Both the position numbers and the translations under genes were made by a program. A model generated the notes under the pieces. The model was not told the DNA's origin and did no database searches. It saw only the letters and a list, made by a program, of their open reading frames with translations. From positions 1 to 64,000 of the forward strand of contig PGYK01000006.1 of assembly GCA_002839605.1 (NCBI GenBank): a stretch of DNA of 64,000 nt, read 5' to 3'. Shown here piece by piece: positions 1 to 64,000 of this stretch. Numbering within the stretch: the stretch's first letter is position 1; each line of letters starts with the position of its first letter. This DNA comes from Methanomicrobiales archaeon HGW-Methanomicrobiales-3 (GTDB lineage Archaea > Halobacteriota > Methanomicrobia > Methanomicrobiales > Methanospirillaceae).

Positions 1-60
1 TCCTTTCTATTTGACTTCACAATCAAGAAAAGGAGACATTGTACCTTAGATCTTTCGGTC

Positions 61-110
61 CTCGATACAATCCGCTTTTGATAGGATTTCTACAGAGCAA
101 AAATTCACTC
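61..110 (+). repeat. Degenerate end of a family A intergenic repeat
   Basis: The stretch ATTTCTACAGAGCAAAAATT at 86-105 matches the right terminus of the repeat at 42368-42620 (42599-42619), and the bases before it loosely resemble those preceding the same boundary near 19000. Nothing coding is seen in 1-264. It is probably an eroded or partial copy, and it may continue beyond the left edge of the window. Confidence 0.4.
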
Positions 111-264
111 AATACCCTCCATGGGTTCGTTGTTGACTACACCCAATCACCGTCTTTAGCGTGAGATGTTCCGATAAACCGACCTGCAAAAAATGAGGTA
201 CCCCGCCGGTTCCTGATCATTGCAACCGATTGCTTTTACTATTCACCGGAACAATACGGGATCC

Positions 265-1047
265 ATGAACGCCCCCGGCACATGGATCCGTATTCTGGCT
301 GCCATGATCATCCTGCTCTTCTGTGCCGGGTGCACCACTCCGCAGGAGCCGGCGGATGCGCCTGCAACCCGGATTCCGGTCTCTCCACCACCCGCAGCGC
401 AAATTTCTCCGGTCCTGACCACGGCGATACAGGTCCCGGCAACAACGGGCACGGTAGCCCCTGCCACTACACATGAGGTAATACCGGTCATTGCGACCCC
501 GACATGGATCCCAAAAACCTATGGCCGGGATGCCCTGGATAACCCGCAGATTGTGCTCCTCACCTTTAGAAAGGAGTGCTTCATCTTCGACATCCCCGAT
601 TGCGCCATGCGGGAGGTGTTCCCGGAGGCTGCCGGCGACCCGGCGTACGGGATCCGGCAGCCGGTGCCAAAACTCGTCATGATTTCGGGAGATGAGATGG
701 GCACCTTCCTCCGGGCGCATGCCGGGGAGTACGCGAACGATCCCGATGTTCACCTCCATGTCGATCCCGCCAGTATCGCGGGGACCGCATGCAGTGGTGG
801 CGCCTCAGGGAGCCCGAAGTGGAATTTTGTCCGGATCAATGCAACCCTTATACCCCGGAATGCCCGGCCGGGCGAGTACGAGATCGGGATCAACATCAGG
901 TCGCGGGGAATTGTCATCGAACAGCTCCGGCTGAACCGCTCGTTTGAGATCGACCGGCCGGTCATCATTGCAGGATACGTGCCGCTCCGGCTTGACGAGA
1001 CGGACCTGTTCGACACGATCGATCTGGTGTTTGCGAGACGAGAGTGA
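265..1047 (+). CDS. Putative secreted lipoprotein of unknown function
   Basis: I do not recognise the family. The frame is open from 220, but the ATG at 265 gives a clean lipoprotein leader: short N-terminus, hydrophobic stretch LAAMIILLF, then the lipobox-like FCAGC with Cys23. Residues about 25-85 are a Pro/Thr/Ala-rich linker typical of archaeal surface lipoproteins, followed by a globular domain of roughly 170 residues holding several cysteines. It should sit on the outer face of the membrane. It stands alone, with the next gene on the opposite strand. The product has about 260 residues. The call as a lipoprotein rests only on the leader; the function is unknown. Confidence 0.7.
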   Translation: MNAPGTWIRILAAMIILLFCAGCTTPQEPADAPATRIPVSPPPAAQISPVLTTAIQVPATTGTVAPATTHEVIPVIATPTWIPKTYGRDALDNPQIVLLTFRKECFIFDIPDCAMREVFPEAAGDPAYGIRQPVPKLVMISGDEMGTFLRAHAGEYANDPDVHLHVDPASIAGTACSGGASGSPKWNFVRINATLIPRNARPGEYEIGINIRSRGIVIEQLRLNRSFEIDRPVIIAGYVPLRLDETDLFDTIDLVFARRE

Positions 1048-1107
1048 GCGAGAAAAAAGAATAGAGCGGGAGATCTCCTGTCACCGGGCAGAGGGATAAT
1101 GTAACGA

Positions 1108-1491
1108 TTACCGGTTTTCGATCCGCCTCTCCACCAGCTGGATCAGATCGTGTAATTCCCCGCACGCTTTGATCTCATCGGTTGTGATCAGGATCGAGAG
1201 TTCCGTACCCTTCTTCAAGAGCACGATCGGGAAGGTGATGGGCCGGCGGCCGAACTCGTGGAAAAACTCGTTCCGGTCAAGGGATCGGGACGGGATTTTG
1301 AGTTCTTTGATGAACCGCTTCCACTCCTTCTTCATCCCGAGCGGGCTGTGGGTCAACCGGCTCAGCGGGGAGATTTCACCACCGGCCGATTCCGTTTTCA
1401 TGGTGGAATAATCATGGATCGACTGCAATACCCCGCTGTCGAGGTTGTAGACGAACAGGAGGATAGGAGAATCCTGCATATACGATCCCAT
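1108..1491 (-). CDS. Conserved-looking hypothetical protein, about 127 residues
   Basis: A small soluble protein without a membrane segment or signal peptide. It begins with a beta-strand-like stretch (ILLFVYNLDSG), continues with a basic central part and ends in a helix (LHDLIQLVERRIENR). Composition and codon use look like a genuine gene. The ATG at 1491 is used; a second ATG lies four codons in. It runs on the minus strand downstream of corA with about 130 bases between. I cannot assign a family or a function. Confidence 0.6.
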   Translation of the reverse strand: MGSYMQDSPILLFVYNLDSGVLQSIHDYSTMKTESAGGEISPLSRLTHSPLGMKKEWKRFIKELKIPSRSLDRNEFFHEFGRRPITFPIVLLKKGTELSILITTDEIKACGELHDLIQLVERRIENR

Positions 1492-1625
1492 TCTCGCTGT
1501 TCCCTATCTTAAACATTGGGATGCTCCCGGTTCGCTCGTTCCTGCCATGATCTGGCCGTTTCGTCGCAGTCGGGGGAAAATTTCCCAACGGGCAGGCGGG
1601 CTGCCATGGATCGCTGTTTACGGGC

Positions 1626-2687
1626 TCAGATCCACTTCTTTTTCCGGTAATAGGCAAGCATCCCCACCACCATGACGACCATCACGACCAGGACCGAGTA
1701 ATACCCGTACTCCCACTCGATCTCCGGCATGTTTTTGAAGTTCATCCCGTACAGGCCGACAACGAAGGTGAGCGGGATGAAGATGGTGGCAATCAGGGTG
1801 AGCACCTTCATGATCTCGTTCATCTTGTAGCTCAGGCCCGAGAGGTAGATGTCGATCATGCCCGAGACCATGTCGCGGAAGGTCTCGAGCGTATCAATGA
1901 CCTGGACCGTGTGGTCGTACACGTCGCGGAGGTAGATCCGGGTCGATTCCTGCATAACGGGAGATTCGGATCGTTCGAGATTGTTGATCAGTTCGCGGAG
2001 CGGCCAGACCGATTTTCGTAAAAAGATCATGTCCTTTTTGAGCCGGTTTATCTTCTGGAGCGATTCACGGGTGGGGTTTGTGACCAGTTCCTCCTCAAGG
2101 TTCTCGACCTGTTCTTCGAGCTTCTCCATGACCATGAAATAATTGTCAACAATGCAGTCGATGAGTGAGTAGGCAAGGTAGTCCGGGCCGGCTTTCCGGA
2201 TCCGGCCATCTTTCCTTATCCGTTCGCGGACGGGATTGAACACATCCCCGATATCTTCCTGGAACGAGAGGAGAAAGTTTGACCCGAGGACCATGCTGAT
2301 ATGCTCGATCTTGATGGACTGGTGCGAATCCAGGTACGTGAGAACCTTCAGGTTCAGGTAGATGTACTGGTCAAGGTCCTCCATCTTCGGGCGCTGGCTT
2401 GTGTTGAAGATGTCTTCGAGGATGAGCGGGTGGATGCCAAAGCATTTCCCAAGATCTTCGATGAGTTTCGGGTTGCCGAGGCCGTCGACATTTATCCAGG
2501 TCACGGTGTCGGTGTCCCGAAACCTTATGCATTCGCTGATATCGGTTACCGGTTTCTCGCTAAACCCGAGAGCATTGTAGTCCAGGATCGTGACCGGGAC
2601 CGGGAGGTCGGCGGGTTCGCCCCTGACATGCAGGGTCCCGGGCGGAAGGCCCACACGGTTCGTGAGTTTATGCCGGTAGCGTGACAT
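1626..2687 (-). CDS. corA: CorA-type magnesium/cobalt transporter
   Basis: A divalent cation channel of the CorA family, which admits Mg2+ (also Co2+ or Ni2+) as a homopentamer in the cytoplasmic membrane. The 353-residue length is usual. A long cytoplasmic N-terminal domain with extended helices precedes two C-terminal membrane segments (about 294-313 and 330-348). The signature GMNF lies at 314-317 at the end of the first segment, followed by the short loop with MPEIEWEYG. The tail ends in basic residues (YYRKKKWI), as in CorA. It is monocistronic, with no related gene adjacent. The family assignment is firm; the preferred ion is not visible. Confidence 0.95.
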   Translation of the reverse strand: MSRYRHKLTNRVGLPPGTLHVRGEPADLPVPVTILDYNALGFSEKPVTDISECIRFRDTDTVTWINVDGLGNPKLIEDLGKCFGIHPLILEDIFNTSQRPKMEDLDQYIYLNLKVLTYLDSHQSIKIEHISMVLGSNFLLSFQEDIGDVFNPVRERIRKDGRIRKAGPDYLAYSLIDCIVDNYFMVMEKLEEQVENLEEELVTNPTRESLQKINRLKKDMIFLRKSVWPLRELINNLERSESPVMQESTRIYLRDVYDHTVQVIDTLETFRDMVSGMIDIYLSGLSYKMNEIMKVLTLIATIFIPLTFVVGLYGMNFKNMPEIEWEYGYYSVLVVMVVMVVGMLAYYRKKKWI

Positions 2688-2867
2688 GGAATCGTTTCTT
2701 TTGATGAGTGATTGGATGAAGGGGTGGATAAGAATATCTCAGGGAACCGGTCCGGGATCGGAGGTCTGGGATCCGGAACGGGACTTTCGGTCCTTCATTA
2801 AAAAATTCCGGCAAATCCCGCAAGAGGGCGAAAGATGCGGGAAAGTGGCCAGCTATTGTGGGTGACG

Positions 2868-3485
2868 TTATTCATTGTCCAGTGCGGGCTGCATGCTCAT
2901 GAATCCGAAATACGCTGCGGCCATGATGAGAGCCTGAAGGTAATGTCCGAAGATGAGAAGCAATGAATGAACGATGGAGTTGGCCGGGGAGTACACGATC
3001 TCCTGGAGATTGAAAATCATACTGAGGCCATCAAGGATCCACCCGGTCAGGGGCAGGGCATGGCCAAAGAGGGGAAGCGGCATTCCTTCATACGCGTGAC
3101 CCATGGTCGAATAGAAGAGGAGAGCGACTGCGAAGAATGACAGGCAGGTAAAAGAAAGCCATGGTCGCGCAATGCCGGTTTTTTTCCCGAGCCAGAGGTA
3201 CGGAGTGATGACGGCAAGGGTGGTGAGCAGGAGGATGAGCGAGAACATGACAAGGGTTCCCGCAAGCACGTTCTCCTTCTCTATCAGGTTGCTTAAGAGA
3301 ATTCCACCACTCACAAAAAACACTCCTGCTGCAAGAAGGAGCGGGAGCCACCAGGGGACCGGATCGGCAATCTTCCGGACCGCCGCGTACAGTACGGATG
3401 GCATGATGAAGATGAAGACGAGAAACAGGAGGATGACCAGCGGAAAGATCAGGGTTTCTGACACAAGTATGCATATAATGTGCAA
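2868..3485 (-). CDS. Polytopic membrane protein of unknown function
   Basis: A hydrophobic protein of about 205 residues with roughly five predicted membrane segments (LVILLFLVFIFIM, LPLLLAAGVFFVSGG, LVMFSLILLLTTLAV, FFAVALLFYS and a C-terminal pair). No catalytic motif or known family is recognised. The longest start is a TTG at 3485. A GTG at 3464 or the Met at residue 28 are alternatives, and a TATA-like ATTATATGC overlaps the start, so the N-terminus is uncertain. It follows corA on the same strand but with 180 bases between. Confidence 0.6.
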   Translation of the reverse strand: MHIICILVSETLIFPLVILLFLVFIFIMPSVLYAAVRKIADPVPWWLPLLLAAGVFFVSGGILLSNLIEKENVLAGTLVMFSLILLLTTLAVITPYLWLGKKTGIARPWLSFTCLSFFAVALLFYSTMGHAYEGMPLPLFGHALPLTGWILDGLSMIFNLQEIVYSPANSIVHSLLLIFGHYLQALIMAAAYFGFMSMQPALDNE

Positions 3486-3627
3486 AATAATAAAAGGTGA
3501 TTGCTCATTTTATGGCCCGGATTCCCCCGGGTGCTGGTGGTGCAGGGGGGCGCCATGTCCCGGCAGACGGGAATCTCCCTTGCAGAGACTGCCCGTTCCT
3601 GCTCCCCGGCTTATGCCCCGCTCTCGC

Positions 3628-3948
3628 TTACAACACCGGCAGGAACCACCCGATAACGGAGGTGACAATCCAGATGAAGACCGCGATTGCAAGCGCACGG
3701 AGCCAGCCGATGGTGTAGAGTTTCTGGAGCACAAGCAGCCATACGATGCCGGCGATGAGGGCGGGAAGCAGGCCATATCCGAGTACATAGTAGAAGAGCG
3801 TGTACACTGCGGAACCGATAAGGGCTGCAATGACTGCGGTGGTAAGGCTGTCCTTTGCCCCGAAGAACCGGGCAACATAGTAGATGATGACTGTCGAGAT
3901 GATGAGGGCGACGATGAAGTTTAACAGAACCGAGATATTCGATACCAT
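3628..3948 (-). CDS. Small membrane protein, unknown function
   Basis: A 106-residue protein made almost entirely of membrane segments: LLNFIVALIISTVIIYYV near the N-terminus, a middle pair of hydrophobic stretches, and IAVFIWIVTSVIGWFLPVL at the end. Gly/Ala-rich helices alternate with short polar turns. The ATG at 3948 is the only reasonable start. No family is recognised. It is transcribed leftward, divergent from the lipoprotein gene at 4122. Confidence 0.65.
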   Translation of the reverse strand: MVSNISVLLNFIVALIISTVIIYYVARFFGAKDSLTTAVIAALIGSAVYTLFYYVLGYGLLPALIAGIVWLLVLQKLYTIGWLRALAIAVFIWIVTSVIGWFLPVL

Positions 3949-4088
3949 AAATGAGGCTTGGGAGTTGTTCGTGTTAAACCTGTCGTGCAGGAATTCGCAG
4001 GGGGGAATGGCCGGGGGCCTGTACTTGTGAGGCGGAACGATGGGCAGAAAAACCCGGCCAGAGGACGACCAAAGTCACGCCATCCAAA

Positions 4089-4096
4089 CCTATATC
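4089..4096 (+). promoter_or_regulatory. TATA box of the lipoprotein gene at 4122
   Basis: CCTATATC lies about 30 bases before the ATG, and a GAGGG ribosome-binding-like stretch lies between them. The spacing fits a very short leader. Confidence 0.5.
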
Positions 4097-4121
4097 ATTT
4101 CTCAAGAGGGTCTTTTAGAAC

Positions 4122-4622
4122 ATGAAACGTTCATCGGTTTTCGTTCTGATTATGGCAGTCGTCATCCTGATGGCTGCGTTGAGCGGATGTACGAGTACCA
4201 GCACCCAGCCGGTTGCCACCACTCCTGTGGTAACGTATACTCCTGCACCGACACCCGTGGTTACCGCCATGCAGACAACCGCACCTGCTGCGGAACCTGA
4301 CAAGGTGGCAATTGCGGATAAGACGTTTGCTGACGCTGCCAGGGCGTGTTATGCCAAGAACCCCGTCATCTCTGATATTGCAACCAGACTGGCGTTCACT
4401 TCCTGTATGCAGGATACGCCGGACCCGAAAGGGATGTGCGCATTGAGTTACAAGGATAATATTCTCAAGTACATAAAAGATGACGATACCTCGGCGGGAT
4501 ACGCGAGGATGAACACGAGAATCCGGCTGGCACGGGAAGCCTTCAGCAAGAATTTGTCCTACAATTACCTGATCGATAAGGATGAGGAGTGTAGTCCGCT
4601 GCGCATGGACCGCCCGATGTGA
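4122..4622 (+). CDS. Putative lipoprotein of unknown function
   Basis: A 166-residue protein with a typical lipoprotein leader: MKRSS, a hydrophobic core, then ALSGC with Cys23 as the likely lipidated residue. A Thr/Pro/Val-rich linker (about 24-58) leads to a helical C-terminal domain with four cysteines (ACYAKN, TSCMQD, GMCALS, DEECS) that could form two disulfides outside the cell. The start is fixed by the leader and by a TATA box about 30 bases upstream. No family is recognised. Downstream lies a broken gene, so any original operon is lost. Confidence 0.7.
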   Translation: MKRSSVFVLIMAVVILMAALSGCTSTSTQPVATTPVVTYTPAPTPVVTAMQTTAPAAEPDKVAIADKTFADAARACYAKNPVISDIATRLAFTSCMQDTPDPKGMCALSYKDNILKYIKDDDTSAGYARMNTRIRLAREAFSKNLSYNYLIDKDEECSPLRMDRPM

Positions 4623-4748
4623 GGGACGGGATTTTTTAGAGCAAGTGCAGGTCATTGCAGGTGACCCTCCCTACCATATTTTCCTAACCCGGCCGGACCC
4701 TCTGGGCATGGGGGTGGGGGGATTCGACTTATGCGGTTGGTGTGGTGA

Positions 4749-5135
4749 GAACGGTACCCGCAGTTTACTCAGGTAATCTATGAACAGCAGATTAACGGAG
4801 CTCCGGTAATCGGGCCGGGTGCAGAGATTACTATCTGCCTTGGCACAGATGGAGAACTGCTCTCGATTGAGAAGGCATGGCGTCATGTTGAATCTGCTGG
4901 CGAAATACCGGTTATTTCTGCAACGGAAGCATATGAAAAACTACAGAAACGGGATCTTCTTGTTATTCCCCAATCCTCCCTTGAAGGCGTGAGAATTTCT
5001 GAGGTAAAACTCGGTTATTATGCTGAGGACAGGGAACATGATCAGAAAATGTATTCACCGGTCTGGATTTTCTATGGGTATAAACCGGGGGGTCAGCCGT
5101 TCCCGTATCTGGTTGATGCACGGCGGGAAACCTAA
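4749..5135 (+). pseudogene. C-terminal remnant of a truncated gene
   Basis: The frame that ends at the TAA 5133-5135 is open back to a stop just before 4749 and has protein-like composition throughout (for example PVIGPGAEITICLGTDGE and VWIFYGYKPGGQPFPYLVD). It has no plausible ATG, GTG or TTG near its beginning; the first in-frame Met is close to the C-terminus. I read it as the last 128 codons of a gene whose 5' part is gone. The upstream junction is GC-rich sequence (4680-4745). The fragment resembles the extracellular beta-rich end of a secreted protein, but I cannot name the family. Confidence 0.6.
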
Positions 5136-5155
5136 ACCATTTTTTTGGTGATGAT

Positions 5156-5560
5156 ATGGAGCGAAAGATAATCGGACTCGCCTGCGTGATTGGATGCCTG
5201 GTGATGGTTGCTCTTTTGGTACTCATTCCGGTTTCAATAAAAGATACGCCTCAATGCAATTCTTCACCCCAGTATTTTCTTCAGCTTGAAAATGTAAGCA
5301 GTGGTGAATACCACTACGATTCGCGGGAGGTTGTGAGAGAGAATTTTCCCCGCGATGGTTACCAGATACGCGAGATGAACGAATCCGTGTTCAATCTCAT
5401 TCCATCCCTCCGCAAGGCATTCAGTGATCCGGACAGCCAGGTTTTTATTGACAGCGCGGATGTGAAAACAATATCAGATCTTTCCCATAATTCGGTGTTC
5501 TCATTTAACGGGAATTACTACCTGATTGTAATTGGTCATTATGATCGTGCGGATTGCTGA
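5156..5560 (+). CDS. Small membrane-anchored exported protein, unknown
   Basis: A 134-residue protein with one N-terminal membrane segment (IIGLACVIGCLVMVALLVLIPV), so the remaining 105 residues should face outward. A GGTGATGAT stretch sits just before the ATG. It starts 20 bases after the truncated gene at 4749-5135 and probably belonged to the same transcription unit. No conserved domain is recognised. Confidence 0.65.
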   Translation: MERKIIGLACVIGCLVMVALLVLIPVSIKDTPQCNSSPQYFLQLENVSSGEYHYDSREVVRENFPRDGYQIREMNESVFNLIPSLRKAFSDPDSQVFIDSADVKTISDLSHNSVFSFNGNYYLIVIGHYDRADC

Positions 5561-5691
5561 TTCGTTATTAGCTGATACAATGAAATCTCCAAGGTATATC
5601 TGGTGTTACCCGCGATGAGATGAACGCGACAACAACATCCTCATCGCTTAGTGAATTACCAGTGGCGGTCGGATGGGGCCAGGCGTGAGCT

Positions 5692-5725
5692 GGTCAGTTC
5701 CAGAGCGAAGGCAACCGCCGGCCGG
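5692..5725 (+). repeat. GC-rich intergenic repeat C, copy 1
   Basis: A 34-base stretch beginning GGTCAGT and ending CCGGCCGG closely matches 7097-7130, differing at only a few positions. It lies in the 5561-6194 spacer, which otherwise holds only GC-rich low-complexity runs and no convincing gene. Confidence 0.6.
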
Positions 5726-6123
5726 GGCATAGGGGGCAGGGGGTCCGGTAATTTTGCTGATGGTAGGGGGACCCCCCCTACTCAATAGCGGGCAGGCTGC
5801 GGTTTTTCGCGCTCACGCCGGCAACTCCACGCGGGGAGCGGGCCGTACCTCTCGCAGAAATGCGGGCGTTACTCTAATCCGAGGGGGTTGGGGGTAGGTG
5901 GGCTTGATAGCACCCTTGGACCAACGGAGCCCGATACGGGCCCGGTTGTACGAGTTTTGCCTCACCCCCCTTTTTTGCAGAGGCAATGATTCGGAAAAAC
6001 ACGGTAATTCTCCCGGAATTTATCATCATTTTACGACGGGAATTGGTGAGGCAATATGGAGCAACGTTACAGGGGCCGATGGCAGGGGCGATCATGCACT
6101 GGAAGGGGGGATGGTGCTGGGGA

Positions 6124-6141
6124 GGGGGTGATCCGGAGGGG
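6124..6141 (+). repeat. 18-base repeat D, copy 1
   Basis: GGGGGTGATCCGGAGGGG is identical to 11625-11642, and the 20 or so bases before it are similarly G-rich in both places. It lies about 55 bases before the toxin-antitoxin pair, so it could be promoter-associated or part of a larger mobile repeat. Confidence 0.6.
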
Positions 6142-6194
6142 GCAAATAAGACGAAAAGGCTATTGAATACAAGAATACTAATTACATCATTACT

Positions 6195-6530
6195 ATGACT
6201 TCCAGAGCAGCAGGGCAATCCGGATCCCGGAGCAGGAAAGGCTTTGCGTACGATCCGCAACGGATCACTGCAGCCGGAAAAAAACCTGCCGGGGTCCATG
6301 AGTCTGCCGGAGGTCTTGCAAAAAATGAAAAAATTGAATCGTTACTCACCGATATTGTCAGCCGGCTTGACCGCATTGAAGAGAAGATCGATGAGAATGT
6401 CTATCCTGCGGAATCGGCGATCAAACCGGAACTTGTCAGGCAGCTGAAAAAAGCCCACGCTGATATCAAAAAAGGCAAGGGAAAAACGTATAATTCCATT
6501 GATGATTTTTTTAAGGAAATTGAAGCATGA
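6195..6530 (+). CDS. Putative antitoxin of a RelBE/ParE-type pair
   Basis: A 111-residue protein with a basic, probably disordered N-terminus (to about residue 40), a coiled-coil-like segment (ESLLTDIVSRLDRIEEKIDE) and an acidic C-terminal tail (SIDDFFKEIEA), the usual layout of an antitoxin that wraps its toxin with the tail. The strongest evidence is context: the following gene encodes a RelE-fold toxin and overlaps this one by four bases (ATGA). It probably neutralises that toxin and represses the shared promoter. The exact antitoxin family is not recognised. Confidence 0.75.
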   Translation: MTSRAAGQSGSRSRKGFAYDPQRITAAGKKPAGVHESAGGLAKNEKIESLLTDIVSRLDRIEEKIDENVYPAESAIKPELVRQLKKAHADIKKGKGKTYNSIDDFFKEIEA

Positions 6531-6790
6531 GCTACCGGGTTGTCATCGATCCCGATCTGGCCTCGACCTGCAGGAAGCTCCGAATGAAGAGTCCTGCACG
6601 GTACGAGCAACTCAAGAAAAAAATACGGTTCCTTGTTGAAAACCCGGAATCGGGTAAGCCGCTTCATCCCCCGCTCAAGGGCCAGTGGCGGGTCCATATC
6701 GGACATTTTGTTCTGTTTTACGTGATTGATGTAAAGGAAAATGCAATTGTTTTCTTAAAATTCCTTCATCACGATGAGGCATATCAATAG
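6527..6790 (+). CDS. RelE/ParE-family toxin
   Basis: An 87-residue basic protein with the RelE-fold pattern: N-terminal strand (YRVVIDPDL), two helices (LRMKSPARYEQLKKKIRFLVEN), then a strand-rich C-terminal half with the diagnostic pattern GQWRVHIGHFVLFYVID and an ending KFLHHDEAYQ. In this family the Arg and C-terminal His/Tyr residues support cleavage of mRNA in the ribosomal A site or, in ParE relatives, gyrase poisoning; which applies here cannot be told. It is translationally coupled to the antitoxin by the ATGA overlap. Confidence 0.85.
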   Translation: MSYRVVIDPDLASTCRKLRMKSPARYEQLKKKIRFLVENPESGKPLHPPLKGQWRVHIGHFVLFYVIDVKENAIVFLKFLHHDEAYQ

Positions 6791-7023
6791 GGATCATTCT
6801 GAACGTTTTTCATGCAACCAATTCCCCCAGCAAACGCTCGCGCCATCAGCCCCTCGCACAACCCCTCGATCTCACGGCCCGATGCCACCTGCTGATCGTG
6901 AATCCGCTTCACATCCTGAACGATTTGGGCGAACTGCTGCCGGGTGGCGAGAGGGGGAGATGGGGGCATCCCCGGCACATCCGGCACTTTGCCAGGGATT
7001 TCCGGGATCTTTTTTCTGTACAA
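6784..7023 (-). CDS. Possible small protein antisense to the spacer
   Basis: A 79-codon frame on the minus strand that overlaps the end of the toxin gene by seven bases. The N-terminal third is Pro-rich, and the rest looks protein-like (QQFAQIVQDVKRIHDQQ and a short helical end). I recognise no family, no clear ribosome binding site and no partner gene. It may be a remnant or a chance frame in GC-rich DNA. Confidence 0.25.
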   Translation of the reverse strand: MYRKKIPEIPGKVPDVPGMPPSPPLATRQQFAQIVQDVKRIHDQQVASGREIEGLCEGLMARAFAGGIGCMKNVQNDPY

Positions 7024-7096
7024 TTTTCTCGTGGGAGTTTACAGGAAAATGGGTACAATGTGCCGGAAGTGCCGGGACGAGAGGACCGGCCCAGCC

Positions 7097-7130
7097 GGTC
7101 AGTACCAGAGCAAGGCCCGCAACCGGCCGG
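7097..7130 (+). repeat. GC-rich intergenic repeat C, copy 2
   Basis: It matches 5692-5725 with few differences (GGTCAGTACCAGAGC start, CCGGCCGG end). It directly precedes the family B element at 7158. Confidence 0.6.
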
Positions 7131-7157
7131 TGCGTGAGGGGTCACCGGCAAACACGC

Positions 7158-7274
7158 TGTACCCATGCGACCCCCCTCACATAATTATCAGCCCCCACGC
7201 TCGATCCGCCGACGTAAAACGTCCCGGTTTTCGCACCGGAATCCGGCATGGGGTGGGGGGGTCGCGTGGGTACA
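7158..7274. repeat. Family B element with inverted termini, copy 1
   Basis: A 117-base element that starts TGTACCCATGCGACCCCCC and ends with the inverted counterpart (GGGGGGTCGCGTGGGTACA). The termini pair over about 20 bases with two or three mismatches. The interior contains CAGCCCCCACGC and a CCCGGTTTTC block shared with 11465-11562. There is no reading frame of note inside. It looks like a miniature inverted-repeat element or a long imperfect hairpin. The rest of the 6791-7845 spacer holds another single terminus at 7421 and AT-rich DNA before the next gene. Confidence 0.75.
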
Positions 7275-7420
7275 AAATATTTTTCGCACCGCAAAGGGGC
7301 CTGGAATTATTTTGCGTATGCCGCCCGTTCCGGGCAAACGTGCCGGCGTGAAAACGAGCGGTCGGGCGTGTTGGAAGCGGGGGGAAAACGCGGGGCTAGA
7401 AGGGCCGGGGGATTGGGGTT

Positions 7421-7440
7421 TGTACCCGTGCGACCCCCTC
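7421..7440 (+). repeat. Solo terminus of a family B element
   Basis: TGTACCCGTGCGACCCCCTC repeats the family B terminus with a few substitutions. No inverted partner was found nearby on its right side, so it is a solo end or a decayed copy. Confidence 0.6.
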
Positions 7441-7845
7441 CGTTTGACCGCAATCAGGATCCAGAGTGGATGACATTACGGGGGATAAGTCGAAAGATAA
7501 TACCGCGCAGATCATTATTCCGACGATAAATATTTCCGTGGGGTTACATGAAATAAATTGTATAAAAGTGTTGTCGGCCAAAATTCGTCACGTCTTTTCA
7601 AACATATCACCAGTTCGAATTTTAGGACAGAAATTATTAATAATGCGATATTCAACCGCTCATTGTGAGCAACCAACAATTGGCTCTCACGAAAAAGAAA
7701 GGACGGGTTCACCCAAGTTTACAGACCAAATGAACCCGGCCCGCCCGTAGGCATGAGATTATTATCTTCTGTTCTTATGAAGATTTTCCCGTGCCTTTTC
7801 GAGCGTAGCATTTCGACAAAAACACGAAGAGGTGTTAAAACATAC

Positions 7846-9168
7846 ATGACCCAACTGAAAACAACCAGCGTCGTCCTGCTGCTACTACTACTGGCAGGGA
7901 TGGCGATAGTACCGTACGTGAGTGCGGAAGAAGGAAATGAAGAAAGGGGAGATACAGAAGTCCTTGAAAAACTCATTGACACAAATGACATTATTGACAA
8001 AAACACAATTACGACCGACACTGCCCACAAACACGCAACCGTGATGATGGCAGAATCACTCGTGAACGGACGCGTTAATGATGACTGGCACGGTGCAATA
8101 ATAAATTCCGAACCACTGGTGATTAATGATATCAACGGAAAAGCGCTCTTCTATCAGTTCTCGGTTGAAAAGGATTCCAAACCAATCGGGCTCATTAAAA
8201 TTTCTGCAAACAAGATTCTTGGCATATCGCTTCAGGAAATTGGAGATCCAAGTACTTTTGATCCCCAACAGATTACCTTGAAAGCAATAAGCATAGCAAC
8301 AAAAGACTATCCGGAATTTACCGTTTCGTCTTCAGAAATTGTCTGTTATAATTATCCAAGCATCGGAGTCAAGATTTATCTCGTCAATTCCAACACCAGA
8401 GAACATAAAACGGTGATTTATGATGCGTACGATTACTCTGATGTTGCATTCAAAAAACCAACAAAAGAGGGTGAGTCCGGAGCATGGTCATATCTCAATG
8501 AAATTCCAGTTTCAGCTTATAACGAAAGGAGAGATAAATGGCTGAATTCTGATGCTTACGTAAACACTGTTGTTGAAACTGCATCAGGAAAGGGGATTGA
8601 CATTAATCGTCCGCGGACGATTGAGCAGGACCAGATCATTCAAAACGCAATTACCGCAGCTCAAAAGGGAGTGTTCGAAGTCGGAGAAATCCCCGGTTCG
8701 TTTCCAACTGCATATCAGGGGTATACACAGTGGTGCCAGGCAGGAACTGCTCTGGTAATCACCAAATTCTACAAACCGGACTGCCTAAGAACCATCAACG
8801 ATATCCGACTAAAAATGAATATTCCCAATGAGCAGTCTGGCGCCGATTATACGGATGAGATAAATTATTATAAAGCCTCATATGCTGGTGGCGCAGCTAA
8901 TGGCGGACTGGACAAATTCTATTCATGGTGGTCAATGACCCAGCCGCCGCTAACCTATACCAAAGTGAAGCAGGAGATTAGTGCAGGAAGGCCCATGAAG
9001 ATCGGGCAAAACGGTCATGCGAGGGCTTGTATCGGATTTAGCAAAAACCCCGATGGGGATAAATATTTCAAGTTCTCTGATACCGGAGATGCACGGATAA
9101 AATGGCTGCCTTCACCAACACTTTATAGCGATGCAACAGGGTATGAAAGCTATGCTGTTATCCAATAA
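7846..9168 (+). CDS. Secreted papain-fold (C39-like) cysteine peptidase
   Basis: The ATG at 7846 has GAGGTG 11 bases upstream and yields a clean signal peptide (about 27 residues ending near VSAEEG), so the upstream ATG at 7753 is rejected. The C-terminal third carries a papain-like arrangement: YTQWCQAGTALV with the putative nucleophile Cys297, GHARACIGF with the putative His391, and FSDTGDA with an acidic/Asn-position residue shortly after. The Gln before the Trp-Cys would form the oxyanion hole. The region before it (about 60-230) resembles a propeptide of streptopain-like secreted peptidases. An exported protease or peptidase-like inhibitor target is likely. The substrate is unknown, and loss of activity cannot be excluded. 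Confidence 0.7.
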   Translation: MTQLKTTSVVLLLLLLAGMAIVPYVSAEEGNEERGDTEVLEKLIDTNDIIDKNTITTDTAHKHATVMMAESLVNGRVNDDWHGAIINSEPLVINDINGKALFYQFSVEKDSKPIGLIKISANKILGISLQEIGDPSTFDPQQITLKAISIATKDYPEFTVSSSEIVCYNYPSIGVKIYLVNSNTREHKTVIYDAYDYSDVAFKKPTKEGESGAWSYLNEIPVSAYNERRDKWLNSDAYVNTVVETASGKGIDINRPRTIEQDQIIQNAITAAQKGVFEVGEIPGSFPTAYQGYTQWCQAGTALVITKFYKPDCLRTINDIRLKMNIPNEQSGADYTDEINYYKASYAGGAANGGLDKFYSWWSMTQPPLTYTKVKQEISAGRPMKIGQNGHARACIGFSKNPDGDKYFKFSDTGDARIKWLPSPTLYSDATGYESYAVIQ

Positions 9169-9230
9169 TTTCAACATTTTTAATTAGTTGTGATAGAAAT
9201 GATCTCCACCCATAATTTATTGAGGATTTT

Positions 9231-11072
9231 ATGAAGGCTTGCATAAATAACCAGGTTATTTTTACTTTTTTCCTTGTAATGGGATTTCTTTTACTCAATA
9301 TCTCTGCGATTGCAGCATCACCCACAACGGATATAAGAACGGTAGAACCGTCCCCTGTCGGGGGGTATTATGTCATACACTGGCCGGGAAAAAATGCAGA
9401 GGTTTTCTTTCACGACCAATTTATGGGCAGGATTGATGGTAACTCCCTTATTGTCCCCGTAGCAACAGGCATGCAAAAATATTCCAGATATTCAGTTATA
9501 TCCGGCAACCGCACACTCTTTACCGACACATTACCAGAAGCACCGGTTTCTGGAGAATATATCGAGGTTTTCCCCAGGTGGATCCAGACCAATCAGCCAC
9601 GGCCTGACGCAAATGCGTCCGTAAGAACATATCAGGTTTATTGGCCGGATGATGGCGTGTTAGTAGAAATTAACGGGGTATACCAAGGGACGATCTTTAA
9701 TGGACTTTGCAGGATAGAGATTCCCGGCCAGAATATTCCCGGGCACCCTGAATATCCAAAGACAATTTCATTAAGATATCCCGATAAGAATGTGGTACAA
9801 ACATTCTCAATAAATATCATTCCCGAAGTCGGAGGTGTGACCGACTATTATCTCTTCTGGTCTTCACCCCATATGTATCCTGATGAGCCTCCACGCAAAA
9901 GAGAGCAGAGATCAGTTCCCGGTCCACTCTGGATCAATCAATTTGATGCATCAAATCTGGACATCTCGGTCTCAAAAACCGGAGAATATGGTGCGATTGG
10001 CACAACTGATACCGGTATTGCAAGGATGTTCTCTTCGCAAGGGAATGTCCTCTGGTCATATCATGATTATGGAAAAACCCTGCTTGTTGCTGTCAGCGAA
10101 AACGGGGATTTTTGTGCCATAGCCAGCCGGAAAGATGCATGGACTGTTGAAGAGTCACAAGGGGAAATCCTCCTTGCCGGCCGGAACGGAACAATCTTTT
10201 GGAAAAAAACACTGAACCAGGGAGCCAGTAGTGTCGCAATTTCACCAGATGGATCGTCAGTTTTTGTTACAGCCGGGCAAATGATGGAAATACTGAGTGA
10301 AAATGGTGAGAGGTGGGAGAAAATTTCCATTCCGCATACCTGGTCGCCACCTGCAGTCGCAAACGGAAGATGGATTGTATCATCCGGCACAAATTCCCTA
10401 TACTATTATTCAAGCAACGGGTCACTCGTATGGAGTTACCCGGTAAGTGGAAGGATAACAGGGATTAGCCTTTCTTTGGACGGGAGCCGCGGTGCAGCAA
10501 CCAGTGATGATCACCTCTATTTTTTTACCAGGGATGGGGAGGTTATCTGGCAGAAGCCTTGGAAATACCGGTTTACGGAAATTGACATATCAGGGGACGG
10601 AGAGTATGTCACTGCGTCATCCCAGTACCGGCTTTTGTATTACAATAATCTTGGAGAACTTCTGTGGCAAAAGGAACATTCCGGCTATGTGCAGGATGTT
10701 TCTATCTCTGCCAACGGGAGCAATGTTGCCGCTGTGTTTGTCCCGGGAAATCTGCGGCTTTATAACCACGAAGGAAAAAAATTCTGGGATTACCAGTTAT
10801 CAAAAACACCACCTGCCCGCTCAAATGTTGTGTTATCAGATAACGGGAGGTTTGTTGCGGTAAATGAAGGCGGGTACCTGAATTATTTTAACGAGTGGGG
10901 AAATGCGACGGTAATTATTGATGAAGTTATCCTGAATACCACAATCTCAACAAAGGAACTGAGTGATGTCTCGTCTCATTCAACACCAGCATCATCTCCG
11001 CTATCAGTATTTTTCGTGATCGCAGCGCTGTTGCTGTGTGCGATAATTATTTTCTGTTGGAAAAAGATATGA
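9231..11072 (+). CDS. Secreted beta-propeller protein with C-terminal membrane anchor
   Basis: A 613-residue protein with a signal peptide (FTFFLVMGFLLLNISAIAAS). Two beta-rich repeats (about 30-200) share the pattern YxVxWPG...VEVxxNG...G; then comes a propeller of WD40/PQQ-like blades (about 235-560) with recurrent motifs such as VAVSENGDFCAIAS, VAISPDGSSVFVTA and ISLSLDGSRGAATS. The C-terminal segment FVIAALLLCAIIIFCW plus KKI anchors it to the membrane. The propeller therefore faces outward, where it may bind proteins or glycans. It follows the secreted peptidase by 62 bases in the same direction and may be co-expressed. A protein of similar design lies at 17608. Confidence 0.75.
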   Translation: MKACINNQVIFTFFLVMGFLLLNISAIAASPTTDIRTVEPSPVGGYYVIHWPGKNAEVFFHDQFMGRIDGNSLIVPVATGMQKYSRYSVISGNRTLFTDTLPEAPVSGEYIEVFPRWIQTNQPRPDANASVRTYQVYWPDDGVLVEINGVYQGTIFNGLCRIEIPGQNIPGHPEYPKTISLRYPDKNVVQTFSINIIPEVGGVTDYYLFWSSPHMYPDEPPRKREQRSVPGPLWINQFDASNLDISVSKTGEYGAIGTTDTGIARMFSSQGNVLWSYHDYGKTLLVAVSENGDFCAIASRKDAWTVEESQGEILLAGRNGTIFWKKTLNQGASSVAISPDGSSVFVTAGQMMEILSENGERWEKISIPHTWSPPAVANGRWIVSSGTNSLYYYSSNGSLVWSYPVSGRITGISLSLDGSRGAATSDDHLYFFTRDGEVIWQKPWKYRFTEIDISGDGEYVTASSQYRLLYYNNLGELLWQKEHSGYVQDVSISANGSNVAAVFVPGNLRLYNHEGKKFWDYQLSKTPPARSNVVLSDNGRFVAVNEGGYLNYFNEWGNATVIIDEVILNTTISTKELSDVSSHSTPASSPLSVFFVIAALLLCAIIIFCWKKI

Positions 11073-11464
11073 CCGGAAAAAGCGGACAATGTTTGAACTT
11101 GTAGTATTCGGAAGCCGGTCTGGACCCGGATGATTTGGAATGACAGCCTAAAAACAGGTGTTTCCTTTCATTCTCAGTACGGCAGCCCAAATTATCGAGC
11201 GTTTGATCTTCCCAAAAGACCCATATTAACACGGTATCCCACACAACCATTTCCCGACAAAGAATCCGGGGAAATCACATGGATTGGACACGGCAACTAA
11301 CACGCTTTTTCACGAAACTGAAACGAGTTTAGGGCCGGGGCCACATTCGTGGCGATAATTCTCCGGCGGGGATATGAATCGCAGGGGAATTGACCTTCGC
11401 AGTGGCGGGGGGTTCCCCTTTGAAAAAGATAAATGGGGGAGAGGGAGCCGGCAAAAAAGGTGTG

Positions 11465-11562
11465 GGGAACCCCCTCTCACGCAATTGCCAGCCCCCACGC
11501 AAAAACAGCCACCGTAAACCTTCCCGGTTTTCACTTAGGAATCCGGAATGGTGAGGGAGGTC
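11465..11562. repeat. Divergent family B element
   Basis: This matches the interior of the element at 7158-7274: CCCCTCTCAC, then CAGCCCCCACGC, a CCCGGTTTTC block and GGAATCCGGAATGG before a G-rich end that is inverted relative to the start. The outermost TGTACCC termini are not preserved. The 11073-11940 spacer contains this copy, repeat D at 11625 and the leader of the next gene; no gene is seen in it. Confidence 0.55.
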
Positions 11563-11624
11563 CGGGATTTGATGATGAGGATATCTGGCCGGCCTACGCG
11601 GGGGGAGTGGGGGGATGGGACCGG

Positions 11625-11642
11625 GGGGGTGATCCGGAGGGG
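11625..11642 (+). repeat. 18-base repeat D, copy 2
   Basis: GGGGGTGATCCGGAGGGG, identical to 6124-6141 and preceded by a similar run of G-rich sequence. It lies about 100 bases before the TATA box of the PIN-ATPase gene. Confidence 0.6.
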
Positions 11643-11738
11643 ACACGATAATCGGAGGATGCGACAATGGAATGGCCCGGGATTATTTTTTTCAGCATCG
11701 TTTTGAGATCGATTGCACCACCCCCACTTCCCCTCACG

Positions 11739-11747
11739 CTTATAAAC
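11739..11747 (+). promoter_or_regulatory. TATA box upstream of the PIN-ATPase gene
   Basis: CTTATAAAC is a good archaeal TATA element. Transcription would begin about 25 bases later, giving a leader of roughly 170 bases before the ATG at 11941. Confidence 0.55.
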
Positions 11748-11770
11748 CCTGTGGTCTAATATCAATTCAT

Positions 11771-11859
11771 CAACGATCCAAAGCATCGTTGAATAGAATA
11801 TCCGGTACATCGCGGTCTTGCAAGACGCGGGTACAGGAAAAGGGGAGAGTACGATCCCC
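11771..11859 (+). promoter_or_regulatory. Structured leader with three consecutive hairpins
   Basis: Three inverted repeats follow one another in the predicted leader. CAACGAT (11771-11777) pairs with ATCGTTG (11785-11791) over a 7-base loop. GTCT (11815-11818) and AGAC (11823-11826) close TGCA, with flanking CGC/GCG. GGGGA (11842-11846) pairs with TCCCC (11855-11859). This could be a cis-acting RNA or a processing site. It matches no riboswitch class I recognise. Confidence 0.4.
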
Positions 11860-11940
11860 GTAACCTTCCCGATACAAAAACTCCAGATAGTGAATAGCAT
11901 ATGAGACCATACCATAGAAGACCATACGGTGATAATTTTC

Positions 11941-13902
11941 ATGATACTCGTACCAGATACCAGCGTCCTTATCGACGGGCGCATAACCTCAATGATAAAA
12001 GCCGGTGAATACCAGGGTGCAACAATAATCGTCCCGGAAGCAGTGATCGCAGAACTCGAGGCCCAGGCCAACAACGGGCGCGAGATCGGGTTCAGCGGGC
12101 TCAACGAGCTCCAGTCGCTGTGCAGAATGGCCGAAGAAAAAACCATTGAACTCAAATTCTCCGGTATCCGGCCATCGCTCGAACAGGTAAAACTCGCCAG
12201 TGGCGGCGAGATCGACGCGATGATTCGGAGTATCGCCATCGAGAACTCTGCACGCTTCATCACAAGCGACAACGTGCAGGCCGAGGTGGCCCGGGCCAAG
12301 GGGCTCGATGTCATCTACTTAAAACCCCAGGTATCCGATTTTGTCCCGCTCGCCATCGACCAGTTCTTTGACGAGCACACCATCGCGGTGTACTTAAAGG
12401 AACGCGTCAGCCCGACTGCCAAGAAAGGCTCCATCAACGACATGAAGCTCGCCAAGATCCGCGACGCGCCCACAAGCGAGTACGAACTCCGCATGATGGC
12501 GCAGGAGATCCTTGAGCGGGCCAAGCGCGACCCCGACGGCTTCATCGAGATCGAGAAGCGCGGCGTCACCGTTGTCCAGATCGGATCCATGCGGATCGCC
12601 ATCACCCGCCGCCCGTTCTCGGACGGCATGGAGATAACCGCAGTCCGGCCCATCGTGGACGTGACCTTGAAAGACTACCGGAAGTCCGAGCTCATCTCGA
12701 AGCGGATCCTCTCCGAGAAGCAGGGCCTCCTCATCGTCGGCGCTCCCGGCTGCGGCAAGACCACGCTCGCCCAGAGCATCGCAACCTTCCTCTCGGACGC
12801 AGGCCACGTGGTCAAGACCATGGAAGCCCCCCGCGAACTCCAGGTGCCCGACAACATCACCCAGTACACCACCCTTGACGGCAGCATGTCCAACACCGCC
12901 GAGGTGCTCATGCTCGTCCGGCCCGACTTCGTCATCTTCGACGAGCTCCGGAAGACCGAGGACTTCAGTGTCTTCTCAGACATGCGCCTTGCCGGCATCG
13001 GCATGATCGGCGTCACCCACGCAAACGGCGTCCGGGACGCCCTCCAGCGGTTCAGCGACCGCGTGGACTTCTCCGTCATCCCCCAGATCATCAACACCAT
13101 CATCTTCCTCCAGCAGGGGATCATCACCAGGATCTACGATGTCAACTTCACCATCAAGGTGCCCGAAGGCATGGCAGGCGAAGTTCACCTCCGGCCCGTC
13201 ACCACCATCTCCGACCACGAGACCGGCGAACTGGTCATCGATGTCTTCCGGTACGATGGCGAGACCATCGTGATGCCGGTCATTCCGGGCATTGCAGCAG
13301 CCCCCGGGCCTGCCAGCGCAGCCAAACCCCTCCCGCCGGTCCAGCAGATCGGCCAGCCGGTCACCACCCCGCAGGCACCGCGTTCACCCGCTGCCGAGCC
13401 AAAGAACGAGAACGACGACCGGCCCGGCTGGAGACTCACCGAGAAAGAGATCCAGCGCGAGATCGGGCGGTACACTGAAGGGTTCGTAGACGTCCAGATG
13501 GTCTCCGACACCAAAGCCATCGTGTACATCGATGACAAGGACGTTCCCGCTGCAATCGGCAAAGGCGGCAAGAACATCTCCGCCATCGTCAACAAGCTCG
13601 GTGTCGGTATCGACATCAAGCCCCGGTCCGAGTTCGACCGGCAGCAGACCGTCAAGCCGGCTGCCGAAGAGGAGATCAACCTTGGCGGCGGGATAAAGAT
13701 CCAGACCGACAAGAAGCAGCTCACCATCCTTGCACCCTCCGAGAGCGGCAGGATCGTGGATGTCTTTGCCGGCAAAGAGTACCTCTTCACGGCAACCGTG
13801 AACGAGCAGGGCGAGATCCACTTAGCCAAGAACTCGAGCATTGCGCAGGAGATGATCCGGCGCTTCACCAACAACGAGAACATCAAATTACGGCCGGTAT
13901 AA
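11941..13902 (+). CDS. PIN domain - secretion-type ATPase - KH domain protein
   Basis: The ATG at 11941 is chosen because GGTGAT lies eight bases upstream; a GTG at 11929 overlaps that site. The product has 653 residues. An N-terminal PIN nuclease-like domain (about 1-125, VPDTSVLIDGRI with conserved Asp) is followed by a VirB11/PilT-like ATPase core with Walker A GAPGCGKTT (about 267-275), Walker B DFVIFDEL (about 329-336) and a conserved THANG His box. A C-terminal KH domain carries IGKGGKN. This three-domain architecture is widespread and conserved in archaea and is thought to act on RNA, but its substrate is not established. It is followed after 24 bases by leuS. Confidence 0.9.
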   Translation: MILVPDTSVLIDGRITSMIKAGEYQGATIIVPEAVIAELEAQANNGREIGFSGLNELQSLCRMAEEKTIELKFSGIRPSLEQVKLASGGEIDAMIRSIAIENSARFITSDNVQAEVARAKGLDVIYLKPQVSDFVPLAIDQFFDEHTIAVYLKERVSPTAKKGSINDMKLAKIRDAPTSEYELRMMAQEILERAKRDPDGFIEIEKRGVTVVQIGSMRIAITRRPFSDGMEITAVRPIVDVTLKDYRKSELISKRILSEKQGLLIVGAPGCGKTTLAQSIATFLSDAGHVVKTMEAPRELQVPDNITQYTTLDGSMSNTAEVLMLVRPDFVIFDELRKTEDFSVFSDMRLAGIGMIGVTHANGVRDALQRFSDRVDFSVIPQIINTIIFLQQGIITRIYDVNFTIKVPEGMAGEVHLRPVTTISDHETGELVIDVFRYDGETIVMPVIPGIAAAPGPASAAKPLPPVQQIGQPVTTPQAPRSPAAEPKNENDDRPGWRLTEKEIQREIGRYTEGFVDVQMVSDTKAIVYIDDKDVPAAIGKGGKNISAIVNKLGVGIDIKPRSEFDRQQTVKPAAEEEINLGGGIKIQTDKKQLTILAPSESGRIVDVFAGKEYLFTATVNEQGEIHLAKNSSIAQEMIRRFTNNENIKLRPV

Positions 13903-13926
13903 CACGATACTTTACGGGGGATTAAC

Positions 13927-16713
13927 GTGGGAGAATTCAATCTTTCGAAATTTGAAGAAGAGGCACACGAACGCTGGCTGCACGCCTTTGAACCCGACCC
14001 GGGGAACAAGGAGAAGTTCTACATCAACGTAGCCTTCCCCTACCCGAGCGGGGCCATGCACGTGGGCCACGGCCGCACCTACATCGTGCCGGACGTGGTT
14101 GCCCGGTTCTGGCGGATGAAGGGCCGGCAGGTCCTCTTCCCCATGGGGTTCCACGTCACCGGGGCACCGGTGGTTGGGATCTCGAAACGGATCGCCAACA
14201 AGGACGAGAAGACCATCCGGCTCTACCGCGACCTGTACCGCGTGCCGCAGAACGTGCTCGACGGGTTTGTCGACCCGCTCGTCATCGTGAAGCACTTTGC
14301 TAACGAGTACCAGCGCGTGATGACCGACTGCGGCCTCTCGATCGACTGGCGCCGCCGGTTCATTACCGTTGACCCGAGCTACTCAAAGTTCATCGAGTGG
14401 CAGTGGCAGCATCTCTACGATGCCGGCCATGTCATCAAGGGTGCCCACCCGGTCAGGTACTGCACGGTTGACGACAACCCGGTCGGCGACCACGACCTGC
14501 TCGAAGGCGACAAGGCCGAAGTGATCAAGTTCACGATGATCATGTTCCGGTACGGCGACGCGTTCATCCCGTGCGCAACCCTCCGGCCCGAGACCATCCA
14601 CGGGGTCACGAACCTCTGGGCAAACCCGACGGTCACGTACGTGAAGGCAATCGTGGACGGTAAGGCCTGGATTGTCAGTAAGGAAGCAGCAGAGAAACTT
14701 GCCCTCCAGGACCACACGGTCGGGATCCGGGAAGAGATCAAGGGTTCCGATCTGGTTGACAAGACCGTCAGCCACCCGCTCTGCGGCGACGTCCGGATCC
14801 TCCCCGCCGGATTCGTGGACCCCGACATGGCAAGCGGCATGGTCATGAGCGTTCCCGCCCATGCCCCGTTCGATTACATCGCGCTCCGCGATCTCCAGCA
14901 GCAGGGGAAGTACACGGATATTAAGCCCGTCCCGCTCATCAAAGTCGAGGGCTATGGCGAGATCCCGGCACAGCACGCGGTCGAGAAGGCCGGCATCAAA
15001 GACCAGCTCGACCCGCGGATGGACGCACTCACGCAGGAGATCTACTCGGCCGAGTTTTCAAAGGGCAAACTCTTCGAGAAGTACGGCGGCAAACCGGTCC
15101 GGGTTGCCCGCGACGAAGTTGCCGAGCTCATGACCGAGAAGTATGACTCGGTCGTGATGTACGAGTTCGACCAGCGACCCGTGGTCTGCCGGTGCGGCAA
15201 CCGGGTCAGGGTCAAGATCCTCCACGACCAGTGGTTCTTAAAGTACAGCGACCCGGCCTGGAAGCAGGAGGTCTCGGACCACTTAAAGGACATGGACCTT
15301 GTTCCCCCCGAGGTCCGCGTCGAGTTCGACCGGACGGTTGACTGGCTCAAGGACTGGGCCTGCACCCGGCGTGTGGGTCTCGGCACCCGGTTCCCGTGGG
15401 ATAAGGAGCAGCTCATCGAGCCGCTCTCGGACTCAACGGTCTACATGGCGTATTACACCATCGCCCACCGGATCCACGAGATCGATTCAAAACTCTTAAC
15501 CCCCGAAGTCTTCGATTACATCTTCCTCGGGAAGGAGAACAGGGAACTGCCCGAGAAGAAGAAACTCGATGCGATGAGGAAGGAGTTCCTGTACTGGTAC
15601 CCCTACGACTTCCGGTTCTCGGCCAAGGATCTGATCTCAAACCACCTGACGTTCCAGATCTTCCACCACTGTACGGTCTTTGAAGGCCAGAAGGACAAGC
15701 TCCCGAAGGGCATGGTCGTCTTCGGCATGGGCCTGTTGAACGGCGCCAAGATGTCGAGCTCGAAGGGCAACGTCTTCCTGCTCGAAGATGCGGTCACGGA
15801 GTTCGGGGCCGACACCGTCCGGATGTTTCTGATGGGCAGCGCCGAGCCGTGGCAGGACTTTGACTGGCGAAACGAGCTCGTTCTCTCCACAAAGAAGCAG
15901 ATCGAGCGGTTCTACAACACGGTCTCTGATATCCGAAATGCCAATGGCGAGCCGGGCGACATCGACCGCTGGCTGATGAGCCGGCTCCAGGCGCATATCG
16001 CCCGGACCACCGATGCCCTCGACCACTTCCAGACCCGGCAGGCATTGCAGGAGTCCTACTTCGGGATCGAGAGCGACCTGAAGTGGTACCGCCGCCGGCT
16101 CGGGAAGGACGCGGCCGGCAGCCGCGAGCTCCACACGCTCTGTTCGGTCTGGACCCGGCTGCTTGCCCCGTTCATCCCGTTCACGGCAGAGACCCTCTGG
16201 AAGGAGATAGGCGGCGAAGGGCTGGTCTCGTTTGCGGACTGGCCGGTTGCCAACCCGCAGCTCATGGACGAGAAGGCTGAGCTTGCCGAGGAGCTCCTGC
16301 TCCGGACAGTCGAGGATATCGAGTCGATCTTAAAGCTCATCCAGATGAAGCCGACAGCGATCACGATCGCCCTTGCACCGGCATGGAAGCACGACATCTT
16401 CCGCATGACGGCAACGGCTGCCGACAAGAACACCGTCGTGAAGGAGATCATGAAGGACGAGGCGATGCGCAAACGCGGCAAGGCGGCAACCGATGCGGCA
16501 AAGCAGGTAACGACCCTCATCCACCGGCTCCCGCCCTATGTTGTCGAACCGCTCGCCCGCGATCCGATCGACGAGAAGGCGGTCTTCGAGGCGGCAAAGA
16601 ACTTCCTGGAAGCCGAGTTCGGCGTTGCGGTGCACATCGCGATGGCTGAAGAGAGCGGGCACACCAAGGCGGCAACGGCGCTGCCGTTCAAGCCGGCGAT
16701 TGTGATTGAGTAA
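13927..16713 (+). CDS. leuS: Leucyl-tRNA synthetase
   Basis: A class I aminoacyl-tRNA synthetase that charges tRNA-Leu. It has 928 residues, starting from a GTG. The HIGH box appears as HVGH (45-48) after PYPSGAM, the KMSKS loop as KMSSSK at about 608-613, and the large CP1 editing domain is inserted between them (about 170-420, including RPETIHGVTNLW and VPAHAPFDY). The layout is the archaeal/eukaryotic type rather than bacterial. The C-terminal anticodon-binding and tRNA-contact domains are complete. It lies 24 bases downstream of the PIN-ATPase-KH gene and is probably co-transcribed with it. Confidence 0.98.
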   Translation: MGEFNLSKFEEEAHERWLHAFEPDPGNKEKFYINVAFPYPSGAMHVGHGRTYIVPDVVARFWRMKGRQVLFPMGFHVTGAPVVGISKRIANKDEKTIRLYRDLYRVPQNVLDGFVDPLVIVKHFANEYQRVMTDCGLSIDWRRRFITVDPSYSKFIEWQWQHLYDAGHVIKGAHPVRYCTVDDNPVGDHDLLEGDKAEVIKFTMIMFRYGDAFIPCATLRPETIHGVTNLWANPTVTYVKAIVDGKAWIVSKEAAEKLALQDHTVGIREEIKGSDLVDKTVSHPLCGDVRILPAGFVDPDMASGMVMSVPAHAPFDYIALRDLQQQGKYTDIKPVPLIKVEGYGEIPAQHAVEKAGIKDQLDPRMDALTQEIYSAEFSKGKLFEKYGGKPVRVARDEVAELMTEKYDSVVMYEFDQRPVVCRCGNRVRVKILHDQWFLKYSDPAWKQEVSDHLKDMDLVPPEVRVEFDRTVDWLKDWACTRRVGLGTRFPWDKEQLIEPLSDSTVYMAYYTIAHRIHEIDSKLLTPEVFDYIFLGKENRELPEKKKLDAMRKEFLYWYPYDFRFSAKDLISNHLTFQIFHHCTVFEGQKDKLPKGMVVFGMGLLNGAKMSSSKGNVFLLEDAVTEFGADTVRMFLMGSAEPWQDFDWRNELVLSTKKQIERFYNTVSDIRNANGEPGDIDRWLMSRLQAHIARTTDALDHFQTRQALQESYFGIESDLKWYRRRLGKDAAGSRELHTLCSVWTRLLAPFIPFTAETLWKEIGGEGLVSFADWPVANPQLMDEKAELAEELLLRTVEDIESILKLIQMKPTAITIALAPAWKHDIFRMTATAADKNTVVKEIMKDEAMRKRGKAATDAAKQVTTLIHRLPPYVVEPLARDPIDEKAVFEAAKNFLEAEFGVAVHIAMAEESGHTKAATALPFKPAIVIE

Positions 16714-16774
16714 TTCTCTTTTTTTGCAACCATGCTTTTTTTACCGTGCACTTCCATCATCTTGTATCAGTACC

Positions 16775-17065
16775 ATGAAGACTGCGGACGAGATCCGGGC
16801 AATTCTGCGTGAGTGCCTGCCGGAGATCCGGGAAAAATACGGCGTTACATCAATCGGCGTTTTCGGGTCGTACGCCCGCGGGGAAGCTGATTCGGGAAGC
16901 GATATCGACCTTATCGTGGAGTTCGATCGTCCCATCGGCTGGGAACTGGTGGATCTTACCGATCTCCTTGAGAGCCGTCTCGGGCAGCGGGTCGATCTTG
17001 TCCTTCGGCGGTCCCTTCACCCTCTCCTCCGCGACACGATCCTTGCCGAGGCACGGTATGCATGA
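16775..17065 (+). CDS. mntA: MntA-type minimal nucleotidyltransferase antitoxin
   Basis: A 96-residue minimal nucleotidyltransferase. The motif FGSYARGEA with Gly31-Ser32 and SDIDLIVEF with Asp43 and Asp45 forms the metal and nucleotide site. In characterised MntA/HepT pairs this enzyme adds AMP units to a Tyr of the HEPN toxin and so inactivates it. The ATG at 16775 is chosen; the frame is open from 16706, but the extra residues are not family-like. It overlaps hepT by four bases (ATGA). The partner is frameshifted, so the pair may be degenerate. Confidence 0.88.
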   Translation: MKTADEIRAILRECLPEIREKYGVTSIGVFGSYARGEADSGSDIDLIVEFDRPIGWELVDLTDLLESRLGQRVDLVLRRSLHPLLRDTILAEARYA

Positions 17066-17408
17066 CCGCACGATCCCCGCTCCTGTATCTTTCCGAGATG
17101 CTTGCTTCCATGGAGAAGATCGGGCGCTATACTGACGGGGTCACCTACGATGAATTTATCGAAAAGGAGCAGCTGATCGATGCTGTAGAGCGGAATATCG
17201 AGAAGATTGGCGAAGCAGCGGCGGGCGTGCCAGAGGAGATCCGGCAGAAGTATCCCAATGTCCCTTGGAAAACTATCGTAGGATTGAGGAACAAGGTCAT
17301 CCATCACTATTTTGCTGTCGATACTGAGGTCATCTGGCAGATTGCAACAAAAATATCCCGGAGACAAAGGGGAAGATCGCAGATATCCTTGAGGATACCC
17401 GTCCATAA
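17062..17408 (+). pseudogene. hepT: HepT-type HEPN toxin, frameshifted near the C-terminus
   Basis: HEPN ribonuclease toxin partner of MntA. Residues 1-95 are intact, including the RX4HXY motif: Arg76, Asn77, His81 and Tyr83 in LRNKVIHHY. After IATK the frame leaves the family pattern. Adding one base in the A-run at about 17349-17353 restores a typical ending (NIPETKGKIADILEDTRP) with a TAA at 17406-17408. The 347-base length is one short of a whole number of codons. Without the correction the frame runs into the propeller gene. It is either a true mutation or a one-base assembly error. The active site lies upstream of the lesion. Confidence 0.8.
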
Positions 17409-17607
17409 CGATTCCTGTTTGGAAAATTCTAACAACTCGCGATGGTGGAAGGGAGCGGCCATGCGAAAGCCGCAACGGCCCTGCCCGGCTCACCAGATTC
17501 CGGAAGGGACTCCCGGCTCCCTTTGCTCTGCCAGGGTTTTCATGCATGTAACCCCGGGGTTACACAAATATGATAACCCGTTACAGGAAACAATCAATCA
17601 GATTTTT

Positions 17608-18867
17608 ATGACTGCCGGACTCCGCCTCGCCCCCGTACTCCTCTGCCTGCTCCTCCTCGCGTGCCTTGTACTGCCGACCGGTGCAACGAGCCTCGGCATC
17701 GAATGGAAAGAACGCCCGTACACCGACAACCCGTTCTCTGGAGTGGAGTTCTCACAGGACGGCACCTTTGTCTTTGCCACGGGAGACCAGATGCTCCTGC
17801 GGTCATGGGACGGCAGCAAAAAGTGGGGCGGACGGGCCGGCACGGTTGCCGCGCTGAGCGGGAACGGCGAGTTTGTTGCCACCGGCATCGGGCAGGCACT
17901 CGTCCTGCTCGACAAGACCATGGTGGACAACTGGACCCGGAACATGAACGGGCAGGTCAGGGCCGTCGCCATTTCAAGAAACGCCACGTTTGTCGTCTCC
18001 GCTGACAGCGCCGGGAACTACAACACGTGGGCAAAGAACGGGGAGTTTCTGGGCCGCACCACCGATGACCCGGTAAAACAGCTCGCGCTCTCGCCAGCAG
18101 AGAACATCATCGCCGCAACAACTGAAAAAGGCGTCCGGATCTTCACGCCAGCCTTCAACCCGGTCTGGTCGGACAACAAGTCAGGCAGCATCGACACGAT
18201 GGTCCTGATCTCGCAGGACGGCAAGACCGTCATCACCGCGGGAGGCAACCGGATCACGTCACGGACCAGCACCGGCAGCACCAACTGGGCGGAGCGGCCA
18301 TCAAATACCGGCGACATCATTGACATGGCCTGCAGTTACGACTGCTCGGCCATCATCCTCGGGACCCAGGACGGCACGGTCCTTGCCCTTGACCGGTACG
18401 GCACAACCCGCTGGACCTACAAGGCCGGCCAGTGGGTGAACGCAGTCGATATCACCAGGGACGCAACCCTCATCGTTGCGGGCGGGCTTGACGGAACCGT
18501 CACCCTCATCGACCGGTCCGGGGACATCATCACCAAAAAGAAGATGGATTCCGGGATCCGGGCCCGGTCGGTTGCCATCAGCCCGGACGGGAAACGGATC
18601 GCGGTTGCCGACCAGATCAACCTGTACGGGCTCTCGGTGCTGGGCGAAGCGGAGCCCGGCATTATGGAGACCTTCAACCCGCCGCCGCTCGATCCGGTCC
18701 GGACCACGGCAACGACGCTGCCGATAACCACGGTTCCGCAGACAACAGAGCCGGTTATCGAAACCCCGGTCCCGGAGCCCACAACGCAGCAGTCGCCGGC
18801 CGGCATCGTGCCGGTACTCGGGGCGCTGGCCGGAGCAGGGATCGTGCTCGCAACGCGGCGGCGATAA
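17608..18867 (+). CDS. Exported beta-propeller protein with C-terminal anchor
   Basis: The start at ATG 17608 gives a signal peptide (RLAPVLLCLLLLACLVLPTGATS). The uncorrected frame upstream belongs to hepT and a spacer. About 420 residues: six or seven short propeller blades with recurring cores (VEFSQDGTFVFATG, VAISRNATFVVSAD, LALSPAENIIAAT, VAISPDGKRIAVAD), then a Thr/Pro-rich stalk (about 345-385) and a C-terminal hydrophobic segment (IVPVLGALAGAGIVLA) ending in RRR. This is the plan of archaeal cell-surface anchored proteins, probably a binding scaffold outside the cell. No enzymatic motif is seen. It is related in design to the protein at 9231. Confidence 0.8.
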   Translation: MTAGLRLAPVLLCLLLLACLVLPTGATSLGIEWKERPYTDNPFSGVEFSQDGTFVFATGDQMLLRSWDGSKKWGGRAGTVAALSGNGEFVATGIGQALVLLDKTMVDNWTRNMNGQVRAVAISRNATFVVSADSAGNYNTWAKNGEFLGRTTDDPVKQLALSPAENIIAATTEKGVRIFTPAFNPVWSDNKSGSIDTMVLISQDGKTVITAGGNRITSRTSTGSTNWAERPSNTGDIIDMACSYDCSAIILGTQDGTVLALDRYGTTRWTYKAGQWVNAVDITRDATLIVAGGLDGTVTLIDRSGDIITKKKMDSGIRARSVAISPDGKRIAVADQINLYGLSVLGEAEPGIMETFNPPPLDPVRTTATTLPITTVPQTTEPVIETPVPEPTTQQSPAGIVPVLGALAGAGIVLATRRR

Positions 18868-18895
18868 CCGCAACACTCGGTGCGGGGGCAACGCA

Positions 18896-19160
18896 CCACC
18901 CGGTTTCAATCAACCATTTCAGGTGCCCATTAACGGCCTGCTCCACAAAGGCGAGGGTCGATGAGATCCCGAGCACCCGTGGCCCTATCTCAATCCAATA
19001 CAATCCATACGCAGGTTTTCCCATGAAAAACACAATTTCCAAAAGAATAGATTATGGGGGCTGATGCCCCCATACCCCCAAAAACGAGCACTGCCGCCAC
19101 CCCCGCGGGGCGCCCCCGTGGCGGTCTCAATTCGGTTTTTCTTTCTTTTCCCTTGAAGAC
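18896..19160 (+). repeat. Family A intergenic repeat, copy A1
   Basis: The spacer between two convergent genes holds two modules. Module 1 has the hairpin core 18935-18982 (GGCCTGCTCCAC...GAGGGTCGATGAG...CCCGTGG), shared with 42518-42564 and 52382-52428. It ends at TTTTCCCATGAAAAA (19017-19031). Module 2 has GAATAGATTATGGGGG followed by a small hairpin and then a GC hairpin at 19093-19124, ending TCTCAATTCGGTTTTT. The T-rich end suggests it can also act as a terminator for the gene ending at 18867. No coding frame is present. Confidence 0.75.
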
Positions 19161-19259
19161 GCTCCAACCGGATTCACCCATCAAATGGGTTCGCAGAGAT
19201 CTCATATGATGCACTATCGCACCCGCAACCCGACCATTGCGCGGGCACCGGGAGCCCCG

Positions 19260-19982
19260 CTACCTCCGCATCTTTGCAAGCAGCCGGAGGATTTCAAGAT
19301 ACAGCCAGACCAGCGTTACGAGCAGGGCAAAGGCTGCATACCATTCCATGTGTTTTGGGAGCCCGTGCTCCACACCCTTCTCAATATAATCAAAGTCAAG
19401 GATCAGGTTGAGCGACGCAACCACGACCACGACCAGCGAGAACCCGATGCCCAGCCAGCCCCCCTCGTTGATGAACCCGATGGGCATCCCGAAGAACGAG
19501 AGGACGATGTTGGCGATATAGAGAAGCGCAATCGCCCCGGTTGCCCCGATCACCACGAGTTTGAATTTCTCGGTAACGCGGATGAGCCGGGTACTGAAGA
19601 CAACCAGGAGCAGGACAAAGACGCCGAAAGTCAGGATGACTGCCTGCCCGACAATCCCGGGATACATGGTGTTCATCAACGCCGAGATCGCGCCGAGGAT
19701 GACGCCTTCCAGCACCGCGTACACCGGGGAAGTGAACGGCGACCATTCGGGCTTGAAGATGGTGGCGATGGCGACAATGAACCCGAGGATCACCGCAGGC
19801 AGGATGAGCGGCATGAGGAGGGTAAAATTCTCCCAGACAAGGGCAGCCGACGCAATCACGAGGAAGAGGAGGAAGAGCGTCTTGTTGATCGTCCCCTGGA
19901 GGGTCATGAGCTTTGCAGTGCCATGGACCAGGTTGTCGTAGAAGAGCTGGTCCCGGAGGGCAGGATTGGATGAGCGGTCCAT
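19260..19982 (-). CDS. Bax inhibitor-1/YccA-like membrane protein
   Basis: A 240-residue integral membrane protein with seven hydrophobic segments and a short basic end (RLLAKMRR), the topology of the Bax inhibitor-1 (TMBIM) superfamily, some members of which are pH-gated calcium leak channels. Family-like features are the first segment after NKTLFLLFLVIASAA, the phrase SPFTSPVYAVLEGVILGAIS and the last segments with LNLILDFDYIEKG. The conserved Asp pair of channel members may correspond to that DFD. ATG 19982 is preferred because GGTGA lies five bases upstream. The cellular role is unknown. Confidence 0.85.
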   Translation of the reverse strand: MDRSSNPALRDQLFYDNLVHGTAKLMTLQGTINKTLFLLFLVIASAALVWENFTLLMPLILPAVILGFIVAIATIFKPEWSPFTSPVYAVLEGVILGAISALMNTMYPGIVGQAVILTFGVFVLLLVVFSTRLIRVTEKFKLVVIGATGAIALLYIANIVLSFFGMPIGFINEGGWLGIGFSLVVVVVASLNLILDFDYIEKGVEHGLPKHMEWYAAFALLVTLVWLYLEILRLLAKMRR

Positions 19983-20106
19983 GTGAGTCACCGAATTAGT
20001 GTTGTGATCCTCGCAGCCATAGCGGAGATCCGGATAGAGAAACGATGGGATTTGCTGATTGATAAATGGCGTGATGCGAAGATAATGGCAAAAATGGAGG
20101 GATTAT

Positions 20107-21855
20107 TTAAAAGAATTTGATCCGTATCGGACCAGCCTTGAAGAGCCCGAACGGCAGTTTCACCCGGTCGCCATATACATTTTTGAGCATGGTGGTGAAA
20201 CGGTCGTCCTCGGCTATCACGTATTCGAAGCTCCCGTCTGCGGATGTAATCTTCAGCCGCAACTGGTTTGAACTGCCATCGTCATCATTCGACCGGATCT
20301 CGCTGACCGCAATCGAAGTGATCCGGGAGTTCTCAATCGCAACATTGCCGGGCGTCTCCGCGAGCGCCACATCGGGGGGCATTGTCTCGTACCGCTTTGC
20401 AAACCCAAATGAGGCTGCCAGCTGGTCGCCCCAGACACCAAAGAATCCCTTTCCCTCGGCTTTTGCTTTCTCCTGTGCCTCCACAATCGCAGAATTGAGC
20501 ATCGCCTGCGTGAGCTGCGCGTGGATCATACGCCGTCCCGTGACGACAAGGGTAAAGGTATCGTATGCCATGCCCATCATCTTCATCTTCCGGGCATTGG
20601 GGATGATCCCGAGGACCTCCTCACCGGATGCAGGGGGGGTTACGGTTCCGGCGGGAAAGGAGGTGCCTACCGGCGCACCACACCCCCCGCAGAACTTTGT
20701 GGTAGCAGATACCGGTGCACCACAGGACGGACAGACATTCCCGGCCGGTGCCGGCGCACTGGTGCGGGCAGCCACTGCCGGGCCGCCGCAGATCCCGCAG
20801 AACTTCTCGTTGCCGCTGAGCGGGCTGCCACACGAAGCGCAGACGTAACTGCCGGTGGATTCGGTGGGCGGGGCCGAGACCGGCACCGGGGCAGGCATGG
20901 CAGGTTCGGCAGAGTTCACGGTTACCAGGCACTTGCTGCAGAACTTCTCGCCAGGCTGGATAGGATTGCCACATGCCTTGCAAACCCGTGTTCCACCCGA
21001 AGGCACAGGCACGGGTGCGGGAGCTGGAGGTGGTGGCGGGGCAACAAAAGGAGCCGCTGCCGGGGCCGGGGAAGCGCCGTCCTTAACCATCACCAGGCAC
21101 TTGCTGCAGTACTTCTCGCCGGGCTGGATCGGGTTGCCGCACGCGGTGCAGAGACGAACGCCGCCGACTGGTGCAGGAGTAGGAGCGGGGGGAGCAGGCG
21201 GGGCAACAAAAGGAGCCGCTGCCGGGGCCGGGGGAGCGCTGTCCTTCACCATCACCAGGCACTTGCTGCAGTACTTCTCACCGGGCTGGATCGGGTTGCC
21301 GCACGAGGTACAGAGACGAACGCCACCGGCGGGTGCAGGAGCGGGGGCTGCTTTTGGCGCAGCGGGTGCATTCCCCATCGGGCGACCGCATGCACCACAG
21401 AACTTTGTCCCGAAATCATTGGACGCGCCACATGAGGGGCAGGCGAGCGAAGCCGGAACGGTCGCGGCTGCCGGGGCCGGTGAAGGTGCCGCTCCGGCTT
21501 TTGCCCCGCAGACCCCGCAGAACTTCTCATCATCACCAAGCGGGCCCCCGCAGGACAAACACACGGAACCGGCCGGTTCCGGAACGATTGCCCGGGCAGG
21601 AGTGGGGGCCGGGGGAGCTGCAGGGGGAGCTGCTGCCGGGGCAGCAACAGGTTCGGGAGCGGGTGCAGGCCAAATGACAGCAACCGGTTCGGGAGCGGGT
21701 GCAGGCCAAATGACAGCAACCGGTTCGGGCGCCGGCGCGGCAACGGGTGCCGCAGCAACGGTATCGGGAAGTGCCTCTGCCTGCGAGGCGCCACAGTTCC
21801 GGCAGAACTTTGCCTTGTCTGCTACTAGTTTTCCGCATTCATGACAGAACGCCAT
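20107..21855 (-). CDS. Protein with eight zinc ribbons and a C-terminal PH-like domain
   Basis: A 582-residue protein. Eight CxxC...CxxC zinc ribbons are visible: FCHECG/FCRNCG at the N-terminus, then CLSCG/CGVCG, CPSCG/CGACG, CTSCG/CSKC, CTACG/CSKC, CKACG/CSKC, CASCG/CGICG and CPSCG/CGGCG. They are joined by long Ala/Pro-rich linkers. The last 175 residues form a separate globular domain (from EEVLGIIPNARKM) resembling a PH-like fold with LRLKITSADGSFEYVIAEDDRF. No signal peptide or membrane segment is present, so it is cytoplasmic. A scaffold that binds proteins or nucleic acid is likely. Three ribbons are near-identical recent duplicates. Confidence 0.85.
   Translation of the reverse strand: MAFCHECGKLVADKAKFCRNCGASQAEALPDTVAAAPVAAPAPEPVAVIWPAPAPEPVAVIWPAPAPEPVAAPAAAPPAAPPAPTPARAIVPEPAGSVCLSCGGPLGDDEKFCGVCGAKAGAAPSPAPAAATVPASLACPSCGASNDFGTKFCGACGRPMGNAPAAPKAAPAPAPAGGVRLCTSCGNPIQPGEKYCSKCLVMVKDSAPPAPAAAPFVAPPAPPAPTPAPVGGVRLCTACGNPIQPGEKYCSKCLVMVKDGASPAPAAAPFVAPPPPPAPAPVPVPSGGTRVCKACGNPIQPGEKFCSKCLVTVNSAEPAMPAPVPVSAPPTESTGSYVCASCGSPLSGNEKFCGICGGPAVAARTSAPAPAGNVCPSCGAPVSATTKFCGGCGAPVGTSFPAGTVTPPASGEEVLGIIPNARKMKMMGMAYDTFTLVVTGRRMIHAQLTQAMLNSAIVEAQEKAKAEGKGFFGVWGDQLAASFGFAKRYETMPPDVALAETPGNVAIENSRITSIAVSEIRSNDDDGSSNQLRLKITSADGSFEYVIAEDDRFTTMLKNVYGDRVKLPFGLFKAGPIRIKFF
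21650..21721 (-). repeat. Two tandem 36-base repeats inside the zinc-ribbon gene
   Basis: The unit beginning GGTTCGGGAGCGGG is present twice without spacing (21650-21685 and 21686-21721), with a shortened third start after it. Each unit encodes 12 residues of the Pro/Ala linker (APAPEPVAVIWP). In-frame repeat number variation would change linker length only. Confidence 0.8.
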
Positions 21856-22113
21856 AGGTGATCACGCAACAGTGATTACACCCGCGGGAAAAAAAGGGTT
21901 GCTTTTCCGAATAGCACAAAAACCAAAAAAAGGGGGGACCGCATTTCTGGTAACCCGGGAAAAGGAGCCAGTGTATCGCGGGTATTGCCCCTTGGCCCGG
22001 TTCGCTGTGAATGCGCAGACTGCATCCGGCCCGTACGGTCCCACACCTGCGGGAGATACCGGGAGTAATGCCAGCCGCCTCAATCCTCCGGCCGGCAGGG
22101 GAGGGGAGGGAGA

Positions 22114-22428
22114 TTACTCGCCCACACTCTTTGCCCGCTTGACCCGCTCCTTGGTTGAGAAGCCGGTCACTGCGTCAAGGAACTTCCGGAACCGCTTGTT
22201 CGTATCCATGATGATCTCGTCGCTCACCGTCATGTCCGACTCGGTGTCGATGATGACCGATTTTGCGCCTTCGCCAATGGTCGCGTCCAGCCGTTTTAAG
22301 GCGCCAAACGACACCCGGTACGCTTTGCCGGACTTCTGGGCTTCCCGGCCAAAACAGTTCTTCATCTCGGCAATCACGCGCACTTCAAGGTCCTTGGTGA
22401 GCCCGCGTTTGATGGGATATTCTTGCAT
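22114..22428 (-). CDS. Conserved small protein, DUF5611-like
   Basis: A 104-residue soluble protein, MQEYPIKRG at the start and a basic C-terminus (FSTKERVKRAKSVGE). It has the alternating strand-helix pattern of a compact alpha/beta domain, with DTESDMTVSDEIIMDTNKRFRKFLD near the end. It resembles a family of uncharacterised proteins known from Methanomicrobia; the DUF5611 label is from memory and not checked. It is divergent from the PAC2 gene, with only about 20 bases between, so the two promoters must overlap the coding starts. Confidence 0.65.
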   Translation of the reverse strand: MQEYPIKRGLTKDLEVRVIAEMKNCFGREAQKSGKAYRVSFGALKRLDATIGEGAKSVIIDTESDMTVSDEIIMDTNKRFRKFLDAVTGFSTKERVKRAKSVGE

Positions 22429-22447
22429 AATACTTTTTTAGTAGTGG

Positions 22448-23263
22448 GTGTATGTTAATCTAATGACGGCAGACTCCCCCGAATGCTGCGACAGGATCTT
22501 ACACCGGCTCGAATCGGTGCATGAAGATCTTGGCGATATGAAACCCAGGAAGGATTTGACAATCACCTCAAAACCGCTGCCGGAGAACGGCGCTGTTCTC
22601 CTTGGTTTCCCGGGGAGCGGTCTTGTCGGCACCATCGCGCTCCAGTACATGGTCGACCAGCTGGAGTTTGAGCAGGTCGGGTCCATAACCTCGCGCTATT
22701 TTCCCCCGCTCGCGATGATGAACAAGGGCATCATCAACGATCCGGTGCGGATTTACCAGAAGAACGATATCGCTGCCGTTGTTGCCGACATCCCCATCCA
22801 CCCGACCATCTGCTACGAGATCTCGAACTCGATGATCGAGTGGATTGCAAAAACCAAACCCCGCGAGGTGCTCACCATCGCCGGCATCATCACCAACGAG
22901 CCGGAGAAACGGGTGTTTGGCGTTGCCACGACCCCCGACGCGCTCCCGCGGATCCAGGAGCACACGCTCCTCCTCCCCATCGGGAGCATCTCGGGAATTG
23001 CGTCGAGCATCCTCACCGAGTGTAAGATCCGGGGCATCACAGGCCTTGGACTTTTGGGGGAGACGGTCAATGCCCCGGACCCCCGGGCTTCCGCTGCCAC
23101 CATCGAGGTGCTCAACAAGCTCTACAATCTTGGCCTCGACACCCAGCCATTGATCGAGCAGGCGGTCGAGATCGAGCAGAGTATGGGCAAGCTTGCCGAG
23201 GAAGTCCAGCAGTCTGCCGAATCTGATACGAGTCCGAAAAAAGATCTCATCATGTACGGGTGA
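22448..23263 (+). CDS. PAC2-family proteasome assembly chaperone homologue
   Basis: A PAC2 (PbaA/PbaB-like) protein, about 271 residues from a GTG, or shorter if ATG 22463 or ATG 22538 is used. The N-terminal motif LLGFPGSGLVGTIALQYMV and the central GITGLGLLGET are typical. In archaea these proteins form ring assemblies; some relatives bind the 20S proteasome through a C-terminal hydrophobic-Tyr-any (HbYX) motif. This one ends Met-Tyr-Gly, which fits HbYX. It is followed by a DUF473 gene after seven bases. A paralogue lies at 60992-61747. Confidence 0.88.
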   Translation: MYVNLMTADSPECCDRILHRLESVHEDLGDMKPRKDLTITSKPLPENGAVLLGFPGSGLVGTIALQYMVDQLEFEQVGSITSRYFPPLAMMNKGIINDPVRIYQKNDIAAVVADIPIHPTICYEISNSMIEWIAKTKPREVLTIAGIITNEPEKRVFGVATTPDALPRIQEHTLLLPIGSISGIASSILTECKIRGITGLGLLGETVNAPDPRASAATIEVLNKLYNLGLDTQPLIEQAVEIEQSMGKLAEEVQQSAESDTSPKKDLIMYG

Positions 23264-23270
23264 TCCTGGT

Positions 23271-23669
23271 ATGAAATGCGCAGCTTTAACCGGAATTTCG
23301 CCAGACGTTATCAAGGATCTGAGATCGGGACGCCCGCGGACCATCGAGCTCCAGAGCACGCATAACATCATCACCATCGAAGGGGTGACACCGGGCCCCG
23401 ATACCCACATCTTCATGACCTCCATCGATCTCGAGGATCTTGGGCCCGGCGATACCGGGATCTGTGTCTTTGTCCTTGCAACCAGTATCACGATGAAGCG
23501 GATCGTGGAGTTCTCGCACGGGTCGCATTACGAGGAGCGGGAACGGATGAGCGCCCGCGTGCAGGTGAAGTACTGCGCAACCTCGGTCATCAAGGAAGTC
23601 TATTTCGAGGGGCTCTGCAAGCCTCTTGCGGTCGAAGTGCTCAAGTCCGCGTGTTTCCACGCGGGATAA
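23271..23669 (+). CDS. DUF473-like archaeal protein
   Basis: A protein of about 132 residues starting MKCAALTGISPDV; the ATG at 23271 has GGTGAT seven bases upstream, which also overlaps the stop of the PAC2 gene. The pattern (N-terminal MKCAALTG, beta-rich middle with PGDTGICVFV, then RMSARVQVKYCATS) is that of DUF473, small archaeal proteins of unknown function. Tight coupling to PAC2 suggests, but does not show, a shared role. It is cytoplasmic. Confidence 0.75.
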   Translation: MKCAALTGISPDVIKDLRSGRPRTIELQSTHNIITIEGVTPGPDTHIFMTSIDLEDLGPGDTGICVFVLATSITMKRIVEFSHGSHYEERERMSARVQVKYCATSVIKEVYFEGLCKPLAVEVLKSACFHAG

Positions 23670-23700
23670 AAAAAGATCTTTTTTTATTGTTTTTTCCGGA
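23670..23700. terminator. Bidirectional T/A-run terminator between convergent genes
   Basis: AAAAAAAGATCTTTTTTTATTG provides a T-run on each strand between the convergent DUF473-like gene and the TIG/PEGA gene, with the palindrome AAGATCTT between them. It overlaps the last codons of the minus-strand gene. Confidence 0.55.
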
Positions 23701-24994
23701 GCAGGACCATCACTGATGCCAGTGCTCCGATAAGTACGAAGATCCCGACCGGCGACTCTGGTGCAGGGGTGTCGCTTGGCCAGGGTGTCGGGACAACCGC
23801 GGTGGACTTGACGGTGGTCGGGGGAAGCGTTGCCGTAGTCACGATGATAGTGGTTGCCGTGGGGGCGGTTGTTGTTGCATACTGGTAGTTGAGCGCTGCG
23901 TTCACGTTGGTCTCGTTGCCGGCCGTGACCTGGATTCGCTGGGCCCAGTCGAGATACGATGTCCGCTGCATCTTGATATTGTAGTAATCCGGAATGACAT
24001 TTTCCAGCGTGAAGGGGGTGGTGCCCTTGTTCACGTTGTCAACATAGACCGTGGCGCCGGACGGGCTGGAGGTGAAGTAGATGGAGCCGTTGGCAGTTGT
24101 TGATGAGAGAATGGTAAAAGTAAGCCCGCATACCGCGTCGGTTCCGCTGTTTTGTACACAGACCGAGTAGGGTCCGGGTATTTGGTTGTTGAGGTTGAAT
24201 GTCCCGGTCAGTTTTGTTGCACTCACCGTACTGAACGTTCCGTAGATGTTGTTGTAATTCGTCCGCTTCAGGTAAACCTGCGGTGTGCCGGTAAAGCCGG
24301 TACCTGCAAGATTTGTAATCGAGACAGTGGAATTGGCTACGCCATTTACCGGATATATGCTGGTGAGCGTGACATCTGCACTCGAACTCTTAATCTCAAA
24401 ACCACTGGTCCGGATCGCATACTGCCCGTCCGGGTTGGTAACGATGACATCCCATGCACCCGCGGGCTTGTTGATGATATCAAAGGTGCATACAATGGTA
24501 TCCCCGGCGGAATTTACTGAAATACTTCCAGCTGAAATATTCGATGAACCGGATCTCCTTAACACAACCGTTGGGTAGACGGATGAAGAGAACCCGGATC
24601 CCAGAATGTTTACGTTGGAAACAATGCTGGTGTTGTACCCATCAGTTTGAGAGAGCGAAGTAATTGTTGGCGGTGACACATAGGAATAGGTGAACGAACC
24701 GGTACCACCGGGTGCCGTCACAACGACAGTAATCACACCCGCACCATGAGCGGGGGTGGTTGCGGTTATCTGGGTATCAGAGTTGACAGTGAAAGAACTT
24801 GCCGGTGTGCTGTCAAAGGTTACGGATGTGGCACCGGTAAATTCTGTCCCGGTAATGATTACCGTTGTCCCACCAGCTATCGGGCCAGATGCAGGGGCGA
24901 TACTCCCAATTGCCACGACAGCAGCAGCCGGAACTACAAGAAATGCCAAAGCGAGGACCAGTGCCCCCGCAAGAATCATTGAATTACGTTTCAC
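23684..24994 (-). CDS. Cell-surface protein with TIG and PEGA domains
   Basis: ATG 24994 (Met before VKRNS) is used because GGTGGT precedes it and a signal peptide follows (MILAGALVLALAFLVVPAAA). About 436 residues. Next come three TIG/IPT-like immunoglobulin folds (first: SIAPASGPIAGGTTVIITGTEF at 33-54), then a PEGA domain (about 315-370, GSIYFTSSPSGATVYVD), a Thr/Pro stalk and a C-terminal hydrophobic segment (VGIFVLIGALASVMVLL) ending RKKQ. This is an externally displayed, anchored adhesin or envelope-like protein. No enzyme is seen. Its promoter is at 25060-25068. Confidence 0.88.
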   Translation of the reverse strand: MKRNSMILAGALVLALAFLVVPAAAVVAIGSIAPASGPIAGGTTVIITGTEFTGATSVTFDSTPASSFTVNSDTQITATTPAHGAGVITVVVTAPGGTGSFTYSYVSPPTITSLSQTDGYNTSIVSNVNILGSGFSSSVYPTVVLRRSGSSNISAGSISVNSAGDTIVCTFDIINKPAGAWDVIVTNPDGQYAIRTSGFEIKSSSADVTLTSIYPVNGVANSTVSITNLAGTGFTGTPQVYLKRTNYNNIYGTFSTVSATKLTGTFNLNNQIPGPYSVCVQNSGTDAVCGLTFTILSSTTANGSIYFTSSPSGATVYVDNVNKGTTPFTLENVIPDYYNIKMQRTSYLDWAQRIQVTAGNETNVNAALNYQYATTTAPTATTIIVTTATLPPTTVKSTAVVPTPWPSDTPAPESPVGIFVLIGALASVMVLLRKKQ

Positions 24995-25059
24995 CATGTA
25001 AACCACCATTGAGTAAAGAGATTGAAAGATTCCGTAACAGAAACTTGGAACTCACACAA

Positions 25060-25068
25060 GATATATTT
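25060..25068 (-). promoter_or_regulatory. TATA box for the TIG/PEGA surface protein
   Basis: On the minus strand AAATATATC lies about 66-74 bases before the ATG at 24994. It implies transcription start near 25036 and a leader of about 40 bases. Confidence 0.5.
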
Positions 25069-25204
25069 TTTGAAATTTATTCAGTTTTTATGATCGGCTG
25101 AAACAGGGATGTACGAGTAGTCGCACATGCGTAGCATGCCAATAATGCGATGACGACTTATTACCTGACATTCTAAGGGAGACACCCGGAGAGTGTCAAG
25201 AGGT

Positions 25205-25255
25205 ACGGTAATTGAAGCCGCCGCGGGGCGCCCTTCGGGGCGGCGGCAGTGCTCG
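25205..25255 (-). repeat. Family A module 2, isolated copy
   Basis: Read on the minus strand, CGAGCACTGCCGCC is identical to the start of the GC hairpin in copy A1 (19085-19098), followed by the hairpin of 25217-25247. The T-run of eight or nine bases after it on the plus strand resembles a terminator. The element follows the 3' end of the minus-strand gene 25278-25637 in the same orientation. The 25010-25277 spacer otherwise holds nothing recognised. Confidence 0.65.
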
Positions 25256-25277
25256 TTTTTTTTTTAGGAGAGGTAGA

Positions 25278-25637
25278 TCAAAACCCCGTCCAGAGAAGAC
25301 CGGCGGCAAATGCCTCCCGGTATTCCTCATCAGAAAAGCCGGGCCGGGTGCGTGCAAGCGCTGCAAGAGCTGCCGGTGCAGAGCCCGGCCCTGAACCGAA
25401 CTCTCCGTCGCGGAATGCCCCACAGACATCATACACCGCATCGCACAGCCACCGGATCCGGGCAAGAGATTCGAAGCATTCCTTCTCTGACGCGGCAGGA
25501 GCCCGTTTGCGGATTGCAGGCAGGAGTTCCCGGTCCGTATGCATCTCGTAGGGCAGCGGTGACCGGCTGGTGGTAAACGCCAGTGCAAACGCTGCCTCCT
25601 GCGCCGTGGTCCCATCGCTGCCCGTCACGATTCCCAT
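25278..25637 (-). CDS. Hypothetical Ala-rich soluble protein
   Basis: A 119-residue protein starting MGIVTGSDG, largely helical and rich in Ala, Glu and Arg, with no membrane segment. The stretch MHTDRELLPAIRKRAPAASEKECFESLARIRWLCDAVYD looks like two amphipathic helices. It sits nine bases downstream of the membrane-anchored protein at 25647 and is probably co-transcribed with it. No family or function is recognised. Confidence 0.55.
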   Translation of the reverse strand: MGIVTGSDGTTAQEAAFALAFTTSRSPLPYEMHTDRELLPAIRKRAPAASEKECFESLARIRWLCDAVYDVCGAFRDGEFGSGPGSAPAALAALARTRPGFSDEEYREAFAAGLLWTGF

Positions 25638-25646
25638 GATGCCGGC

Positions 25647-26468
25647 TCAGGATGCAGGGATCGGCTCCGGCGCGTTCGCAGTCCCGTAAATCCAGTCACC
25701 CGGCACGGTCCAGTCCGCAGTCTGTTCCTTTGCAAAACGGACCGTCACAACCCCCTCCTTCTCAAGTTCCTCAAGGATGGGAAGCTCGTACGTGTAAAAG
25801 ACCCGGTTCGCCCGCGCACCCTCGACATAACACCAGACCGTGACGGGATTTCCGGTTGCTTCGGAGAGTGGTACGGCCATCATGGCATAGCGCTCGGAAT
25901 ACTGTCCCCAGATAATATCAGCCTGCTCCGGGGAGACCGGATAGGGATCCACGTATGCCCTGCCCATGATAAGCGCCGTGCCGTTTACCGGGTATCCGCG
26001 CTCGTACCAGCGTTCGTTCTGCATCGTCACGTAGGAGGGGTACTGGTACGATGAGGTCACACCCTCGTCCCAGATGGCCTTGTGGATGGTCCCGGCCGCT
26101 GAAACCGGGGCGCTGTTGATGGCATCGAGCAGGACGACAAGACTCCCGTGGTTGCCCTTCCCCGACCAGAACCCCATGTGCACCTGCGTTCCATTTGTTG
26201 CAAGGAGCGGTTCGTACGCCACGGCTTCATCGAACAGTTGCAGCACAAATTCGGGACGGGACGTTTCTGCAAGTTTTACCGCCGGGTCGGTAAAGATCGG
26301 GATGAACGGGGAACAAAGGTCAACCCCGCTGGCAGCACCGGTGCCCGGAACCGTCCCGGGCATGGGGGCAGGCCCGGAGATCACCATGGGGATCAGGACA
26401 AGGATGGCAAGGATAACAAAACCCGTAATAACGGAATACCCGGTAGTGCGGGATGATGGCGGACTCAT
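25647..26468 (-). CDS. Membrane-anchored exported protein, unknown
   Basis: The Met at 26468 (MSPPSSRTTG) is preferred over the upstream one at 26507, because a single membrane segment (VITGFVILAILVLIPMVI) follows directly. The remaining 245 residues would be external. They include a Trp/Tyr-rich region (MQNERWYERGYPVNGTALIMGRAYVD, here split for reading) and end in EPIPAS. No catalytic motif is recognised. It is the upstream gene of a two-gene unit with the 119-residue protein. Confidence 0.6.
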   Translation of the reverse strand: MSPPSSRTTGYSVITGFVILAILVLIPMVISGPAPMPGTVPGTGAASGVDLCSPFIPIFTDPAVKLAETSRPEFVLQLFDEAVAYEPLLATNGTQVHMGFWSGKGNHGSLVVLLDAINSAPVSAAGTIHKAIWDEGVTSSYQYPSYVTMQNERWYERGYPVNGTALIMGRAYVDPYPVSPEQADIIWGQYSERYAMMAVPLSEATGNPVTVWCYVEGARANRVFYTYELPILEELEKEGVVTVRFAKEQTADWTVPGDWIYGTANAPEPIPAS

Positions 26469-26578
26469 GATAGAGTGTATTCCATGATCAGGTATTACGG
26501 TTTTCACAAAAACCGGGCCGCAGGAAGGTGTGCGGGTGGAAATACCGGTCCGGAAGCCCGCATTTTCACAGGGCAGAC

Positions 26579-26588
26579 ATTATTAATA
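26579..26588 (+). promoter_or_regulatory. TATA box for the small membrane protein
   Basis: TTATTAATAT lies about 33-42 bases before the ATG at 26621, the expected spacing for a short-leader archaeal transcript. Confidence 0.5.
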
Positions 26589-26620
26589 TCCCGGGCGTAT
26601 ACCTGACATACTGATTAGCA

Positions 26621-26917
26621 ATGGAAAAGACCAGTTTCATAGAATCGTGCAGATCATACAATCCCAAGGACTGGGCACAGATCATCTTCATGATCCTGAT
26701 CTGCCTTGCCGGCGGCTACCTCATCATCTACAGCGTGTACATGATGACCGTACACAACGAGCCCAACCTGTTCATGTTCGCCATTGCCATGTTCGGCGTG
26801 GGCTGCACGGCCATCTGGTTCGGGCTCTCCCATGTCGAGATCCAGTCCACTGAGGAGAAACTGGAACGGATAACGAGCAAACTCGACAAGATCATCGAAC
26901 GGATGGAAAAAGAATAA
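26621..26917 (+). CDS. Small two-span membrane protein with coiled-coil tail
   Basis: A 98-residue protein. Two membrane segments (IIFMILICLAGGYLIIYSVYM and LFMFAIAMFGVGCTAIWFGL) are followed by a charged helix (STEEKLERITSKLDKIIERMEKE) with a heptad-like pattern, so the tail probably forms a coiled coil in the cytoplasm. It ends shortly before a T-run. The design recalls the protein at 38780, which also pairs a membrane segment with a coiled coil. Function unknown. Confidence 0.7.
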   Translation: MEKTSFIESCRSYNPKDWAQIIFMILICLAGGYLIIYSVYMMTVHNEPNLFMFAIAMFGVGCTAIWFGLSHVEIQSTEEKLERITSKLDKIIERMEKE

Positions 26918-26931
26918 CCCTGTTCCTTTTT

Positions 26932-26939
26932 TTTAAGGG
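26932..26939 (+). terminator. T-run terminator
   Basis: A run of eight T directly downstream of the gene ending at 26917, before the tRNA-Arg gene. T-runs without a hairpin are usual archaeal termination signals. Confidence 0.4.
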
Positions 26940-26987
26940 CAGATTAATTATCCTCAAGCACCCAATGTAATGGCACCACAACCGCGG

Positions 26988-27062
26988 GGGCCTGTGGCTT
27001 AGCCTGGATAGAGCGCCGGGCTTCTAACCCGGATGTCGGGGGTTCGAATCCCCCCAGGCCCG
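26988..27062 (+). tRNA. tRNA-Arg (TCT)
   Basis: Full cloverleaf. The acceptor GGGCCTG pairs with CAGGCCC, the discriminator is G, and no CCA is encoded. The D arm is GCTT/GAGC, the anticodon stem CCGGG/CCCGG closes the loop CTTCTAA with anticodon TCT, and the T arm GGGGG/CCCCC encloses TTCGAAT. It reads AGA codons. A T-rich stretch follows within a few bases. Confidence 0.95.
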
Positions 27063-27273
27063 CTTTTCCTTTTTCACCGGATTTTTTAAAAAAACCGTTA
27101 TCGGATACCATCCTGGCACTCCCAGCCTGCACAACAGATTTCCGGCAGCAGTATGAGGGTTCATCCTGCATAGCGGTCAGAGTAACGGGCACACCGCAGA
27201 ATCCGGGGATCCCGAAGTACAGCAAAAAACCCGGGTGCCTTTGTGCATCAGCACGGGAAACAAAAAAAAAACG

Positions 27274-27801
27274 TTACTGGAAACCAGGGCCGTCTTCATC
27301 GGCGGGCTGGTTGTCCATACGATCCTGGTAGGCCGGACCGTCATCGGAAGGCCCGTCATCCAGGGGTTTCTGGAGGATCTGGACATCGGCAATATTGTAC
27401 TGGCGGAGGGCGAGCTTCTTTGCCTTGAAGATGTTCTTGCCTTCCTTTCCGATAGCGATGCCCCGGTCCTCGTCGCGGACTTCGACTGTTGCGGTCTGCT
27501 GGTCGTCCTCGCCCTCAAAGAGGATCGAAGTGACCTGGGCAGGGAGGAAGCAGTTCTTGATGAACTGTTCCATGTTGCTGTTGTACTCCACGACCTCGAT
27601 CTTCTTTCCCATCACTTCGGATGCCTTCTTGATGGAGGCGCCCTTCTTGCCGATGGCAAGCCCCATATCGCCGGGGTTGATGACAAAGATGAGCCGGCCG
27701 TTGCGGTCATCGACCACACAGTCTCGGCTTCCTGCGCCGGTCAGGCTCTCGAACTGGGAGATGAGGCGCATGCAGTCTTCGGTCAGTTTTACTTCGACCA
27801 T
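27274..27801 (-). CDS. nusA: NusA-like KH-domain transcription factor
   Basis: Archaeal NusA, a short form made of two KH domains with no S1 domain, about 175 residues. The KH signatures are GLAIGKKGASIKKA and GIAIGKEGKNIFKA. The ATG at 27801 (MVEVKLTED) is preferred; an upstream in-frame Met overlaps L30e. It is the last gene of the RNA polymerase operon, the usual archaeal position, and should act in transcription elongation or termination, or in rRNA transcription. The C-terminal tail is acidic. The gene ends near the tRNA-Arg gene, with about 210 bases between. Confidence 0.93.
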   Translation of the reverse strand: MVEVKLTEDCMRLISQFESLTGAGSRDCVVDDRNGRLIFVINPGDMGLAIGKKGASIKKASEVMGKKIEVVEYNSNMEQFIKNCFLPAQVTSILFEGEDDQQTATVEVRDEDRGIAIGKEGKNIFKAKKLALRQYNIADVQILQKPLDDGPSDDGPAYQDRMDNQPADEDGPGFQ

Positions 27802-27815
27802 AGGATTACCCCGGT

Positions 27816-28106
27816 TCAAGCCCTCTTTAAGGAGAGGATGTCTGACTCGCCGGGAGTCACGATGGCAAGGGTGCTGACCATGAACGGCTTACCGCATGCT
27901 TTACCGAGTGCTACGCTGGACCCTTCAAACGTGTGGATGAAGAGGTTCTCGAATCCTGCAAGTTTTGTTTTGAAGGCGGCAGGACAGTTGCCGGCAACGA
28001 CAACCATCTGGGCTTTGCCTTCCTGAATGCATTTTTCCGTGTTGTTCTGGCCAAGAATTACATTTCCTGTCTTGATGGCCCTTCTGAGTGAAGCATTAAA
28101 ATCCAT
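27816..28106 (-). CDS. rpl30e: Ribosomal protein L30e
   Basis: A 96-residue L7Ae/L30e-fold RNA-binding protein of the large ribosomal subunit. The sequence MDFNASLRRAIKTGNVILG, the stretch MVVVAGNCPA and the C-terminal STLAIVTPGESDIL fit archaeal L30e. The Met at 28106 is used rather than one two codons further upstream. It lies between rpoA2 and nusA, the standard archaeal order. Confidence 0.94.
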   Translation of the reverse strand: MDFNASLRRAIKTGNVILGQNNTEKCIQEGKAQMVVVAGNCPAAFKTKLAGFENLFIHTFEGSSVALGKACGKPFMVSTLAIVTPGESDILSLKRA

Positions 28107-28139
28107 GTACAATTCCTCGTAGTAGTTTGCTGAATTTGT

Positions 28140-31956
<3,817 letters not shown>

Positions 31957-31957
31957 C

Positions 31958-33781
31958 TTACACCACGTCCTGTAACTTCAGTCTTGGGGCTATGCCCATA
32001 CTCTTCATCTCATCAAGCAGGAGCTTGAACGCGTAACTCATCTCGACCGAGTAGATGTCGGTCTCGTTACCGCAGGCAAGACACCGGGTCATGTTGCGCT
32101 TGCGGTCGAGCATTGCAACCATGCCGCAGTGTGCGCAGACATATTCCTGCACCTTGTCCGACTCGTCAAGGAGACGCTCCTTGAGGGCCATGGCGGCGCC
32201 GTGGCCGATCATGACATCACGCTCCATCTCACCGAACCGGAGACCACCCTCACGGGCACGTCCTTCCGTTGGCTGGCGGGTTAAAACCTGCACCGGCCCG
32301 CGGGACCGGGCATGCATCTTGGACGAGACCATGTGGTAGAGTTTCTGGTAGTAGATGACACCGATGTAAATGTCGGCCTTGAAGACCTTGCCGGTGATAC
32401 CGTCGCACATGATCTCGCGACCATTGTGGGAGAACCCAAGGGCCTTTAACGAACCGCGGATCTTTGCTTCGTTGTCAGCATCTTCACTGAAAGCAGTTGC
32501 GTTGATGCGCCGGCCTTCAAGCGAGCCGACTTTCCCCCCAATCATCTCGAGCATGTGCCCGACGGTCATACGACTGGGGATGGCATGCGGGTTGATGACC
32601 AGGTCGGGGGAGAGGCCGCTCTCGGTGAAGGGCATATCTTCCTGGGGCGTGATCAGACCCACGATCCCTTTCTGCCCGTGCCGGGATGCAAACTTGTCGC
32701 CGACTTCCGGGACACGGAGGTCGCGGGTGCGGACCTTGACAAGGCGCGAACTGTTCTCGCCTTCCGTGATGATGACCGTGTCGACAATCCCATGCTCGTT
32801 GGAACGCATGGTAACGGAAGTGTCGCGGCGCTTCTCGACTGCGATGAGTTCGCCGCTTGGCTCTTCGAGGAACCGGGGCGGGGAGGTCTTCCCGATGAGC
32901 ACGTCTTTTTCCAGGACAACGGTCTCGGGGTTGATGACCCCGTCTTCGTCAAGGCTCTTGTAGGACTCAGCACCATGGGCACCGGCAACATCCTCTTCAG
33001 GAACCTCGATGCGGTCGATCTGGCCACCGGGATACCGGCGCTCTTCGCCTTCGTAGGTCCTGAAGAAATGGGACCGGCCAAGGCCGCGATCGATCGAGGC
33101 CTTGTTGAAGATGAGCGCATCTTCAATATTGTAGCCTTCGTAGGAGAGGATGGCGACCACGAAGTTCTGGCCGGCCGGACGGTCGTCCGAACCGATCAGT
33201 TCCGAGGTCTGGGTGTGGGTGAGCGGTTTCTGGCAATAGTGGAGCATATGACCCCGGGTGTCGGGGCGGAGCTTCATGTTGGCAGAGCCGAAGCCGAGTG
33301 CCTGCTTGACCATTCCTGCCCCCATCGTGACACGGGGACTTGCATTGTGCTCGGGGAACGGGACGTGAGCTGCACCGATACCGAGGATCAGTGAGGGGTC
33401 GATCTCAAGGTGGGTGTGCTCGGGCGTCAGCTTCGAGAAGTCCATAGCGATCAAGAGGTCTTCTTCCTCTTCGGCATCGATGAACTCGATGAGACCGCGC
33501 TGGACAAACGAGTTCATGTCCACTTCCTTCCTCGCGAGGCGGGCAAGATCCTCTTCGGTGATGAGCGGCTCGCCGTTCTTTAAGACGATGAGCGGGCGGC
33601 GGGCCCGGCCACGGTCGGTCAGGATGACGACATCCCCGTTGTACTCCTTGTGGGAGACATTCACTTCATAGGAGATGGCGCCCTGCCGGCGCATGGACCG
33701 GATCGTCTCAACCAGTTCTTTTGGGTCATCGACAAGGCCGATGAGCGCTCCGTCAGCAAAGACGCGTGATTTCTTGCTCAT
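31958..33781 (-). CDS. rpoB1: DNA-directed RNA polymerase subunit B-prime
   Basis: The C-terminal portion of the second-largest subunit, 607 residues. Recognisable features are [17 protein letters not shown], the hybrid-binding region with GQKGIVGLI and PHAIPSRMT, and a C-terminal zinc ribbon (CAHCG...CLACG). The split of B into B-prime and B-double-prime is the methanogen arrangement. Start at ATG 33781 overlaps the upstream rpoB2 stop by four bases. Confidence 0.98.
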
Positions 33782-35343
33782 GATTCGCCTCCGATCTTCT
33801 CGACCCCGAGGTTATGCAGGATCCGCAGGATCTCTTCTTCATCTTCAACACCCTTGCTGATCTCGACCATCTGGGCAAAGTTCTTGACAAGACCACAATT
33901 CGGCCCTTCAGGGGTCTCGCTCGGGCAGATCCGGCCCCACTGGGTCGGGTGCAGGTCACGGGCCTCGAAATGGGGCTGTGACCGGGAGAGCGGCGAGATC
34001 ACACGGCGCAGGTGCGAGAGCACGGCCATGTGGTCGATGCGGTCAAGGAGCTGGGAGACACCGGTCCGGCCGCCCACCCAGTTACCGGTGGCAAGCGGGT
34101 GGAGGAGGCGCTCGGTTAAGACATCGGCACGGACAGCGGTCCCGATTGACAGGTCACGGTGACGCATGCTTGCGCGTTCGAGCTGGTACTTGATATCCCG
34201 CGTTAACCGGTTGAGCGAGATACGGAAGAGGTCTTCCATAAGATCGCCTGCAAGTTTCAGCCGCTTGTTCGAGTAGTGGTCCTTGTCATCGATCCTGCGC
34301 TTGTTCAGCACCAGGTCAAAACAGGCTTCAGCCATGCGGCCGAGGAAGTGTGCCTTGGCAAGCCGGACCGAGAGGACCGCTTCCTGGTAGCCCTCGTCGC
34401 CTTCCTTGAGATTGGCCGGCATCGCGTAGTTGAGGTGCGGCAGGAGGTAGTTATCAAGCACGAACTCGGCGCGCTTGCGCTGGTAGTCCCTCGTCTGGTT
34501 GGGTGCCAGCTTCTTCCCCACATACATGACGCCACCCTCGACAGAGTCGCATTCGCTCTCTTCGAGGTTCTGCATCATGAAGGTTAAGATGTCCTCATCG
34601 GTCGAGACCGCGTTGACGACCTCCTGGTCGTTGGTCATGCCCAGTGCCCGCATCAGGTCCACGAACTTTAAGTGGCCGGCAACGGACGGGAAGGAAACCT
34701 CAAGCAGGTTCTTCTTGTTCCGTTCGACAACCACCAGTGCGCGGTACCCGCGGAACTGGGAGAATACCTTGGCCACGTAGATGCGCTCATTGTAACGCTC
34801 GGTGAACTCGGTCATGATCTTGTTGGACGCTAAGTCCTCCAGGGTCATGAGCACGCGCTCCGTGCCGTTCACAATGAAATACCCGCCGGCATCGAACGCA
34901 TCTTCCCCGTGGGAGACGCGCTGCGCGTCGTCCATCCCGTACAGGTTACAGGCCGTTGATCCGACCATGATCGGGAGCTGCCCGATCGTGGTGATGATGG
35001 GATCCTGCCGGTCTTCGCCATGCACAAGAGTAAGACTCAGCTGGATGGGTGCCGCGTAGGTGAGGTTGCGCAGCCGTGCCTCGCAGGGATACAGTTCCCC
35101 CTGCGAACCGTCCGCTTCCCGCACCAGCGGCTTTTTGACTTCGATGTTCCCGAGTTCCACCCAGACCGGCTCGTTGTTCTTGCCCCGGTTTTCGATGTCG
35201 GTCTCGATAACCCGCTGCTCGTTTACCACTTTCTGGAGATTGTATTTTAAGAAATAGTTGAAGGAGTCAAGCTGGTGGCGCGCAACATGCTCCCGTGAAA
35301 AATATGCCCTCGATAAAATACTTCTGTCAATCAGACTGACCAA
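33778..35343 (-). CDS. rpoB2: DNA-directed RNA polymerase subunit B-double-prime
   Basis: The N-terminal portion of the second-largest subunit, 521 residues, beginning [15 protein letters not shown]. The fork region with [27 protein letters not shown] (residues about 465-491) is complete. The start appears to be TTG at 35343, ten bases after the rpoH stop; no ATG is available nearby. It overlaps rpoB1 by four bases. Confidence 0.97.
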
Positions 35344-35353
35344 CCCCGGATTT

Positions 35354-35605
35354 TTACTTCTTTGGTCTCTTGATCACGAGACGGTATGCCTCGGCTCTGC
35401 CAGCCGTATGACTCGCCCGGATTACTTTTATCACATTGTCGACTTCTGCGCCGATTGTCTTCACTGCAGGATCGTCGTTGTAAATTTTGGGTAAGTGATC
35501 CGTAGTAATGTTGTAGCGCGACAGGAGCTCAGATACCTCCTCGTCACTCATAATTTTATGGTCTGGCACCATCACGTGGTCCAACACATTAAGTTTGGTG
35601 CTCAA
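35354..35605 (-). CDS. rpoH: DNA-directed RNA polymerase subunit H
   Basis: Subunit H (Rpb5 C-terminal domain equivalent), 83 residues. The sequence [19 protein letters not shown] and the ending [24 protein letters not shown] are diagnostic. Translation probably starts at TTG 35605, since GAGGGGG lies about seven bases upstream and no ATG fits. It is the first gene of the seven-gene rpoH-B2-B1-A1-A2-L30e-nusA operon. Confidence 0.97.
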
Positions 35606-35655
35606 TGAAAAACCCCCTCACAGATGAACAAATTTCCTCTCAGATGCATCACCGC

Positions 35656-35678
35656 AAAAAACCCACGATTACTCGTGG
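35656..35678 (-). terminator. Hairpin plus T-run after tRNA-Lys
   Basis: On the minus strand CCACGA (35678-35673) pairs with TCGTGG (35668-35663) around GTAA and is followed by GTTTTTT. It looks like a factor-independent bacterial terminator, placed just past the 3' end of tRNA-Lys and before rpoH. It could separate tRNA transcription from the polymerase operon or attenuate read-through. Confidence 0.6.
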
Positions 35679-35681
35679 CAA

Positions 35682-35755
35682 CGGGCCCGGAGGGATTTGA
35701 ACCCCCGACCACCTGGTTAAAAGCCAGGCGCTCTACCGAACTGAGCTACGAACCC
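35682..35755 (-). tRNA. tRNA-Lys (TTT)
   Basis: Full cloverleaf on the minus strand. The acceptor GGGTTCG pairs with CGGGCCC with two G-T pairs, and the discriminator is G with no encoded CCA. The anticodon stem CCTGG/CCAGG closes the loop CTTTTAA with anticodon TTT. The T arm is GGGGG/TCCCC-like around TTCAAAT. It lies directly upstream of the RNA polymerase operon in the same direction. Confidence 0.95.
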
Positions 35756-35797
35756 TTGTAGTCTTAGATGTACAGCGTTATAACAATGCGGGGGGAC

Positions 35798-35806
35798 AAT
35801 ATAAAT
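35798..35806 (-). promoter_or_regulatory. TATA box upstream of tRNA-Lys
   Basis: ATTTATATT on the minus strand is about 43 bases before the tRNA start. A second candidate, GTTATAAC at 35777-35784, is closer. Either could drive tRNA-Lys and, by read-through, rpoH. Confidence 0.45.
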
Positions 35807-35857
35807 GTTCCTGCCATACATTGATTTTTCCGTGTGTTTTGGGATCTTTCAGGCCAC

Positions 35858-36487
35858 TCACGTTCCCCGGGAGATCCTGCCGTTTATTTCCTTAAGCCGC
35901 AGCTCATCGGCCTGAATCTTCTCCTCAAGCCGGCTGATGGCTTCCAGGTCCTCGGCAGGTACTTCGCTGCCGGGCCGGTTGATCGCACTCGAACGTTTCA
36001 GGACGGCCAGGAGACTGGCATCCACCTCAATACTCTTCCGGAGCCGCGAGTATTCCTCGACAAGCGCGGGTTCAAGTCCCGCGTCCTTTGCAATAACTGC
36101 CTCCAGGCTCACATCCCTGCGGCGTTCAAAGACCCGGTTGATCGTATCGAGGAGCTGGGCAGGATTGACCGGCTTTGAGACGAAATCCTCGATATTGAGG
36201 CTGTGCTCCTGCGCTTCTTCAGGAGAGATCTTCTTGGCAGAGAACATGAGAACCGGTATACCATTAATCTGGGGATTTGCCTTTATCTTCTCAAGCGTCT
36301 CCCACCCGTCCATGGGTTCCATCATGATGTCGAGAAGGATAAGATCCGGTGCGGTTGTCTTGAGAAGGGAGAGCGCTTCGTCGCCACCATGGGAGGCAAT
36401 GGGTTTGAACCCTTTGCGCTTTAAGAGTGCGACAAGACCATCAACAATATAGGGGCTGTCGTCTACAATCAGGATCGTCTCGTCCAC
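35858..36487 (-). CDS. Response regulator with helical C-terminal extension (RR1)
   Basis: GTG 36487 is preferred over the ATG at 36550, because GGAGGAAG lies directly upstream and the receiver domain begins at once (VDETILIVDD). 209 residues. The receiver (1-125) has acidic pocket Asp9-Asp10, phospho-acceptor Asp53 (LLDIMM) and Lys105 (VSKPV). The rest (about 130-209) is helical and coiled-coil-like, with no DNA-binding or enzymatic output domain. It shares this plan with the next gene. No histidine kinase lies nearby, so phosphate must come from elsewhere. Confidence 0.88.
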   Translation of the reverse strand: MDETILIVDDSPYIVDGLVALLKRKGFKPIASHGGDEALSLLKTTAPDLILLDIMMEPMDGWETLEKIKANPQINGIPVLMFSAKKISPEEAQEHSLNIEDFVSKPVNPAQLLDTINRVFERRRDVSLEAVIAKDAGLEPALVEEYSRLRKSIEVDASLLAVLKRSSAINRPGSEVPAEDLEAISRLEEKIQADELRLKEINGRISRGT

Positions 36488-36629
36488 GCTATCTTCCTCC
36501 CGGTTCTGTACCGGTGCCGGCAGGATGGCAGAGGAAAAAGACCCTGCCATTCAAATGCCGGTTATTGCTCATGTGCAATCGTATTTCAATCAGGTGCCGG
36601 GACCGGTCACCGGTCGTCCCCACCATAGG

Positions 36630-37265
36630 TTATTGGGATGAGGGAGTGCCCGAAAGCTCCCCCTTGATCTGCTGAAGGCGGTTCTCCTGGAACTTGATAT
36701 TCATCTCCATGCTCTTGATGGCACGGGAGATCTCGTCGCTGACGCGGACTTTCGAGTCATTAAAGTTATAGGTGGTCTCAAGGATCTTCATGAGGCGGCG
36801 GTTCACATCAATGCTCTTGGAGAGACGGGCATACTCGGAGATGATCTCGGTGTCAAACCCGGACTGTTTTGCCATGTCCATGTCCGACTTGATGGACTGG
36901 CGGCGGGTGAGCACGTGCTCGATCGCATCATAGAGCTCGCGGTGGGTGATGGGCTTTAAGACATAGTCCTCGATGTAGATCCCGTATTCCTGCGCCTCAG
37001 CCGGAGTAAGCTGTTTTGCCGTGAGCATCAGGACCGGAATCTCCTTGGTTTCAGCGTTCTCCTTGATCCGCTCGAGCGTTTCCCATCCGTCCACGGGTTC
37101 CATCATGATGTCGAGAAGAATGAGATCGGGGGTCACGGTCTTCAGGATCTCTAAGCATTCCTCCCCCCCGTATGCAGCAACGGTGCGATATCCGCCCCGT
37201 TCGAGCATGGTGACGAACACGTCGACAATAAAAGGGCTGTCGTCAACAACCAGAATGGTATACAT
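36630..37265 (-). CDS. Response regulator with helical C-terminal extension (RR2)
   Basis: A paralogue of the gene at 35858, 211 residues. The receiver shows Asp8-Asp9, phospho-acceptor Asp52 (LLDIMMEPVDGWETLE) and Lys104 (VLKPI). A long helical tail (about 125-211, including KSMEMNIKFQENRLQQIKGEL) probably self-associates. ATG 37265 overlaps the stop of the roadblock gene by one base (TAATG), so the two are translationally coupled. The 142 bases between RR2 and RR1 hold no gene. Confidence 0.9.
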   Translation of the reverse strand: MYTILVVDDSPFIVDVFVTMLERGGYRTVAAYGGEECLEILKTVTPDLILLDIMMEPVDGWETLERIKENAETKEIPVLMLTAKQLTPAEAQEYGIYIEDYVLKPITHRELYDAIEHVLTRRQSIKSDMDMAKQSGFDTEIISEYARLSKSIDVNRRLMKILETTYNFNDSKVRVSDEISRAIKSMEMNIKFQENRLQQIKGELSGTPSSQ

Positions 37266-37624
37266 TACATCGCCTCCCTGATTTTATGAGCAACTTCGAG
37301 CATGAGTGCATGGATCCGGGTCGGATCTGCACTATCACTGATGATGGCAGCAATAAGAAAGTTTTCCCCCGCCCCCATGATGATGATCGATGAGTTCTCG
37401 GCCCGGATCGTCACCGAACCAAGCGACTTTGCATGGATGATGCTCCCCACCGATTCTGCTGATGCGAGGATGGTAGCGGACAGGGCACCGAACCAGGGTT
37501 CATTGAGGTCCCGGTCAAAATGCTTTCCGGCAATGATTCCATCACGGGATACAAGGGCACATGCCGCAACTCCCTCGATAGATTGTACCTGTTCGATGAA
37601 CGCAGAGATCTTCTCTTTTAACAT
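37265..37624 (-). CDS. Roadblock/LC7-domain protein
   Basis: A roadblock/LC7 protein of about 119 residues; the ATG at 37624 (MLKEKISAFIEQV) is preferred because the frame upstream is AT-rich leader. The fold signature ACALVSRDGIIAG and the beta-rich centre (SVTIRAENSSIIIMGAGENFLIAAI) are clear. Such proteins dimerise and often control small GTPases (MglB) or serve as scaffolds; no partner GTPase is present here. It precedes two response regulators in one transcription unit, divergent from a MinD-type gene. Confidence 0.88.
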   Translation of the reverse strand: MLKEKISAFIEQVQSIEGVAACALVSRDGIIAGKHFDRDLNEPWFGALSATILASAESVGSIIHAKSLGSVTIRAENSSIIIMGAGENFLIAAIISDSADPTRIHALMLEVAHKIREAM

Positions 37625-37677
37625 GCTCAAATGCTCCTGCTGCACTACCCTGTGTAATTGATAATACCTGATGGGAG

Positions 37678-37691
37678 CATATATACATATT
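37678..37691 (-). promoter_or_regulatory. TATA region of the roadblock/response-regulator operon
   Basis: ATATGTATATATGC on the minus strand lies about 54-67 bases before the ATG at 37624. It is the leftward promoter of the 37625-37980 divergent spacer. Confidence 0.55.
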
Positions 37692-37936
37692 GTTTTTCCT
37701 GTCTTTGTACGCAAGACCAATCAAAGAAAAAATCCCATGATTGTTGAGTATTACCCCAATTTTCCGGCCCGGTTGCTGTGCCCCGTTCCGGATTGGCCCG
37801 GGTACCCGATGATCCGCCAGAATATTTCCTTACAGAGGGCATGGTTTTGATTTTTGGTTTTTTGATACTGGCCTGGCAACCTGCCGGATCCCGTTCTCTC
37901 CAGACGGCAGATTTCGTAACGGTCCACTCTTGACAA

Positions 37937-37945
37937 TTTATAAAT
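37937..37945 (+). promoter_or_regulatory. TATA box of the MinD-type gene
   Basis: TTTATAAAT lies about 36-44 bases before the ATG at 37981, giving a leader of roughly 10-15 bases. It is the rightward promoter of the divergent spacer. Confidence 0.65.
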
Positions 37946-37980
37946 ACCTTTTTCCCCAACCAGTTGAAATAAGAATTCAG

Positions 37981-38760
37981 ATGATCCGGGCATATACCAT
38001 CACTTCAGGCAAAGGCGGCGTCGGCAAGACCACGCTTACCGTGAACCTTGGTATATCCTTGGCCCAACTCGACCGGGAAACCTACATCCTCGATGCCGAT
38101 ATCGGGATGGCCAACATGGCGCTCATCCTCGGGATGGACGATGTCCCGGTCACGCTCCACGAGGTGCTCGCGGGCAAGGCAGACATTGAGGATGCCGTGT
38201 ACGAGGGGCCGGCCGGGGTCAAAGTGGTCCCGAGCGGGATCTCGTTGCAGGGATTCCAGCAGGCTGACCCGGACAAGCTGCGCGATGTGATGCACACGCT
38301 CGTGGACCGCTGCGAGTACCTCCTCATCGATGCGCCCAGCGGGATATCAAAAGAGGGCGTTGTACCCCTCTCGGTTGCCGATCAGGTTATCCTCGTGGTG
38401 AACCCCGAGCTGGCATCCATGGCCGATGCCCTCAAGACCAAGATCCTCTGCGAGGTGATGGGGGGCAGCGTGTACGGCGCCATCCTGAACCGGGCCGGTC
38501 TTGAGCATACCGAGCTCCGTTCGCAGAGCGTGGAGGACGTGCTCGGTGTCAGGGTTATCGATGTCGTGCCGGAAGATGCAAGCGTCCGCAGGGCAGCAGC
38601 ATACAAGACGCCCTGCGTGCTGAAGTACCCCAGCACGGATGCAACACGGGCGTTCAAGCGGATCGCGGCCCAGATGTGCGGGGTTGAATATGAGGAAGAA
38701 GCGGACAAGGCAAAGAACGAAAGTTTCGTAGACCGTCTTGCCCGTGCAGTGTTCAGGTGA
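37981..38760 (+). CDS. MinD/ParA-type positioning ATPase
   Basis: A deviant Walker ATPase of the MinD group, 259 residues, starting MIRAYTITSGKGGVGKTT with the signature Lys at the start of the P-loop (SGKGGVGKTT, residues 9-18). The switch region LDADIGMANM and the DAPSGIS box follow the family. Members bind ATP, dimerise on membranes or partner proteins and position other complexes. The C-terminal end (SFVDRLARAVFR) is an amphipathic helix, possibly membrane binding. Start 37981 fits the TATA box. It is followed after 19 bases by a small coiled-coil membrane protein. Confidence 0.93.
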   Translation: MIRAYTITSGKGGVGKTTLTVNLGISLAQLDRETYILDADIGMANMALILGMDDVPVTLHEVLAGKADIEDAVYEGPAGVKVVPSGISLQGFQQADPDKLRDVMHTLVDRCEYLLIDAPSGISKEGVVPLSVADQVILVVNPELASMADALKTKILCEVMGGSVYGAILNRAGLEHTELRSQSVEDVLGVRVIDVVPEDASVRRAAAYKTPCVLKYPSTDATRAFKRIAAQMCGVEYEEEADKAKNESFVDRLARAVFR

Positions 38761-38779
38761 TACCATTCTTGGAGCTCTT

Positions 38780-38977
38780 ATGGCATACGAAGGATACATG
38801 CTGGTCTTGTTCGGCGGCGTCATTGTTGTCCAGCAGTTTATTATTTATCTGATGTACGTGAGGATACGGCAGTTGCTGGATGAGGTCGATTCCATTGAAG
38901 GCAAGATCCGGATCACGGATACGGAACTCGAGAACCTGATCTCCCGGGTAGAAGAGTTCAAGCGCGGCAATATCTGA
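38780..38977 (+). CDS. Small membrane protein with coiled coil, partner of the MinD gene
   Basis: A 65-residue protein with one membrane segment (LVLFGGVIVVQQFIIYLMYV) and a charged coiled-coil helix (RQLLDEVDSIEGKIRITDTELENLISRVEEF). The ATG at 38780 has GGAGCT four to nine bases upstream and follows the MinD-type stop by 19 bases. It could anchor or regulate the ATPase. No known family is recognised. Confidence 0.72.
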   Translation: MAYEGYMLVLFGGVIVVQQFIIYLMYVRIRQLLDEVDSIEGKIRITDTELENLISRVEEFKRGNI

Positions 38978-39063
38978 TCGAAATCTATTCCCCTGTTTTT
39001 TCATGAATCCCCGTAACGCGTAACATAAGCTACATAAGTGATCTGATCCTATAGTAGGAGAGC

Positions 39064-39137
39064 GGGGCCATAGGGTAGCCTGGCCATCCTAGGAGACTGG
39101 GGGTCTTCTGACCTGAGTTCAAATCTCAGTGGCCCCA
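39064..39137 (+). tRNA. tRNA-Pro (GGG)
   Basis: The acceptor GGGGCCA pairs with TGGCCCC, with discriminator A and no encoded CCA. The D-loop contains AGCCTGGCC, the anticodon stem GGAGA/TCTTC closes CTGGGGG with anticodon GGG, and the T arm CTGAG/CTCAG encloses TTCAAAT. It is complete and isolated, 86 bases after the coiled-coil gene. Confidence 0.9.
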
Positions 39138-39176
39138 TCATTTTTGTTGTTGCCAGCCAATAGTTCTGGCAGTATC

Positions 39177-40043
39177 ATGAAACTTACCGACACCTGTATC
39201 GACTGCCTGTTATCGCGGGTTGCCATGGAATGCGAGCTCGTTTCTGCTGATAACGCCTGTACCGCAAGGACGGTCGCATCGTGCCGGGACCTGCTCGAAT
39301 CGTTAAAAGGCTCGTCACTCCTGCACCCGCAGATCGCAAGCGCCGTGCACCGGAAGGCCAGCGAAATGATCGGGAATCCGGATCCTTTCCGCGACCTCAA
39401 AGCTGCCGGGAACGCTCAGGCCATGGACGTCTGCCATGATGTCCGGGGCAGCCTGGATACGTTTCGGGACTTTGTCCTGGCCAGTGTCATCGGGAATACG
39501 TTCGATTATGCGGTCAAAGACCATGAGGTGACCACGGACTTCTCCCGCTTTTTCGCCCGGGAATTTGGAAAAGGGCTCGATGTCGATGACACGGACCGGA
39601 TCCTGGAACGCTGCTCAAGGGTTGTTTATCTCACGGACAACTGCGGCGAGATCGTCTTTGACCGCCTTCTTGTCGGGTTCTTAAAAGCACGCGGCTCGCA
39701 TGTCACCGTTGCAGTCCGGGACGGCCCGATCCTTAACGATGCCACCATAAAAGACGCTCTCGCGCTCGGTTTCGACACGGTAGCCGACTGCCTCACCACC
39801 ACCGGAGGCGGGTCAGAGATCGGGCTTGACCTGGCAAAGATGCCCGCTGACCTGGCACATGCAATTGACGAGTGCACGATCATCATCGCAAAGGGGATGG
39901 CAAACTTCGAGTCGCTCCACGAATACTCCAATATGCCTCCGATCGCGTACCTGATGTGTGTCAAGTGCGAGGTGATCGCCGAAATAACCGGCATCAAGCG
40001 CGGCTCAAAGATCGCTCTGCTGCGTGAACGGAACCAGGCATAA
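39177..40043 (+). CDS. DUF89/ARMT1-like damage-control phosphatase
   Basis: A 288-residue protein starting MKLTDTCIDCLLSRV with two N-terminal cysteines. The conserved DUF89 motif DNCGEIVFDRLLV carries the metal-binding Asp and Asn, and VRDGPILNDAT follows. Members are Co2+/Ni2+-dependent phosphatases acting on damaged or over-phosphorylated metabolites; the archaeal AF1104 subfamily is the nearest type. Substrate not determinable. It starts 39 bases after tRNA-Pro. The ATG at 39177 is preferred to an upstream Met by comparison with the family. Confidence 0.9.
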   Translation: MKLTDTCIDCLLSRVAMECELVSADNACTARTVASCRDLLESLKGSSLLHPQIASAVHRKASEMIGNPDPFRDLKAAGNAQAMDVCHDVRGSLDTFRDFVLASVIGNTFDYAVKDHEVTTDFSRFFAREFGKGLDVDDTDRILERCSRVVYLTDNCGEIVFDRLLVGFLKARGSHVTVAVRDGPILNDATIKDALALGFDTVADCLTTTGGGSEIGLDLAKMPADLAHAIDECTIIIAKGMANFESLHEYSNMPPIAYLMCVKCEVIAEITGIKRGSKIALLRERNQA

Positions 40044-40165
40044 CCGGGTTGCGGGGCAGGAGGGGGACCATACTTTCCGCTCCGGGAAAAATACTGGTTG
40101 CGGGAATAATCCATCCTGACGGGATCGTTGTTCCGGTGCGCATACCGGCAACGTAACTGCGTTGT

Positions 40166-40174
40166 TTTATAAAC
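40166..40174 (+). promoter_or_regulatory. TATA box of the NfeD-stomatin pair
   Basis: TTTATAAAC lies 55-63 bases before the ATG at 40229, within the 186-base spacer after the DUF89 gene. Confidence 0.5.
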
Positions 40175-40228
40175 AGGGTTCCCAAAAATCCCATAGAATT
40201 TTAAGAACAAAAACCAGAACAATTGACT

Positions 40229-40690
40229 ATGGTACTTGAGGATATTGGCGTATCCTTTGGCTGGCTTCTGATCATCGGCGGCGCCCTGCTGTTACTCTTT
40301 GAAGTGTACAGCCCCGGGTTCTTTGCCACGGTCCCTGCGACCGTGATGATCATCCTTGGCACCCTCCAGCTCCTGGGCGTGGACATCTCCAACCCGTGGA
40401 TGGGGGGAATCATCGGCATCGTGACAGCCATCTGTGCTGCGGGACTCACCGTCTGGATGTACGGGAGGATCACGACCGATGAGAGCCCGACGACCATCAG
40501 CCGCGATTCGCTGGTGGGAAAGACGGGGCAGGTGAAGGTTGCGGTGGATGGCTCAACCATCTCCGGCAAGGTCGCCATCAGCCAGACTGAATGGAGTGCA
40601 AAGTCAACCGGAGCAACAATCCCCGCGGGAAAGAACGTGCGGGTTGTGAGCTCCGAAGGAGTTCATATCGTAGTTGAGGAGGTACAATAA
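40229..40690 (+). CDS. NfeD-like membrane protein
   Basis: A short NfeD of 153 residues. Three or four membrane segments (WLLIIGGALLLLFEVYSPGFFA, VPATVMIILGTLQLLGV, IIGIVTAICAAGLTVWM) are followed by an OB-fold domain (about 88-153: LVGKTGQVKVAVDGSTISGKV). NfeD proteins pair with stomatin/SPFH scaffolds; the stomatin gene follows with one base between. It lacks the protease half of long NfeD forms, so it is structural. Confidence 0.9.
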   Translation: MVLEDIGVSFGWLLIIGGALLLLFEVYSPGFFATVPATVMIILGTLQLLGVDISNPWMGGIIGIVTAICAAGLTVWMYGRITTDESPTTISRDSLVGKTGQVKVAVDGSTISGKVAISQTEWSAKSTGATIPAGKNVRVVSSEGVHIVVEEVQ

Positions 40691-40691
40691 C

Positions 40692-41771
40692 ATGGCATTC
40701 ATTGAAACACTCATCGTCATATTCTTAATCTTTGTTATCGTCGCCATTTTCGCAAAAGGCGTAGTCATCATCCAGCCATACGAGCAGGGACTGCATATCC
40801 GTCTCGGCCAGTACGTGGGCCGGATGAACCCCGGGTTCCGCTGGATCGTCCCGTTCATCAGCGAGGTCATCAAGCTCGATCTGCGGACGCTGGTCATGGA
40901 TGTCCCAAGCCAGGAAGTGATCACCAAGGACAACTCGCCGACGAACGTGGATGCGATCGTTTATGTCCGGGTCATCGACCCCGAGAAGGCATTCTTCGAA
41001 GTCTCCAATTACCGGCTGGCAACCGTGGTGCTCGCCCAGACAAGCCTTCGTGGCATCATCGGCGACATGGAGCTCGACGAGGTGCTGTACAACCGTGACG
41101 TGATCAACACCAAGCTCCGGGATATCCTTGACCGCGAGACTGACCAGTGGGGTGTCAAGGTCGAGCGCGTGGAGATCAAGGAAGTCGATCCGGTCGCAAC
41201 CGTCAAGAACGCGATGACCGAGCAGACCGCAGCAGAACGTGCAAGGCGTGCAGCAATCCTCCGGGCTGACGGGGAGAAGCGTTCGGCCATCCTCAAGGCA
41301 GAAGGGTTACGGCAGTCTATGATCCTGGAAGCCGAAGGAGAGCGGCAGAGCAAGGTGCTCCGGGCAGAAGGAGAGCGTCTCTCACGGATCCTCCAGTCGC
41401 AGGGTGAGGCACAGGGACTCCGGATCCTCTCTGTGGGTGCTGCACCGCTCGACAACCGGGCAATGACGGTACTCACGTTAAACGCCTTAAAGAACATGGC
41501 AGACGGGCAGGCAACCAAGATCATCTTCCCGTTCGAGCTCTCGCAGTTGATCCGGCAGGGGGCAAAATTCCTTGGCGCAACCGAAGAGACTACCGAGAAT
41601 ATTGCCGGACGGCCCGTTATGGACGAAGGCATCCTTGGCGATCTTCCCCAGCGCGAAGAAGTCAATGCCATCCTCAAAGAGATCAAGGACGCAGTCCCGA
41701 CTGTATCTGTCGATGAACTCAAGGATACCAGCAAGCGCAAGCTTGTTGTTGAACCGGATGCCGGGGAATAA
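40692..41771 (+). CDS. Stomatin/SPFH-family membrane scaffold (slipin)
   Basis: A 359-residue SPFH protein. One N-terminal membrane segment (TLIVIFLIFVIVAIFA) precedes the SPFH core (about 22-185: GLHIRLGQYVGRMNPGFRWIVPF). A long charged helix with repeats of the type ILRADGEKRSAILKAEG (about 190-255) follows, then a C-terminal region (EEVNAILKEIKDA). Members form membrane cages that support proteostasis. The ATG at 40692 directly follows the NfeD stop. A T-run terminator is at 41800. Confidence 0.93.
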   Translation: MAFIETLIVIFLIFVIVAIFAKGVVIIQPYEQGLHIRLGQYVGRMNPGFRWIVPFISEVIKLDLRTLVMDVPSQEVITKDNSPTNVDAIVYVRVIDPEKAFFEVSNYRLATVVLAQTSLRGIIGDMELDEVLYNRDVINTKLRDILDRETDQWGVKVERVEIKEVDPVATVKNAMTEQTAAERARRAAILRADGEKRSAILKAEGLRQSMILEAEGERQSKVLRAEGERLSRILQSQGEAQGLRILSVGAAPLDNRAMTVLTLNALKNMADGQATKIIFPFELSQLIRQGAKFLGATEETTENIAGRPVMDEGILGDLPQREEVNAILKEIKDAVPTVSVDELKDTSKRKLVVEPDAGE

Positions 41772-41799
41772 TCCCTTCAGCGGGTAATTCCGGTCAATT

Positions 41800-41807
41800 C
41801 TTTTTTT
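41800..41807 (+). terminator. T-run terminator after the stomatin gene
   Basis: CTTTTTTT lies about 30 bases past the stomatin stop codon. There is no hairpin, as is usual in archaea. Confidence 0.45.
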
Positions 41808-41948
41808 GCTCTGTTCTGAAGACGTCATCCGGGAAAATGCCGTTCCACCCTTGGATGAGCGCAGGGTTCGTGATGATGACGGATTACCGGTCTCGTCCAA
41901 CTGAAATATCAGTTCCTTTTGCTCCGTGAGAAATGCTCTTTTTCAAAG

Positions 41949-41969
41949 ACGGGGGCTATACCCCCATAC
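41949..41969 (+). repeat. Fragment of family A module 2
   Basis: ACGGGGGCTATACCCCCATAC resembles the small hairpin in module 2 of copies A1 (19054-19075) and A3. The adjacent bases (41980-42005) keep a weak CCCCGCGG match. The spacer 41772-42796 is otherwise taken by copy A2 and unrecognised sequence. Confidence 0.45.
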
Positions 41970-42367
41970 ACCCTTTAAGATTCCTACCTCTGCCCCGCGG
42001 CAGTATCATTTTCTGTTTTGTGAAATCTATTTTGCTGGAATATCCCGGACAGGTAATATGGATGAATCGCATGTGCCCCCACCCCCATTGGAAACTGGGG
42101 TGGCGAGAAGGGAAGGGCAGGGAAGGGAAATTATACCCTGAAAAGAGGATTTCCCGTTTAAAACGATAACTATCCTCCCCCGCCCGCACGACTTCCAGCC
42201 CGTGGCGGCAGTCCGTTGGGGAGGAGGGTGAGGGGCACATGCTCCATTCACATACAAATAACGTGTTTAAGAATTCTTTAAAACACCCCGTTTTTAAGAT
42301 GATTCCGCATTCTTATATCCGAAGATGAGTGTTTTTTTAGAGTTCATGAGGAAAACCGGTCTCTCCC

Positions 42368-42620
42368 AAAATTTCTGCTCTGTAGAAATCATTCCCACAG
42401 TGTCATTTTGTGGAATTGCGAGGGTGACCCCCTCTCTCCCCCTGAGGGGGAGGCATCCCAAGGGGGCAAGCCCCCTTGACCCCCGGTTTTATCATTTAGT
42501 TTCAAGCACCCATTTACGGCCTGCTCCACGGGGCGAGGGTCGATGAGACCCCGAGCGCCCGTGGCCTCATCGCAGATTAATCTGTGATTTCTGGCAGGTT
42601 TTCTACAGAGCAAAAATTTC
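42368..42620 (+). repeat. Family A intergenic repeat, copy A2, with inverted termini
   Basis: A 253-base element between convergent genes. Its ends are inverted repeats of about 20 bases (42369-42389 and 42599-42619; CTCTGTAGAAA-type). Inside, 42385-42437 (AAATCATTCCCACAGTGTC...) and the hairpin core 42518-42564 are shared with copy A3 in reverse orientation, and the core with A1. A CCCAAGGGGGCAAGCCCCCTTGA hairpin lies between. There is no transposase or coding frame. It resembles a miniature inverted-repeat element or a structured noncoding unit. Confidence 0.75.
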
Positions 42621-42796
42621 ATATGGGGCTATCGACCGCCATTTTTCCAAAAAATGATACCTGGTGACGGCAAAGGACCTGCCATGCAGCAGTTCAACCG
42701 GTAAAAATAATCATTACCGGTTTTCATGGATCGGGTGTGAACTGAATCGCTTCAAGCTTGATTCTCCAGAAACAATAACCCCAAAAAACCGGTCCT

Positions 42797-44953
42797 CTAT
42801 TTCCGGTATTGCGCTGCGTTCCTCAGCGCCGGGTCATACCCCATACGGACATAGTCCTTGAGCATCCTCCGGGCCGAGAACTGGTGGGCAGTGGTGCGGA
42901 TCGCTTCCTTCATCTTCTTTACCCACATGTGCGGGATACCATCATCCTCCACAGTATAGTAGAGGGGGATCACCTCGCGCTCGAGCAGTTCGTAGAGCTG
43001 CCCGGCATCATGCCGGTCCCGGTCAGGACCATGGTTGTTGTTTCCAAACGACCACCCGTTCATGCCATTGAATGCCTCAATCCACCAGCCGTCGGGGATA
43101 CTCAGGTGCGGGACACCGTTCAAGGATGCCTTCATCCCGCTCGTCCCGCAGGCTTCCATGGGGGGAACCGGGTTATTCAGCCAGACATCCACGCCATGGA
43201 CAAGGTACTGGGCCATCTGTTCCCCGTAATCTTCGACAAAGGCGATCCTGCCGCCAAGATCCTGCTGGTGGGCGTACTGGTAGATCCGCTGGATGAGGCG
43301 TTTCCCGTCATCGTCCGCCGGATGGGCTTTTCCGGCAAAGACAATCTGCACCGGCTGCCAGCGGTTGTTCACCATCTTCTTGAGCCGTTCGAGGTCGGAA
43401 AAGATCAGGTCGGCCCGCTTGTAGGTGGAGAAACGCCGGGCAAACCCGATGGTTAAGGCATTGGGGTCAAGCAGGGCGCCGCCGGTGATGACGTTGACCG
43501 GATCCGTTCCTTCCCCCACCCATTTCCGCCGCTTGAACTCCCGGATGCGGTTGACCAGTTTTCTCTTGAGCTGGGTATGGACCAGCCACAACTCCTCGTC
43601 CGGGATCTCGGAGATCATCTCCCAGATGAGCGGGCTGTCATGCTGGTCAAGCCACTGCGGGCAGGAGGGGGAGAAATACCGGTTAAGGAGCGTCTCCATC
43701 TTGGGGTCGAGCCAGGTGGGTACATGCACCCCGTTGGTGATATGAGTAATGGGGATGTCATCTTCAGCAAGATCCGGCCAGAGCGGTTTCCACATGTCCC
43801 GGGCAACCTCCCCGTGCTTCCGGCTCACCCCGTTCCGGAACGAACTCATTTTCAGGGCAAACGCCGTCATGTTGAAGAGCCCGGGGGGATCGGTGGGTGA
43901 ATCGCCCATCTTAAGGAACGTGGCACGATCGATCCCAAGGAGGGGATAGTAACTGCTGAAGTACTTGTCCATGTGCGCATGGGAGAACTTGTCATGGCCG
44001 GCAGGTACCGGCGTATGCGTAGTAAAGAGCGTGGTCTCCCGCACCCGCCGGGCAGCTTCGGTAAACGTGAGCTTGTCGGCAACCTGCTCGCGAATGCGTT
44101 CGAGCACGGCAAACGCGGGGTGGCCTTCATTGAGGTGGACGATGGAGGGCCGGATCCCAAGGACATCGAGCACGTAACTGCCGCCAATGCCGAGCACGAT
44201 CTCCTGCCGGAGGCGCAGCTCGTTGTCCCCGGTATAGAGCCGGTACGAGATGAGCCGGTTCTGCGGATCATTGTTCTGGATATCCGTATCCAGCAGGATT
44301 AAGGGGATGTTCCCCACATCCACCCGCCAGACGGCAACATAAATCGGAGGGTCGATGAACGGGATCTTTACCACGAGCTGGTTGTCGTGGTTGTACATCA
44401 CCCGTTTGATCGGTGCCGCGTCCCGGTTTAAGAGCTCCCGGATATTCTCCTGCCAGCCGTCAGGTCCGATATGCTGGTGCAGGTATCCCTCGGAGTACAT
44501 AAACCCCACGGCAACAAGAGGCAGCCCGAGATCGCTTGACTCCTTGAGGTGATCGCCGGCAAGGAAACCAAGACCCCCGGCATAGAACGGAAGAGAGTGC
44601 TGGAGCCCGTACTCGGCCGAGAAGTAGGCGATCGTGAGATCGCGGTCATGCGTGTACCGGGAGGCAAACCAGCTGTTCTTGGCATCCAGCTCGTGCCGGA
44701 ACCGGCTCATCACGATATCGTAATGCCGGAGGTACTGGGGGTTGTGGGCAGCGGCAAGCAGGGTCTCTTCGGGAAGTTCATGCAGCATCCGCACCGGGTT
44801 ATGGACACTCTCGCTCCATGCCGTGGGGTTGAGCTGCTTGAAGACCAGCTTTACCGCAGGATTCCAGCTCCACCAGAGGTTGTAGGCAAGGTCAACGAGA
44901 CCGGAGATCCGTTCCGGGACATGCGAGAACCCTTTCCTGCCCAAATCTGCCAT
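42797..44953 (-). CDS. glgP: Alpha-glucan (glycogen) phosphorylase
   Basis: A 718-residue GT35 phosphorylase that releases glucose 1-phosphate from alpha-1,4-glucan using phosphate and pyridoxal phosphate. The N-terminal MADLGRKGFSHVPERISGLVDLAYNLWWSWNP is the short archaeal/bacterial form. YFSAEYGL, HLNEGHPAF and the pyridoxal-phosphate motif EACGTSGMKASLNG with its Lys are intact. It is divergent from the ADP-dependent kinase gene at 45124; the pair opens a storage-glucan locus. A TATA box is at 44990-44999. Confidence 0.95.
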   Translation of the reverse strand: MADLGRKGFSHVPERISGLVDLAYNLWWSWNPAVKLVFKQLNPTAWSESVHNPVRMLHELPEETLLAAAHNPQYLRHYDIVMSRFRHELDAKNSWFASRYTHDRDLTIAYFSAEYGLQHSLPFYAGGLGFLAGDHLKESSDLGLPLVAVGFMYSEGYLHQHIGPDGWQENIRELLNRDAAPIKRVMYNHDNQLVVKIPFIDPPIYVAVWRVDVGNIPLILLDTDIQNNDPQNRLISYRLYTGDNELRLRQEIVLGIGGSYVLDVLGIRPSIVHLNEGHPAFAVLERIREQVADKLTFTEAARRVRETTLFTTHTPVPAGHDKFSHAHMDKYFSSYYPLLGIDRATFLKMGDSPTDPPGLFNMTAFALKMSSFRNGVSRKHGEVARDMWKPLWPDLAEDDIPITHITNGVHVPTWLDPKMETLLNRYFSPSCPQWLDQHDSPLIWEMISEIPDEELWLVHTQLKRKLVNRIREFKRRKWVGEGTDPVNVITGGALLDPNALTIGFARRFSTYKRADLIFSDLERLKKMVNNRWQPVQIVFAGKAHPADDDGKRLIQRIYQYAHQQDLGGRIAFVEDYGEQMAQYLVHGVDVWLNNPVPPMEACGTSGMKASLNGVPHLSIPDGWWIEAFNGMNGWSFGNNNHGPDRDRHDAGQLYELLEREVIPLYYTVEDDGIPHMWVKKMKEAIRTTAHQFSARRMLKDYVRMGYDPALRNAAQYRK

Positions 44954-44989
44954 ATATCCGCCTCAGTAGATGTGTAGTCGCACAACCTT

Positions 44990-44999
44990 CCATAAATAC
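44990..44999 (-). promoter_or_regulatory. TATA box of the glucan phosphorylase gene
   Basis: GTATTTATGG on the minus strand lies about 37-46 bases before the ATG at 44953, in the 170-base divergent spacer. Confidence 0.5.
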
Positions 45000-45123
45000 T
45001 ATTGCATGACGCCGGATCCAGTGCAACCTCCCGTTTTTCGATCGGGGATATTTTTACCCGAACCCGCGGGGATGCCAAAATTCTTAATTCAGCTGAAAGC
45101 AGAAGGAAATCAGGTACTGCGAA

Positions 45124-46344
45124 ATGGATGAAGAGTACTGGGCAGAAGAATACAGGAAGGTGAGCATCCCTGCCCTCAATCCCACCCTTGTCGGGTTCAA
45201 TGTCAATCTTGACCGCATCATTCCCGTAAATCCGGAACTGCTGGATATGCCGGGTTTTGGGAGTGGCGATCTTTTTGAGCTCCGGTCCCGTCTCATCCAT
45301 TCCATGGAGCACTGCACCGCAGAGGAGTGGTTTGTCAGCGACCATGACCGGTATGACCGGTTCATACAGTTTTTTTCCCACACCGGATCCCTTGCTCCGG
45401 GCGGGCAGGCAGGGATAGCTGCCCTTCACCTCAAGACGCTGGGTGTGCCGGAGGTTACCTGCCTTGCACCGGAAATTGGAACTGAGGCAGAAAAGATCCT
45501 TGCCCGGCAGGGTATCCGTATGCCCGGCAGAAAACCGGAGGATACGGCAAAACCGGACACCATCCACCTCGTCTTTGAGTACCGGCCCGGCATGGTTCCC
45601 CTTGCGGTTGGGGCTACGCCGCGGAACAACCGGTTTATTGTATCTCCCAAAAAGACCGCGAATAGTACCCTCATGGATGAGGAGTCCCTTCGGTTGCTCC
45701 TTCCTGAACTATCCTCGTGCACCCGGGCGTTCCTCTCCGGTTACCAGTATCTCCGCGATGAGGCAGAATTTGTCCGGGCTGCCCGCCAGATCCGGGCACT
45801 CAAAAGCGCAAACAACGCCATGCGGGTCCATATCGAATGTGTTTCTGCTACCGATGCCCCTATCCTTCGCGGGCTCATGCACCACATCCTGCCGGCTGCT
45901 GACAGTGCCGGCATGAACGAACACGAACTCTCGCAGATACCGGGTATTGGCAGTAGTTCCTCCCCCGCCGGGATGGTGCAGTGCATGCTCAACCTTGCAA
46001 AGGAGACCGGGCTTTCCCGCATCCACCTCCACACCTTCGGGTACTACCTGCTCATTATACGCAAGGATCGGGCTGTACCGGCCCTGTCGCAGGCAGCCCT
46101 GCTCTGTGCCGCACAGGTTGTTGCCAAAGCTGCCGGGGGAACGGGAACCGGCCTATCGGCTCAGGGAATTGCAGCAGTCCATGAAATTGCCGGATCGTTT
46201 GCACCGGGTCCGTTGCCAGGTATCTTCAGTGCTAAAGACTTCCATGTCCTTGCTGTGCCTACCCTGATCGCACAGGGCATACAGCGGACCGTGGGGCTTG
46301 GCGATATCCTCTCCTCCACTGCCTTTGTTGCAGACCATTGCTGA
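45124..46344 (+). CDS. ADP-dependent phosphofructokinase/glucokinase
   Basis: A 406-residue member of the ADP-specific sugar kinase family (ribokinase-like fold), which phosphorylates fructose 6-phosphate and/or glucose with ADP. Family features are GFNVNLDRIIPV, GGQAGIAALHL, HLHTFGYYLLI and the catalytic GLGD near the C-terminus (LGDILSSTAFV). The choice between fructose 6-phosphate and glucose cannot be made from sequence alone; methanogen homologues are often bifunctional. It is divergent from glgP. A second, non-homologous PfkA-type enzyme lies in the same locus. Confidence 0.93.
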   Translation: MDEEYWAEEYRKVSIPALNPTLVGFNVNLDRIIPVNPELLDMPGFGSGDLFELRSRLIHSMEHCTAEEWFVSDHDRYDRFIQFFSHTGSLAPGGQAGIAALHLKTLGVPEVTCLAPEIGTEAEKILARQGIRMPGRKPEDTAKPDTIHLVFEYRPGMVPLAVGATPRNNRFIVSPKKTANSTLMDEESLRLLLPELSSCTRAFLSGYQYLRDEAEFVRAARQIRALKSANNAMRVHIECVSATDAPILRGLMHHILPAADSAGMNEHELSQIPGIGSSSSPAGMVQCMLNLAKETGLSRIHLHTFGYYLLIIRKDRAVPALSQAALLCAAQVVAKAAGGTGTGLSAQGIAAVHEIAGSFAPGPLPGIFSAKDFHVLAVPTLIAQGIQRTVGLGDILSSTAFVADHC

Positions 46345-46442
46345 TCCATTAAAAAGCGCATACAATTGGAAACGACGCCCGACGCAGCGGATAGTGACGA
46401 ATCCGGGTGGCCATACCAATAATCGCTCAAGGGGGAAGAAAT

Positions 46443-46454
46443 CTATATATATTT
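46443..46454 (+). promoter_or_regulatory. TATA region of the GH57-glycosyltransferase operon
   Basis: CTATATATATTT lies in the AT-rich spacer 46345-46612, about 160-170 bases before the GH57 start, and TTTAAAAAC at 46488-46496 is a second candidate. Both would give a leader of over 80 bases, and the last 100 bases of it form an open frame continuous with the GH57 gene. Confidence 0.45.
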
Positions 46455-46612
46455 TTCATTATTTTTTTATTATTCCCTCCAATACATTTAAAAACAAGGT
46501 CTGCATTATGTAACAATGCCAGGTATCAGCGGTCTGCAACTATGCGGGAAAGATCAATGTCGTAAATAACGAGTACGGGCACGATGCGGAAAGCCGGAAT
46601 GCCAGGCGGGAA

Positions 46613-48076
46613 GTGCCACATATGTGCAAAATTTGTCTGGGATTTGAGGTGCACCAGCCGTACCGGCTCAACCGGCATTTTGCACCTGAGAAAAAATTAA
46701 AGAAAAAAGATCTCTTCGACCAGTACTTTGACTCGCTCAACAAGGAGGTTCTCCTCCGGGTTGCCGATAAGTGCTACAACCCGGCAACGCAGATTATTTT
46801 GGAGAAACTTGACGAGGGGTTCTCCTGCTCGTTCTCGATCTCCGGCATCCTTATCGAGCAAATGGAGAAGTGGAGCCCCGACACGCTTGCACTCTTTTGC
46901 CAGGCGGCACAGCACCGGAACTGCGAGGTCATCGGCCAGACATACTACCACAGCATTGCCGGTTGTTTTACTGACAAGACAGAGTTCTGCGAGCAGGTGC
47001 GGCTTCACTCAGACCTGATGTACGACCACTTCCGCGTGCGCCCGACCATCTTCGAGAACACCGAGTTCACCTTCAACAGCCAGATTGCAGAGACCGTTAA
47101 AGAGATGGACTTTGCCGGAATCTATACCGAAGGAGTTGACCGCATCCTTGGCGGCAGGAGCCCGAATTATCTCTATGCCTGCAGGGGCATTCCCGTCCTC
47201 CTGCGCAACGTCACCCTCTCGGACGACATCGCCTTCCGCTTTGCCAACCGCTCGTGGGAGCGCTACCCGCTGACAGCCGACACCTATGCAGACTGGGTTG
47301 CCGGATCAACCGGCGATGTCATCAACGTCTTCCTCGACTACGAGACCTTCGGAGAGCATTTCTGGAAAGAGACCGGGATCTTCGATTTCCTGCGGGCACT
47401 TCCCGGCGAACTTGCAAAGCGGGAGGTAAAAAGCGTCCTCCCGAGCGATGTCGTAGCAGCACACGCGCCCGCAGGGGATATCGAAGTGTATGAGAGCATC
47501 TCGTGGGCGGATCTTGAGAAAGACACCTCGGCATGGATGGGCAATGACCGGCAGAAGACCGCGTTTCATGCGGTACAAAATGCCCGCCCGTACGCGGTGG
47601 ACAAGCCGCTGTGGCGGTATCTCCAGACGAGCGATCACTTCTACTACATGGCCTCGAAGTACGGTACGTGCGGGGAAGTCCACGCGTACTTCAGTCACCA
47701 TGATGCCGATGATGCGTTCAAGACCTACATGCGGGTGCTTGCCCATATGGAGGAGCGCAATATCCGCGTGATGAAAAACCGGCGGTCGGCAAGAACCCTG
47801 CGGGTACTGGCGCCGGAAGATGCGTTCCACTTTGCCGGCCCGGCCGGGTTCATCGGTCATACGGCGTACAGCCTTGACCAGTTCGAGGAACTCCTCCATG
47901 TCGTGCCCAAGGACGTGATCCAGCACCATGTCGGCCGCGGGGACTTTGTCAGCTGGATCGCACATGTCCTCGAAGACCAGAAGCTCGCAGATGCCATCGG
48001 AGCGCTTACCGAACGCCACGAGATCATCAAAGCCGTGGGGGAACGGAGGGAACTGTTATGGAGTCATATAAGGTAG
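46613..48076 (+). CDS. GH57-family alpha-amylase-like enzyme
   Basis: A glycoside hydrolase family 57 enzyme of about 487 residues, acting on or remodelling alpha-glucan. The start is GTG 46613, or ATG 46622 (MCKICLGFEVHQPYR). Motif 1 is HQPYR, motif 2 is GQTYYHS, motif 3 is the region around IFENTEFTFN with the probable nucleophile Glu, and motif 4 is FLDYETFGEH with the acid Asp. The remaining helical C-terminal domain is complete. It overlaps the glycosyltransferase gene by 19 bases, indicating coupling. Amylase or glucanotransferase activity are both possible. Confidence 0.93.
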   Translation: MPHMCKICLGFEVHQPYRLNRHFAPEKKLKKKDLFDQYFDSLNKEVLLRVADKCYNPATQIILEKLDEGFSCSFSISGILIEQMEKWSPDTLALFCQAAQHRNCEVIGQTYYHSIAGCFTDKTEFCEQVRLHSDLMYDHFRVRPTIFENTEFTFNSQIAETVKEMDFAGIYTEGVDRILGGRSPNYLYACRGIPVLLRNVTLSDDIAFRFANRSWERYPLTADTYADWVAGSTGDVINVFLDYETFGEHFWKETGIFDFLRALPGELAKREVKSVLPSDVVAAHAPAGDIEVYESISWADLEKDTSAWMGNDRQKTAFHAVQNARPYAVDKPLWRYLQTSDHFYYMASKYGTCGEVHAYFSHHDADDAFKTYMRVLAHMEERNIRVMKNRRSARTLRVLAPEDAFHFAGPAGFIGHTAYSLDQFEELLHVVPKDVIQHHVGRGDFVSWIAHVLEDQKLADAIGALTERHEIIKAVGERRELLWSHIR

Positions 48077-49203
48077 CCTTCTTCTGCTGGGAATCCATGT
48101 ATGCCGAACGTGTCGGCGGGCTTGCAAGCGCAGCCACCAACCTTGCCGAGACCCTGGTTAAGCAGAACCACGAGGTCCACTTCTTCACGCGGGGGAACAT
48201 CCCCGACCAGACCATCAACGGCGTGGAGTACCACTACTGCCGCCCGGCCGGGGATAATATTGTAACCTACTGCGATATCATGAGCAACCAGATGGTGGAG
48301 CAGTTCGAGACGTTCGATGCCCGGCACAAGTTCGACTTTCTCCATTTCCATGACTGGCACCCGGTCCAGGCCCTCCACCAGCTTAAGGACCGGAACACCA
48401 TCCTCACCTTCCACTCCACCGAATTTGGCAGGAACGGCAACCAGTTCGGGGACTGGTGGGAGTTCAAGGAGATCTCCGGAAAGGAATGGTATGGCGGCCT
48501 TATTGCAAAACAGGTGACCGCGGTCTCTTCGACCATGAAGAACGAGGTGGAACACTTGTACAACATCCCCGACTGGAAGTGCCGCGTGATCCCAAACGGC
48601 GTGGTGCCCCAGCAGTACCGTGCGGAAGGGATCGATCCGGGCGAGGTGAAGAAAGCCTACGGCATCCACCCGTTCGCCCCGCTCATCCTCTTCATCGGGA
48701 GGCTCGTGTACCAGAAAGGCCCTGACCTGTTCATCGAAGCGATCCGGGAGGTCTGCCGGCACCGGTGGGACGCACAGGTCATCGTTGCCGGGGGTGGCGA
48801 TATGCGCCAGTATCTCGAATCCCGGGCAGCGGACCTGCCGGTGAACTTTGTCGGGTACATCCCTGACTCGGAGTATATCCGGCTCCTCAATGCCTGTGAT
48901 CTCGTGGTCATCCCGAGCAGGAACGAGCCGTTCGGCCTTGTCCTGCTTGAAGCCTGGAGCGCGGAGAAGTGCGTGGTGGCTTCCGATGTCGGGGGTCTGG
49001 GGGAGAATATTGACGCGTTCGTCAACGGGATCAAGACTGACGTATCGCCCGAATCCCTCGCGTGGGGGATCAGAACCATGATTGATGAGCCGTGGAACGC
49101 CGGGGCACTCGGGATGCGGGGACGCCGGAAAGTTGACCGGGTCTTCCTCTGGGGCCCCATCGTTGAGCAGCTGACCGACACCTATGCCCGGGTCGTGGCA
49201 TGA
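48058..49203 (+). CDS. Family 4 glycosyltransferase, glycogen-synthase-like
   Basis: A GT-B fold glycosyltransferase, 381 residues. The N-terminal half has GGLASAATNLAETL (acceptor side) and HFHDWHPVQAL; the C-terminal half has the donor-site phrase GRLVYQKGPDLF and the E-x7-E type motif NEPFGLVLLEAW. It most likely makes alpha-glucan from a nucleotide sugar. The first 19 bases overlap the GH57 gene, so synthesis and remodelling are coupled. The specificity is inferred from the neighbourhood. Confidence 0.9.
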   Translation: MESYKVAFFCWESMYAERVGGLASAATNLAETLVKQNHEVHFFTRGNIPDQTINGVEYHYCRPAGDNIVTYCDIMSNQMVEQFETFDARHKFDFLHFHDWHPVQALHQLKDRNTILTFHSTEFGRNGNQFGDWWEFKEISGKEWYGGLIAKQVTAVSSTMKNEVEHLYNIPDWKCRVIPNGVVPQQYRAEGIDPGEVKKAYGIHPFAPLILFIGRLVYQKGPDLFIEAIREVCRHRWDAQVIVAGGGDMRQYLESRAADLPVNFVGYIPDSEYIRLLNACDLVVIPSRNEPFGLVLLEAWSAEKCVVASDVGGLGENIDAFVNGIKTDVSPESLAWGIRTMIDEPWNAGALGMRGRRKVDRVFLWGPIVEQLTDTYARVVA

Positions 49204-49319
49204 ACCGGCAGTGGGGCCGGCTGCTGACGGCACCTGTTTTTTTCATCTGCCGAATGGTGCATTCACAATACCGGTACAGGAAAGGATGATCCGGTAAGAG
49301 ATCATGGAAGTGAGCCTGC

Positions 49320-50282
49320 ATGCACCCCCCGAACTTCAAGGACACGATTGCATCTTCGCCCTGTATCTTCACGATCGGCGTGGCCGGGGACAGCGGATCC
49401 GGTAAGACAACCTTCACGCAGGGGATCCGGAAGATCTTCGGCAGTGACCTTGTCTCGACCATCACGCTTGACGATTACCACGCGCTTGACCGGAAAGCAC
49501 GGGAAGAGCAGGGAATCACGGCTTTGCACCCGAAAGCCAACCGGATCGACGTGCTCGAACAGGACCTTATCCAGCTGCGCCTGGGTGTCCCCATCGAGAA
49601 ACCGGTGTACAACCATGCCACCGGCACCTTCGATCCCCCGGTGATATTCCGGCCAAAGAAGATCCTCATCTTAGAAGGCCTGCACACGTTCTCCACGCCA
49701 ACCCTCCGGAAGTACCTGGATTTCTGCCTCTTTGTCAACCCGGAGCGGGAGGTGAAATATGACTGGAAGATACGGCGGGATGTGGAGAAGCGGGGATATA
49801 CGCGCGACGAGGTCATGGCCGAAATCCGCGAGCGGGAGCCGGACTATGCCCAGTACGTGCTCCCCCAGAAATCGTTTGCAGATGCGGTCATCACCATCGG
49901 CTACTCGGAGTACGGAAGGAGCCTCGGGCAGGAACGCAACGTGTACCGCATCACCCTTGCCCAGAAGAAGCTGCGCCAGAGCATCGAGGATATCGACCTC
50001 TCGCTTGACCTTTACTCCATCCTCTCCTTATCGGAACGGAACTTCTCGCTCAAATTCTTAACCAGCGAGCATGACGGTCACCAGATGGGGGAACTCGTCA
50101 TAGACGGGGAACTGAGCGGGCACGTGGTCGAGCGACTCGAGCACAGCATCGAACGCCAGACCCGGGTCCACCCGATTGCCATCTTCCGCAACCGGGAATA
50201 CGTAACTGCCGGAGACCTTGCCCAGCTGATCGTCTGCTGGCGAATCATCCACCGGCGCATCTTCATGGAGTCCTGCCGGTGA
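49320..50282 (+). CDS. prk: Phosphoribulokinase (archaeal type)
   Basis: A 320-residue P-loop kinase. The Walker A GDSGSGKTT (about 22-30), the DDYHALDR motif with the catalytic Asp (about 51-58), EQDLIQLRLG and FLFVNPE-like LDFCLFVNPERE match phosphoribulokinase rather than uridine kinase. The enzyme converts ribulose 5-phosphate to ribulose 1,5-bisphosphate using ATP. A homologue in Methanospirillum was shown to work with RuBisCO in the reductive hexulose-phosphate pathway. No RuBisCO gene lies in the window. Confidence 0.9.
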   Translation: MHPPNFKDTIASSPCIFTIGVAGDSGSGKTTFTQGIRKIFGSDLVSTITLDDYHALDRKAREEQGITALHPKANRIDVLEQDLIQLRLGVPIEKPVYNHATGTFDPPVIFRPKKILILEGLHTFSTPTLRKYLDFCLFVNPEREVKYDWKIRRDVEKRGYTRDEVMAEIREREPDYAQYVLPQKSFADAVITIGYSEYGRSLGQERNVYRITLAQKKLRQSIEDIDLSLDLYSILSLSERNFSLKFLTSEHDGHQMGELVIDGELSGHVVERLEHSIERQTRVHPIAIFRNREYVTAGDLAQLIVCWRIIHRRIFMESCR

Positions 50283-50384
50283 TGAGATGTATCTCCTGCG
50301 GGATTTTTCAAAGAATCGTTATCCGGCAACCGCAATGCGCATATAGCAGTGCAGAATATCATGAACACAGGAGTAAAAGAGAGC

Positions 50385-51425
50385 ATGAAGCGAATCGGAG
50401 TGCTGACAGGAGGGGGTGACTGTCCCGGACTCAATGCGGTGATCCGTGCCGTTGTCCGCTCGGGGCTGCCGCATGGTTTTGAGACGATCGGGATACGGAA
50501 CGGGTGGCAGGGGCTCATTGACGGGGATGTTGAGCCGCTGACTGACTTCTCGGTCTCGGGCATCCTCCCAAAAGGCGGGACCATCCTTGGCACATCACGG
50601 ATTAACCCGCTTGAGAAGACCGCCGATTTCCAGAAGATTAAAGCCAACATGAAAAAATTCGGTATCCACGCGCTCGTCGTCATTGGTGGTGACGGCACCC
50701 TCTCGGCAGCCCGCGATGTGGCAGGCGAAGGCATCAGCCTCGTCGGGGTTCCCAAGACCATCGACAACGACATCTCCGGCACCGATGTCACCTTCGGGTT
50801 CGATACCGCGGTTGCCACCGTCACCGAAGCCATCGACCGGCTCCATACCACTGCCGAATCCCACCACCGGATTATTGTCGTGGAAGTGATGGGCCGCAAC
50901 GTTGGATGGATTGCCGTCACTGCCGGCCTTGCCGGGGGAGCAGACGAGATCCTGATCCCCGAGATCCATACCACCATGGACGAGGTCTGTAACAACCTGA
51001 TGGCCAGGTACCGGTCCGGCAAGAAGTTCTCGATCGTTGTGGTTGCAGAAGGGGTGAACCGGGAGACGCTCGGGCTCCCACCGGTGCCGGAGGACCTGCG
51101 GGACGAGTGCGGTCATGAGAAGTTCGTGGGCATAGCAAACATGCTCGGAAAAGAGATCGAGAGCCGGATCGGGATCGAGACCCGGGTCACCATCCTTGGC
51201 CACGTCCAGCGGGGCGGTTCCCCTACCGCGTATGACCGGGTCCTTGCCACCCGGTACGGGGTTGCCGCAGTGGATCTCATCAGCACAGAAAGATTCGGCA
51301 GGATGGTTGCGCTCCGGGGTAACGAGATCATCGACATCCCGCTTGAGGACGCGGTGGCGCACTTGAAGACCGTGGACCCTGCCTTTTACCGGATGGCAAA
51401 GACCGTGATTGGGGGCATGCAATGA
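50385..51425 (+). CDS. pfkA: PfkA-type 6-phosphofructokinase
   Basis: A 346-residue enzyme phosphorylating fructose 6-phosphate. ATG 50385 has GGAG 11 bases upstream. The start is KRIGVLTGGGDCPGLNAVIR. At positions matching E. coli 104 and 124 it has Gly104 (GGDGT) and Lys124 (PKTIDND). In this family Gly104 indicates ATP as phosphoryl donor while Asp104 indicates pyrophosphate; Lys124 occurs in pyrophosphate enzymes and also in group III ATP enzymes. ATP is therefore the better prediction. PfkA-type enzymes are rare in archaea. It overlaps the cupin isomerase gene by four bases. Confidence 0.93.
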   Translation: MKRIGVLTGGGDCPGLNAVIRAVVRSGLPHGFETIGIRNGWQGLIDGDVEPLTDFSVSGILPKGGTILGTSRINPLEKTADFQKIKANMKKFGIHALVVIGGDGTLSAARDVAGEGISLVGVPKTIDNDISGTDVTFGFDTAVATVTEAIDRLHTTAESHHRIIVVEVMGRNVGWIAVTAGLAGGADEILIPEIHTTMDEVCNNLMARYRSGKKFSIVVVAEGVNRETLGLPPVPEDLRDECGHEKFVGIANMLGKEIESRIGIETRVTILGHVQRGGSPTAYDRVLATRYGVAAVDLISTERFGRMVALRGNEIIDIPLEDAVAHLKTVDPAFYRMAKTVIGGMQ

Positions 51426-52171
51426 TCACAAAGGTTGAGGAGATATTCGGCCGGTTCGATCCTGCCCATCCCCGGGTGTACTGGGACGGGCCAATCCAGG
51501 AGCCGGAATTACGGATGGCCGATGACCTCAAAGGGATCTTTGCGAGGATGGACTGTTCCGCATCCGGCCCGCTCTATGCCATGTTCCGCGATCTTGCAAA
51601 GTCAGCAGCAGACCGCTGGTGGCTGGAACAGAACGACCTCCGGTACGACATTACGGTTATCCCGCCCCGTATCATCTGTGGTGAGTTTGTCAAGACCAAG
51701 GGTCATTACCACCCGAAAAACGAGGCTGGAAGAGGATTTCCGGAGGTGTATGAGGTTCTCAAAGGAACTGCCCATTACCTTCTCCAGCGGGAGGACACAA
51801 CCGATGTCGTGCTGGTTGTGGCAACCTCAGGTGACGTGGTGGTTGTCCCGCCGGGGTACGGGCATGTCACCATCAACCCGACAACCGACCAGGCGCTTCA
51901 CATGGCTAACATCGTCTCGTCCCGTTTCGCCAGCGATTATTCAAAATACGTAAACAAAAAAGGGGCCGCGTACTACGAGATGGCGGACGGCTCGTGGGTG
52001 AAGAACCGTGCCTACAAAAAAGGTGCGCCGCTCCGGCGCGTTGAAGCCGGTCGTGTGAGGACGGGCATTACCGGGCTGACATCCCCGCTCTACCGGCTCA
52101 TTGCAAGGCGCGATCCCGTGCTTGAGTTTCTGAATCATCCGGAGAAATTCTCCGTTGCTCTGGACAGGTGA
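51422..52171 (+). CDS. Cupin-type glucose-6-phosphate isomerase
   Basis: A 249-residue cupin isomerase interconverting glucose 6-phosphate and fructose 6-phosphate with a bound metal. The cupin metal signature GHYHPKNEAG with its two His and the Glu, plus PPGYGHVTINP with the third His, is intact. This is the archaeal metal-dependent form, unrelated to classical Pgi. ATGA overlap with pfkA indicates one operon: prk-pfkA-isomerase, all connecting sugar phosphates. Confidence 0.93.
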   Translation: MITKVEEIFGRFDPAHPRVYWDGPIQEPELRMADDLKGIFARMDCSASGPLYAMFRDLAKSAADRWWLEQNDLRYDITVIPPRIICGEFVKTKGHYHPKNEAGRGFPEVYEVLKGTAHYLLQREDTTDVVLVVATSGDVVVVPPGYGHVTINPTTDQALHMANIVSSRFASDYSKYVNKKGAAYYEMADGSWVKNRAYKKGAPLRRVEAGRVRTGITGLTSPLYRLIARRDPVLEFLNHPEKFSVALDR

Positions 52172-52228
52172 GCATGAATTGATCCGGTTCACACGCAGTT
52201 GATGGAAACCGGCAAATAATTATTTCAA

Positions 52229-52572
52229 CTGTCTTGATCCGCCGCGGGGGTGCCCCGTCGGGGGCGGCGGGGTTCATCATTTCCGGGGGTATGGGGGTCT
52301 CAACCCCCATAATCTATTCTTCTGGAAATCCATTTTTCATGGGAAATACTAACCACCCTTCTGGATTCGATTGCGATGAAACCACGGGCGCTCGGGGTCT
52401 CATCGACCCTCGCCCCGTGGAGCAGACCGTAAATGGGCGCCTGCTACTAAATGATAGAACCGTGGGTCAAGGGGGCTTGCCCCCTTGGGGAGCCTCCCTC
52501 CTCTTTAGGTAGAGAGGGGGTCACCCTCGCAATTCCACAAATGACACTGTGGGAATGATTTCCCATGAAAAT
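52229..52572 (-). repeat. Family A intergenic repeat, copy A3 (both modules)
   Basis: Copy A3, oriented leftward between convergent genes. Module 1 spans 52333-52572, bounded by an inverted TTTTCATGGGAAAT pair (52334-52347 and 52558-52571). It shares with A2 the blocks 52511-52562 and 52382-52428 in reverse order and strand. Module 2 follows to 52229, with the small ATTATGGGGG hairpin (52295-52316) and the GC hairpin 52240-52270. No coding frame is present. Confidence 0.78.
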
Positions 52573-52689
52573 AACTGAATATGGTTAAAAATCTCTCTAA
52601 AACGAATGACGTTCCGGTTATTTTTCATGCTTCGGGTGTGAACTCCCGTTCATGTGCGATTTTACAGGGCTTTTTTTTTAAATACGTTT

Positions 52690-52830
52690 TTCCGGAAGGA
52701 GGTCTTCCCATGAAAAAATATAATCAAAAAGCATTACCAGAAATTTTGTAAGTTTATTGCGATGCTTGCCGCCGCCCCGATGGGCGCCCCGCGGCGGCCT
52801 CAATTCGGTTTCCCATGAAATACCTCGCCG
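52690..52830 (+). repeat. Family A module 2 with flanking boundary motifs, copy A6
   Basis: TTCCCATGAAAAA at 52707-52719 and TTTCCCATGAAA at 52809-52820 flank a GC hairpin (52768-52798) that matches the A1 hairpin and ends with the same CTCAATTCGGTTT. The copy lies in the same convergent spacer as A3 but in opposite orientation. The spacer 52172-53085 holds no gene. Confidence 0.7.
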
Positions 52831-53085
52831 AGTTGATCTGTCCGAGGGCCCCCCATGCACACCATATGGGGCACAATCGCTTCCGCAGCCCGACCATTGT
52901 GCGACGCTCTTGGGCCTTGCCGCCCCCATAAGACGCGCAAGGATACGGGCGAGGACGTCTGTTTACTTGCCGGGCATTTTCATTCTTCAAGTGTGAACCT
53001 TACCCGTTCATGCCCGTTTCTACAGTATTACAAAAGAGTCCCCGATCTCCGGCATCCCTGATACAGGGATACCAAAGACCCTCAG

Positions 53086-54393
53086 TTACCATTTCCAGTT
53101 CAGCAGGATCGGCAGGATGACCACGGCAAGAAGGATAGCGAGCATGCCGTACGAGATGGCGCTGACCACCGAACCGGCGTACTGGAGCCAGCCCCGCCGG
53201 TCCATGAGCCGCTCGATTCCTTCCTTGAGAATATATCCCCCGTCCAGCGGGATGAGCGGGAGGGCATTGAAGGTTCCGACAACAAAGTTGAACCACCCGC
53301 ACCAGAAGAGGATCTGGATAACAAACCAGAACCCGGCAAACGGCACTTCCCACATCGTGCTGTCAACAGAATCGATCGTCAGCAGCCCGAAATGGCCCCA
53401 GCTGACCGGTTCCATGATCGTGTAGATGGGCGTTGCGAGCAGGATGATGACCCCGAGCGGAGTAGAGAGCAGGCCAAACTGCTCCTTGACAAGCGGCGCA
53501 TCGTAATAACTCACGCCCATGAACCCGCTCGTCTTGTCGCTCATCTCCGCCGGCCATGCGGCAAGCGTCAGCTGGTATTCGGTTGCAACCCCCTTGTGCT
53601 CGACAATGACGGGGATACGGTCGCCGGGCACCGTTTTGTCAAGGACAGCGGTTACATCCGCACGGTCACTGATCAGGACCCCGTTGACTTCCTTAATGAT
53701 CGAATTGGGCGGTATCCCGGCAAGGTGTGCCGGATTGTCCACATACACGGCCTTGACCAGCGGGGTATTGATGGGGACCGCAAACCCGAGCAGGGCGATC
53801 ATCAGGGCAAAACAGAGGATCCCGGCTAGGATGTTGTTGGTGATACCGGCCCCGAACATCCGCATCTTGGGAAGGCCTGTTGAGCGTTCCTGGTCCTCTT
53901 CGTCCGGCTCGACAAAAGCGCCGATGGGAATGACCGCAAGAAGGATCCCCATCGATTTTACCCGGATGCCTTCCACCCGGCAGAGGATGGCGTGACCGAA
54001 CTCGTGGACAACCATGGTGACAAGGAGCCCGAACCAGACCGCAAAGGTGAACGGGATGAAATCGTTGACTCCCGGTATGGCAAGCACGTTCTTGGGATCG
54101 TTTGCCATCGTCAGTTCCGGTTGCTGGACCATGATATGCAGAATGGAGATGATGAGCATCAGGGTCATTAAGACAGAGACCAGCACCACCATGACCACGC
54201 CGATCGTGCCGTACACCCGGAGGAACCGGGAAAACGGGATTGCCCGGTCAAAGAAACCGATCCGGTCCGTCTTGACTGCCATCAGCGGACCGTAAAAGGT
54301 GATGTGGTCCTGCCAGAGACTCTTCTTATGAATGATGAAAGCAGCAAGGGCGTACGCGATTACGAGAAGAGCGATAAGGAGGATCCAGTCCAT
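53086..54393 (-). CDS. Site-2 protease family (M50) membrane metallopeptidase
   Basis: A 435-residue intramembrane zinc protease; the ATG at 54393 (MDWILLIALLV) is preferred. Zinc motif HEFGH, within a membrane segment, is at about residue 137. A PDZ-like domain follows (about 230-320: AVYVDNPAHLAGIPPNSIIKEVNG), and the second zinc-ligand motif NALPLIPLDGG is in a late segment. It probably cleaves membrane-bound regulators. Orientation suggests an independent unit, convergent with the isomerase gene and 80 bases from rnhB. Confidence 0.93.
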   Translation of the reverse strand: MDWILLIALLVIAYALAAFIIHKKSLWQDHITFYGPLMAVKTDRIGFFDRAIPFSRFLRVYGTIGVVMVVLVSVLMTLMLIISILHIMVQQPELTMANDPKNVLAIPGVNDFIPFTFAVWFGLLVTMVVHEFGHAILCRVEGIRVKSMGILLAVIPIGAFVEPDEEDQERSTGLPKMRMFGAGITNNILAGILCFALMIALLGFAVPINTPLVKAVYVDNPAHLAGIPPNSIIKEVNGVLISDRADVTAVLDKTVPGDRIPVIVEHKGVATEYQLTLAAWPAEMSDKTSGFMGVSYYDAPLVKEQFGLLSTPLGVIILLATPIYTIMEPVSWGHFGLLTIDSVDSTMWEVPFAGFWFVIQILFWCGWFNFVVGTFNALPLIPLDGGYILKEGIERLMDRRGWLQYAGSVVSAISYGMLAILLAVVILPILLNWKW

Positions 54394-54472
54394 TATAGAA
54401 TTATGGCATTTCGGGTCACATAAAGGAATGGCTGGTGCCAAAAATTATTGGGATGGGGATCCCTGGCAGGCG

Positions 54473-55111
54473 TTAAAAATCGCCAAGGCTGCTCTGGGTT
54501 TTCTTTGCAAGGAGCGCACTCACCGTCTTCCAGCTCTTCCGGGCAATGGGCGGGGGAACGCGGTGATCGTCGATATATTCGCTCAGGTACCGGATCGTGA
54601 CCGGATCCGACGGGTACCCGCTGCCGATCACCCCGTGTTTTTTTGCAAGGGTGCGGATTGCCCGGTCCCGGGTAACCTTTGCCACAATACTTGCCGCCGA
54701 GACCACCGCAAACTTCTCATCGGCATGGTGCTCGGATACGATCTCGCAGGCATGCTCAAGGTTGCACCGGACCATCTCGGCATAGCGGAAGATGTTGACG
54801 TCGCAGGCGTCAACGTACGCGCATGAGGGAGACAGTTTCGAGATCACCTTCGCGTGAGCCCGGGCAACAGCCTGGTTTAAGGTCATCTCCGTCCGGATTG
54901 CATCGATCTCCTGCGCTTCGAGCTTCACAACCGCTACCCGGCACTGTTTTCTGATGATGGGATAGAGGCGCTCGCGCTCTTTTTCGGAGAGGAGTTTTGA
55001 GTCTTTCAGACCAAGACCGGCAAGGCGTTCTTCGTCCCGCACCCCCACGGCGGCAACGACCATGGGGCCCAGCACGGAACCTTTCCCCGCCTCATCCACT
55101 CCGCAGATCAC
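54473..55111 (-). CDS. rnhB: Ribonuclease HII
   Basis: A type 2 RNase H, about 212 residues, cleaving RNA in RNA-DNA hybrids. The metal-binding DEAGKGSVLGPMV with Asp-Glu, the GLKDSKLL motif and YVDACDV with Asp are present. The start is read as GTG 55111 (MICGVDEAGKG); a TTG at 55132 is possible. It lies in the opposite direction to the TrkA gene with about 55 bases between, so the promoters are divergent. Confidence 0.93.
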   Translation of the reverse strand: MICGVDEAGKGSVLGPMVVAAVGVRDEERLAGLGLKDSKLLSEKERERLYPIIRKQCRVAVVKLEAQEIDAIRTEMTLNQAVARAHAKVISKLSPSCAYVDACDVNIFRYAEMVRCNLEHACEIVSEHHADEKFAVVSAASIVAKVTRDRAIRTLAKKHGVIGSGYPSDPVTIRYLSEYIDDHRVPPPIARKSWKTVSALLAKKTQSSLGDF

Positions 55112-55166
55112 AAAAGATAGGTTGATGCGCAAAATATTTCAATCCGGGTGATGGAAACCGGTAGTA

Positions 55167-55835
55167 ATGTACATCATCATCGTTGGGCTCGGCGGAATTG
55201 GCAGGAATCTCGCAAGACTGGGCGTGGAACACGCCCACAATGTGGTCGTCATCGACCAGGAAGAGGCCCGGTGCAGCGAGCTTTTAGAGCACTACGATGT
55301 ACTGGCAGTTACCGGCAACTCCACCGACAAGACCACCCTTGAGGAGGCCGGCATCGAGCGGGCGGACGCACTGATCGCCACAACCAGCGACGATTCCGTG
55401 AACCTGATGACCTGCTGGCTGGCAAAGAAGTTCCAGGTGCCAAACGTGGTCTCCATCGTGAACCAGCCGTCCCACTCGGACTTTTTTAAAGAAGTGGGCG
55501 TCCGGATCAGCGAGAACCCCGACGAGCTCGTTGCATCCCGCCTCTATTACTGGACCCAGAACCCCCAGCTCCAGCAGCTCGCCTCGATCCCGGGTGGCAC
55601 CATCTTCGAGATCGTCGCCGAGGAAGGGGCCCCGATCGTTGACCACGAGATCCGCGAGCTCAAGGTCAAGGATTTTGTCTTTATTGCCATCCGCAGAGCC
55701 GGCGGCACACTCATCATCCCGAGCGGGAACGTGAAGATCGAAGCCGGGGATATCTTTACCGTGTTCACCAAAAAAGAAGGAGAGGACGACTGCCTGCATC
55801 TCCTCAACAAGCAGCTCAAAAAATCAGCGGAGTGA
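55167..55835 (+). CDS. trkA: TrkA-type potassium channel regulatory subunit
   Basis: A 222-residue protein with an N-terminal RCK/KTN Rossmann domain ([19 protein letters not shown], ending VVIDQEE with the NAD-binding Asp) and a C-terminal TrkA_C domain (about 140-220: [25 protein letters not shown]). It would gate a potassium transporter of the Trk type in response to NAD(H) or nucleotides. No TrkH membrane subunit lies in the window. Its stop overlaps the 3' end of the reductase gene on the other strand by 12 bases. Confidence 0.92.
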
Positions 55836-57020
55836 TGCCGCAAGCGCGCCCAACTCGAGCACCAGTTTCGGGTTGGCTTTGATTATCTCTTTTATCAGGT
55901 TCATGGTCGAGAACTCTGCAAGGTTCAGTTTCGAGACCGAGTGGATGATCTCGTTGAGTTTCTCATCGGACTGCCTGATGAGGTACTCCTTGATGTGGTA
56001 ATTGCGCTCGATGGATTTGCCCATCTTCGACGCCCGCCATTCCCGGTCATAGCTCATGAGCGCCTTTTTCGATACATCGCCCTTGCCGATACAGTCCGCT
56101 GCTGTCTCTGCGGCAAGTTTGCCGGTGTACATCGCGTTGTAGATGCCGCCACCAGTAAGCGGGTCAACCACCCGTGCCGCGTCACCCGCGATGACAAGAC
56201 CGTCGGCAACCGTGCATTCGAGCGGGCGGCAGACCGAGACACCGCCGGGGATGTACTCGATGGTCTTGCCGTTCGGGAAGGTCTTCTTGACAAACTTGTC
56301 GAGATAGTCCTTTGCCCGGTGACCCTCGCCGCTCTTTCTCCCCGATATGCCGATACCCACGTTTGCGGTGCGTTTCCCCTTGGGGAAGACCCAGAGGTAC
56401 CCCTCGGGAGCAACATCGTTGCCGAGATAAAAGATGGTTGCACCCGGGTCGATGTCGATGTCGGCCATCACGTACTGGACCGAACTCATGATCTCGCGGA
56501 CGGGAACGGTGGTATCGATCCCGCACCATTTCGAGAACTTGGACTCAACGCCGTCAGCGGCAATGACCACCTGCGCCTTCACGCTCGATACTTTGCCGCA
56601 GTAATCGATCTTTGCGCCTTTGACCACCCCGTCTTCCAGGATCGGGGCACAGGCTCTCGACTTGACCGCCACATCGGCACCGGCCTCAGCCGCTTTCCAG
56701 ACCAGCTCACGGTCGAAGAACTTGCGGTCAAGGACATAGCCGACTTTTCCGCCGGCCATTGCCGATTCGAGTTTCATGAAAAAACCGTCCGGAGCAACGA
56801 TTCCGGCACCGGTCATCTCGGCCGAGATCCAGCGCGGGTCCGGGTCGATGAACTCCTGGAGGGCTTCTTTGCCGATCCCTTCCGCACACCGGACAGGGGC
56901 GCCGATGGCCGGGCGCTTCTCGACGATAAGGGCCGAGAGTCCCTTCTCAACAGCAGTCTTTGCCGCAATCGCCCCGGCAGGCCCGCCGCCGATGACGAGA
57001 ACGTCATACTTATTATTCAT
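55824..57020 (-). CDS. Geranylgeranyl reductase family flavoprotein
   Basis: A 398-residue FAD-dependent reductase starting [21 protein letters not shown], with an FAD-binding GGGPAG and a second [16 protein letters not shown]. The [14 protein letters not shown] region is typical. In archaea these enzymes saturate the geranylgeranyl chains of membrane lipids and take electrons from a ferredoxin. Its start overlaps the adjacent ferredoxin gene by eight bases, which supports a two-protein reductase. The exact lipid substrate is inferred from the family. Confidence 0.92.
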
Positions 57021-57186
57021 TGGTTACCTCCAGGGCACCAAGGGGGCAGACCTTTGCACAGACACCGCAGCTGGTGCAGGTCTTCTCGACGGATAAATAC
57101 GCGTCGATCAGTTCGAGGGCACCTTCCGGGCAGACCGATACGCAGCATCCGCAGTATCCACAGATATCCCGATGTACTTTGAGCAT
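57013..57186 (-). CDS. Ferredoxin with two [4Fe-4S] clusters
   Basis: A 57-residue protein beginning [15 protein letters not shown] and ending GALEVTNE. Two CxxCxxCxxxCP motifs are complete: [12 protein letters not shown] and [12 protein letters not shown]. It is a small bacterial-type ferredoxin that can carry two [4Fe-4S] clusters. The TAA at 57013-57015 lies inside the start region of the reductase gene, so the two are translationally coupled, and ferredoxin is the probable electron donor for that enzyme. It is short enough to be missed by an ordinary length cut-off. Confidence 0.9.
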
Positions 57187-57220
57187 TGCGCATTATGTTG
57201 GCTTTTTCCTTCATTAATTG

Positions 57221-58366
57221 TTACGATTGCATTGACAACGGGTCAGCCCCAAGCGAGAACGTGCCATACTTCCCGCCTCCGCCCGGGTGGAGGACGACCG
57301 TCTCAGTGCGCAGGGCAGCAATGGCATCTGCGACTTTTGGGTGAACGGCCCGTATTTCCGACACGGGCACATCGATGAGGACGGCGATCTCGTTTCCGAA
57401 GGTTTCGATGAATTTCGCATAGATCGCTTTGCACTTCTTCGTGTTGGGGGATGAGGTTCCTTCCATGGTCTGGATGATCTGGGCGAGCGGGATGACGCGG
57501 AGGTAGGGGGGCCGGGGGCGTGCCGCGCTGCCGTGCGCCAGTTCCTTTGCCCGGTCGGCCACGCCTTTTTTGATGATCCCGCCATCGGCAGGGCAGCGCC
57601 ACTGGTGCCGGATGGCATCCTGAAGAGAGTACTGCTCGTAGCACCGGGTGCAGGCCGTGCGGTTGTACTTGCCCTCCTCCGGGAAGAACCCGGCGTTCAT
57701 CTCAACGGCCCCTTCCCGGATTGCAAAGAGCACATCCTTTGCTGAGGGGCTCCCGATGCGAAGGCGGTTGAACTCCCGTCCGAGCTTGTCGGGATACGGG
57801 CTGTGGGCATCGGAGTTGGTCAGGAACGGGACATCGTAGAGATCGGGGATCGCTGCCCCGTACGAGCTGTCTGCCGAGAGGCCGAGTTCAAGGAAGTCGA
57901 TCTTCGCATCACCGTAGCAGGCGGGCACGGAATCGAAGTAGGCGTACATCGAGGTCCACGGGGTGAAGGCATGGGCCGGGCCGACAAGTGCCCCCACTTC
58001 ATGGGCGGCATTCGCAATCTCCTCGCCGCTGAGGTAGACGTGCGGCCTCCCGGCGGTGACAAAACTTTTGCAGGTGCCTTCGAGCAGGTCGCGGAGCTGG
58101 TCGAACTGGGCCGGTTCTTCTGCAAGAATAACGTGATGGACGCGCCGGATATCCTCGATCTCGCCCTGCGGAACAATCACGATCCCGGCATCGTTTTCAA
58201 GGAATGGTTTCCACAAGGCCAGCCAGTCCGGCTGGAGGGCATCGCCGGTGCCAAGGACCGTGATCCCCTTCGTGACGCACCCTTTGAGGAGCTGCTCCGG
58301 CTGCATGAACCGGGAGACGGCTATCGAGTACGGGGAGTGGATGTGGAGGTCGGCCGTGGCGAGCAT
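57221..58366 (-). CDS. PHP-domain phosphoesterase-like protein (TIGR00375-like)
   Basis: A 381-residue protein with a PHP metal-dependent phosphoesterase domain: DLHIHSPYS at the N-terminus and NSDAHSPYP in the middle. A zinc-finger-like segment CTRCYEQ follows, and a C-terminal domain related to helicase accessory parts (about 285-381). It belongs to a family usually annotated only as conserved hypothetical (TIGR00375, from memory). A role in nucleic acid or nucleotide repair is guessed for the family. It is divergent from the peroxiredoxin gene; the spacer holds family B elements. Confidence 0.82.
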   Translation of the reverse strand: MLATADLHIHSPYSIAVSRFMQPEQLLKGCVTKGITVLGTGDALQPDWLALWKPFLENDAGIVIVPQGEIEDIRRVHHVILAEEPAQFDQLRDLLEGTCKSFVTAGRPHVYLSGEEIANAAHEVGALVGPAHAFTPWTSMYAYFDSVPACYGDAKIDFLELGLSADSSYGAAIPDLYDVPFLTNSDAHSPYPDKLGREFNRLRIGSPSAKDVLFAIREGAVEMNAGFFPEEGKYNRTACTRCYEQYSLQDAIRHQWRCPADGGIIKKGVADRAKELAHGSAARPRPPYLRVIPLAQIIQTMEGTSSPNTKKCKAIYAKFIETFGNEIAVLIDVPVSEIRAVHPKVADAIAALRTETVVLHPGGGGKYGTFSLGADPLSMQS

Positions 58367-58457
58367 GGGTAGGATCCGGTTGTATTCCGGGAGATTTAAT
58401 AATCAGGATCAGGGAGCAGCAGGATACCCTGGTACACTGCGGGCCAAAGGGGGGGCC

Positions 58458-58476
58458 GGGGGGTCGCGTGGGTACA
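58458..58476 (-). repeat. Solo terminus of a family B element
   Basis: GGGGGGTCGCGTGGGTACA, read on the plus strand, is the right-hand form of the B terminus. A possible left partner upstream near 58427-58435 (CCTGGTACAC) is too degenerate to call. Confidence 0.6.
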
Positions 58477-58611
58477 GAGAGGCATGCCCCTCCACCACCC
58501 CACCCAATCCCAATCCGCCTGAATTGCAGGATGTTTATGACGGGAAATGCAGGTATGTTCGCACCATTATCCTTCCGGGAACCGGGCATGGGCCGGCCCT
58601 AAAAGAATTTG

Positions 58612-58706
58612 TGTACCCACGCGACCCCCCCTTGTCGTTCCAAAAACGTGAGCATTTTCACGTCATAAACGTGTAAAAACGGGTGAGGGGGGGTCGTGTG
58701 GGTACA
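58612..58706. repeat. Family B element with inverted termini, copy 2
   Basis: A 95-base element starting TGTACCCACGCGACCCCCC and ending with its inverted counterpart (GGGGGGTCGTGTGGGTACA), a single mismatch in the terminal 19. The interior, with ACGTGAGCATTTTCACGT, forms a second small inverted repeat. It has no reading frame and sits about 75 bases before the peroxiredoxin gene. It is the clearest family B copy. Confidence 0.8.
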
Positions 58707-58780
58707 GATTTGGAATCACCCCTGCAGCCCCAATCCAAATCCTCATCACCTCCCGCCCCAACAAGACATCCGGGAGATCC

Positions 58781-59248
58781 ATGACTCATGATGCAATGGT
58801 ACAGCCGGGCGATGTGGCAAAGAACTTCTCGATCAAGGACCAGAACGACACCACGTTCAGCCTGCTGGAGAACAGCGGGAGGAGAGTGCTCCTCTCCTTC
58901 CACCCGCTCGCCTGGACGGAATACTGTGCCCGGCAGATGACGTCGCTTGAGGAGCACCAGGCCCGGTTTGGGGAACTCAACTGCGTGGCGGTAGGCATCA
59001 GCGTGGACAGCAAACCGTGCAAGAAGGAATGGGCAAAGAGTCTCGGCATTACAAAGACAAGACTCCTCTGCGACTTCTGGCCGCACGGCACGGTGGCGAT
59101 GAAGTACGGGATCTTCCGCGACGAGAACGGGTTCTCGGAGCGGGCAAACATCATCGTGGACGAGAGGCAGCGGGTCGTGTTCGTGAAGGTCTACCCGGTC
59201 CATTCGGTGCCGGAAATCGGGGAGGTCCTGACGTTTTTGCAGAAATAA
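58781..59248 (+). CDS. Peroxiredoxin (AhpC/TSA family)
   Basis: A 155-residue thioredoxin-fold peroxidase that reduces peroxides. The peroxidatic Cys is in HPLAWTEYCARQM, which fits PxxxTxxC. KPCKKEW holds a second Cys about 35 residues later that may be resolving. GTVAMKYGIFRDENGFSERANIIVD is typical of the AhpE/BCP-like group. A starting ATG at 58781 is used; another Met five codons in is possible. The gene is divergent from the PHP gene. Reductant unknown. Confidence 0.92.
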   Translation: MTHDAMVQPGDVAKNFSIKDQNDTTFSLLENSGRRVLLSFHPLAWTEYCARQMTSLEEHQARFGELNCVAVGISVDSKPCKKEWAKSLGITKTRLLCDFWPHGTVAMKYGIFRDENGFSERANIIVDERQRVVFVKVYPVHSVPEIGEVLTFLQK

Positions 59249-59397
59249 TTTGATTTTAAAATTGCATTTAATTTTTCAACAGGTATAGATTGAAGGTACT
59301 CGAAATTGTGATCCTTATTTAATATTTAGGGTAAAGTACCAATCCAGCCCCAAACTTATGAATCTGACAATCATTCGCCCACCTTGCACCAACCCAG

Positions 59398-59520
59398 CCC
59401 CCAAAGGGGGCGAGGGCGCATGCGATTCCTCTGTATTACCTGAAATCCAGATCCAAGTAATACAAGACTATCGCAATCGGGCGCCATAGCGGCGGGGCGA
59501 AGCCCCTGGAGCGTTAGCGG
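59398..59520. other. Hairpin-rich intergenic stretch before the HEPN gene
   Basis: The spacer 59249-59656 contains CCCCCAAAGGGGG (59398-59410) and GGGGCGAAGCCCC (59494-59506), the latter within a larger GC-rich inverted context. These are compact hairpins of unknown role and not clear copies of families A or B. Further on the spacer becomes AT-rich, in keeping with the following gene. Confidence 0.4.
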
Positions 59521-59656
59521 TTTCCTGTCCTGAGCAGAATTACTTTTTTGTATTGCATTTTAGGATAGCAATCTTTCGTTTTTTCCCCTCGCAATTCTTT
59601 TCCGGATCTAGGGGGGGTTAGAACAGGACATTACCCATAATTATTACCCCAGAGTA

Positions 59657-60859
59657 GTGGTGATTAAACACGGTGAAATGTATTCCTCTTTCGAATGTAT
59701 AAAAAAATCTTTCTATGTAGATGATCTTGAGAGATCTATGGACGAGATAAATACGAAAGCACAATATACAATTTTATATTCGGTCAGTACGGGAATTTCG
59801 ATTTGTAATCAAAAAGATGGTTGCCCGAACCCAATATTCACATTTAATCTTAAAGACCATTCGATTTTTGTAAGAGATTACAAATTTGTTAAAGAAAGTA
59901 AAATTTTAGATTATGGGTTAGAATTTATTATAAAAACTGAAACTGATAATTTAGAACAAACGTTAATTATCTTAAAGAATGATGTCGAAAACATATTAAA
60001 TTTACTTTGCTTTTCAACACTCTGTTATGCAGATAAATCATCCTTAAACTCAGTAATCAAAATTAATAATTCATTGAAAACACACGAAGCATCGTTCTAT
60101 GTCTATCCCATGACAGGAAAACGAGTTAATCAGTTATGTATTATTGATCTCGTTTTTTTCTCACATATTTGGAAAAATTTTCAATCGTGTGACATTGATG
60201 AGCAAAGGCGAATTTTAAGAGCAATTACGTGGTTAAGAAAAGGATTGAATGAAGACAACCTTGATGAATTTATATCCAACTGGATAGGATTGGAAATATT
60301 GAGTAAAATTATTCGTAAAAAGTACATTGGGATAGTAAAAAAGGGAGATGAATGGGGAGGACTAAAAAAGATCTTTAATGATTTTCTAAATGTAAATGAA
60401 ACACGATTCGAAAAAGTAAAGGGTGATTATCGAAATGGAATTGTCCATGGATTTCAAGAACTCGATAATAAATTTATTCACGATGTCCAAGAATTTTCAC
60501 CATTACTAAGAAAATGTTTGATTGCCTGCATTTGCAAATCTCTAAAAATTTCCGATAAAATTACAAATAAAATACTTAAACGGGACATTAAAAAATGGCA
60601 AAATTTCCCATATAGTGTCATGAAAGGAAAAATTGAAAATTTACCGGATTTCGATGAACAAAAAAACATGTTCCCAAGAGTTTTCCCCCTTGTAAAAGAG
60701 ATTACATTTGATTTTATTGAAGGGAATAAAGTATCCTTTCAAACAGAAATTGAATGTGATTTTAGAAAACATTCGAAGACAATTTTTGAACAAGAAATTA
60801 ACGAAACGTGGTATAACGATAATTCAGGAATTGAAACATTTGACTGTAAAATTAAGTAA
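59657..60859 (+). CDS. AT-rich HEPN-domain protein, probable foreign gene
   Basis: A 400-residue protein with strongly AT-biased codon use, unlike every neighbour. The N-terminal 200 residues have no recognised domain. The region about 210-310 has a HEPN-like helical pattern with NWIGLEILSKIIRK and, at about 259-264, RNGIVH, which fits the Rx4-6H motif of HEPN RNases (Apea-like HEPN). HEPN proteins often act in toxin-antitoxin, phage defence or RNA decay. Start GTG 59657 or ATG 59678 is uncertain. No partner gene is adjacent, and both flanks are core genes. Confidence 0.7.
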   Translation: MVIKHGEMYSSFECIKKSFYVDDLERSMDEINTKAQYTILYSVSTGISICNQKDGCPNPIFTFNLKDHSIFVRDYKFVKESKILDYGLEFIIKTETDNLEQTLIILKNDVENILNLLCFSTLCYADKSSLNSVIKINNSLKTHEASFYVYPMTGKRVNQLCIIDLVFFSHIWKNFQSCDIDEQRRILRAITWLRKGLNEDNLDEFISNWIGLEILSKIIRKKYIGIVKKGDEWGGLKKIFNDFLNVNETRFEKVKGDYRNGIVHGFQELDNKFIHDVQEFSPLLRKCLIACICKSLKISDKITNKILKRDIKKWQNFPYSVMKGKIENLPDFDEQKNMFPRVFPLVKEITFDFIEGNKVSFQTEIECDFRKHSKTIFEQEINETWYNDNSGIETFDCKIK

Positions 60860-60991
60860 ATTAAGACGAAGTATACAGTGGAAGTTTCAGTATTTTTTCT
60901 TTTTTACAATCAATATAGTGAGGTAATAAAAAAGGAGTGAAGATACGATACAATATTGGTCCCAAGAATATTCCGACACTACCTACTATCG

Positions 60992-61747
60992 TTACCCGAT
61001 ATAACTCAGTTCCTCGTCCTTTGCCTGCTCGCCCTCGACCAGGTTCTCGATGGCCTTTTCCATCTCCGCAGCCCGGTCATTGAGCCGGGTCAGGTCGACC
61101 GGAACCTCGATCAGTTTCGAGAGGATCGCAAGCACGCTTGAAGCCGCCATCGGGTCGACGATATACCCGCTCGTCTCGCCCATAAGGCAGATCGCATCGA
61201 TTCCCCGCGGAGCAGAGAGGGCAAGCATCAGACCGGCTGCCCCGACAATCCCGCCGCCGGGCTCAGCCCGCTCGAATGCAACACCCGCCGCCTCGACCTC
61301 CTCACGGAGTTCAGGACGGTTCACCGCCCCGAGCACCCGGGGTTCCTCCACCAGGTGACCGACCCCGAATCCGCCGAGCGTGTAGATACGCCGGGCCCTG
61401 ATCTCTGCAGCAATGTCGCAGTAGCAGTCGGCAAGAATGTAGTGCCCCTCGCCCGAGGTGCTCTGGTGGTCGCCGACCAGGAAGACAAGGTCGCAGGTTT
61501 CTGACTGGTACAGGTACAACTCGTTCCGGGCAAGGCGGGCTGTGCCGTTCTCGTCAAGGATGACCTGCGGGGGGAAGTAAAGGGAGGTGATCTCGGCGAT
61601 CTTCTCTGCACCCAGCTCATGGATCATGTACTCGGCAACCAGTTTTCCCACCTGGCCGATCCCGGGCAGCCCCTCGATAAAGATGGGATCCCTGACGGTT
61701 TTGTCCTTGAAACTGTCAAGGTAACGGACGGAGATGTCCTCAATCAT
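60992..61747 (-). CDS. PAC2-family protein, second copy
   Basis: A 251-residue PAC2 paralogue; the ATG at 61747 overlaps the Nop10 stop. The motif FIEGLPGIGQVGKLVAEYMI and IYTLGGFGVGHLV are typical. This copy ends Ser-Tyr-Ile-Gly, so its Tyr is third from the end and it does not fit the HbYX tail of proteasome-binding members. It lies last in the ribosome and translation-factor operon, the usual place for a PAC2 gene in euryarchaea. Confidence 0.88.
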   Translation of the reverse strand: MIEDISVRYLDSFKDKTVRDPIFIEGLPGIGQVGKLVAEYMIHELGAEKIAEITSLYFPPQVILDENGTARLARNELYLYQSETCDLVFLVGDHQSTSGEGHYILADCYCDIAAEIRARRIYTLGGFGVGHLVEEPRVLGAVNRPELREEVEAAGVAFERAEPGGGIVGAAGLMLALSAPRGIDAICLMGETSGYIVDPMAASSVLAILSKLIEVPVDLTRLNDRAAEMEKAIENLVEGEQAKDEELSYIG

Positions 61748-61895
61748 GGTGTGCCAGCCTGCGGTATTTACCATACTTGTCTTCAGGAGAGAAACGGGCC
61801 GGATGGGCAACGGCAGTAGGCTTCCCGCACACCGGGCAGGTTAAAGAAAGAGTATAGATATGATCTGCCGGGCAGCACCGGATGCGGCCGCTCAT
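61740..61895 (-). CDS. nop10: H/ACA ribonucleoprotein subunit Nop10
   Basis: A 51-residue protein, MSGRIRCCPADHIYTL at the start and ARFSPEDKYGKYRR near the end, the unmistakable Nop10 pattern with CCP...CPVCG zinc site. It is part of the archaeal box H/ACA pseudouridylation complex. Its ATG overlaps the aIF2-alpha stop by four bases, and its stop overlaps the PAC2 start by eight, so it is coupled on both sides. It is short enough to be missed by a length filter. Confidence 0.95.
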   Translation of the reverse strand: MSGRIRCCPADHIYTLSLTCPVCGKPTAVAHPARFSPEDKYGKYRRLAHHD

Positions 61896-62686
61896 TGACT
61901 CTTCCCGGACTTGGGTTTCTTGACGAGTCTGCCCTCGCCACCGGCCTTTTCCACCACCGCGATTGCGGCATTGCCCGCCTTCTCGATAGCCTTCTCGGCC
62001 TTCTTGTAATCGGGGGCGATAACCTTGATGCGGTAGATCGGTGCGCCAAGATAGAGGAGCTCGACATCGACCCCGCCGGTCTTCTGCTCGGCCCCTGCTT
62101 TCTTGAGCGCGTTCCTGATGACCGTAATTCCGTCGGGGGAGGTGCAGGTGAGGTGGAGGTGACCCGTCACTTCGACATGGGGAACCTTGACATTCTCCCC
62201 TGCCACTTTTACGAGAATCTCGGAGACTTTCTTTGAGAGGCCCAGTTTCTTGAGCGTGGGTTCGGGGTCGATGACCAGATCCTCAAAGACCGGGTAGAAC
62301 GCCCCGTACTTCGCGTAGATCGCATCCTCGAGTTCGGCGGGAGGAGTGCCGGTCTGTTCGGCAACAAACCCGAGCCACTTGTGGGCCTTGCTCTCGCTCT
62401 TCCACTCGCGGATCTTCTCGCGCCGCTGGTGATCGTTGACGTCTTTCAACGAAAGGTCGATGTGTCCGCGGGTCCGGTCAACATTGAGAACCTTGCAGAC
62501 AACCTTCTGGCCTTCGCGGATATGATCGCGGATGTACTTGATCCAGCCCCGTGCAACTTCAGAGATGGGGATGAGCCCCTGGCGGCCACCGTACTCATCC
62601 AGTGAAACGAACGCGACAAAGTCCTTGACGTTTTCTACTGTGCAGACGACAAGTTCTGCTTCCTGTGGCCACTCTCTGTCCTGCAT
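61892..62686 (-). CDS. Translation initiation factor 2 subunit alpha
   Basis: aIF2-alpha, about 264 residues. The S1 domain (about 10-85: VVCTVENVKDFVAFVSLDEYGG...LIPISEVA) is followed by the helical domain and the C-terminal alpha/beta domain that contacts the gamma subunit. It is part of the factor that carries initiator tRNA. The ATG at 62686 is preferred; a GTG at 62698 would give a four-base overlap with the S27e stop and is also plausible. Confidence 0.95.
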   Translation of the reverse strand: MQDREWPQEAELVVCTVENVKDFVAFVSLDEYGGRQGLIPISEVARGWIKYIRDHIREGQKVVCKVLNVDRTRGHIDLSLKDVNDHQRREKIREWKSESKAHKWLGFVAEQTGTPPAELEDAIYAKYGAFYPVFEDLVIDPEPTLKKLGLSKKVSEILVKVAGENVKVPHVEVTGHLHLTCTSPDGITVIRNALKKAGAEQKTGGVDVELLYLGAPIYRIKVIAPDYKKAEKAIEKAGNAAIAVVEKAGGEGRLVKKPKSGKSQ

Positions 62687-62694
62687 AGCCGGGC

Positions 62695-62883
62695 TCACTG
62701 GAGCTCTTGGACGATATCAGCCTTAAGACTTGCCTTTCCGCCGGTGGGGGTGGCAAGGTCGCGTCCGCAGACAACGCACTTGACGACCGTGCTGGCCTTC
62801 TCAAAGATGGTCTGCTCGTTCTCGCAGTCGGGACACTTTACTTTATAGAATTTGCTCCGGTTTTCCCTTATTGTGCTTACCAT
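62695..62883 (-). CDS. rps27e: Ribosomal protein S27e
   Basis: A 62-residue zinc-ribbon small-subunit protein. CPDCENEQTIFEKASTVVKCVVCG (positions about 18-41) gives the two CxxC pairs. Basic N-terminus and length agree with archaeal S27e. It lies between L44e and aIF2-alpha, the conserved euryarchaeal order. Confidence 0.96.
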   Translation of the reverse strand: MVSTIRENRSKFYKVKCPDCENEQTIFEKASTVVKCVVCGRDLATPTGGKASLKADIVQELQ

Positions 62884-62889
62884 AACGCT

Positions 62890-63168
62890 TCACTCCGTAA
62901 GTTCGAATTTCGCGACACGGTAGCCCTTGCGCAGGTGTGCCTTCTTGCAGGTTACACAGCGGTACCGGACGTTGATCTTCTTGGTCGGCTTGTCGCCACC
63001 GGGCACTTTTGAGAACTTGCCCATGTTGCCCACCCTGCCCCTGCGGGCTTTCTGGCGGTCAATCCAGTGGAGGCCGGTCGTCTTGCCTTTCTTTACCTTC
63101 TCAACCTCGTGCACCTGGTGACTCCTGCAAAAGGGGCAGTAGGTTGTAAATTTTGCTGGCATTTTCAT
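62890..63168 (-). CDS. rpl44e: Ribosomal protein L44e
   Basis: A 92-residue zinc-binding large-subunit protein: CPFCRSHQ and CVTCKK give the two zinc pairs, and [18 protein letters not shown] is the typical basic middle. ATG 63168 has GGAGA about nine bases upstream. It lies six bases upstream of the S27e gene in the same operon. Confidence 0.96.
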
Positions 63169-63207
63169 ATTAAATGTCTCCGATAATCCTGATGTCGAAT
63201 ACCTATA

Positions 63208-63900
63208 TTATTTGCAGAGATTGATATTTAAGACTATGTTGCGCTCGTACAGGACCGCAGCATTCCGCTCGGGAAGCGTCACTATATCTCCTTTTGAGAG
63301 GGTATAAATTCTCCCATCCACTCCCATGAACGATTCCATGTCCTGGAGCACCCGGACAAGGGCGCAGGGATGGACGATCGGGCTTTTCTGGACCGCCGGC
63401 GCTGCCGCTGGAACCGGAAGATCGCCCCCGATATCCTCATCATAGGGTTCTTCCGCGGGCAGATCCTCTGCTGCTTCATCCTCACCATAGAGCGCCAGCG
63501 GGGCGGTGGCGGCATGGGTAACGTGGGGAGCATTGTGCAGCAGGACTTCCTGGCACTGCTCGATTGCTGCCGTGATCTGGTCGAACATTGCCTTCTCGGG
63601 CGGGATCATCCGTTTGACCTCGTCCCGGTCGTAATAGTTCCCCTCCGCGTGCATCATGGTAAGCGCAAGGATCTTGCGCGAACGCATGGCAAAGATGTCC
63701 TGGAGGGTCTCCCGGATAGCCAGCGTCTCATCGATGAGTGCGCGGGCATCGTCCGAGAACGGGTCGTCGATGGCATAGACCTTTTTTGTGATCGCCGCAA
63801 GCTCGGCGTGCCCTTTCTCGAAGATATCCGGGGCAACCGGGGTAAGCCTGCCGGTCTCGCGTTCGGACAACAGGATACTGCGCAGGTCATCGAGCTTCAT
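63208..63900 (-). CDS. GINS complex subunit Gins51
   Basis: A 230-residue archaeal GINS subunit that helps activate the replicative MCM helicase. The N-terminal helical A domain (MKLDDLRSILLSERETGRL) and the C-terminal small beta B domain (DMESFMGVDGRIYTLSKGDIVTLPERNAAVLYER) are in the Gins51 order, joined by an acidic Pro/Ala-rich linker (about 140-175). It follows the primase small subunit by eight bases, a conserved pairing. Confidence 0.9.
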   Translation of the reverse strand: MKLDDLRSILLSERETGRLTPVAPDIFEKGHAELAAITKKVYAIDDPFSDDARALIDETLAIRETLQDIFAMRSRKILALTMMHAEGNYYDRDEVKRMIPPEKAMFDQITAAIEQCQEVLLHNAPHVTHAATAPLALYGEDEAAEDLPAEEPYDEDIGGDLPVPAAAPAVQKSPIVHPCALVRVLQDMESFMGVDGRIYTLSKGDIVTLPERNAAVLYERNIVLNINLCK

Positions 63901-63908
63901 GTCTTTCC

Positions 63909-64000
63909 TCAGGCAATCTCTGCTGCCCCGCGGGCGCAGAGGAAGACTGCCACCGCTTCCGGTACTGTAGTGATGCCCTTTTGGAGCTCATAAGTACTTC
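63909..64000 (-). CDS. priS: DNA primase small subunit PriS, C-terminal fragment
   Basis: Only the last 30 codons lie in the window. They read STYELQKGITTVPEAVA and then VFLCARGAAEIA before the TGA at 63909-63911, which matches the C-terminus of archaeal PriS. The gene continues beyond the right edge. Pairing with GINS51 just downstream is the normal archaeal arrangement. Confidence 0.85.
   Translation of the reverse strand, partial: STYELQKGITTVPEAVAVFLCARGAAEIA

Follow-up and report, generated by a model that had tools for sequence, protein, structure and literature searches.

The window, the whole 64,000-nucleotide stretch of DNA analysed here, carries a solitary, AT-rich gene (59657 to 60859, forward strand; delimited by its open reading frame, composition and codon use) whose 400-residue product we describe as a putative ApeA-like HEPN protein. 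Its start codon is GTG, and an alternative ATG, preceded by GGTGA, lies at position 59678. A T-rich run right after the stop codon (60891 to 60907, forward strand) may, as read from its letters, be an archaeal terminator. The initial annotation had placed the gene alone between a peroxiredoxin and the PAC2 end of a ribosomal operon, and Pfam confirmed these neighbours: an AhpC/TSA-type peroxiredoxin on the left (58781 to 59248, forward strand; PF00578) and, on the right, a PAC2 family gene (60992 to 61747, reverse strand; PF09754) that ends the aIF2-alpha/S27e operon, with aIF2-alpha and S27e lying beyond it. Except for frames overlapping the HEPN gene or its neighbours, the flanking intergenic stretches contain no open reading frame of at least 60 residues, and no defence gene adjoins the HEPN gene in its own genome.

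The gene had also been described as AT-rich and deviant in codon use, and our measurements bear this out. Its G+C content is 0.293 and its GC3 0.252 (G+C at the three codon positions: 0.36, 0.26 and 0.25), against means of 0.563 and 0.670 over the window's 44 longest ORFs, among which the second-lowest G+C is 0.431. The 1.2-kb stretch holding the gene is the G+C minimum of the whole window. Its codon use lies at a distance of 0.293 from that of the local core genes, compared with 0.048-0.101 for the core genes, a departure from the local core-gene mean 3-6 times as large as theirs. At this composition, the chance of a 400-codon open frame is about 5e-17. The second-lowest G+C stretch of the window (7753 to 11072; 0.43-0.45) contains a 471-residue ORF without a Pfam match and a 613-residue PQQ/beta-propeller protein.

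When the single protein was searched against Pfam, NCBIfam, PADLOC and the PDB, no meaningful match was obtained. Active HEPN RNases carry an Rx4-6H motif with N, D or H after the arginine, together with an upstream acidic residue of the ExxxK type (PMC3710099). In the window protein, the sole Rx4-6H is R259-N-G-I-V-H264 (60431 to 60448, forward strand), a HEPN Rx4H active-site motif with a polar N after R259, and the Ex3[KR] feature of the superfamily occurs upstream as E213-ILS-K217 (codon of the conserved acidic residue E213 at 60293 to 60295, forward strand). E213, R259 and H264 are invariant in an alignment of 11 rows, as are R259 and H264 in an alignment of 12 rows. The pattern R[NDH]x3H alone was found in 3.8% of shuffled sequences; the extended pattern [WF][IVL][GA][LF]E...R[NDH].[ILV][ILVF]HG was found in 0 of 5000.

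Profile searches enlarged the family by HEPN relatives from two further genomes (G290 and G111) and by longer archaeal proteins. Against 177,635 distinct PDB sequences, a 12-row profile of the HEPN domain placed six ApeA chains on top (9hxm, 9hxj, 9hxd, 9hxi, 9hxb and 9hxn; E 3e-5 to 6e-3); in these alignments the R...H motif and the E motif are each in register. To guard against drift, a 7-row profile omitted, among others, the rows matching MauJ or HEPN_Apea, and three ApeA chains still occupied the first three places (E 6e-4, 0.029 and 0.22). With the five nearest rows only, Ec1ApeA ranked first in the PDB (E 0.11). A PDB match of a two-row profile, 2i71, which is listed as Csx1 (PMC3710099), was dropped because the R...H motif was absent from the alignment. 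Profile-profile comparison (hhalign) of small alignments with archaeal ApeA and MauJ sets gave probabilities of at most about 5% and only short in-register pieces. The AF2 models were weak, with a mean pLDDT of 31.5 for the whole protein from a single sequence and 42.1 for the HEPN domain from two rows; the weak HEPN-domain model was all-helical, and Foldseek returned no significant match for it. Because ApeA chains are the top profile matches and E213, R259 and H264 are invariant, HEPN identity is well supported by sequence, and we are highly confident in assigning a HEPN domain to about residues 165-300 (60149 to 60556, forward strand; profile matches to ApeA chains and relatives). The initial annotation, which had recognised a HEPN motif in RNGIVH, therefore stands on this point, and nothing we found contradicts a HEPN core.

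ApeA is a tested anti-phage protein (PMC7699616, PMC10952713). The window protein resembles it in being encoded by a single gene, in the HEPN helix motif R..R...W......D....F..WI.LE.L combined with Rx4H, and in a helix (...LLSLA-like) in the region upstream of the HEPN domain. However, it is undetected by HEPN_Apea (PF18739) and by the PADLOC models, it has about 400 residues compared with 470-540 in the archaeal PF18739 proteins examined, and relative to ApeA it carries an extra C-terminal tail of about 100 residues. The ApeA N-terminal domain is beta-rich and about 300 residues long, whereas that of the window protein has about 165 residues, has no Pfam match and is not recognisable as such a domain.

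This N-terminal region, residues 1-164 (59657 to 60148, forward strand), is a suggested sensor. It had been described as matching nothing recognisable; this held for the database searches, but the 150 residues that precede the HEPN glutamate, once aligned across 20 proteins, hint at an ApeA/MauJ-type layout. The order there is strands, a helix (about residues 98-121 of the window protein, ending in ILNLLCFS), strands and the first HEPN helix, with strand and helix labels read from the sequences and unscored; a helix ending in a LLSLA-like pattern is common to the aligned regions. The C-terminal region, residues 301-400 (60557 to 60856, forward strand), is shared, at low identity, only with a relative in genome G011 of the same genus (L003:934-2073). 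These comparisons suggest that the window protein may be an ApeA/MauJ-type protein that has been shortened and has gained a C-terminal tail. Judged by its sequence, it is a previously unannotated HEPN protein, ApeA-like yet formally outside ApeA; it belongs to a known class, in which it is atypical, and introduces no new principle.

The likeness to MauJ (PF17419) raises the alternative of a MauJ-like HEPN protein that has a role in housekeeping or stress and is not directed against viruses. The archaeal MauJ proteins L017 and L018 have the same order of N-terminal region, HEPN domain and C-terminal region, and their E and R...H positions align with those of the window protein, although identity is only 12-15%. 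Weak Pfam MauJ scores were obtained for two relatives, L087 and L004; the former reaches 24 bits with MauJ and 17 bits with HEPN_Apea, each below the cut-off, and thereby links both groups. Nonetheless, neither the window protein nor the G011 relative matches PF17419 above the cut-off, and the patchy presence, the foreign composition and the lack of a linked metabolic operon make such a role improbable.

Two other classes share the HEPN RNase features. CRISPR type III effectors of the CARF-HEPN kind (Csx1/Csm6) have a HEPN RNase domain, and a CARF-HEPN model gives a weak score (E 0.0034) to one distant relative, L008; however, the window protein has no CARF match and no observed association with CRISPR genes. 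HEPN-MNT toxin-antitoxin systems share the HEPN RNase motif, and HEPN proteins are the classic toxins paired with nucleotidyltransferases (PMC3710099), so that the gene might instead encode the toxin half of such a pair, kept by addiction and not for defence. The window gene differs from these systems in its sequence family and in having no nucleotidyltransferase partner. Because the flanks hold no partner gene of at least 60 residues, and the G011 relative is likewise alone, we consider this reading unlikely.

Our searches for relatives took in 60 relatives, 295 and 393 phylum genomes, 108 family genomes and 232 class genomes. The HEPN gene was present at the PAC2-peroxiredoxin site in 1 of the 108 family genomes, and a single full-length relative, the 379-residue G011 gene, was found across the 232 class genomes. 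Its product is 23% identical to the window protein and reads RDSIVHG where the latter has RNGIVHG. The G011 gene is also AT-rich (G+C 0.37, compared with 0.55-0.60 in its neighbours) and solitary, and it is flanked by dihydrolipoamide-dehydrogenase-like and lysyl-tRNA-synthetase-like genes (named from sequence).

To compare the site, we took twenty loci of the genus around PAC2. PAC2 is followed directly by a PHP-type gene in G003, G005, G009 and G010, and in others the peroxiredoxin lies in between. The PAC2-peroxiredoxin gap is empty in G017 (423 bases); it holds a GNAT acetyltransferase, recognised by Pfam in G004 and G015 and by sequence similarity in G014 and G019, and an AT-rich M48-type peptidase in G020 and G022 (G+C 0.30-0.35). 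G020 is the closest relative with a usable locus (PAC2 84% identical) and is without the HEPN gene; in G013, whose PAC2 is 94% identical, the contig breaks inside PAC2. Since the gap is empty or differently filled in relatives, we conclude that the HEPN gene was acquired at a turnover site. The initial annotation had proposed acquisition by transfer and had named orthologues of host-like composition at the same place in most relatives as a possible refutation. The comparison found no such orthologues, and the foreign composition, the presence in one family genome and the empty site in a relative support horizontal acquisition; the acquisition is recent. Occurrence at this site in one genome only could also point to a decaying gene, acquired by chance and functionless, but with a full open frame and E213, R259 and H264 intact this is very improbable.

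Both flanks can be aligned with the empty site of G017, which gives an approximate insert extent of 59640 to 60980. No direct repeats of at least 8 bases were found between the insert edges, and neither integrase, tRNA or viral genes nor an att-like repeat were found at the edges or in the flanks. Upstream of the HEPN gene, at 59420-59565, lies a dispersed intergenic element that contains a GC-rich hairpin (ggcggggcgaagcccc) and has further copies in the same genome at C12:133713-133859, C16:208251 and C7:118427 (about 79% identity between copies); the element is present in G017 too. We rejected this repeat as a cassette mark, since none of its other copies adjoins an AT-rich gene.

Among the distant relatives, scans of genome contigs recovered the Archaeoglobales copy alone. 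This copy (G290) lies on a provirus-like contig of 9.2 kb, QMZC01000102.1, with terminase-, protease- and tape-measure-like genes (named from sequence). In G111, the copy belongs to a variable region, and a ThsB-type TIR gene is located about 5 kb away. A weak relative of 553 residues in G001 (L080:274-1935), without a Pfam or PADLOC family match, adjoins an HsdR_N/MmeI_N restriction-type gene. These contexts, few as they are, are those expected of conflict genes. As separate observations, the G111 relative (L076:9420-10209) is seemingly split, possibly by a frameshift: an upstream frame of 117 residues, resembling the N-terminal part of the G290 protein, overlaps the 162-residue HEPN frame. 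In G412, a HEPN-like protein of 664 residues (L092:649-2643; G+C 0.31) has C-terminal HEAT repeats fused to it and is without a HEPN family match.

The terminase-, protease- and tape-measure-like genes on the contig of the G290 copy, like the foreign composition of the window gene, would also suit a gene that an archaeal virus or provirus carried as cargo for its own benefit, e.g. in superinfection exclusion, and left in the chromosome. However, the flanks are without viral or integrase genes and without an att-like repeat, and the plasmid, phage and viral-contig collections yielded no match to the window protein; we give this origin little probability.

We favour the reading that the gene encodes a transferred, stand-alone, divergent ApeA-like HEPN protein that would act as an infection-triggered RNase in abortive infection, and we consider this reading, which draws on analogy with characterised HEPN proteins, reasonably probable. 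Taken separately, RNase activity is likely; an infection-triggered defence role is less secure, yet still probable. The solitary habit of the gene, its patchy presence and the contexts of its distant relatives are compatible with a single-gene role in defence or abortive infection.

Our model proposes that the HEPN domain homodimerises, and that the paired E213/R259/H264 sites would cut RNA without a metal. The N-terminal region, perhaps together with the C-terminal tail, would keep the enzyme inactive until it detects a product of virus infection, presumably a ligand, by analogy with ApeA. For ApeA itself, the title of a preprint cited in PMC13405049 refers to activation by deoxydinucleotides. 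RNA cleavage would then stop translation and abort the infection, with the cell killed or stalled.

If this model is true, ApeA-like single-gene RNase defence reaches methanogens in a form that is short, unannotated and overlooked by current defence-finding models. The compact window protein would also help in studying which portion of ApeA-like proteins detects infection, and the exchange slot would be a place to seek more such genes. A broader proposal is that the PAC2-peroxiredoxin gap serves the genus as a small slot in which solitary AT-rich genes turn over, and that the HEPN protein and the unrelated M48-type peptidase each represent a single-gene defence module whose sensing parts are new; this is conceivable, and we hold it only tentatively. 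As to the peptidase genes in their own right, both (L054:6834-7460 in G020, G+C 0.35, and L061:7256-7789 in G022, G+C 0.30) are solitary and encode a small protein, with hydrophobic segments, an HEEGH motif and a Peptidase_M48 match just above the cut-off.
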